Shown piece after piece: positions 1-24,093 of a stretch of DNA of 24,093 nucleotides. The DNA lies in the IMG/VR virus record IMGVR_UViG_3300042890_002437, positions 1 to 24,093 of that record; one strand, given 5' to 3'. Each line of letters opens with the position of its first letter. The first letter of the stretch is position 1. This DNA is from a virus. Position numbers and translations under genes: made by a program. Below the pieces are notes generated by a model. The model saw nothing but the letters and a program-made list of their open reading frames with translations, searched no databases and was not told the DNA's origin.

Positions 1-205
1 GTAGGTTAGGGTCTAAGATACCCTCTTTCTCATACTGGGCACTCTCAATCATAGCAATTAATCTATTGTATGTCAAGTGTGGCAATACCCTTGCCAACAT
101 AATTCCTGTCTGGTCAAGGTCTAAGTTTAGGTCTTCTATAATAGTTTTAATTCTCATGGCTACACGCTCTTCTGGCGTTATACCCTTACTAATCCTAAAA
201 GTCAT
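1..205 (-). CDS. Hypothetical phage protein, C-terminus off the window
   Basis: The leftward frame is open from an ATG at 205 to the left edge (68 codons seen). The visible part is mostly helical, charged and without Cys or membrane segments; it begins MTFRISKGITPEERVAMRI. A strong ribosome-binding stretch (GAAGGGGAC) precedes the ATG, and a -10 TATAAT lies about 17 bases further upstream. It therefore starts its own transcription unit just past the terminator of the operon to its right. I do not recognise the family. Confidence 0.7.
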   Translation of the reverse strand, partial: MTFRISKGITPEERVAMRIKTIIEDLNLDLDQTGIMLARVLPHLTYNRLIAMIESAQYEKEGILDPNL

Positions 206-222
206 TTAGTCCCCTTCTATCC

Positions 223-251
223 ATTATACCAAAAAGAAAGGTGGAGGGCAA
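223..251 (-). promoter_or_regulatory. Leftward promoter TTGCCC-17-TATAAT with TGG extension
   Basis: On the minus strand, TATAAT (228..223) is preceded by TGG (extended -10) and, 17 bases upstream, TTGCCC (251..246). It would drive the partial gene at 1-205. The -35 lies inside the stem of the terminator at 231-274, so terminator and promoter share DNA. Confidence 0.7.
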
Positions 252-274
252 CCCACCACAGTCTGCCCCCCACC
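231..274 (-). terminator. Rho-independent terminator of the 2789-293 operon
   Basis: Read on the minus strand, a GC-rich stem (GGTGGGGGGC pairing with GCCCTCCACC, one mismatch) is followed by TTTCTTTTT. A shorter alternative stem (GGTGG/CCACC, 240-257) uses the same bases. It lies just downstream of the stop at 293. Confidence 0.75.
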
Positions 275-292
275 GTAAGTGCGAGAGTGACC

Positions 293-661
293 CTACTCCC
301 CCACCAGCGCAGCCACAGGCAGATACGCCTGTACAAATGAATCCCAGTTTACTTTAGTATCTGAGCCTTCTTCATACACAGTCTTATTTAATAGGTCTAC
401 GATGACTGTGAAGTCTCCTAGCATTAAGTCTTTAGGGTCAACAGCATAGATGCCAAACCCTGTCTCCTCTAGCACGGAGTCTTGAATAAGATAACTAATC
501 ATCATACGTGTTGCATATGTGTCATCTATCCACCTAGGCTTTGAATGCTCCAGGGCCATTGCTAGGTCCCGTTGCCATTCTGTCTCACCCCAGTGGCTGT
601 ACAGAACTACTGCAGGATGTGCATCTGAGTCTTTAAAAACAAAGTTGATCCGTGCTCCCAT
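293..661 (-). CDS. Conserved-looking phage protein, MGARINFVFK type
   Basis: A 122-residue soluble protein with a well-formed start; AAGGAT lies 7 bases upstream of the ATG. The N-terminus MGARINFVFK and the segments VVLYSHWGETEW and ATRMMISYL look like a small conserved phage family I have seen without an assigned function. There are no Cys clusters or membrane segments. It is the last gene of a long leftward operon and is followed by a clear terminator. Its start is 11 bases from the stop of the secreted-protein gene. Function unknown. Confidence 0.8.
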   Translation of the reverse strand: MGARINFVFKDSDAHPAVVLYSHWGETEWQRDLAMALEHSKPRWIDDTYATRMMISYLIQDSVLEETGFGIYAVDPKDLMLGDFTVIVDLLNKTVYEEGSDTKVNWDSFVQAYLPVAALVGE

Positions 662-672
662 GTTTTATATCC

Positions 673-852
673 TTACTTTGGTAGACACTTAGTGACTCGC
701 CAGTACTTCCAGCAATCCATACCCTTATGCTCAAAGTATTTAGATTGTGCAGGCATCTTTAAACGTGCAGGAGCAACAGGGTCTGAAGCAAACGCTGGTG
801 TTGCAGTCAATGTAAGTCCTAGTGTAATTAATAGCGCTACTACTTTTTTCAT
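673..852 (-). CDS. Small secreted protein with signal peptide
   Basis: A 59-residue protein beginning MKKVVALLITLGLTLTATP, a classic signal peptide (two Lys, a hydrophobic core of about 12 residues, an AFA-like cleavage motif near residue 22). The mature part is about 37 residues with two Cys, in GMDCWKYWRVTKC, possibly a disulphide. I chose the ATG at 852 because it follows AACAAACTAGAGAATGG, matching the leader AACAAACTA before the genes at 5539 and 4670. An in-frame ATG at 888 overlaps the upstream stop (TAATG) and is an alternative giving 12 more residues. It acts outside the membrane; function unknown. Confidence 0.7.
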   Translation of the reverse strand: MKKVVALLITLGLTLTATPAFASDPVAPARLKMPAQSKYFEHKGMDCWKYWRVTKCLPK

Positions 853-887
853 TATATTCCATTCTCTAGTTTGTTTGTTGTTTAACA

Positions 888-1034
888 TTATTCGTCTACC
901 TTCCAAGATACAACTGATAGTTGGTTTAGTACTTCATTGAGCAGTGCTGTTTCATCTTCAGCCTCTGCTTCATATGTAAAATTCATAAAATGGCCAGTGG
1001 GTTCAAATATTACTTCTACTTCATAGTTAGGCAT
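888..1034 (-). CDS. Small acidic protein, 48 aa
   Basis: A 48-codon leftward gene beginning MPNYEVEVIFEPTGHF and ending WKVDE. It reads as a small alternating beta/alpha domain, rich in Glu, with no Cys. Its start overlaps the end of the Cys-knuckle gene (1027-1476) by 8 bases. Its TAA overlaps a downstream ATG as TAATG, the same coupling used through this operon. Function unknown. Confidence 0.65.
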   Translation of the reverse strand: MPNYEVEVIFEPTGHFMNFTYEAEAEDETALLNEVLNQLSVVSWKVDE

Positions 1035-1476
1035 TTTGGGTCTCCAATCCAGTAAGTTTCATCTCTTCAAGGGTAGCACAGTTAGGGCATTTTTCCAAAT
1101 CAACTTCTTGAAATGCATCTCTGATAATATTATCAATGTCCTCCATCTCAGAGTCACAGTTCTCGCAGTAATACCACGGTACAGATATTAATACTTGAAT
1201 AGTTGTCTCAGGTGGGCAAGGAACCTCAGTAATAAAATAACCAATGCGATTTACAAATCCCCAGCCATTCCACACATAGGTCCCGCCATCATCGCCATCT
1301 CCATACATCCAGATGTTTTCAAGTGGTTGTGTCTTGACAAACTCTACCTCATCACCATAAGTTTCAAACATGTGACCATCAAAAGAGGAGGTGCCCTCAA
1401 TGTGATTCTTAATAGGCTTATAAGTGTTAAACCATTCCTCTTCTGTCATTTCAATGAAATCATTCATTTGATTCAT
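1027..1476 (-). CDS. Zinc-ribbon-like phage protein
   Basis: A 149-residue protein. The last third carries two CxxC knuckles (C104/C107 in YYCENC and C130/C133 in KCPNC) 22 residues apart, a typical zinc-ribbon layout. The first 100 residues are rich in aromatics and acids (GDGDDGGTYVWNGWGF). M1 at 1476 or M4 at 1467 may be the start; both lie inside the end of the preceding gene, and GGATGA spaced before M4 makes it a fair choice. Zinc binding is inferred from Cys spacing only. Confidence 0.75.
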   Translation of the reverse strand: MNQMNDFIEMTEEEWFNTYKPIKNHIEGTSSFDGHMFETYGDEVEFVKTQPLENIWMYGDGDDGGTYVWNGWGFVNRIGYFITEVPCPPETTIQVLISVPWYYCENCDSEMEDIDNIIRDAFQEVDLEKCPNCATLEEMKLTGLETQNA

Positions 1477-1678
1477 CCAATGCTATAGGTGATGTATATT
1501 CCTTATCGTAAACTATATAGTAGGCTGCTGACAGGCCGTCAACAAAACCCTGTGCCTCTGTACGCTCCATAGACTGCATTGCGTCTGAGTAGTCGCCATC
1601 TTCTTCTTCCTTAGCAATCTCTATGAAATCTAGAGTAGCCTTATCAATCATCTGTTCAAGCATTTCTTGTGGTGTCAT
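1460..1678 (-). CDS. Small helical acidic protein, 72 aa
   Basis: A 72-residue, Glu/Asp-rich and likely all-helical protein (starts MTPQEMLEQMIDKATLDFIE). Its start overlaps the end of the preceding gene by four bases and its end overlaps the next start by 17 bases, so it is part of the translationally coupled operon. Its central stretch resembles the next gene upstream (GFVDGLSAAYYIVYD versus GYLQALTNCYVLTYN), so the two may be duplicates. Function unknown. Confidence 0.72.
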   Translation of the reverse strand: MTPQEMLEQMIDKATLDFIEIAKEEEDGDYSDAMQSMERTEAQGFVDGLSAAYYIVYDKEYTSPIALDESNE

Positions 1679-1914
1679 TGTGCCTCTTCTATTAGTTTAC
1701 GGTCTATAGATAAATTATACGTCAGGACATAGCAGTTTGTCAAGGCTTGCAGATACCCTTGCAAAAATCTATCATCATTGTCTCCGTCAAGGAGTTGCTC
1801 CACATCAAGCATTTCATTCTTAAGATAACCATGCATTAGGTCAATGAGTGGTATAGAGACATCCTCTAAGGCTTTGTCCAAATATTCGGGGAGGAAAGGA
1901 TACTTATCGCTCAT
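1675..1914 (-). CDS. Small helical protein, possible paralogue of its neighbour
   Basis: A 79-residue protein from the ATG at 1914 (MSDKYPFLPEYLDKALEDV). GAGG sits six bases upstream, while the longer reading would start at a TTG without such support. It shares a 'GYLQALTNCYVLTYN' stretch resembling 'GFVDGLSAAYYIVYD' in the gene at 1460-1678. It overlaps both neighbours (by 11 and 4 bases). Function unknown. Confidence 0.72.
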   Translation of the reverse strand: MSDKYPFLPEYLDKALEDVSIPLIDLMHGYLKNEMLDVEQLLDGDNDDRFLQGYLQALTNCYVLTYNLSIDRKLIEEAQ

Positions 1915-2056
1915 TGATAACCTCAATCATATGTTTAACAGCATAGATTTGTCCCTCAATGTCTACCACATGGATAGAGGCAGGGTTTTCTTCAAGGTCT
2001 TGTTCAAGACTGATTAGGTGCAGGTTTAGGTATTCTTTGAATGTGTTTAGGTCCAT
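1904..2056 (-). CDS. Small protein, 50 aa
   Basis: A 50-codon gene (MDLNTFKEYLNLHLISLEQD at the start), predicted helix then short beta strands. Its ATG overlaps the stop of the gene upstream (TAATG at 2058-2054), and its end overlaps the next gene by 11 bases. The coupling and absence of stops support it being real. Function unknown. Confidence 0.68.
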   Translation of the reverse strand: MDLNTFKEYLNLHLISLEQDLEENPASIHVVDIEGQIYAVKHMIEVINER

Positions 2057-2226
2057 TACTTCTTCTTTCCTAGTGAGGATTCTCTGAGGGCAGGGTCAAA
2101 GATAAAACAATAACATACGTGGCATAACATAAACTCATCTGCTTCATCAACATTAAGTTTATTTTTACACTTCTTACACTCGTAATCAGTGAATGTGGCA
2201 AATCGGGTATATATAACGTTGGTCAT
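2056..2226 (-). CDS. Mini zinc-ribbon protein, 56 aa
   Basis: A 56-codon gene with Cys pairs C17/C20 (ECKKC) and C35/C38 (LCHVC, followed by YC), the layout of a zinc ribbon of about 25 residues, and a lysine-rich C-terminus (LGKKK). It starts four bases after the preceding stop and ends in a TAATG overlap. It may bind nucleic acid or a host protein; that is inferred from Cys spacing only. Confidence 0.7.
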   Translation of the reverse strand: MTNVIYTRFATFTDYECKKCKNKLNVDEADEFMLCHVCYCFIFDPALRESSLGKKK

Positions 2227-2230
2227 AATA

Positions 2231-2467
2231 CTAAGTATAGGGGTTTGTGTTAATCTTTACAAGTTTTGGGGGTGTGATATCCGTCACATCGTAATCAGGT
2301 GTTAGATCTTCATCTACGTGTGTAGCATTGGCATCCCACTTGCTTAATAGGATTACATGTGATGATGCATGGCAAATACAGGCGGGATCAATCTGAGGCT
2401 CAACAGATGCAGTAATCTCTATAAGAGCATCACAGTCTGTACATAGATAAGTAAACTTAGTCCACAT
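2231..2467 (-). CDS. Small Cys-knuckle protein, 78 aa
   Basis: The 78-residue protein begins MWTKFTYLCTDC and carries C9-x2-C12-x17-C30-x-C32 followed by His33, a compact metal-binding pattern. The rest is acidic and Pro/Thr-rich. The ATG overlaps the previous TAA (TAATG). A perfect TGTGA-N6-TCACA palindrome lies inside the gene at 2273-2288. Function unknown. Confidence 0.72.
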   Translation of the reverse strand: MWTKFTYLCTDCDALIEITASVEPQIDPACICHASSHVILLSKWDANATHVDEDLTPDYDVTDITPPKLVKINTNPYT

Positions 2468-2625
2468 TAGTCAAAATACCCTTCTGCCCATAAGCCCTGG
2501 AGAAACTCTCTTGTAGTAACTAGGTAGTTATAGATAGCAGGGTGCTCATCAGAGTTGATTAATAGTATAGCGTTATCAACACCATATGTCATGTTGTTTA
2601 GATCTTCCAATGTATAACCTAACAT
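2467..2625 (-). CDS. Small protein, 52 aa
   Basis: A 52-codon gene (starts MLGYTLEDLNNMTYGVDNAI) preceded by GAGGAGAAC, a good ribosome-binding site. It overlaps both neighbours as TAATG. The protein is mostly helical, ending FLQGLWAEGYFD. Function unknown. Confidence 0.7.
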   Translation of the reverse strand: MLGYTLEDLNNMTYGVDNAILLINSDEHPAIYNYLVTTREFLQGLWAEGYFD

Positions 2626-2789
2626 TAGTTCTCCTCATCCCACCAGTACTTGACTATTGTATTTAAGGTAGTGTGGATATTACAATCACAATCCCCACCG
2701 TTCATATTTTCCATGTATTCAAGATGTTGTTCGTTGTCCATATACATCTCATTGACTAGTTCGTCAATCGTTCTCATTGTTTGGGTCAT
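2625..2789 (-). CDS. First gene of left operon, 54 aa, leaderless start
   Basis: A 54-codon gene beginning MTQTMRTIDELVNEMYM, with a CDC motif in the middle and WWDEEN at the end. The ATG at 2789 lies exactly six bases after a -10 TACAAT, so the mRNA would start at or next to the start codon; there is no Shine-Dalgarno sequence. A second in-frame ATG lies four codons in. It heads an operon of about a dozen genes ending at the terminator near 231-274. Function unknown. Confidence 0.68.
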   Translation of the reverse strand: MTQTMRTIDELVNEMYMDNEQHLEYMENMNGGDCDCNIHTTLNTIVKYWWDEEN

Positions 2790-2795
2790 AAATTA

Positions 2796-2824
2796 ATTGT
2801 AGCCTAAATCGTGGAAAAATGCAA
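2796..2824 (-). promoter_or_regulatory. Leftward promoter TTGCAT-17-TACAAT, leaderless
   Basis: On the minus strand TTGCAT (2824..2819), a 17-base spacer and TACAAT (2801..2796), then TAATTT and the ATG. The same TAATTT-ATG join occurs at the promoter of the gene at 6468-6611. Confidence 0.72.
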
Positions 2825-2844
2825 ATCGTTACGTAATCGTAAGG

Positions 2845-2860
2845 TGTGTTTTATATCACA
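2845..2860. promoter_or_regulatory. CRP/GlxR-like palindrome (one mismatch)
   Basis: TGTGTTTTATATCACA, one base from TGTGA-N6-TCACA, centred about 63 bases upstream of the presumed start of the left operon mRNA. A TTACGTAA palindrome (2829-2836) and a TCGAAAAATTTTTT tract (from 2864) lie alongside. Confidence 0.5.
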
Positions 2861-2905
2861 ATTTCGAAAAATTTTTTATGCACTGAAATGAATTTTTATT
2901 TATTG

Positions 2906-2979
2906 CGATCTGTACGGGACTTGAACCCGTGACCTCCACCGTGACAGGGTGGCGAACTAACCAACTATTCTAACAGACC
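2906..2979 (-). tRNA. tRNA-Asp (GTC)
   Basis: A full cloverleaf can be drawn on the minus strand: acceptor GGTCTGT/ACAGATC (one G-T pair), D stem GAAT/GTTC, anticodon stem CCACC/GGTGG with loop CTGTCAC (anticodon GTC), T stem ACGGG/CCCGT with loop TTCAAGT. The discriminator base is G, as expected for tRNA-Asp, and CCA is not encoded. It is 74 bases long, downstream of the DUF932-type gene on the same strand. A phage tRNA may ease use of Asp codons, abundant here, or replace a cleaved host tRNA. No integrase or att repeat is visible beside it. Confidence 0.93.
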
Positions 2980-2983
2980 ATGC

Positions 2984-3007
2984 GAGCAGTTTTTATTCTT
3001 GCTCAGG
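2984..3007. repeat. 24-bp inverted-repeat element, copy A
   Basis: GAGCAGTTT, seven variable bases, TGCTCAGG. It can pair GAGCA with TGCTC. It lies 11 bases downstream of the stop of the DUF932-type gene and 4 bases before the 5' end of the tRNA. Four more copies start at 4203, 4788, 5337 and 8237. Confidence 0.8.
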
Positions 3008-3018
3008 AATTTTTTTAG

Positions 3019-4035
3019 TTATGCAATCTGCATTACATTTTGCACAACTTTTAGCAAACGATTTTTCTCTGCGTTAATTGCAGGGTCAAATCCACTTGCT
3101 GATGCAAGGATAGATTCGTTAGAACCACCACGAGCAGAGCGATACCAATCAAGGCGTTCTGTAAGTGCATTGAAAGCACCCCACGCATTACCAGCAATCA
3201 TTCCATTATACTCGCCTGTATAGATGTCGTTAATAACATCTACCTTGTTTTCCCACTTCTTGAAAGCACCCTTAGAATCTTTTTCTGGCTTAGGGTATGC
3301 AGCCAAAATGATGTCATTGAATTGCTTAGCATTGACTTCTTTCTGAATCATAGCATTAGCCATAACATCAAAAGAGTCCATGTACTTATGAGCAAGACCA
3401 AGAGTCTCACGAGCAACGGCAACCTTACCGCTTGCGGTCTGTGTGTGACGAATCTTGAAAGATTGCTTGACACCATTCTTTTTCTTGATTGAGCCAAGAG
3501 CAAGGTTAAGAGTATTAGCGCACACAACACGAACAGGTGTGATGCTTGCTTGAATTGCAATAGAGCCATCGTGTGATGTGTTGATAAGTAAATAAGTTTT
3601 TACCTTATCTGCAACACCATTAGGGTCTAGGATAGTTTCACGTTCTAGTGCTAACGCACCGAATACGACACGACCACCCTTGATTGAGCCAGCAGTTTCC
3701 CAACGACCTCCGCCGTCTAGAATGTTATCACCGAATGAGAATAAATCTTCATTCTGCATAACGTGATAACGCTCACCAACGACACCAAGAATGTCTGTTT
3801 GTGTTGTATCTGTAGGATTAGTACGCAATACGTACTGATAGTTTTTATCGCTTGATAAATGTGATGGGGTTTCTAAATCTTCCAGACGAACATTCCAATT
3901 AGAAAGATTAGCCAAATCTAACATTTCTTTTGTTGTTTTTTCTTCTGTAAATACAGTACCCAATCCATGCCATGCGGGTTCACGAAATGATGCGAATGAC
4001 GCTACGCCGTTTTGTGTTTCTAGTTCATGTGCCAT
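3019..4035 (-). CDS. DUF932 / TIGR03299-type phage-plasmid protein
   Basis: A 338-residue protein recognised from its N-terminal motif FREPAWHGLGTVF, then VLGVVGERYHVMQNEDLF-like and TPVRVVCANTLNLAL segments. These are landmarks of the DUF932 family found on many phages and plasmids, with unknown biochemical role. I set the start at the ATG at 4035 (MAHELETQNG), preceded by AAAGGAAATAAACTC. The frame extends 27 codons further, but that part lies upstream of the -10 box at 4070-4075. A single-gene unit, with promoter and palindromes upstream and the 24-bp repeat and tRNA downstream. Length is near the family norm. Confidence 0.88.
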   Translation of the reverse strand: MAHELETQNGVASFASFREPAWHGLGTVFTEEKTTKEMLDLANLSNWNVRLEDLETPSHLSSDKNYQYVLRTNPTDTTQTDILGVVGERYHVMQNEDLFSFGDNILDGGGRWETAGSIKGGRVVFGALALERETILDPNGVADKVKTYLLINTSHDGSIAIQASITPVRVVCANTLNLALGSIKKKNGVKQSFKIRHTQTASGKVAVARETLGLAHKYMDSFDVMANAMIQKEVNAKQFNDIILAAYPKPEKDSKGAFKKWENKVDVINDIYTGEYNGMIAGNAWGAFNALTERLDWYRSARGGSNESILASASGFDPAINAEKNRLLKVVQNVMQIA

Positions 4036-4069
4036 GAGTTTATTTCCTTTTCTTTTGTGATGAGATTTA

Positions 4070-4092
4070 AGTATAACAGGACGGGCTGACAA
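4070..4092 (-). promoter_or_regulatory. Leftward promoter, TTGTCA-N11-TATACT
   Basis: Minus strand TTGTCA (4092..4087), 11 bases, TATACT (4075..4070). TTGCAT 17 bases upstream of the -10 could serve as a normal -35. Drives the DUF932-type gene. One of seven identical-spacing copies. Confidence 0.65.
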
Positions 4093-4140
4093 ATGCAAAT
4101 CGGTATAGTTAGACATAGGGCAATTCGGACATTCTTAAAG

Positions 4141-4172
4141 TGTGTTCTTAAACACATGTGATCCAGGTCACA
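4141..4172. promoter_or_regulatory. Two abutting 16-bp palindromes, one CRP-like
   Basis: TGTGTTCTTAAACACA (4141-4156) is followed directly by TGTGATCCAGGTCACA (4157-4172), a perfect TGTGA-N6-TCACA. They are centred about 86 and 101 bases upstream of the presumed start of the DUF932-type mRNA. GGGTCGAAAATTTTTT follows. Consistent with binding sites for a CRP/FNR-family protein. Confidence 0.6.
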
Positions 4173-4202
4173 CGGGTCGAAAATTTTTTGAGGGAACTAA
4201 GG

Positions 4203-4226
4203 GAGCAGTTTAAAAACATGCTCAGG
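4203..4226. repeat. 24-bp inverted-repeat element, copy B
   Basis: GAGCAGTTT, seven bases, TGCTCAGG; it ends 18 bases past the stop of the gene at 4245-4670 on the minus strand. Confidence 0.8.
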
Positions 4227-4230
4227 TTTA

Positions 4231-4248
4231 TTAGTAGCCCCCTACTAA
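4231..4248. terminator. Hairpin across a stop codon, possible terminator
   Basis: TTAGTAG-CCCC-CTACTAA, a perfect 7-bp stem with a 4-base loop, spans the TAG stop (4245-4247) of the leftward gene. No long T-run follows, so a role in 3'-end formation is only possible. Confidence 0.4.
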
Positions 4249-4670
4249 ACTTCTACTCTGTCAACACTGGATGACAAGTAAGTTACCTCTTCACCATATT
4301 GCACAGTGTCAAAGTCAATATCATAGATTGCATTCTTTGCTTCTTCTTCATTACGTGCATTAACTGTAATTGAATATTGAACTTCTACTTCAACTTCAAA
4401 TTCTTTTGTTAATTCAAATCCGCAAATGTTTGCAATTTCTTCTGCAGTGCTTTCATCAAAAGTGCCATTCTCTAGCGCTTCCAAGGTCCACTCTTGCATT
4501 TCATTACGCATACGGTTGCGCTCTGCAGCCTCTGTGTATGAACGTTGTGTAACTGTTGAGATATGTGATTCAAGATTAGCAATGCGCTCATCCTTTTGCA
4601 CTATCTGAGACTTAAGAAAGTCTTCTGTTGCATTGATTATTGTTGGATACGATGTTTCCATTTGGTCCAT
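4245..4670 (-). CDS. Coiled-coil phage protein, 141 aa
   Basis: Residues 15-60 form a likely coiled coil (DFLKSQIVQKDERIANLESH). The C-terminal 50 residues (FEVEVEVQYSITVNARNEEE) alternate like a small beta-alpha domain seen at the end of other phage proteins. The start at 4670 follows AGAAAGAGGCCCCC and a leader with AACAAACTA, and has its own promoter at 4703-4725. Acidic, no Cys pair. Single-gene unit. Function unknown. Confidence 0.78.
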   Translation of the reverse strand: MDQMETSYPTIINATEDFLKSQIVQKDERIANLESHISTVTQRSYTEAAERNRMRNEMQEWTLEALENGTFDESTAEEIANICGFELTKEFEVEVEVQYSITVNARNEEEAKNAIYDIDFDTVQYGEEVTYLSSSVDRVEV

Positions 4671-4702
4671 GGGGGCCTCTTTCTGTTAGTTTGTTTAATT
4701 TA

Positions 4703-4725
4703 ATTGTACTAGGTACCGCTGACAA
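4703..4725 (-). promoter_or_regulatory. Leftward promoter, TTGTCA-N11-TACAAT
   Basis: Minus strand TTGTCA (4725..4720), 11 bases, TACAAT (4708..4703); no convincing -35 further upstream. A structured GC-richer patch lies upstream (CTACCCC pairing with GGGGTAG, roughly 4736-4781, with GCGT-GAA-ACGC inside). Confidence 0.6.
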
Positions 4726-4787
4726 ATTTAGTCCTACTACCCCAGGGGATCTTGCTAACCATAGCGTGAAACGCAGGGGTAGAAGGT

Positions 4788-4811
4788 GAGCAGTTTAGCC
4801 ACATACTCAGG
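4788..4811. repeat. 24-bp inverted-repeat element, copy C
   Basis: GAGCAGTTT, seven bases, TACTCAGG (one change in the right arm). It lies about 53 bases past the stop of the gene at 4865-5287. Confidence 0.7.
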
Positions 4812-4864
4812 TGGTTTCCACTCTATTTATTTATACACGCATTTCTGTGGTCGTGTTGATTTAG

Positions 4865-5287
4865 TTAGAGATAACGGGCTACCGCATTGTAAGTTGAGGT
4901 ATTAACTACTTCCTCATCTGTCATTGAGAGGATACGAATAGCATTTGAGATTTCCTCTTTCTGCTCATTGTATGAGTGTTGGTGCATTGTAACAAAGTCC
5001 TTCTCAGGCTCTTTAGGCATTTCTTTTTCTGTAACTGTTAAGTCAAAGTCAATGTTAAGATTGTTTGACCAATGACGATAGTTAGTACGGAAGTTTTCTG
5101 CTTTCTTGATGTTTGCTACGGCATAGTCAATAACTTCTTTCTGCCATGCTTTACGAGCCTTTTCATACTTAGCCTCGTTTGCTTCTTGTGATGCGTAGTC
5201 TGCTTCTAGTTTTGCTAGTGATGCCTCTAGTGCCTTGATTACTCTTGCAGTAGGGATTTTAACTGAGATTGCTTTTCCTCTTGCCAT
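4865..5287 (-). CDS. Helical Lys/Glu-rich phage protein, 140 aa
   Basis: It begins MARGKAISVKIPTARVIKAL and continues as long helices (residues 15-70, with alternating charges suggesting a coiled coil) and a C-terminal helix ending NAVARYL. The start follows AAAGAGAAAATAAAAG. Similar 'MARGKAISVKIPT' proteins occur in phages I recall, without a known role. It lies downstream of the gene at 5375-5539, with the 24-bp repeat copy D between them and no clear promoter of its own, so they may share a transcript. Soluble, no Cys. Confidence 0.78.
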   Translation of the reverse strand: MARGKAISVKIPTARVIKALEASLAKLEADYASQEANEAKYEKARKAWQKEVIDYAVANIKKAENFRTNYRHWSNNLNIDFDLTVTEKEMPKEPEKDFVTMHQHSYNEQKEEISNAIRILSMTDEEVVNTSTYNAVARYL

Positions 5288-5336
5288 CTTTTATTTTCTC
5301 TTTTCTTTGGTGGTTGATTTGTTAGGGGGTTGTGTT

Positions 5337-5360
5337 GAGCAGTTTTACTTCATGCTCAGG
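5337..5360. repeat. 24-bp inverted-repeat element, copy D
   Basis: GAGCAGTTT, seven bases, TGCTCAGG; it ends 15 bases past the stop at 5375 and sits between two co-directional genes. Confidence 0.8.
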
Positions 5361-5374
5361 AATAAGTAATTAGA

Positions 5375-5539
5375 TTACTTAGCCGTCCAAGTTGTGTAAC
5401 GAGTCTTGCCTTCTACATCTAGGGCTACTCGTACATTTCCATTAGCCTGTGGTGTAATCTCCTTGATTACTCCTGTGACCTTTGACTTCTGTGTTGTGTA
5501 TGTGTCGCCTACCTTGTATGTTGCTGTTGCTACTGACAT
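5375..5539 (-). CDS. Small beta-barrel-like protein, 54 aa
   Basis: A 54-residue protein from the ATG at 5539 (MSVATATYKVGDTYTTQ). AAAGGAGAAATACA is an excellent ribosome-binding site, and the promoter -10 at 5574-5579 lies inside the longer upstream frame, so the longer start is wrong. KVGDTYTT...VTGVIKEI...VRVALDVEGK looks like an SH3-like or KOW-like barrel, by pattern only. It starts a short leftward unit. Confidence 0.72.
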   Translation of the reverse strand: MSVATATYKVGDTYTTQKSKVTGVIKEITPQANGNVRVALDVEGKTRYTTWTAK

Positions 5540-5573
5540 TGTATTTCTCCTTTTTAGTTTGTTGTATGTATTA

Positions 5574-5596
5574 AGTATAACATTTCCTACTGACAT
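5574..5596 (-). promoter_or_regulatory. Leftward promoter, ATGTCA-N11-TATACT
   Basis: Minus strand ATGTCA (5596..5591), 11 bases, TATACT (5579..5574). TTGATA 18 bases upstream of the -10 could be a -35. The CRP-like site at 5645-5660 lies upstream. Confidence 0.65.
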
Positions 5597-5644
5597 TTAT
5601 CAAGTCCATTTCCTAGATTTCTCACATTTTGAGACGCTTACGGG

Positions 5645-5660
5645 TGTGATTTATGTCACA
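5645..5660. promoter_or_regulatory. CRP/GlxR-like palindrome, perfect
   Basis: TGTGATTTATGTCACA matches TGTGA-N6-TCACA. Its centre is about 84 bases upstream of the presumed start of the 5539 gene's mRNA. Confidence 0.6.
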
Positions 5661-5666
5661 ATTAGG

Positions 5667-5732
5667 CTATTTGCCCCCTGCTATAACTAGCATGGTTAAT
5701 AAGCCTATTACTAACACGATTAAGATTTCCAT
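5667..5732 (-). CDS. 21-aa transmembrane micropeptide, AGGK end
   Basis: An ATG at 5732, seven bases after the stop of the GP88-like gene, opens a 21-codon frame: MEILIVLVIGLLTMLVIAGG followed by a final Lys. It is one hydrophobic helix with an AGG-Lys tail. The 22-codon frame at 6959-7027 has the same design and ends AAGG-Arg. The ribosome-binding site is weak (TGAGAA), so coupling to the upstream gene is likely. Too short to prove by length; the repeated design is the argument. A membrane micro-protein is inferred. Confidence 0.55.
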   Translation of the reverse strand: MEILIVLVIGLLTMLVIAGGK

Positions 5733-5738
5733 TTATTC

Positions 5739-6461
5739 TCATTTCTTAGTTGCAGAAAAAACTATGTCTGCTTTAGAGTATACACACAATGAGCAAGAAA
5801 CGCAAGCCGAGCCCTTTGTGCTGATTAGTGGTATTTGTTTATTGTTTTCAGGGCACTTTGCGGCGGGTTTGCCCATAAGTGCTTTCATGTCTGCTTGCCC
5901 TATTAAGAAATTCTTAGCAAGGTATGCAAGACGTATGCCATGATCTGTTTTTAATTCCACACCTGTATCTTTATTCTCGCTATCTGTGGAATAGTATAGT
6001 GAGAGATTTTTAATACCCTTAAGGATAAGGGCTGCAGATTTTACACGGGTATAAACCCAGAACTGTATGTCTGTATTATTAAGGATGACATTCTTCCATG
6101 CTTGTGTATAAGTATCATTGAAGAAATCTCCGTCCCAGTGGATACGGAATAGTTTAGGGGCATTGCGCTTGTTGCAGTCAATAATAAACTCATCTATCAT
6201 TTCACTTAGTAACACCTGCATGGTGTCAAGATCTGCGTCCTTTAGTAATTCCCAGTTATGCAATAAGTTTTTCTTTACTGTTGGGAATACCTTTTCCAAT
6301 TTGCCTGCATAGCAAACACTCTCACAGACAGACGTTGCGCCAGGACATGAATAAGCCTTTCCTGCAGGTAATCCGAATGTGTTGGCAATTGTTGGGGTCT
6401 TTCCATTTGGTGAGACGGCATTAGTTACTTTCCTATCTTTGCTTCTGAGTAGTTTAGTCAT
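5739..6461 (-). CDS. GP88-like phage protein (PF17338 type)
   Basis: A 240-residue protein. The motif GLPAGKAYSCPGATSVCESV, followed by CYAGKLEK, is the signature I associate with the GP88 family named for mycobacteriophage gene 88. Cys39, 46 and 50 near the N-terminus and Cys203, 220, 223 and 226 near the C-terminus suggest a metal or Fe-S site; that is inference. The middle has FRIHWDGDFF and FWVYTRVKS strands. The biochemical role of the family is unknown to me. It starts seven bases past the preceding small gene's stop and also has a WTGTCA-N11-TAGAAT promoter inside that gene. Confidence 0.8.
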   Translation of the reverse strand: MTKLLRSKDRKVTNAVSPNGKTPTIANTFGLPAGKAYSCPGATSVCESVCYAGKLEKVFPTVKKNLLHNWELLKDADLDTMQVLLSEMIDEFIIDCNKRNAPKLFRIHWDGDFFNDTYTQAWKNVILNNTDIQFWVYTRVKSAALILKGIKNLSLYYSTDSENKDTGVELKTDHGIRLAYLAKNFLIGQADMKALMGKPAAKCPENNKQIPLISTKGSACVSCSLCVYSKADIVFSATKK

Positions 6462-6467
6462 GGTGGT

Positions 6468-6611
6468 TTACTCGCTTTCTTTTTTTAATTCTAGCATAAG
6501 GGACTGACATTTCTTTTTCCTAGAATAGTTTTTCTTAGAGGGCACGGCAGAGGCAGCATTAGACCTACGTAATTCCATAAGTCTACGTAATTCCTCTTTG
6601 GTTTTCTTCAT
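6468..6611 (-). CDS. Small basic protein, 47 aa, leaderless start
   Basis: A 47-codon gene, very Lys/Arg-rich (MKKTKEELRRLMELRRSNA, later KKNYSRKKK), likely nucleic-acid binding by composition. The ATG at 6611 is exactly six bases after -10 TAAGAT, which has TTGACA 17 bases upstream; there is no Shine-Dalgarno sequence. The 3' part of the gene contains the promoter-like element of the GP88-like gene. Function unknown. Confidence 0.68.
   Translation of the reverse strand: MKKTKEELRRLMELRRSNAASAVPSKKNYSRKKKCQSLMLELKKESE
6488..6510 (-). promoter_or_regulatory. Leftward promoter-like ATGTCA-N11-TAGAAT
   Basis: Minus strand ATGTCA (6510..6505), 11 bases, TAGAAT (6493..6488). It lies within the 3' end of the small basic gene and would drive the GP88-like gene separately. 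Confidence 0.55.
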
Positions 6612-6617
6612 AAATTA

Positions 6618-6646
6618 ATCTTACCAAAAATGTGGGGAAATGTCAA
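6618..6646 (-). promoter_or_regulatory. Consensus leftward promoter TTGACA-17-TAAGAT
   Basis: Minus strand TTGACA (6646..6641), 17 bases, TAAGAT (6623..6618), then six bases to the ATG at 6611. It overlaps the region with TTACGTAA (6650-6657) and GACACGCC (6661-6668). Confidence 0.75.
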
Positions 6647-6686
6647 ACCTTACGTAAACCGACACGCCCGACTGCGGGGGTCGAAA

Positions 6687-6712
6687 TTTTTATGCGGGGA
6701 AGTGCATAAAAA
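6687..6712. terminator. Hairpin at operon end
   Basis: TTTTTATGC-GGGGAAGT-GCATAAAAA, a perfect 9-bp stem, begins two bases past the stop of the gene at 6715-6957. TCGAAATTTTT and a GCCCG-ACTG-CGGG stem flank it. It probably ends the leftward operon; the same layout recurs at 9442-9467. Confidence 0.6.
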
Positions 6713-6714
6713 CT

Positions 6715-6957
6715 TTATTCGTCACTATCTACATACACGTAGAGAGAAACAAACTCATCATGCTGAAATTGCACAATGTTTTTTTCATCATACTCATCTT
6801 TATAAGCAACAAGATAAATGTTACCTGATGAGTCAGACTGAATTGCAAGTACTTCAACAATCTCATCTTCAACCATAATTAAATCTTCAACCATAAGTTG
6901 ATCTGGTGTAAGGTTGTCAGCAAACTTTAGTTCCATGTTAGTTATTGTAACAGTCAT
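6715..6957 (-). CDS. Small beta-rich acidic protein, 80 aa
   Basis: From the ATG at 6957 (MTVTITNMELKFADNLTPDQ), preceded by GGGAGGACGTTAAA, so the longer frame is not the start. The protein is very acidic (MVEDLIMVEDEIVEVL) with several predicted strands and resembles a small phage beta-sandwich or hint-like fold only vaguely. Last gene of the 7967-6715 operon. Function unknown. Confidence 0.73.
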   Translation of the reverse strand: MTVTITNMELKFADNLTPDQLMVEDLIMVEDEIVEVLAIQSDSSGNIYLVAYKDEYDEKNIVQFQHDEFVSLYVYVDSDE

Positions 6958-6958
6958 T

Positions 6959-7027
6959 TTAACGTCCTCCCGCTGCAACAATAATTGACAATAAAATCAA
7001 TCCAAAGAATATTAACCAAGTAGTCAT
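6959..7027 (-). CDS. 22-aa transmembrane micropeptide, AGGR end
   Basis: An ATG at 7027 overlapping the previous stop (TAATG) opens 22 codons: MTTWLIFFGLILLSIIVAAG followed by Gly-Arg, a single hydrophobic helix. Its stop is one base before the next gene, and the next gene's ribosome-binding site (GGGAGG) lies in its last codons. This coupling on both sides supports translation. It matches the micropeptide at 5667-5732 in length and in the A-G-G-basic end. Confidence 0.62.
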   Translation of the reverse strand: MTTWLIFFGLILLSIIVAAGGR

Positions 7028-7347
7028 TATTCAAGCCCCAATCCTAATTCAAATCCTTCATCTTCATTGTAGTATTCAATGTTTTCAGGTAGCCATGCGT
7101 GTAGGTGGTGTTGCTCAATGATAGCCCATACAGGTGCAGCGGTGTCGCCCTTGTACAAAATACCATCAGGCATTTCAATAGTTTCATCCCATAAATCTTC
7201 ATTGGCAAAGTCAAGAGCCTGTATGCATACTGGCACCATGCTAAGCGGTACTGGAGGATAGTGATTACCCTGTAAGTGATAACCAATAGCCTGTTCAAGT
7301 GTTATGTCAATGTTTTCTGCTAAGTCCATCGCTGTATTGTTTCCCAT
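7027..7347 (-). CDS. Conserved-looking phage protein, 106 aa
   Basis: A 106-residue acidic protein (starts MGNNTAMDLAENIDITLEQA) with PVPLSMVPVCIQALDF and a C-terminal acidic tail (NEDEGFELGLGLE). The ATG overlaps the preceding stop, and its own stop overlaps the start of the membrane micropeptide. No membrane segment or Cys pair. Function unknown. Confidence 0.75.
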   Translation of the reverse strand: MGNNTAMDLAENIDITLEQAIGYHLQGNHYPPVPLSMVPVCIQALDFANEDLWDETIEMPDGILYKGDTAAPVWAIIEQHHLHAWLPENIEYYNEDEGFELGLGLE

Positions 7348-7562
7348 TATTTTGTTACGACCAATCCTGTAGTGTAGAAAGTTTTTGTATGCATCTTACC
7401 TGAAGGCTCAGATAAGTTAATTGTTGCGTATTCCTTAGCATCTCCACTATCAACAAACTGTTGGAAAGTTTCAACGGCAGATAAAGCATCACTATAACGC
7501 CCTACCCAATTAGGTGTAGGAGCAGAGTCATAGGTAGCGGTGACAGAGTATAGATAATCCAT
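7347..7562 (-). CDS. Small protein, 71 aa
   Basis: A 71-residue protein (MDYLYSVTATYDSAPTPNWV) that reads as a small ferredoxin-like beta-alpha-beta domain (VTATYDS...SDALSAVETFQQFVDSG...ATINL). Start and stop overlap its neighbours by one base each (TAATG). Function unknown. Confidence 0.73.
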   Translation of the reverse strand: MDYLYSVTATYDSAPTPNWVGRYSDALSAVETFQQFVDSGDAKEYATINLSEPSGKMHTKTFYTTGLVVTK

Positions 7563-7753
7563 TATGCGTTCTCCAATGTGTATTCGTTCATTTCATTACT
7601 AGCGTACCACTCAATGTAGTAATTTTCTGTTTCTTGACCTTTTGCACAATCGCAAAATTCTGAGTCATACTCTCCTGCTGAGTTACCCCAAAAGAGTACG
7701 CCCTCATCATGACAATCAACGCAATCTACTAATTGCTCAATTAAGTTTCCCAT
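7562..7753 (-). CDS. Small Cys-knuckle protein, 63 aa
   Basis: A 63-residue acidic protein with C11-x2-C14-His15 and C34-x-C36 (FCDCAKGQ), a likely metal site of the same CxxC...CxC design as the genes at 2231 and 10787. The rest is Glu/Tyr/Asn-rich. It starts five bases past the preceding stop. Function unknown. Confidence 0.73.
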   Translation of the reverse strand: MGNLIEQLVDCVDCHDEGVLFWGNSAGEYDSEFCDCAKGQETENYYIEWYASNEMNEYTLENA

Positions 7754-7757
7754 TTAT

Positions 7758-7967
7758 TTATTCTCCAATCTTTACTGCAAGTATGCGGTATGTATCTTTT
7801 AGATTAAATACTGAGGGATAGTGAGGGCGTACCTGAACACGATAAGACTCGCAATCTGCGTACCATACATCAGACTTTTCTGCTGAGATAATTTCTCCCG
7901 TAAGTGTGCGGGACTTATAAGTTTTTCCTACAAGTAGGTTTTCTATTGTATAGACATTTGCTGACAT
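7758..7967 (-). CDS. First gene of 7967-6715 operon, 69 aa
   Basis: A 69-residue protein (MSANVYTIENLLVGKTYKSR), apparently a small beta-barrel. The ATG follows AAAGAGGTTGGCAA and the promoter at 7995-8022. Downstream genes follow with one-base overlaps or short gaps. Function unknown. Confidence 0.75.
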   Translation of the reverse strand: MSANVYTIENLLVGKTYKSRTLTGEIISAEKSDVWYADCESYRVQVRPHYPSVFNLKDTYRILAVKIGE

Positions 7968-7994
7968 TTGCCAACCTCTTTCTTTTTGGTGATA

Positions 7995-8022
7995 ATTCTA
8001 TCCTATCATGGGTGTCTGACAT
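7995..8022 (-). promoter_or_regulatory. Leftward promoter, ATGTCA-N11-TAGGAT / TAGAAT
   Basis: Minus strand ATGTCA (8022..8017), 11 bases, TAGGAT (8005..8000), overlapped by TAGAAT (8000..7995). The same GATAGGATAG arrangement occurs at 9211-9238. The rest of the gap 8023-8268 holds a GACACGCC motif, inverted repeats (AGACTT/AAGTCT; TTACT/AGTAA), the sites below and no gene I can support. Confidence 0.65.
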
Positions 8023-8153
8023 TTTTGCTTAGACACGCCGTAAGAGAATAGACTTTCTTTTATTTATTTTTTCTTACTATGTAAGTCTAGCCTATTAGAC
8101 AAAAAATCTCAAGTTACTTCTGAGTAATCTTAAATAGTGAGACGCTCAAGCCA

Positions 8154-8169
8154 TGTGATAAACCTCACA
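8154..8169. promoter_or_regulatory. CRP/GlxR-like palindrome, perfect
   Basis: TGTGATAAACCTCACA matches TGTGA-N6-TCACA, about 170 bases upstream of the start of the 7967 operon mRNA, beside a DnaA-box nonamer. Confidence 0.55.
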
Positions 8170-8181
8170 AAATCCTGGGCC

Positions 8182-8210
8182 TGTGGATAACTTACGTAAA
8201 CTGTGGACGA
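8182..8210. promoter_or_regulatory. DnaA-box nonamer, TTACGTAA and near-box
   Basis: TGTGGATAA (8182-8190, the complement of TTATCCACA), then TTACGTAA (8192-8199) and TGTGGACGA (8202-8210, a weaker match), then GACACGCCCG. Other perfect nonamers lie at 9408, 9420 and 10320. Confidence 0.5.
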
Positions 8211-8236
8211 CACGCCCGAACGGGTCGAAAATTCTT

Positions 8237-8260
8237 GAGCAGTTTTCAATCATGCTCAGG
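8237..8260. repeat. 24-bp inverted-repeat element, copy E
   Basis: GAGCAGTTT, seven bases, TGCTCAGG, ending nine bases past the stop at 8269; preceded by GGGTCGAAAATTCTT. Confidence 0.8.
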
Positions 8261-8268
8261 ATTTTATT

Positions 8269-8421
8269 TTATTTTTTAAGTCGTTCGGTTCGCAATACAA
8301 CTTGCAATCTACGAATTTCTTTTTGTAGTTGCACATTCTGATTCCAGAATGCAATCATCATTCCAACAGATCCAGCAAGAGCAATTGTTATTGCGATTAG
8401 TGTTCCAGTGTCTAGAATCAT
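8269..8421 (-). CDS. 50-aa membrane protein with basic coiled tail
   Basis: A 50-codon gene: MILDTGTLIAITIALAGSVG and MMIAFW form one membrane helix, then NQNVQLQKEIRRLQVVLRTE is a basic amphipathic coil ending RLKK. The ATG overlaps the stop of the gene upstream (ATGA). The layout, helix then charged cytoplasmic coil, resembles small phage membrane proteins such as spanin-like or Rz-like parts or holin regulators, but no family is recognised. Last gene of the 9183-8269 operon. Confidence 0.68.
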   Translation of the reverse strand: MILDTGTLIAITIALAGSVGMMIAFWNQNVQLQKEIRRLQVVLRTERLKK

Positions 8422-8603
8422 GTATTTACCTCAGCACCATCAACGCAAGCATCATAGAATTTATTTTCATCAAATCTAGGATTGTCAGAAGCAAACCATT
8501 CGCTAAATTCAAAAACTAATTGGTCAAAATCATTTGAGTCAATGTCATCAACGAATTTGTTTAGAATTTTTGCAGTTTCTACATAGTCTTTACGTGTCAT
8601 CAT
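8418..8603 (-). CDS. Small acidic protein, 61 aa
   Basis: A 61-residue helical acidic protein (MMTRKDYVETAKILNKFVDD, later DNDFDQLVFEFSEWFASDNP). The ATG follows directly after the previous TAA; a second ATG is the next codon. Function unknown. The two starts cannot be told apart. Confidence 0.72.
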   Translation of the reverse strand: MMTRKDYVETAKILNKFVDDIDSNDFDQLVFEFSEWFASDNPRFDENKFYDACVDGAEVNT

Positions 8604-8756
8604 TTAGTAAGTCTCCACTTTCTCTACATCTGCGACATTATCTAAACGCCATGTATTGTTTACAATTTCAATAACTTTTTCAAATGAGTGGGCCTCATAC
8701 GCAGGGTATGAGACCTCACCATTTACATTACGCACTGAAAGTTTTACGCCATTCAT
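8604..8756 (-). CDS. Small protein, 50 aa
   Basis: A 50-codon gene (MNGVKLSVRNVNGEVSYPAY) reading as a beta hairpin plus a helix (FEKVIEIVNNTW). The ATG overlaps the stop of the upstream gene (TAATG), and its stop abuts the next ATG. Function unknown. Confidence 0.68.
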   Translation of the reverse strand: MNGVKLSVRNVNGEVSYPAYEAHSFEKVIEIVNNTWRLDNVADVEKVETY

Positions 8757-8965
8757 TAGTCGGCCACCTTTAGAATTGCATAGGACCCGCCTGCATTGAT
8801 TTCATCTAGTGCTGGCTGAATGCGTGGTGCAAGTAATTCTTTTAGCATTGACTCTAGCATTACTGTACGCATTGATTCCTCAAGTCTAAGCAATTGCATT
8901 CCTACTGGATGAGTTTCGTCTACCTCTGTGATGAAGTGAAGTGAGTGTTTAATTGATACTGTCAT
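8756..8965 (-). CDS. Small helical protein, 69 aa
   Basis: A 69-residue protein (MTVSIKHSLHFITEVDETHP) with a central helix rich in Met, Leu and Glu (EESMRTVMLESMLKELLAP). Twenty bases separate it from the preceding gene. Function unknown. Confidence 0.73.
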   Translation of the reverse strand: MTVSIKHSLHFITEVDETHPVGMQLLRLEESMRTVMLESMLKELLAPRIQPALDEINAGGSYAILKVAD

Positions 8966-8985
8966 TTTTTAGTTTTCCTATTCTT

Positions 8986-9183
8986 TTAGTTTGAGTTAGT
9001 TAGTGAGCGAGTGCCACGAAGTGTGCCACTAATACCAAGAGAGTCGCAAGCGACTTTGACAGATACGCCAACAGGTAATTGTGTTGGGTAAGTGTTGATG
9101 AATTGAGCAACCTGACCTTTAGAGGATAGGTTGATTTTTTTAGTGGAACCTGAAAAGGTTTCTAGTGTTACAGTGTAAGTCAT
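8986..9183 (-). CDS. First gene of 9183-8269 operon, 65 aa
   Basis: A 65-residue protein, beta-rich (MTYTVTLETFSGSTKKINLS), with a helix GQVAQFINTYPTQLP. The ATG follows AAAGAAAGGAAGTCAATAA and the promoter at 9211-9238. Function unknown. Confidence 0.73.
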   Translation of the reverse strand: MTYTVTLETFSGSTKKINLSSKGQVAQFINTYPTQLPVGVSVKVACDSLGISGTLRGTRSLTNSN

Positions 9184-9210
9184 TTATTGACTTCCTTTCT
9201 TTAAGTGATA

Positions 9211-9238
9211 AGACTATCCTATCACGGGGGGCTGACAA
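9211..9238 (-). promoter_or_regulatory. Leftward promoter, TTGTCA-N11-TAGGAT / TAGTCT
   Basis: Minus strand TTGTCA (9238..9233), 11 bases, TAGGAT (9221..9216), overlapped by TAGTCT (9216..9211). Near-copy of 7995-8022. Confidence 0.65.
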
Positions 9239-9250
9239 ATTGGGGCACTT

Positions 9251-9301
9251 ATTCGCTAGGCTCACTGTGATACTGGTCACATTTATTTGCTAGGCTCATT
9301 G
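9251..9301. repeat. 17-bp direct repeats around a CRP-like site
   Basis: ATTCGCTAGGCTCACTG (9251-9267) and ATTTGCTAGGCTCATTG (9285-9301), two mismatches, flank the perfect palindrome TGTGATACTGGTCACA (9266-9281). The palindrome is about 78 bases upstream of the 9183 operon start. Confidence 0.65.
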
Positions 9302-9384
9302 CCTTATCTGTCCTTATTTAATTGTTATACTAGAAGTATAGCAAGGAAATGTCAAAAAGTCAAATTCTGTCTCGGCGTGTCGTG

Positions 9385-9428
9385 TGTTAGTTACATCACA
9401 TTTACCCTGTGGATAAGCCTGTGGATAA
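9385..9428. promoter_or_regulatory. CRP-like half-perfect site and two DnaA boxes
   Basis: TGTTAGTTACATCACA (9385-9400, one mismatch to TGTGA-N6-TCACA), then TGTGGATAA twice (9408-9416 and 9420-9428), 12 bases apart start to start. A GGCGTGTC motif lies just before (9374-9381). The interval 9239-9478 has no gene I can support. Confidence 0.5.
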
Positions 9429-9441
9429 CTTTTGTCGAAAA

Positions 9442-9467
9442 TTTTTCAGGGGATCAATCCTGAAAAA
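9442..9467. terminator. Hairpin at operon end, TTTTTCAGG stem
   Basis: TTTTTCAGG-GGATCAAT-CCTGAAAAA, a perfect 9-bp stem, 11 bases past the stop of the micropeptide frame at 9479 on the minus strand. TCGAAAATTTTT precedes it. Likely terminator of the 10175-9479 operon; T-rich on both sides, so perhaps bidirectional. Confidence 0.62.
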
Positions 9468-9478
9468 CTTTTTATTTA

Positions 9479-9544
9479 TTATGCTCCGTTATGAATCCAA
9501 ACTACAAGAGCAAAGCAAGTCATTGCGATTAGAACAACTAACAA
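9479..9544 (-). CDS. 21-aa membrane micropeptide with TTG start
   Basis: A TTG at 9544, seven bases after GAGGAG, opens 21 codons translating as MLVVLIAMTCFALVVWIHNG followed by Ala, one hydrophobic helix. The TTG is one base after the previous stop. No ATG serves this frame except an internal one, so the start is tentative. It fits the size and position of the other membrane micropeptides. Confidence 0.42.
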   Translation of the reverse strand: MLVVLIAMTCFALVVWIHNGA

Positions 9545-9545
9545 T

Positions 9546-9635
9546 TTATTTCTCCTCAATCTCATTTAACAAATCCCATAACACTGGCTCTAGTGCTAGG
9601 GCTGCTGCATCTAATTTATCTTGCAGTGTTGTCAT
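9546..9635 (-). CDS. 29-aa acidic peptide
   Basis: A 29-codon frame (MTTLQDKLDAAALALEPVLW, ends NEIEEK), a single amphipathic acidic helix. An excellent ribosome-binding site AAGGAGG precedes it, and the ATG overlaps the upstream stop (TAATG). Short but well supported by signals. Function unknown. Confidence 0.58.
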   Translation of the reverse strand: MTTLQDKLDAAALALEPVLWDLLNEIEEK

Positions 9636-9796
9636 TACTTAGCCTCCTTGTATAGGTAGTCCCATGCCTTACGACATATCAGGATAGATTGACAGTTATC
9701 ACAACACACAACGTTATTGTTTAACTCTAGGTCATACATGTCAATAGATGCAGATGACTTACCACATACAGAGGCAATAGTTACATAGGTACTCAT
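9635..9796 (-). CDS. Small Cys-containing protein, 53 aa
   Basis: A 53-codon gene (MSTYVTIASVCGKSSASIDM) with C11 and a CCDNC cluster (C31, C32, C35) plus C41, possibly metal-binding. TAATG overlaps on both sides. Function unknown. Confidence 0.67.
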   Translation of the reverse strand: MSTYVTIASVCGKSSASIDMYDLELNNNVVCCDNCQSILICRKAWDYLYKEAK

Positions 9797-9942
9797 TAGT
9801 TTTCTTCTTTCTCTAAAAGGTATTGGTTATTAAGGGGGCGAGAATTGTTAGAGAACATAGCCTCTACAATAGCCTTATCTTTAATTGATTGAGCAATTCT
9901 TTTTTCTTGTTGCTCTTTTAGTATTCTGTTATAAGTATCCAT
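9796..9942 (-). CDS. Small charged protein, 48 aa
   Basis: A 48-codon gene (MDTYNRILKEQQEKRIAQSI), helical and charged. Its N-terminus resembles the rightward gene at 10452 (MDTLNRIRAEQQARYAIEHE), suggesting the two are paralogues on opposite sides of the control region. GGGAG lies upstream of the ATG. Function unknown. Confidence 0.68.
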   Translation of the reverse strand: MDTYNRILKEQQEKRIAQSIKDKAIVEAMFSNNSRPLNNQYLLEKEEN

Positions 9943-9947
9943 TACGA

Positions 9948-10175
9948 TTACTCCCAACTTCTAGTAGTAGCGTATGCTACACGATTACTAGGCTTGTAGT
10001 CTTTTAGTTCTACAAGTTCTACCTCTAGGATAGTACCTCGCTGAGCGAGTAGGTCAAGATACTCATTAGCATCTTGTTCGGTATTCATTAGAACACCTAA
10101 GCAAGTAGAAAACTCTCTACTTAGAGGATAGCGTGGATTAGTATCCAATTCTATTTTATACTTTAGTGAAAACAT
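9948..10175 (-). CDS. First gene of 10175-9479 operon, 75 aa
   Basis: From the ATG at 10175 (MFSLKYKIELDTNPRYPLSR), preceded by AAAGGAAAACAAA. The longer frame runs upstream through the promoter and is not the start. Reads as a small alpha/beta domain with VLMNTEQDANEYLDLLAQRG. Function unknown. Confidence 0.72.
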   Translation of the reverse strand: MFSLKYKIELDTNPRYPLSREFSTCLGVLMNTEQDANEYLDLLAQRGTILEVELVELKDYKPSNRVAYATTRSWE

Positions 10176-10191
10176 TTTGTTTTCCTTTCTT

Positions 10192-10210
10192 ATCAAGAAC
10201 CTTTCTTGAT
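10192..10210 (-). promoter_or_regulatory. 5' leader hairpin
   Basis: ATCAAGAA-CCT-TTCTTGAT, an 8-bp stem with a 3-base loop, lies between the promoter at 10226-10248 and the ribosome-binding site of the 10175 gene. It may stabilise the mRNA or tune translation. Confidence 0.5.
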
Positions 10211-10225
10211 TTTCTTTATACTGTA

Positions 10226-10248
10226 AGTCTAACACAGACCACTGACAA
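10226..10248 (-). promoter_or_regulatory. Leftward promoter, TTGTCA-N11-TAGACT
   Basis: Minus strand TTGTCA (10248..10243), 11 bases, TAGACT (10231..10226); a TACAGT 17 bases after TTGTCA is an alternative -10. Confidence 0.62.
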
Positions 10249-10264
10249 ATTAGCCTGTTTCTCG

Positions 10265-10376
10265 GGCGTGTCGGAAAAGTATTTTTGTGATAAGGGTCAC
10301 ATAGGTTATGCACAGCCCCTGTGGATAACTTTTTTCGAGCCGTGTGAGGCACATCACATCCAGGACACGGCGTGTC
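10265..10376. promoter_or_regulatory. Divergent control region: two CRP-like sites, DnaA boxes
   Basis: From left to right: GGCGTGTC (10265-10272); TGTGATAAGGGTCACA (10286-10301, perfect palindrome); TTATGCACA (10306-10314, one mismatch to a DnaA box); TGTGGATAA (10320-10328, perfect); TGTGAGGCACATCACA (10343-10358, perfect palindrome); GGCGTGTC (10369-10376). It sits between leftward and rightward transcription units, so it may control both. Confidence 0.6.
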
Positions 10377-10389
10377 TCCTTGACTTTTC

Positions 10390-10408
10390 AGGGTATGTAT
10401 GATACCCT
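10390..10408. promoter_or_regulatory. AGGGTAT-N5-ATACCCT palindrome in rightward promoter
   Basis: A 7-bp inverted repeat overlaps the spacer and -10 of a possible rightward promoter (TTGACT at 10380, 17 bases, TACCCT; or TATAAG at about 10414). It is in the right place for an operator of the genes starting at 10452. Confidence 0.5.
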
Positions 10409-10451
10409 TACAGGTATAAGATTAAATAACTAACGAAAGGTAGCCTATACA

Positions 10452-10625
10452 ATGGATACACTAAACAGAATAAGAGCAGAGCAACAGGCTCGCTATGCAA
10501 TAGAGCATGAGAAGGCTATGGAACGCTCACCATGGATTAGAGAAAGCGTCAATGCATACCGCAACGCTACACCAGAGCAGATTGCTCAGATAGAGGCTAT
10601 CGTTGCCAAGAGAGCGGGTAAATAA
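10452..10625 (+). CDS. Small charged helical protein, 57 aa
   Basis: A 57-codon rightward gene (MDTLNRIRAEQQARYAIEHE) with GAAAGG upstream of the ATG. It reads as two helices with PEQIAQIEAIVAKRAGK at the end. Its N-terminus resembles the leftward gene at 9796-9942. It is the first of three coupled rightward genes; its stop directly precedes the next ATG. Function unknown. Confidence 0.67.
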   Translation: MDTLNRIRAEQQARYAIEHEKAMERSPWIRESVNAYRNATPEQIAQIEAIVAKRAGK

Positions 10626-10790
10626 ATGAAAACCAATTTTGAGATTGCTCAACAGATTAACACTCTTGCTAAAAAGCACTATGGAGACATGGACTTAGCA
10701 TGGTCATGGGGTTGCGCCCAAGCACTACTAACTACAAAACAGTTAGAGTTAATTCTAGGAATACTATTAGAGAAGGAGCCAGAGCAATGA
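10626..10790 (+). CDS. Small helical protein, 54 aa
   Basis: A 54-codon gene (MKTNFEIAQQINTLAKKHYG) starting immediately after the previous stop and overlapping the next start (ATGA). It is all-helical with GDMDLAWSWGCAQALLTTKQ. Function unknown. Confidence 0.67.
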   Translation: MKTNFEIAQQINTLAKKHYGDMDLAWSWGCAQALLTTKQLELILGILLEKEPEQ

Positions 10791-10885
10791 GCGCAATGTA
10801 TGCACACACATGTGAGTCATGCGGTGACACAGGTATTATTATTTTTGATAAGAATGAGACCCGCATAGACCCTTGCAAGTGCTAG
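10787..10885 (+). CDS. 32-aa Cys-knuckle peptide
   Basis: Starts at the ATG overlapping the previous stop (10787); a longer frame begins at 10700 but overlaps coding sequence. MSAMYAHTCESCGDTG and the CKC end give C9-x2-C12-x17-C30-x-C32, the same Cys spacing as the gene at 2231-2467. Probably a tiny metal-binding domain. Followed by a terminator-like hairpin. Confidence 0.62.
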   Translation: MSAMYAHTCESCGDTGIIIFDKNETRIDPCKC

Positions 10886-10896
10886 AATAATTAGGT

Positions 10897-10960
10897 CGCA
10901 CTAGTGTAAGATCTTTAAGGGGTACTACACTAGTGTGCTCACTAATTTATTTATTTATTT
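10897..10960 (+). terminator. Rightward terminator-like hairpin
   Basis: CACTAGTGT (10899-10907) pairs with ACACTAGTG (10927-10935) around a 19-base loop, followed by TTTATTTATTTATTTT after a short gap. It ends the three-gene rightward unit. Confidence 0.6.
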
Positions 10961-11005
10961 TACACAAAAACATGTATCATACACTTATACAAAATATTCA
11001 GATTT

Positions 11006-11019
11006 TGGGGAAAACCCCA
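11006..11019. other. Small GGGG/CCCC hairpin between CAGATTTTG repeats
   Basis: TGGGG-AAAA-CCCCA, flanked by two CAGATTTTG copies (from about 11000 and 11034). It could be a weak terminator or an operator before the leaderless gene at 11066. The rest of 10961-11050 shows no gene. Confidence 0.35.
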
Positions 11020-11050
11020 TTTATAAAATTTTTCAGATTTTGACGGGATA

Positions 11051-11059
11051 TGATAGAAT
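11051..11059 (+). promoter_or_regulatory. Extended -10 TGATAGAAT, leaderless
   Basis: TGA-TAGAAT, six bases before the ATG at 11066. Confidence 0.6.
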
Positions 11060-11065
11060 ATTCCT

Positions 11066-11236
11066 ATGGCTATACTAGATAACGTAGACAACAATACATA
11101 TCCATTATTTGAATCAGAATCATCTTCTCTGGCTATAAAGGTTTTTTCAGATACATGCTGCAATGGATGTTCTTGCCAAACCTCTTCAGACCATGATATA
11201 AATTTTGTACAAGATGTTATTGATTTTGAGCAGTAG
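11066..11236 (+). CDS. 56-aa Cys-cluster protein, leaderless start
   Basis: A 56-codon rightward gene (MAILDNVDNNTYPLFESESS) with a tight Cys cluster CCNGCSC (residues 31-37) between Ser-rich and acidic segments. The ATG is six bases after TAGAAT, with no Shine-Dalgarno sequence. A leftward frame overlapping it has no promoter and a less natural composition. Possibly metal-binding. Function unknown. Confidence 0.6.
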   Translation: MAILDNVDNNTYPLFESESSSLAIKVFSDTCCNGCSCQTSSDHDINFVQDVIDFEQ

Positions 11237-11258
11237 TTAACAAATAAAGGTTTTATAC

Positions 11259-11275
11259 TATAACTTTTTGTTATA
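11259..11275. repeat. TATAAC-N5-GTTATA palindrome, copy 1
   Basis: TATAACTTTTTGTTATA, between the convergent ends of the genes at 11066 and 11299. A second palindrome with the same arms is at 12298-12314. It may be an operator or a weak two-way terminator. Confidence 0.5.
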
Positions 11276-11298
11276 TATAAAATTCAACGGTATACAAT

Positions 11299-11508
11299 TT
11301 ACCACTTACCTACTGGACATTTAGCATTGGCTAACATAGACTTAGCAGCCATGAAACATCCACATTTTCTACAGGTTTGTGTGGTTTTACGAAAGAAGTC
11401 GCAACCTTTACAAATTTCTAAACGGTATTGAGCAACTTCCTCTGGCGACCTAGGTGATCCATTAAATAAATCCCAAGGCCTAACATCACGATCATCCTGG
11501 TCAGACAT
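11299..11508 (-). CDS. Six-Cys zinc-binding-like protein, 69 aa
   Basis: A 69-residue protein with RPWDLFNGSP near the start and Cys at 33, 36, 46, 49, 51 and 64, ending CPVGKW. The spacing C-x2-C-x9-C-x2-C-x-C-x12-C is identical in the rightward gene at 16590-16829. Small proteins ending CPxGKW recur in phage genomes; I do not know their role. It starts two bases after the gene at 11511-11702, with which it shares a promoter. Zinc binding is inferred. Confidence 0.78.
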   Translation of the reverse strand: MSDQDDRDVRPWDLFNGSPRSPEEVAQYRLEICKGCDFFRKTTQTCRKCGCFMAAKSMLANAKCPVGKW

Positions 11509-11510
11509 AT

Positions 11511-11702
11511 TTACTCAAATGATTTAAAAACCACAGAGGCAATACCTTCTGCGTCAGCGGCAATCTTCTTTCTGGATAAAACCATGTTTGCATCTTTTTC
11601 TTCTTGATCCAAACCAGACTTATCCAAATTGTTAGATAGGTCAGTAGTAAAATATTTGATAAGGTTTTGTACTAGTACTTCTTCAGTTGTTGTAATTTCC
11701 AT
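11511..11702 (-). CDS. Small helical protein, 63 aa, leaderless start
   Basis: A 63-residue helical protein (MEITTTEEVLVQNLIKYFTT). The ATG is exactly six bases after TATAAT in a TGCTATAAT extended -10. Followed closely by the six-Cys gene. Function unknown. Confidence 0.74.
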   Translation of the reverse strand: MEITTTEEVLVQNLIKYFTTDLSNNLDKSGLDQEEKDANMVLSRKKIAADAEGIASVVFKSFE

Positions 11703-11708
11703 AATACG

Positions 11709-11717
11709 ATTATAGCA
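11709..11717 (-). promoter_or_regulatory. Extended -10 TGCTATAAT, leaderless leftward
   Basis: Minus strand TGCTATAAT (11717..11709), then CGTATT and the ATG at 11702. It faces away from the rightward gene at 11721. Confidence 0.72.
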
Positions 11718-11720
11718 GAT

Positions 11721-11840
11721 ATGGGAGCATATGTCCAGCAGTTGACACTGTTAGGCATTATATGCCTTATGTTGTCAGGGGGAGGTTTGTATACTCTATT
11801 TTTCGGCTTAACTCGTATCCCGCCGAAATTTGAAATATAA
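11721..11840 (+). CDS. 39-aa single-span membrane protein
   Basis: A 39-codon gene: MGAYVQQLTLLGIICLMLSG, then GGLYTLFFGLTRIPPKFEI, with one hydrophobic segment of about 24 residues. The next gene starts 21 bases on and is also membrane-anchored, so the pair may act together, for instance in lysis. The ribosome-binding site is weak. Holin-like role is a guess. Confidence 0.55.
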   Translation: MGAYVQQLTLLGIICLMLSGGGLYTLFFGLTRIPPKFEI

Positions 11841-11846
11841 ATAATG

Positions 11847-11852
11847 TATAAT
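11847..11852 (+). promoter_or_regulatory. -10 TATAAT before membrane protein gene
   Basis: TATAAT nine bases before the ATG at 11862, giving a leader of two or three bases. Confidence 0.55.
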
Positions 11853-11861
11853 AGTGTTATT

Positions 11862-12149
11862 ATGACAGCAACTGACTGGGCTCAATTTATTTTAACAATG
11901 CTTTCAATTGGAGCAATTATTGTTGGTGCGATTCGCTGGTACATAAAGGTTCAAATTAAACCTATCGCAGAAGCCGTAGAAGATATCCGTGCCGAGACTA
12001 AAACAAACGGCGGAACCTCAATGCGTGATGAAATTAAGCAGATTAAAGTTGAGCAAGAAGAAGCAAAGGTTTTGCGTAAGGCAACTAGTGATAAACTTGA
12101 TCATATGTACGATATTCTTTTAGAGTATGTTTCTAAGAATTCTAAATAA
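11862..12149 (+). CDS. Membrane-anchored coiled-coil protein, holin-like
   Basis: A 95-residue protein from the ATG at 11862 (MTATDWAQFILTMLSIGAII). The six codons upstream overlap the -10 TATAAT, so the upstream ATG at 11844 is unlikely. One N-terminal membrane helix (about residues 6-26), a short basic turn (RWYIKVQIKP) and a long charged coiled coil (residues 32-90). Small proteins with this layout are often placed with phage holins or tail-associated membrane proteins, but the lysozyme gene is 8 kb away. Holin is a candidate only. Confidence 0.7.
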   Translation: MTATDWAQFILTMLSIGAIIVGAIRWYIKVQIKPIAEAVEDIRAETKTNGGTSMRDEIKQIKVEQEEAKVLRKATSDKLDHMYDILLEYVSKNSK

Positions 12150-12340
12150 CTACTATATATAAACTATCTTTAAAAAACTTAACTATAGTATATTCTTTCT
12201 TATATATATTTAAGTATACACCAAAAGTTCTTTGTTTTAACTATTAATACCCTGGCTGATTATAACTCTTTTATAACAATTTAATATATGTCCATATTAT
12301 AACAATTTGTTATACTTCTATGTGTACTGGTATAAATTAA
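12150..12340. other. AT-rich intergenic stretch with TTATAAC repeats
   Basis: About 190 bases of strongly AT-rich sequence without a supported gene. TTATAAC occurs at 12260, 12271 and 12297; the last forms the 17-bp palindrome TATAACAATTTGTTATA (12298-12314), matching the arms of 11259-11275. It may be an operator array or an easily melted region. Confidence 0.5.
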
Positions 12341-12405
12341 TGTTATAATGTTAGGGCTGGCACCCTGAGTTCTAACCCCCACCCCACTGCGCTTAGGGTG
12401 TCCAG
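12341..12405 (+). ncRNA. Promoter with 13-bp C-rich-loop hairpin, possible small RNA
   Basis: TGTTATAAT (12341-12349) is an extended -10. About seven bases on, CTGGCACCCTGAG (12357-12369) pairs with CTTAGGGTGTCCAG (12392-12405), with one bulged base and one G-U, around a 22-base loop of mostly C. No start codon follows before the next promoter. It could be a small RNA, a leader element or a packaging/recognition site. Confidence 0.4.
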
Positions 12406-12415
12406 TTATGAATTA

Positions 12416-12424
12416 TGGTATAAT
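12416..12424 (+). promoter_or_regulatory. Extended -10 TGGTATAAT
   Basis: Eight bases before the ATG at 12433; near-leaderless start for the first right-arm structural gene. Confidence 0.68.
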
Positions 12425-12432
12425 CTAATATT

Positions 12433-12849
12433 ATGTGCTCTCCTTCAATCGAAAAACTTGGTGCATCACCAGCCAATATCCAATGGACAGTAGTCCGTGG
12501 AGATACAGCAACGCTTAAGGTCGAATTTCTTGAAGACGATGAAGTAACAAAATATGATACTACTGGTTGGACATTTCTAGCAACCTCATATGATCCAGCA
12601 TCTGATACTCTGGATACATTAACCGTAGAGTCTTATGAGGAGGGGGTTGTTTATATTATTGCAAAGCCAAACACTACAAAGAACTGGGGAATAACAAAAT
12701 ATAAGCCAGTTGTTGCAGAGTTAAAGTTTGACCTTCAAGCCACAATTCCTGGAGATGGAGTCTCTGGAGGCGGTGGAGATGAAATTACTAAATGGACTCC
12801 AGTTGTTGGAACCATCTGTGTTCTTGGGGATGTGAGCGGAACACTATGA
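12433..12849 (+). CDS. Ig-like/beta-sandwich virion protein, paralogue 1
   Basis: A 138-residue protein. IQWTVVRGDTATLKVEFLED, then TTGWTFLATSY and a C-terminal TPVVGTICVLGDVSG match the pattern of phage tail and baseplate proteins with an Ig-like N-domain (a W-x-V-x-RGD-T strand start, a 'D-tt-GW' turn, a final strand ending in a G-x-I/V-x-V segment). Related proteins lie at 13699 and 21600. A Gly-rich loop (GDGVSGGGGDE) occurs near residue 115. It probably decorates the tail or head. Near-leaderless start, no Shine-Dalgarno sequence. Confidence 0.68.
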   Translation: MCSPSIEKLGASPANIQWTVVRGDTATLKVEFLEDDEVTKYDTTGWTFLATSYDPASDTLDTLTVESYEEGVVYIIAKPNTTKNWGITKYKPVVAELKFDLQATIPGDGVSGGGGDEITKWTPVVGTICVLGDVSGTL

Positions 12850-12926
12850 TAGTTAAAGTAACTTCACAACCTATTAATCTTCCAACCACAGTTAAAGTTG
12901 GAACAAAGACATATAAAGTAAAGTAG
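12846..12926 (+). CDS. 26-aa peptide coupled between structural genes
   Basis: The ATG overlaps the previous stop (ATGA). MIVKVTSQPINLPTTVKVGT and TYKVK form a beta-hairpin-like peptide. The stop is one base before the collagen-like gene. Short, but in the same coupled style; its role is unknown. Confidence 0.45.
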   Translation: MIVKVTSQPINLPTTVKVGTKTYKVK

Positions 12927-12927
12927 A

Positions 12928-13674
12928 ATGGTTCCCATGGCAACTAGCATGGATCCACCTCAACCGCTTAAAAAGAAAAACTATTTAGACGCAGTAAAAT
13001 CTTCAACCCCACAAGAACTAGATAAACAATATATTGCAGTTCCTGGTCTTCAGGGACCAACTGGATTACAAGGCCCTAAAGGAGATAAGGGTGATAAGGG
13101 TGATGCTGGTCCACAGGGACCAAAAGGTGATCAGGGCAAACCTGGACCACAGGGAGAACGTGGAGAGCCTGGAAAAGGCGGAGAAGGCTATGATTCACCT
13201 TCAGGACAATATCCAGGTTGGGCATACTATAAAAATGGATCAGATAAACTTACTATTTTAGGTCCACAAAGAGGAGATGACGGATGGGTATCTGTTAATT
13301 TTTCTCCAAACCTTGAGTCTTCAAATCAAGACTACATTATGAAAAATGGCAACGAACTTTGGCTGTCAGATATAAATATGTTTAATTTTAAAGGTTTAAA
13401 ACTAGGGGCTAAAGTTGATATAAGGTATGACTTTACAATAACCACTGAATCAAACTATACAGAGTTATGGATTAGAACATTTAATGAAAAATATTCAAAT
13501 TCTCCTACTTCTTATGTGGCAAACCTTAAATACCAATATTCTTATGATATGTCATTTTTTCAAACGGTATATATTGATGATCAAAGAATTAAGAGTTACG
13601 GAGCAAGGCCACAGGCAAGAACAGATTCAGAGAGCACGTTATGGTTAAAAGGTATTTATATCTCGGTTTGTTAA
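12928..13674 (+). CDS. Collagen-like virion fibre protein
   Basis: A 248-residue protein: about 39 residues of N-terminal anchor, then 16 Gly-X-Y triplets (residues 40-87, e.g. GPTGLQGPKGDKGDKGD), then a roughly 160-residue C-terminal domain rich in Tyr, Ser and strands. Collagen-like triplets form trimeric shafts in phage fibres; the C-terminal domain may bind a receptor. Triplets with Pro in the Y position (GKP, GEP) are the form hydroxylated in collagens, which matters because a prolyl-hydroxylase-like gene lies at 17756. The start may be at 12928, 12937 or 12949; no strong ribosome-binding site separates them. Confidence 0.82.
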   Translation: MVPMATSMDPPQPLKKKNYLDAVKSSTPQELDKQYIAVPGLQGPTGLQGPKGDKGDKGDAGPQGPKGDQGKPGPQGERGEPGKGGEGYDSPSGQYPGWAYYKNGSDKLTILGPQRGDDGWVSVNFSPNLESSNQDYIMKNGNELWLSDINMFNFKGLKLGAKVDIRYDFTITTESNYTELWIRTFNEKYSNSPTSYVANLKYQYSYDMSFFQTVYIDDQRIKSYGARPQARTDSESTLWLKGIYISVC

Positions 13675-13683
13675 TGGTATAAT
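13675..13683 (+). promoter_or_regulatory. Extended -10 TGGTATAAT
   Basis: Begins right after the stop of the collagen-like gene (13674); the next ATG (13699) has a GGAGG ribosome-binding site, so this mRNA has a short leader. Confidence 0.7.
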
Positions 13684-13698
13684 AAAGCAGGAGGAATA

Positions 13699-14061
13699 AT
13701 GGCATTTCCAGGCACATATAATTTTAGTTACTACCGTGGTGACACGTATCAATTTATCATCCGTCCAAAAAATGCAAATGGAACAACCTTTGCACTAGAT
13801 GCCTATTCTGGCAACGCAGTATTTACAATAGCAAATAGACGTGGTAGCACTGGAACACAGGTTGTAGCAACAGCAACAGTAGACACAGCAAATGACATTA
13901 TTACATGCACGATTGCTCCTGAACAAGGAAGAGAACTTGTTGCTGGAACCACATATGTTTATGACGTTCAAATTACAAATACAACTCCAACCCCAGATGT
14001 TGTCTTTACACTGCTTACTGGATCAATTACTGTAACTGATGATATTACGGGTGCTGCTTAA
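13699..14061 (+). CDS. Ig-like/beta-sandwich virion protein, paralogue 2
   Basis: A 120-residue protein beginning MAFPGTYNFSYYRGDTYQFI. The RGDT strand start, a TTYVYDVQITNTTP strand pair and the closing LLTGSITVTDDITG match phage tail or baseplate Ig-like N-domains (BppU-like pattern). Related to the proteins at 12433 and 21600. AGGAGG upstream of the ATG. The stop overlaps the next ATG by one base. Confidence 0.75.
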   Translation: MAFPGTYNFSYYRGDTYQFIIRPKNANGTTFALDAYSGNAVFTIANRRGSTGTQVVATATVDTANDIITCTIAPEQGRELVAGTTYVYDVQITNTTPTPDVVFTLLTGSITVTDDITGAA

Positions 14062-14624
14062 TGACAGACGTAGTATTATCTACAGATGACTTAACTGTTT
14101 TATCTGGACCAGAGACAATTGAACTTCTTGTTGACATTGGTCCAACAGGAACACGTGGTAGTAAATTTTTTGTCGGTATTGGAAATCCAAACTCAGATGA
14201 CACTTTAGATCCACTACTAAATGACCTATATGTTAACTCAGCACCTGGATCAGATTACGGATATTTATATCAATATGTTTCAGAGCCTGGTGGAGATACT
14301 TGGGTAGAGGTTTTAAATATTACCCCTGCAATTTATTCAAAAATACATACTGTAACTTTTGCATCAGGAACAAGCGCAAGCACTGGAAGTGGATCTATAG
14401 TTATTCCCATAACAGACATCACATCAGTTACTGGATTAGAGTCAGATAATTTTAGCCTTCAATATTCAATTGTAAACTCAAACCCAGTTGCATCTTCAGT
14501 ATCTTCTGTAGCGGTATCTGGAACTGATTTAGTAATAAATCTTGAAGCATCAGAATACAATGGATCTTGGGGTCCACTTGATGCAGAAACATCCGTTCAT
14601 CTATTTGTTTCGGTTGTGCTATAA
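14061..14624 (+). CDS. Tail/virion structural protein with collagen-like motif
   Basis: A 187-residue Ser/Thr/Gly-rich, beta-rich protein. LLVDIGPTGTRGSKFFVGIG holds a short G-x-x-G-x-x-G run near residue 25 followed by a GIGNP turn, then a LYVNSAPGSDYGYLYQY strand set, a motif I associate with phage minor tail proteins. The C-terminal half is a long beta region. It overlaps the previous gene by one base. Probably part of a tail fibre or baseplate. Confidence 0.68.
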   Translation: MTDVVLSTDDLTVLSGPETIELLVDIGPTGTRGSKFFVGIGNPNSDDTLDPLLNDLYVNSAPGSDYGYLYQYVSEPGGDTWVEVLNITPAIYSKIHTVTFASGTSASTGSGSIVIPITDITSVTGLESDNFSLQYSIVNSNPVASSVSSVAVSGTDLVINLEASEYNGSWGPLDAETSVHLFVSVVL

Positions 14625-14625
14625 T
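14617..14625 (+). promoter_or_regulatory. Extended -10 TGCTATAAT over a stop codon
   Basis: TGCTATAAT overlaps the TAA (14622-14624) of the preceding gene. The next ATG (14643) has GAGGTG upstream. Confidence 0.68.
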
Positions 14626-14642
14626 GAATGAGGTGAAATGAC

Positions 14643-15227
14643 ATGGCATCTGAATCTATAGGCTCAATTTATCCCACACAAATACCTGGGTATGCAGACA
14701 ATGCTGACATTCAAGCGGCATTTAGACTCTACCACTATGGCTCTACAGCATATAGCACAGCAAATACAAATACCGCAAACCTTGTAAACCCATCAATTGC
14801 TTATACATTAAATAATTTACAAACACAAATAACAACTTTAGTATCTCCAAGAGAAAAAGCAGTGATATCAGCAACTGCTGCTACTGGAACTGTACACCTT
14901 GATGTAAGTACAGCATCTGTTCATATTTATACAGCCAACGCAACAGCAAACTACGCACTAAACGTTCGTGGAAATGCCTCAACTACTTTAAACTCATTAA
15001 TGGCAGTTGGAGAATCTATTACAGTTACTTTTGAGCACCCAAATGGTGGAACAGCATATTATCCAAGTTCATATACAATTGATGGAAATGCAGTTACTCC
15101 AAAATGGCTGGGTGGAACAGCCCCTACAGGTGGAAATACTAACTCAACAGATGTGTATATGATTCAGATTAGAAAAACTGGTTCTGCTACTTTTACATGT
15201 CTGGCATCTCAATCTAAGTTTGCTTAG
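14643..15227 (+). CDS. Virion/tail fibre protein, 194 aa
   Basis: It begins MASESIGSIYPTQIPGYADN, then a helical stretch (residues 20-75, AFRLYHYGSTAYSTANTNTA) likely to form a trimeric stem, and a C-terminal beta domain (about residues 80-194) ending in a FTCLASQSKF strand. Ala/Thr/Ser-rich, no Cys pair. Typical of phage fibres. The stop is nine bases before the GTG of the (TPTPV)n gene, so the two are probably co-transcribed. Confidence 0.7.
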   Translation: MASESIGSIYPTQIPGYADNADIQAAFRLYHYGSTAYSTANTNTANLVNPSIAYTLNNLQTQITTLVSPREKAVISATAATGTVHLDVSTASVHIYTANATANYALNVRGNASTTLNSLMAVGESITVTFEHPNGGTAYYPSSYTIDGNAVTPKWLGGTAPTGGNTNSTDVYMIQIRKTGSATFTCLASQSKFA

Positions 15228-15235
15228 GGGTTAAC

Positions 15236-16324
15236 GTGCCACTATTTCGTTACCCCAGCGCAATTGGTATATTTTTAAAATTAGCAACTACACCAACTCC
15301 TACCCCTACACCTGTAACCCCAACCCCTGTTACACCAACACCAGTTACTCCAACACCAGTTACACCAACACCAGTTACACCAACTCCAGTTACACCAACA
15401 CCAGTTACTCCTACACCTGTAGCCCCTACTCCAACACCAGTTACTCCTACACCTGTTACACCAACACCAGTTACACCAACTCCAGTTACACCAACTCCTG
15501 TAACTCCTACACCTGTAACACCTACCCCTGTAACACCTACACCTGTTGCACCTACAACGGGAACCGTTTATCTTTCATATTGCTTTGATGGAACACCAAC
15601 ACAAGAATCATACCTTGTTGATGAAAACAATATTATTGTACAAAATATTAACCAAGCCTGTGCTGCCTACACTTCAGTTCTTCAAGGTTTAAATCCTCCA
15701 GCCACAAGTATTTCTTGCTCAATAGTATCTCAGCCTGCAGCACCAGCAAGTTGTCCTACAACACCTACACCAGTTACACCTACACCTGTTACTCCAACAC
15801 CTGTAACACCTACACCTGTTACACCTACACCTGTTGCTCAAACTACATACTACGGATGCTGTGCTGATGGATCTTCACTTAGCGGTCCTTACGCTAATTC
15901 TTCTGCAGCAGCAGCAGAATTTGAACAGGTTTGTAATACTGCATATCAAAGTTCTCTTTCTGGTGGAGTCTACACAACACCACAAAGTTGTAACGTTACT
16001 CCTACACCTGTTACTCCAACACCTGTAACTCCTACACCAGTTACTCCAACACCTGTTGCATTAACATTTTGTCCTTCATTAGGTTATAGTGTTCCATCAA
16101 GCGGTTATCCAGGTAACTGCCCAGGAGCAACACCTACCCCAGTTGCACCAACCCCAGTTACACCAACTCCTGTAACTCCAACCCCTGTAACTCCAACCCC
16201 TGTAGCACCATCACCTGGGTGTGAAGTAGGAACTATTTGTAATGCAGTAATGGTTGGAGACTGTATTGATTTCTATGTTTATAATGCATCTTGTGGATGT
16301 GAGTATGTCTCAACATTCTGTTAG
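15236..16324 (+). CDS. (TPTPV)n repeat protein with Cys-rich modules
   Basis: A 362-residue protein from a GTG (15236) with AGGGG nearby. A short hydrophobic N-terminus ([20 protein letters not shown]) is followed by four blocks of about 5-residue TPTPV repeats (roughly 25-30 units). They separate Cys-rich modules: one near residues 107-172, one with a [13 protein letters not shown] motif near 205-253, a short one with [20 protein letters not shown] near 275-300, and a final [15 protein letters not shown] end. The repeat DNA is nearly periodic (15 bases). Pro/Thr linkers are extended and rich in hydroxylation and O-glycosylation targets. Probably a virion-displayed fibre or adhesin; next to the modification cassette. 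Confidence 0.82.
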
Positions 16325-16327
16325 TAA

Positions 16328-16336
16328 TGATATACT
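16328..16336 (+). promoter_or_regulatory. Extended -10 TGATATACT
   Basis: Four bases past the previous stop; AAAGGA precedes the ATG at 16359. Confidence 0.6.
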
Positions 16337-16358
16337 AAGTTAAAAGAAAGGATAAAAT

Positions 16359-16586
16359 ATGAGCGAAGTAGAAAATGTATACTCAGATATAAAAACCTAT
16401 GCACTTGTTATAGGTGGAGAGTTTGCCTGTGTTTTAAAAATGCCATCAGTTGGTAACTCAAAAGTAGAAATGCTCTCAGCAGCACTAAGTAGTAATCCAG
16501 TGATTGTAGATATGACTGGCACAGACTTTCCAGACGATGGAATTGGATGGTCTTGGAATGGTACTAGTTTAGAAAAAGCAGAATAA
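16359..16586 (+). CDS. Small phage protein, 75 aa
   Basis: A 75-residue protein (MSEVENVYSDIKTYALVIGG, later SNPVIVDMTGTDFPDDGIGW, ending WNGTSLEKAE). The strand-helix-strand then GWSWNG end recurs in small phage proteins I have seen near structural genes; role unknown. AAAGGA ribosome-binding site and own promoter. Confidence 0.75.
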   Translation: MSEVENVYSDIKTYALVIGGEFACVLKMPSVGNSKVEMLSAALSSNPVIVDMTGTDFPDDGIGWSWNGTSLEKAE

Positions 16587-16589
16587 CTA

Positions 16590-16829
16590 ATGAGTGAAAT
16601 TTTAACACCATGGGAACAGTACAAAAAAAATTTAGGTGATACAAGGCCTTGGGACTTAGTAAATCCAAATGTAGAATGGGCAGATGAAGAAATAGCAAAA
16701 AAAAGATATTCTATTTGCAAAGGTTGTCCAGAATTAATAAAGTTAACTAGTCAATGTAAAAAGTGTGGCTGTTTAATGAAAATGAAAACAAAGTTAGAAA
16801 AAGCAACATGTCCACTGCAAAAGTGGTAA
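16590..16829 (+). CDS. Six-Cys zinc-binding-like protein, 79 aa
   Basis: A 79-residue protein with RPWDLVNPN and Cys at 43, 46, 56, 59, 61 and 74, ending CPLQKW. The Cys spacing is identical to that of the leftward gene at 11299-11508, so the two are paralogues. It starts three bases past the previous stop, and its 3' end overlaps the glycosyltransferase gene. Zinc binding inferred; role unknown. Confidence 0.78.
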   Translation: MSEILTPWEQYKKNLGDTRPWDLVNPNVEWADEEIAKKRYSICKGCPELIKLTSQCKKCGCLMKMKTKLEKATCPLQKW

Positions 16830-17710
16830 ATAGTATATTTGTTTCTATAGCGTCTTTTCGTGATACAGAATTAACAGATACGCTTTATAGTTTATTGTCT
16901 CAAGCAAAAGATTTAAGTAAAATACATGTATGTGTTTTGTCACAAGATGAAAACGATAAGCACCCAAAATTAGAAAATCTCTTTGATCTATTCGGTGTAT
17001 TAGATTATACCTATAAAAAAATGAACTACTTGGAATCCTCTGGTGTTGGATATGCTAGAAACTATATTCAAAATTTTATAAAACCACAGCATGATTTTTA
17101 TTTACAAATTGACAGTCATTCCAGGTTTGTTAAAAACTGGGACGAAATGTTAATTGAAGATTATAATAAGTGTTTAAATTATTGGGATGGAGAAGTTATA
17201 TTAACATCATACCCATATGGATTTACATATGATAAGTTTGGTAATTTTAAATGTGATGAATTCAATAAGCCTCATACAGTAAAAGCAGTTTCTTTTGAAA
17301 ATGATTTTATAGGTTATAACTGTGCCAATATAGAGTATACAGGAGCCGATTATGGAATGCTTACTGGTTATTTTTGTGGTGGCCTTGCTTTTGGAAAGTC
17401 ACAAACTTTTATAGATACTCCATATGATCCAGAAATATTTTTCTATGGAGAAGAGCAAACACTTTCTATTAGATTTTATGAAAAAGGCATAAAGATTATA
17501 GGGCCACCAAGAAATTACATATATCACGACTATGATGGAAGTAGGAGAAAACGTCAATGGGATGGAGATATAAAAAATTATATATCAAATGAAAAAAGGT
17601 CTGAGCAAAGACTTTTGGACTTTTGCAACGGAACAATGCCTGATGCTAAGTATTCATTGAGAGATACCTCTTCAATAATTGGTTGGGCAGAGAAGTTCGT
17701 TGACAAGTAG
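16808..17710 (+). CDS. GT60-like GlcNAc-transferase (Skp1-hydroxyproline type)
   Basis: A 300-residue protein from the ATG at 16808, overlapping the preceding gene by 22 bases; the longer frame from 16763 would overlap further. It matches the PF11397 pattern (GT60; UDP-GlcNAc to hydroxyproline in Dictyostelium Skp1): IFVSIASFRDTELTDTLYSL at residues 10-29; GVGYARNYIQNF at 79-90; the metal-binding stretch FYLQIDSHSRFVKNWDE (97-113, with D102, H104); then YFYGEEQTL (212-218) and IYHDYDG (238-244). GT-A fold, cytosolic. It lies after the Pro/Thr repeat gene and before the oxygenase gene. Sequence is very AT-rich, suggesting transfer. Acceptor here inferred. Confidence 0.78.
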   Translation: MSTAKVVNSIFVSIASFRDTELTDTLYSLLSQAKDLSKIHVCVLSQDENDKHPKLENLFDLFGVLDYTYKKMNYLESSGVGYARNYIQNFIKPQHDFYLQIDSHSRFVKNWDEMLIEDYNKCLNYWDGEVILTSYPYGFTYDKFGNFKCDEFNKPHTVKAVSFENDFIGYNCANIEYTGADYGMLTGYFCGGLAFGKSQTFIDTPYDPEIFFYGEEQTLSIRFYEKGIKIIGPPRNYIYHDYDGSRRKRQWDGDIKNYISNEKRSEQRLLDFCNGTMPDAKYSLRDTSSIIGWAEKFVDK

Positions 17711-17725
17711 CATTATATTCATATA

Positions 17726-17734
17726 TGCTATAAT
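17726..17734 (+). promoter_or_regulatory. Extended -10 TGCTATAAT
   Basis: Between the glycosyltransferase stop (17710) and the oxygenase ATG (17756); AAAGGGAG lies 9 bases before the ATG. Confidence 0.68.
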
Positions 17735-17755
17735 TAATAAAAAGGGAGAAATAAA

Positions 17756-18337
17756 ATGAAAGAGCCTTATCTATTAAAAAATGTTTTTCCACCAGAAGAG
17801 CATAAGCAATTACAAAATTTAGCAATGAATTTGTGGTCAACAGACAAAAGCACTTTTGACGAAAACTTTGGTAGACATCAATGGGCAATTTGGGACGGAA
17901 CTCATAAAGAAAACGTTGAACCATTAAGAAGATTTCATGAAATGCTACTACCTTTAGCAAGAGAAGAATTTGAATCAGAAACATTAGTTCCATCTTGGTG
18001 TTTAATAAGTATTTATGAAAGTGATAAAGCAAAATTATGGAAGCATGTTGATGACAATGCCTGTACATATCACATAAACTATACAATTTTTCATAAAACA
18101 CCTTGGGATTTTTATGTTAAGGGAGAAAAGTTTCAACCACAAGAAAATGATGCTGTAATCTCTTATGGAAATGAACAAGAACACTGGAGAGAAGAATTTC
18201 CAAGCCCAGAAACAAATCTTGTTGCAAATGCTTTTTTCTTTTATGTAGAACCAGATCATTGGTTTTTTACAGAAGGGCCACAGTATTTATACACTGGTAT
18301 ACGTGCTAAAAAAGATAAAGATACTCCAAGCATGTAG
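17756..18337 (+). CDS. 2-oxoglutarate/Fe(II) oxygenase, prolyl-hydroxylase-like
   Basis: A 193-residue protein. WKHVDDN (H97-x-D99) and EHW (H143) give the H-x-D...H iron triad of 2OG/Fe(II) oxygenases, 44 residues apart. Around them, the strands TYHINYTIF and NAFFFYVEP and the W-rich motif PWDFYV form the double-stranded beta-helix pattern. The 2OG-binding Arg/Lys usual after the second His is not clear (R145 lies close; N154 at +11), so it may vary or belong to a less common branch. Prolyl 4-hydroxylases have this fold; with a GT60 gene next door, prolyl hydroxylation is the best guess. Own promoter; 2 bases before the next gene. Confidence 0.7.
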   Translation: MKEPYLLKNVFPPEEHKQLQNLAMNLWSTDKSTFDENFGRHQWAIWDGTHKENVEPLRRFHEMLLPLAREEFESETLVPSWCLISIYESDKAKLWKHVDDNACTYHINYTIFHKTPWDFYVKGEKFQPQENDAVISYGNEQEHWREEFPSPETNLVANAFFFYVEPDHWFFTEGPQYLYTGIRAKKDKDTPSM

Positions 18338-18339
18338 TC

Positions 18340-19374
18340 ATGGGAAATCTTTTTTATCAACTTTACCAACCATGTGGTTTGTTTAATCAAATAACAAGTT
18401 TGGAAGTTGCTGTTGGTTTGGCAAATAGATCTAAAAAACAATTAGTTTTGCATAACATTAGTAATCCTCCAAATGGAGACTACGGTGGAGCAAGAGTTCC
18501 AATTTATTCTGCAAATTATAAATATAATGAAAGAAGCCATTTAATTGATTCTAATGTATTTCCAAATATATTAGATTTAGTTGATTGGGAAAATAAAGAC
18601 TGTAATATTTTTATAAATGACACAGTAGATAGTTTTACTTATGAAGATTTAAAAATAGAAAACCTAATGTCATATTATTCAGTAGAATCAAAAACTTATG
18701 CAAACGAAGAAGAACTTTTTTCTGAAGGAAGAGAAAGGCTTTTGCTAGATGATTATAACAATGTACATTTGAAAAAAACATTAGGATATTACAGTAGGTT
18801 TTTCTTTAATCGTGATTTTTCATTAAACACAAGCCTGTCTTCTGTAAGATTTAAACCAGAGTATTACCAATTAGCAGAAAAGATAGCCCTATCTCTTGGT
18901 CTTTTTAATGGAGCACATTTTAGACTTACAGACCACAAAGGCATGTTTGATCCAGATAATAATATTCTAGATTCTGGTATTAGTCAAATAAATAATGGGC
19001 TTCCTCTTGTTATGTGTACTGATCAGCCAGATAGTGAATTAATAAAAAACTCTTCATATAAATACTTAATGCTAGATGAATACATACTAAATAATTTTTA
19101 TAAAGAGTTTAGAGAGTTTAAGTTTAAAGAAGAAGTATCTTTTGGAATCTTGAATAATCTTGTAATGCACTATAGCCAAGATTTTATTGGAAGCCCAGGA
19201 AGTACTTATACTGGATATATTCATAGAGGATTAAATCAAAAAAGAGATATACAATGGAAAATATTCGGGGAAGAAGAACATCTACAAGATGGTCCATATT
19301 CCTGGAATGGATATAATAATAAAGACAGTTTTACAAAACAATGGTGGAGGGAATGGAAGGAGTCAAGAATATGA
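18340..19374 (+). CDS. GDP-fucose-transferase-like (POFUT-type) glycosyltransferase
   Basis: A 344-residue protein beginning MGNLFYQLYQPCGLFNQITS. The pattern of GDP-fucose protein O-fucosyltransferase-like GT-B enzymes can be followed: CGLFNQITSLEVAVGLAN (12-29), the H-x-R motif GAHFRLTD (191-198), the strand LVMCTDQPD (223-231) and FIGSPGSTYTGYIHRGL (282-298), which would bind the GDP-sugar. Family assignment rests on motif order, not alignment. It starts two bases past the oxygenase stop and overlaps the epimerase start (ATGA), so all three are one unit. Donor probably a GDP-sugar, perhaps GDP-L-galactose or GDP-L-gulose made by the next gene. Confidence 0.62.
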   Translation: MGNLFYQLYQPCGLFNQITSLEVAVGLANRSKKQLVLHNISNPPNGDYGGARVPIYSANYKYNERSHLIDSNVFPNILDLVDWENKDCNIFINDTVDSFTYEDLKIENLMSYYSVESKTYANEEELFSEGRERLLLDDYNNVHLKKTLGYYSRFFFNRDFSLNTSLSSVRFKPEYYQLAEKIALSLGLFNGAHFRLTDHKGMFDPDNNILDSGISQINNGLPLVMCTDQPDSELIKNSSYKYLMLDEYILNNFYKEFREFKFKEEVSFGILNNLVMHYSQDFIGSPGSTYTGYIHRGLNQKRDIQWKIFGEEEHLQDGPYSWNGYNNKDSFTKQWWREWKESRI

Positions 19375-20363
19375 AAACAGCATTAGTGTTAGGCGCAGGA
19401 GGCTTTATTGGAAGCCATATGGTAAGGCGTTTAAAGTCAGAAGGATATTGGGTTACAGGTGCTGACCTAAAGTATCCAGACTTCTCTAAAACAGAAGCAG
19501 ATGTATTTATAGAAAAAGATTTGTCTATATACGAAAATGTTGAAAACATCATACACCTTATGGATGCAATAGCCTTTGATGAGATTTATCAATTTGCTGC
19601 AGATATGGGTGGAGCAGGATATATTTTTACTGGACTAAATGATTCTCAAATTATGGAAAACTCTGCATTAATAAACCTTAATCTTTTAAGAGCACAGTCC
19701 AGGCTTAATGAAAAATATGATATTAACAAAACCAAGATATTCTATTCAAGTTCTGCCTGTATGTATCCTGACTATAAACAGTTAGATGTCAATAATCCTG
19801 GACTTAAGGAATCTGATGCATACCCTGCAGATCCTGACAGTGAGTATGGTTGGGAAAAACTATTTAGTGAGAGAATGTTTTTAGCGTTTAACAGAAACAA
19901 CAAGATCCCTGTAGCCATTGCCAGATACCATAATATTTATGGACCAGAAGGAACTTGGGATGGTGGAAAAGAAAAAGCCCCTGCTGCAATGTGTAGAAAA
20001 GTTATACAAGCAAAAGACTCTATAGAAATTTGGGGGGATGGGGAACAAACTCGTTCATTCCTATATATAGATGAATGCATAGAGGCAACAAGAAGGCTTA
20101 TGGAATCAGATTTTACTGGGCCTGTCAATATTGGGTCTGAAGAGATGGTCACTATTAATCAGTTGGTAGATATTGCCTGTAGTATTGAAGGCAAGGTTTT
20201 AAATAAGATGCATGTTCCTGGCCCTCTTGGAGTTAGGGGAAGAAATTCAAACAATGATTTGGTTAGAAAAGAGTTAGGCTGGGACTATTCTATGACCTTA
20301 AAAGAAGGAATTAAAAAAACCTATCTTTGGATTAAGGGTCAAACAGAAAAGCCCCAGCCCTAA
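19371..20363 (+). CDS. gme: GDP-mannose 3,5-epimerase
   Basis: A 330-residue SDR protein from the ATG at 19371 (overlapping TGA; AAGGAG upstream). NAD-binding GAGGFIGSH (8-16); AADMGGAGYIFTG; the catalytic Cys in SSSACMYP (C130); YGWEK (Y159, K163); KAPAAMCRK (K202); WGDGEQTRSFLYIDE; GPLGVRGRNSNND. These four residues match Arabidopsis GME C145, Y174, K178 and K217 with one constant offset of 15, strong evidence for the enzyme. It converts GDP-D-mannose to GDP-L-galactose and GDP-L-gulose. Rare in bacteria and phages. It lies directly after the fucosyltransferase-like gene, so it likely supplies that enzyme. Convergent with the lysozyme gene one base away. Confidence 0.9.
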   Translation: MKTALVLGAGGFIGSHMVRRLKSEGYWVTGADLKYPDFSKTEADVFIEKDLSIYENVENIIHLMDAIAFDEIYQFAADMGGAGYIFTGLNDSQIMENSALINLNLLRAQSRLNEKYDINKTKIFYSSSACMYPDYKQLDVNNPGLKESDAYPADPDSEYGWEKLFSERMFLAFNRNNKIPVAIARYHNIYGPEGTWDGGKEKAPAAMCRKVIQAKDSIEIWGDGEQTRSFLYIDECIEATRRLMESDFTGPVNIGSEEMVTINQLVDIACSIEGKVLNKMHVPGPLGVRGRNSNNDLVRKELGWDYSMTLKEGIKKTYLWIKGQTEKPQP

Positions 20364-20364
20364 A

Positions 20365-20910
20365 CTATTTAGGAAATTTATTCATCCACATTCTGGTTTT
20401 TGGGGTAATACCCTTCCAAGAAGACCAATCGTCTCCACCGTTGGACATATAGTATGCAATCTCCGCATTTTTTACGGGATTGAATAGTTCAGCGTTTGAG
20501 CCAAGATCAAACTTATCACGTCTGTCTGGACCCAGGTTGTCAATCATATTAATTTGAAACATCCCATAGGATGAGTCCCCAGTCTTATGGTTTCCATTAA
20601 ATGCAAATGGACGACCATTAGATTCTTTCTTGGCTATAGCCCAAGCCACTACTAGATCATTACCTTTAAACCCAACAAGGGAAAGAAGGTCTTTCAGTTC
20701 AACATCTGTAAGATGTGTTTTGTTTTCATAGCGTTCTAACATTTTTGCTTTAGAAACAACAAAAGCCACCTTGTGGGTGGCAGCAGGGTTTTCAGCCTGT
20801 TTAATTAATAAGTTGTTTTCCGTACTTGATGCATTGGCAAAGTTGCTAAAGGGTGCTACAACTCCAACCATTGCTAGGATTCCAATCCAAGCCTTCAAAT
20901 CTCTTCTCAT
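20365..20910 (-). CDS. Secreted lysozyme/lytic transglycosylase (SLT-like)
   Basis: A 181-residue protein with an N-terminal signal peptide or anchor (MRRDLKAWIGILAMVGVVAP, likely cut near ANA, residue 27), then a linker and a lysozyme-like domain from about residue 75: AIAKKESNGRP with Glu96 as the catalytic acid, GDSSYGMFQIN (111-121), and NAEIAYYMSNGGDDWSSWKG near the end. It breaks peptidoglycan glycan strands outside the membrane. AGGAGG upstream of the ATG; extended -10 promoter and leader hairpin at 20936-20970. Convergent with the sugar-nucleotide gene. It may serve as an endolysin with signal sequence, or help infection; a separate endolysin is not seen. Confidence 0.85.
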   Translation of the reverse strand: MRRDLKAWIGILAMVGVVAPFSNFANASSTENNLLIKQAENPAATHKVAFVVSKAKMLERYENKTHLTDVELKDLLSLVGFKGNDLVVAWAIAKKESNGRPFAFNGNHKTGDSSYGMFQINMIDNLGPDRRDKFDLGSNAELFNPVKNAEIAYYMSNGGDDWSSWKGITPKTRMWMNKFPK

Positions 20911-20935
20911 AATAAAAACCTCCTAGAGACTAAAA

Positions 20936-20970
20936 ATGCTACTTGTTAGTAGCATGTATTAATTATAACA
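20936..20970 (-). promoter_or_regulatory. Extended -10 TGTTATAAT plus leader hairpin
   Basis: Minus strand TGTTATAAT (20970..20962); the transcript begins with ATGCTACT-AACA-AGTAGCAT (20955..20936), a perfect 8-bp stem followed by TTTTT, about 25 bases before the ATG. It looks like an attenuator or stabilising leader; it resembles an intrinsic terminator placed in the leader. Confidence 0.6.
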
Positions 20971-21037
20971 TGAATTTGCCACCAAAGTCAAACTTTTGGT
21001 AACATTTTTATAACTTTTTAATTTTTCTATGTGTAAG

Positions 21038-21046
21038 TGGTATAAT
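21038..21046 (+). promoter_or_regulatory. Extended -10 TGGTATAAT
   Basis: Ten bases before the ATG at 21057; no Shine-Dalgarno sequence. Confidence 0.68.
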
Positions 21047-21056
21047 AATAAGTACT

Positions 21057-21584
21057 ATGGCTACTGGCGCAACTACAACTTATGACCTTCCTTATCCCGT
21101 TTTAAGTGACCCTGTAAATGTCCACGAGGATATTCAATCACTTGCAGAACGCATAGAAGATGTTATTTCAAATATTGGACTTCCTTTTATTTCATTAGAA
21201 GTTAGAAATATAACTGTATCAACAATTGCAAAAGGAACCCCCGTTTATATTTCAGGGTATACATCAAAACCAACAATTGCAAAGTGTGACTCAAATGATC
21301 TATCAACATTCCCAGTAGTTGGAATAACACAAGCAGCAATGACAAGTAATTCTGATGGTGTAATAATTATATCTGGTGTCTTTGAAAATATAAACACAGC
21401 AGCATATTCTGCTGGAGATATACTTTATGTTGCTGATAATGGAGGTTTGACAAATGTCCGACCTACTGATGGATCAGGGGCTGTAGCAGTTGTTGCTAAG
21501 TCAAATGCCTCAACTGGAGTTATTATTGTTGGACAGCCAAAAGGCAATGGATCTTGGGGGGCATTAAAAAATGGACTTGCTTAA
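21057..21584 (+). CDS. Tail/virion protein, 175 aa
   Basis: Starts MATGATTTYDLPYPVLSDPV with a helix NVHEDIQSLAERIEDVI (about residues 22-38), an N-terminal attachment pattern seen in phage fibres. Then a beta domain with repeated GTPVYISGYTS-like and GDILYVADNGGL segments, like capsid-decoration or fibre-stem domains with an A-G-D-x-L-Y turn. Ends in KGNGSWGALKNGLA. Near-leaderless start. It probably links to other fibre genes here. Confidence 0.7.
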   Translation: MATGATTTYDLPYPVLSDPVNVHEDIQSLAERIEDVISNIGLPFISLEVRNITVSTIAKGTPVYISGYTSKPTIAKCDSNDLSTFPVVGITQAAMTSNSDGVIIISGVFENINTAAYSAGDILYVADNGGLTNVRPTDGSGAVAVVAKSNASTGVIIVGQPKGNGSWGALKNGLA

Positions 21585-21593
21585 TGGTATAAT
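21585..21593 (+). promoter_or_regulatory. Extended -10 TGGTATAAT, leaderless
   Basis: Directly follows the previous stop (21584) and lies exactly six bases before the ATG at 21600. Confidence 0.74.
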
Positions 21594-21599
21594 TTAACA

Positions 21600-22055
21600 A
21601 TGGCCGTATACAGAAACCCAAATGAAACAGAACTAGAGGGAGTAACACCTCCGTCTACTTATAATATTGGAAATAAGCCACCACTTATTAACTGGACCGT
21701 TGTAATTGGAGATAGTGCTTCTTTTAGAGTTTATGTTGAAGACGATCTTGGAAATCCAGTAGACTATGACACTACATCCGTTGGAGATGATGCTGGTTGG
21801 GATATATCAGGAGATTTTAGAAGATACTCAGACAATGTTGGAGATGATTTGCTTTTTACTGTTTATCCAACACAAACAGAATTTGATGAAATTGGAGAGT
21901 TTACAGTTACTGTAACTCCAGCACAGTCTAAAATATTAAGAACTGGAGATGTCTTTGATATTCAGTTAAGAGATGGTGTTGACCGTGTTTGGACAGTTTG
22001 TCAGGGCGAAATGATTATGATTGGTGAAGTCACAGAACAAGACGAAGTAAGTTAA
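21600..22055 (+). CDS. Ig-like/beta-sandwich virion protein, paralogue 3
   Basis: A 151-residue protein: MAVYRNPNETELEGVTPPST, then LINWTVVIGDSASFRVYVED (residues 30-50), DDAGWDISGDFRRYSDN, and RVWTVCQGEMIMIGEVTEQD near the end. The W-T-V-V-x-GDS strand start and the closing strand match the proteins at 12433 and 13699. Leaderless start. Probably a tail or baseplate decoration protein. Confidence 0.72.
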   Translation: MAVYRNPNETELEGVTPPSTYNIGNKPPLINWTVVIGDSASFRVYVEDDLGNPVDYDTTSVGDDAGWDISGDFRRYSDNVGDDLLFTVYPTQTEFDEIGEFTVTVTPAQSKILRTGDVFDIQLRDGVDRVWTVCQGEMIMIGEVTEQDEVS

Positions 22056-22057
22056 TT

Positions 22058-22306
22058 ATGGCAACAATCAATATAAATAATATTGGCAGAAGCCAAACCA
22101 TATCAAATATAGAAACAATAACAACAACAGTAGAAAACATACCTAGTTACTCTTCGTTAATTTCAAGCATTGCTTTTTTAGTTACAGCAGCAGAAATATT
22201 ACCATTTAGATTAACTATAACTAATATTGGTATTGAGGGCTACCGCCAAAACAATCCACCAGGAATTGGTGTTCAGGTAATTGGCTTCTCTAACTACATA
22301 CTTTAA
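22058..22306 (+). CDS. Small virion-associated protein, 82 aa
   Basis: An 82-residue protein (MATININNIGRSQTISNIET) ending with LPFRLTITNIGIEGYRQNNP and GIGVQVIGFSNYIL. The 'NIGIEGY' and C-terminal 'GxSNYIL' motifs feel like a recurrent phage structural motif, but I cannot name the family. It starts two bases past the preceding stop, presumably by coupling. Confidence 0.65.
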   Translation: MATININNIGRSQTISNIETITTTVENIPSYSSLISSIAFLVTAAEILPFRLTITNIGIEGYRQNNPPGIGVQVIGFSNYIL

Positions 22307-22311
22307 CATTA

Positions 22312-22320
22312 TGCTATAAT
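22312..22320 (+). promoter_or_regulatory. Extended -10 TGCTATAAT, leaderless
   Basis: Exactly six bases before the ATG at 22327, five bases past the previous stop. Confidence 0.74.
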
Positions 22321-22326
22321 ATAGCC

Positions 22327-22773
22327 ATGGCGAGAATATCATTATCAAGCGTAAAGGCCCTGTTTCAGACAGGTGATAGACCAACTCAAGCAGACTATGT
22401 AGATTTAATTGATACTACATCGGCACAGGCAACAGATCTGGGTTCAGCGGGTAACAATGAGTCAACAATTACTGGCATTGAGAATAGCACAATCTTTGAT
22501 AATTTTACTGCCTCAGAATGGAGATCAGTTAAGTATATGATCTCAATAAAAAAGACTTCTGGTGGCGATAATAAATATTACGCTACAGAATTAACCATAT
22601 TACCTGACGGTACAAATGATAATGTCAGTGAATATGGAACAATTGACAATGATGGGAATATTGGCACCATTAGCGTCTCTAGGGCAGGAGGCACAGTTAA
22701 TTTAACTGTAATTCCAGTGGTGGGCGAAACCCCAATAACCTTACGCTACATGCGTACTGGTTTGAAGGCTTAA
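22327..22773 (+). CDS. Fibre/tail protein, 148 aa
   Basis: A 148-residue protein beginning MARISLSSVKALFQTGDRPT, with TQADYVDLIDTTSAQATDLG, an N-terminal motif known from other phage fibre proteins (a 'G-x-x-PTQ-x-DY-x-x-LIDT' pattern). The rest is a beta domain (residues 55-148). Leaderless start. Followed 15 bases on by the long fibre gene, which has its own AAGGAG. Confidence 0.72.
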   Translation: MARISLSSVKALFQTGDRPTQADYVDLIDTTSAQATDLGSAGNNESTITGIENSTIFDNFTASEWRSVKYMISIKKTSGGDNKYYATELTILPDGTNDNVSEYGTIDNDGNIGTISVSRAGGTVNLTVIPVVGETPITLRYMRTGLKA

Positions 22774-22788
22774 CCAAGGAGATAAAAA

Positions 22789-24093
22789 ATGGCAACAGTA
22801 ACAAAAGATTTTAGAGTAAAGGCTGGATTAGTAGTTGAGGGCGCAACCGCAACCGTTGAAGGCCACGATATTCTTACAAAGAAAATTGCAGACGCAAAAG
22901 GTGATTTACTAGTTGGTACTGCAGATAATGCAATATCTAAATTAGGCGTTGGACAAAATAATTATATCTTAACAGCAGACTCAAATGAGGCAACAGGTGT
23001 TAAGTGGGCAGCCCCACAAGCAGTTGGTGTATTTGGTTCAAGCATTCTTTTTGAAGGTGCTACAGCAGACGACTACGAGACAACCCTTGAAGTAGTAGAC
23101 CCAACAGCAGACCGCACAATCACACTTCCTAACGTATCAGGTACTGTAGTTACATCTGGTGATACTGGTACAGTTACAGCAACAATGCTTGCTTCAGATT
23201 CAGTAACTACCGTAAAAATTACAGATGCAAACGTAACTGCAGCAAAACTTGCTACAGATTCTGTAGAGACAGCAAAGATTAAAGATGCAAATGTAACTGC
23301 TGCTAAACTTGCTGCAGATTCTGTAGAAACAGCAAAGATTCTTGATTCTAACGTAACAGCAGCAAAGTTGGCTGCAGACTCAGTTACAACTTCAAAGATT
23401 CTTGATGCTAACGTAACAGATGCAAAACTTGCTTCAAACTCAGTTACAAACGCTAAGATTGCAGACTCAGCAGTTGATACAGCAGAGATTGCTAATAGCG
23501 CAGTAACAGCATCAAAACTTGCTACAGACTCTGTAGAGACAGCAAAGATTAAAGATTCAAATGTAACTGCTGTTAAACTTGCTACAGACTCTGTAGAGAC
23601 AGCAAAGATTAAAGATCTTAACGTAACAGAAGCAAAAATTGCAGAAGGTGCAGTAACTTCAGCAAAGATTGCTAACGATACAATTGTAGATGCAGACATT
23701 AACTCTGCTGCTGCAATCGCTCAGTCTAAGATTGCAAATCTTACAACAGATCTTGCTGCTAAGTTAGCACTTGCTGGTGGCACAATGACTGGTGCAATTG
23801 CAATGGGTACAAACAAGATCACAGGTCTTGGTACACCAACTGATGGAACAGATGCAGCAACAAAGAATTATGTAGACTCAGCAGCACAGGGTATTGATTG
23901 GAAAGCATCAGTACGTGCAGCAACAACTGCAGCAGTAACACTCGCATCTGATCTAGAAAATGGAGATACTCTTGACGGAGTAACTCTTGCTACAGGTGAC
24001 CGTGTTCTTGTTAAGAATCAGTCAACTGGTTCAGAAAATGGTATCTATGTAGTTAAGGCATCTGGTGCTCCAGATCGTTCAACTGATGCAGAT
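22789..24093 (+). CDS. Long tail fibre protein, C-terminus off the window
   Basis: 435 codons from an ATG (22789) with AAGGAG upstream to the right edge without a stop. N-terminal part MATVTKDFRVKAGLVVEG; then from about residue 130 to 300 a series of roughly 10-residue repeats (such as KLATDSVETAKI and DANVTAAKL) likely to form a trimeric beta or coil shaft; then GGTMTGAIAMGTNKITGLGT and AATKNYVD, a short-fibre knob motif common in T4-type and other phages; then a GDRVLVKNQ...NGIYVV domain. Repeat DNA makes a leftward shadow frame (23073-23699), not a gene. Likely receptor-binding or its shaft. Confidence 0.85.
   Translation, partial: MATVTKDFRVKAGLVVEGATATVEGHDILTKKIADAKGDLLVGTADNAISKLGVGQNNYILTADSNEATGVKWAAPQAVGVFGSSILFEGATADDYETTLEVVDPTADRTITLPNVSGTVVTSGDTGTVTATMLASDSVTTVKITDANVTAAKLATDSVETAKIKDANVTAAKLAADSVETAKILDSNVTAAKLAADSVTTSKILDANVTDAKLASNSVTNAKIADSAVDTAEIANSAVTASKLATDSVETAKIKDSNVTAVKLATDSVETAKIKDLNVTEAKIAEGAVTSAKIANDTIVDADINSAAAIAQSKIANLTTDLAAKLALAGGTMTGAIAMGTNKITGLGTPTDGTDAATKNYVDSAAQGIDWKASVRAATTAAVTLASDLENGDTLDGVTLATGDRVLVKNQSTGSENGIYVVKASGAPDRSTDAD

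What the first reader, a model, noticed from the sequence alone, without database searches (positions are those of the whole stretch)
15236..16324. (TPTPV)n-Cys-module protein as likely acceptor
About 25-30 TPTPV units in four blocks join four Cys-rich modules of different sequence. Such Pro/Thr linkers would be extended and rich in modification sites, and the gene lies immediately upstream of the modification cassette (two small genes intervene). The Cys modules may be disulphide-stabilised heads. The 15-base periodic DNA also makes copy-number change between relatives likely.
Basis: inference. Interest (0 to 1): 0.7.

Follow-up and report, generated by a model that had tools for sequence, protein, structure and literature searches.

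The report
Phage tail rod with matched proline hydroxylase
A virus of bacteria encodes a tail-appendage protein built from proline-rich rods, next to a prolyl-hydroxylase-like enzyme and sugar-attaching enzymes; across related viruses that enzyme comes and goes together with the proline-rich rods, so the rods are probably hydroxylated and sugar-coated before the virus leaves the cell.

Summary
ORF 15236-16324 (362 aa) carries 29 exact TPTPV units in four blocks joining four Cys modules (4, 4, 2 and 6 Cys). The 'acceptor' reading is supported and can be sharpened: the tracked residue is proline. Downstream lie a GT60-type polypeptide glycosyltransferase (PF11397), a 2OG-Fe(II) oxygenase with a PHD2/P4H-like fold, a fucosyltransferase-fold enzyme and a GDP-mannose 3,5-epimerase. 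In tail-module loci, Pro-rich repeats have the oxygenase in 98 of 100. Its nearest relatives keep the N-terminus and Cys modules but have TTTTAAP linkers; Thr-type loci lack the oxygenase (0 of 6) and keep GT60. A scan blind to the oxygenase gives 3 both, 33 neither, 1 exception. On a tail-gene tree the two traits switch together in 4-5 of 5 independent pairs, never opposite. Partner repeats include TPTPV, TPPPV, PVPVPV and FFPP: only Pro is constant. Best explanation: the oxygenase hydroxylates Pro in the rod and partner transferases glycosylate Hyp and/or Thr, giving an extensin/mucin-like tail rod. Substrate and linkage are inferred; nothing was assayed. Outside this tail family, Thr/Pro repeats with GT60 but no oxygenase exist (L004, L397). 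New variant of a known kind.

The parts
14643..15227 (+). Tail-appendage domain ORF (IPGYADNADIQAAFRLYHYGS..., phrog_5906), immediately upstream of the repeat ORF
   Evidence: phrog_5906 E 1.5e-29; among 126 ORFs with this domain, 42 are fused in one ORF to a Pro-rich tail and 32 have a Pro-rich ORF next to them
15236..16324 (+). (TPTPV)n-Cys-module protein, the proposed acceptor; C-terminal part of an appendage protein in relatives
15287..15553 (+). Pro/Thr block 1 (TPTPV repeats)
15554..15757 (+). Cys module M1 (4 Cys); 84-85% identical to modules in the TTTTAAP-type proteins L131 and L203
15758..15838 (+). Pro/Thr block 2
15839..15991 (+). Cys module M2 (4 Cys); 41-61% identical over its length in several Pro-type relatives
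15992..16060 (+). Pro/Thr block 3
16061..16129 (+). Cys module M3 (2 Cys); 83-87% identical in L035, L036 (Pro type) and L152 (Thr type)
16130..16210 (+). Pro/Thr block 4
16211..16321 (+). Cys module M4 (6 Cys); 74% identical in L039
16359..16586 (+). Small intervening ORF, 75 aa, no family
16590..16829 (+). Small Cys-rich ORF, DUF6171 (PF19668)
   Evidence: E 1.2e-6; present in both Pro-type and Thr-type cassettes
16811..17710 (+). Glycosyltransferase of PF11397 (GT60, polypeptide alpha-GlcNAc-transferase family)
   Evidence: E 1.6e-43; in all six Thr-type loci and 25 of 100 Pro-type loci
17756..18337 (+). 2OG-Fe(II) oxygenase, proposed prolyl hydroxylase; HxD...H (H97, D99, H143) invariant in 35 of 35
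   Evidence: AlphaFold2 pLDDT 93.3; Foldseek best hit PHD2 E 3.5e-7, AlkB close behind, P. putida P4H 2.0e-6
18340..19374 (+). Fucosyltransferase-fold glycosyltransferase (likely GDP-sugar user)
   Evidence: AlphaFold2 pLDDT 86; Foldseek POFUT2 E 1.2e-6, POFUT1, NodZ, FUT8, AtFUT1
19371..20363 (+). GDP-mannose 3,5-epimerase homologue (would supply GDP-L-galactose)
   Evidence: phmmer against Arabidopsis GME 2c59 E 9.6e-96

Best explanation
The ORF is the rod-and-head part of a phage tail appendage. Its TPTPV blocks are extended rods between four small Cys modules. The oxygenase at 17756-18337 acts as a prolyl hydroxylase on the prolines of the rod. The cassette's glycosyltransferases then put sugars on the new hydroxyproline hydroxyls and/or on the threonines: the GT60-family enzyme, and the fucosyltransferase-fold enzyme fed with GDP-L-galactose by the epimerase. 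The result would be a stiff, sugar-coated rod, like plant extensin or a mucin, that carries the heads. Shown here: the sequence anatomy, the enzyme families and folds, and the tight co-occurrence and co-switching of Pro-rich rods with the oxygenase. Inferred: the substrate, the chemistry, the sugar identity, the order of steps and the virion location.
For: Adjacency: after 85% clustering, 27 of 29 oxygenase clusters with at least 1 kb of upstream sequence have a Pro-rich ORF (at least 15 Pro per 60 aa) within 2.5 kb upstream. In tail-module loci, Pro-type repeats have the oxygenase in 98 of 100; the six Thr-type loci have none. A scan with the neighbouring lysozyme-like gene, blind to the oxygenase, gives 3 Pro-rich with oxygenase, 33 neither, 1 Pro-rich without; Fisher p = 5e-4. 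Loci fetched with the fucosyltransferase-like gene: oxygenase in 20 of 20, Pro-rich in 18 of 20 where at least 1.6 kb upstream is held. Tree of two tail genes: the traits switch together in 4-5 of 5 independent pairs, never opposite. Natural experiment: the window's nearest relatives include L131, L197, L130 and L203, which keep the N-terminus, and L131 and L203 keep module M1 at 84-85%, but have TTTTAAP linkers and no oxygenase. Only Pro is constant among partner repeats, and in L112-L114 and L128 the rod has almost no Thr, so Hyp would be the main hydroxyl. The oxygenase model resembles PHD2, bacterial P4H and the Dictyostelium PHD. GT60 enzymes are known to start glycans on Hyp (Dictyostelium Skp1) and on Thr/Ser mucin repeats (PMC8724618). 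The epimerase assignment is strong.
Against: No modification, Hyp or virion peptide was observed. AlkB scores almost as well as PHD2 in the fold search, so fold alone does not fix the substrate, and distant cyanophage relatives (28-30% identity) in two phages lie beside DNA-metabolism genes rather than tail genes. Linked inheritance of neighbouring genes can produce part of the co-occurrence, and only five to six independent switches exist (sign test floor p = 0.0625). L126 and one of two copies in L127 have the oxygenase without a nearby Pro-rich ORF. L205 and L207 have FFPP repeats without the oxygenase in the module. L004 and L397 have Thr/Pro repeats beside a GT60 gene with no oxygenase.
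Confidence: 0.65

Rival explanations
1. Two independent modifications: the GT60-family enzyme glycosylates Thr directly (mucin type), and the oxygenase hydroxylates Pro only to stiffen the rod; no sugar sits on hydroxyproline.
For: Repeat proteins found near GT60 in a GT60-sampled scan are mostly Thr-rich and none of the 80 loci carries this oxygenase; Thr-type relatives keep GT60 without the oxygenase; GT60 enzymes act on Thr/Ser mucin repeats in protists (PMC8724618).
Against: In L112-L114 and L128 the repeat ORF has very little Thr (2-4 per 60 residues at most where counted), yet the fucosyltransferase-like gene is present, so a sugar on the rod would have to sit on Hyp.
Confidence: 0.2
2. 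Hitchhiking: the appendage gene and the enzyme genes move as one host-range cassette, but the enzymes act on something else (DNA, host surface glycans or another virion protein).
For: Genes are adjacent, the region is swapped as a block, and published readings of glycosyltransferases in Nanopelagicales phages propose DNA protection or cell-wall modification (PMC10202952). AlkB is a close fold hit.
Against: The oxygenase follows the linker type rather than the Cys modules or the rest of the appendage; among cassette genes it is the one that separates Pro from Thr types, while the transferases vary; gene order and spacing vary.
Confidence: 0.13
3. The Pro/Thr repeats are an unmodified flexible linker maintained by slippage of 15-base repeats, and the nearby enzymes are unrelated.
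For: Copy number changes between close relatives; TPTPV arrays also occur in other phages, in proteins without Cys modules and without these enzymes (L007, L012, L017-L019, L022).
Against: Linker type and oxygenase co-switch; the association holds across several different Pro-rich motifs, which slippage does not explain.
Confidence: 0.05

Closest known systems
Skp1 hydroxyproline glycosylation of Dictyostelium/Toxoplasma (PhyA, GlcNAc-transferase, fucosyltransferase)
   Same: A PHD2-like prolyl hydroxylase, a GT60-type polypeptide alpha-GlcNAc-transferase and a fucosyltransferase activity in one soluble pathway (PMC8724618)
   Different: Skp1 carries the glycan on a hydroxyproline of a regulatory protein; here the proposed target is a repeat rod of a phage tail, the fucosyltransferase-fold enzyme resembles POFUT/NodZ/FUT8 rather than the GT74 enzyme of that pathway, and no chemistry is shown
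Paramecium bursaria Chlorella virus 1 prolyl 4-hydroxylase (Eriksson et al. 1999, cited in PMC9301287 and PMC7019647)
   Same: A virus-encoded prolyl hydroxylase with peptide substrates; [quoted passage not shown] That the substrates are Pro-rich repeats is from memory
   Different: A eukaryotic large DNA virus; no adjacent acceptor/glycosyltransferase cassette known to me; not compared by sequence here
Mycobacteriophage virion glycosylation (Freeman et al. 2023; seen only as a reference in PMC12619734)
   Same: Phage-encoded glycosyltransferases that modify virion proteins (from memory)
   Different: No prolyl hydroxylase or Pro-rich rod that I know of; paper not held, not read here
Plant extensins and arabinogalactan proteins; protist mucins
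   Same: Pro/Hyp- or Thr-rich repeats as extended glycosylated rods; [quoted passage not shown]
   Different: No homology; resemblance in design only
Mimivirus collagen-modifying enzymes
   Same: Virus-encoded hydroxylation plus glycosylation of its own repeat protein (PMC9546862, listed)
   Different: Hydroxylysine in collagen, not Pro-rich rods of a phage tail

Membership tests
2OG-Fe(II) dioxygenases | Double-stranded beta-helix with HxD...H iron ligands | tested here: met
   AF2 pLDDT 93.3, Foldseek hits to PHD2, AlkB and P4H; H97, D99, H143 invariant in 35 of 35; iron geometry not measured
Prolyl 4-hydroxylases | Sequence-level match to the P4H family | tested here: not met
   Window-type oxygenase has only a weak 2OG-FeII_Oxy_2 hit below cut-off (E 0.0028) and no meaningful PDB sequence hit; a second family, A3, present in some relatives, does match B. 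anthracis P4H at E 6e-8
Prolyl 4-hydroxylases | Peptidyl proline as substrate | not testable with these tools
   Inferred from co-occurrence only
CAZy GT60 / PF11397 | Profile match above curated cut-off | tested here: met
   150 bits against cut-off 21, E 1.6e-43
CAZy GT60 / PF11397 | Transfer of GlcNAc from UDP-GlcNAc to Thr/Ser or Hyp | not testable with these tools
   Known for protist members (PMC8724618)
Protein O-fucosyltransferase / NodZ / FUT8 | Fold match | tested here: met
   Foldseek POFUT2 1.2e-6, NodZ 3.6e-6, FUT8 1.1e-5; TM only 0.35-0.5
Protein O-fucosyltransferase / NodZ / FUT8 | Sequence family match | tested here: not met
   No Pfam, NCBIfam or PDB sequence hit; so a fold relative, not a shown member
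GDP-mannose 3,5-epimerase | Full-length similarity to characterised GME | tested here: met
   E 9.6e-96 over residues 4-326 of 328
Skp1-type hydroxyproline glycosylation pathway | Hydroxyproline-linked glycan on the target | not testable with these tools
   No chemistry available
Collagen-like proteins | Gly-X-Y repeats in the acceptor | tested here: not met
   Repeats are TPTPV without Gly; a separate collagen-like ORF lies at 12928-13674

The most novel reading that the evidence does not exclude
A tailed-phage hydroxyproline-glycosylation system: a family of phages makes extensin-like tail rods whose prolines are hydroxylated by an oxygen-dependent phage enzyme and then glycosylated, with interchangeable rod types (Pro type with oxygenase, Thr type with GT60 and radical SAM) swapped together with their enzymes between phages. 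Tail maturation would then need molecular oxygen.
Probability: 0.4. Interest if true: 0.85.

Novelty: new variant of a known kind. Interest (0 to 1): 0.72.

Why it matters
Prolyl hydroxylase genes are counted as abundant in some environmental viromes and their use is described as cryptic (PMC9301287); in cyanophages such genes have been read as possible DNA-repair enzymes (PMC2984593). This locus gives a concrete target with a clean comparative signature and a matched natural control (Thr-type relatives), so a peptide assay can decide it. If right, it would extend hydroxyproline-based glycosylation to tailed phages and explain variable enzyme islands beside tail genes as matched acceptor-enzyme cassettes.

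Tried and rejected
Whole-region megablast and tblastn of the joined Cys modules against phage records found nothing. Pfam, PHROGs and PADLOC gave no family for the repeat protein. GT60 as the constant partner was rejected because most Pro-type loci lack it. Thr as the tracked residue was rejected because PVPVPV and PPPV rods keep the oxygenase. An assembly artefact was rejected because a second contig has the identical ORF. Assigning a host failed: scans of bacterial genomes with the oxygenase and the lysozyme-like gene confirmed no relative. Isolated phages: the only hits to the oxygenase are 28-30% identical cyanophage proteins; of three regions read, two lie beside DNA-metabolism genes and one in a cluster of other 2OG oxygenases. 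Joining to the upstream ORF by a -1 frameshift was considered from the sequence alone (frames differ by -1, no slippery heptamer seen by eye) and not pursued.

Full report
Observation. ORF 15236-16324 encodes 362 residues from a GTG start. It has 29 exact TPTPV units, 80 Pro, 78 Thr and 16 Cys. The repeats form four period-15 arrays separated by four Cys modules with 4, 4, 2 and 6 Cys. A second contig (L003) carries the same ORF.

Position in the tail. The gene directly upstream (14643-15227) is a phrog_5906 domain. In relatives this domain is fused in one reading frame to a Pro-rich tail in 42 ORFs and is followed by a separate Pro-rich ORF in 32. So the window ORF corresponds to the C-terminal rod-and-head part of an appendage protein that lies among collagen-like and other tail-type genes. 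Its presence in the virion is inferred.

Enzymes. Downstream are a PF11397/GT60 glycosyltransferase (E 1.6e-43); a 2OG-Fe(II) oxygenase whose model (pLDDT 93.3) best matches PHD2, with AlkB nearly equal and bacterial and Dictyostelium prolyl hydroxylases further down; an enzyme with a POFUT/NodZ/FUT8 fold; and a GDP-mannose 3,5-epimerase (E 9.6e-96). The putative iron ligands H97, D99 and H143 are invariant in 35 sequences. By sequence the oxygenase does not join a known P4H family. A second oxygenase family found in some relatives does.

Association. Scanning viral contigs with the oxygenase returned 80 loci of 299 relatives. Nearly every one with upstream sequence has a Pro-rich repeat ORF 0.2-2.4 kb upstream; after clustering at 85% identity it is 27 of 29 clusters with at least 1 kb upstream. 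The partner motifs include [30 protein letters not shown] and FFPPFFPP. Only Pro is constant.

Controls. A scan with the neighbouring lysozyme-like gene, independent of the oxygenase, gave 37 complete modules: 3 with both, 33 with neither, 1 Pro-rich (FFPP) without; Fisher p = 5e-4. The exception's record does hold a divergent oxygenase relative about 1.1 kb downstream of another FFPP protein. A scan with the fucosyltransferase-like gene gave the oxygenase in 20 of 20 and a Pro-rich ORF in 18 of 20 loci with enough sequence. A GT60 scan found Thr-rich ORFs near GT60 in 28 loci plus 3 mixed ones, and this oxygenase in none of 80. These sets contain redundant loci; the tree below is the guard against that.

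Natural experiment. The window's nearest relatives by tail genes include L131, L197, L130 and L203. They keep the N-terminus VPLFRNPSA(I/T)GIFL, and L131 and L203 keep Cys module M1 at 84-85% identity. Their linkers are TTTTAAP, and they lack the oxygenase while having a GT60 and a radical SAM/SPASM gene. Over all tail-module loci, Pro type has the oxygenase in 98 of 100 and Thr type in 0 of 6. On the tail-gene tree the two traits switch together in 4-5 of 5 independent pairs and never oppositely; with so few pairs the sign test cannot go below 0.0625. The tree was a quick one with several long branches.

Mechanism. The simplest account is that the oxygenase hydroxylates the rod's prolines and the glycosyltransferases decorate it. 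GT60 enzymes are known on both Hyp and Thr/Ser (PMC8724618), which fits their presence in both cassette types. Rods with very little Thr (L112-L114, L128) still have the oxygenase and the fucosyltransferase-like gene, which favours sugars on Hyp there. The epimerase suggests L-galactose as the sugar. Each of these steps is inference.

Caveats. AlkB's near-equal fold score, distant cyanophage relatives beside DNA genes, linkage, and Thr/Pro repeats next to GT60 without an oxygenase in other phages (L004, L397) all limit the claim. L126 has the oxygenase without a Pro-rich neighbour. The host is unknown; no bacterial genome gave a confirmed relative of the oxygenase.

Literature. Nine searches, open-access papers only: no paper joined phage, prolyl hydroxylase, proline-rich and tail fiber. 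One virome study counts prolyl 4-hydroxylase among viral genes and calls its use cryptic (PMC9301287); a review reads cyanophage genes of this superfamily as possible repair enzymes (PMC2984593); Nanopelagicales phage glycosyltransferases were linked to DNA protection or cell-wall change (PMC10202952). Most subscription papers were not searchable, so prior description cannot be excluded.

Noticed in passing
L130, L131, L152, L195, L197, L203, L228, L259, L289, L291: A radical SAM/SPASM gene (weakly BtrN-like, PDB 4m7t E 2.4e-6) lies 0.03-2.7 kb downstream of Thr-rich repeat genes, including in three loci (L259, L289, L291) where no tail-module gene was found; it may be a Thr-type counterpart of the oxygenase.
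   Followed up: partly
L036, L076, L096, L105, L109, L110, L125; L346, L347: FFPPFFPP-type proteins are followed by a canonical P4H-like gene (A3 family) instead of the window-type oxygenase.
   Followed up: partly
L062 1-597; L207 2212-3540; L346 2-973: Pro-rich FFPP proteins end in what looks like a Hint/intein-type domain (by eye, not tested).
   Followed up: no
L118 9058-10032 and 34 other loci: A 325-aa ORF with an SGNH-hydrolase-like motif by eye (VVAIGCSLTLGQGLP), no Pfam hit, is common downstream of the oxygenase.
   Followed up: no
Cyanophages S-SM1, S-P4, Syn30 (L328-L330); phrog_2954: Relatives of the window oxygenase are annotated 'ferrochelatase' in phage records and in PHROGs, although the modelled fold of the window protein is a 2OG oxygenase: a likely misannotation.
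   Followed up: partly
window 11299-11508 (-) and 16590-16829 (+): Two similar-looking small Cys-rich ORFs; the second is DUF6171 by Pfam, the first resembles it by eye.
   Followed up: no
window 22789-24093: Tail-fibre-like ORF with 60-base tandem repeats running off the window end.
   Followed up: no
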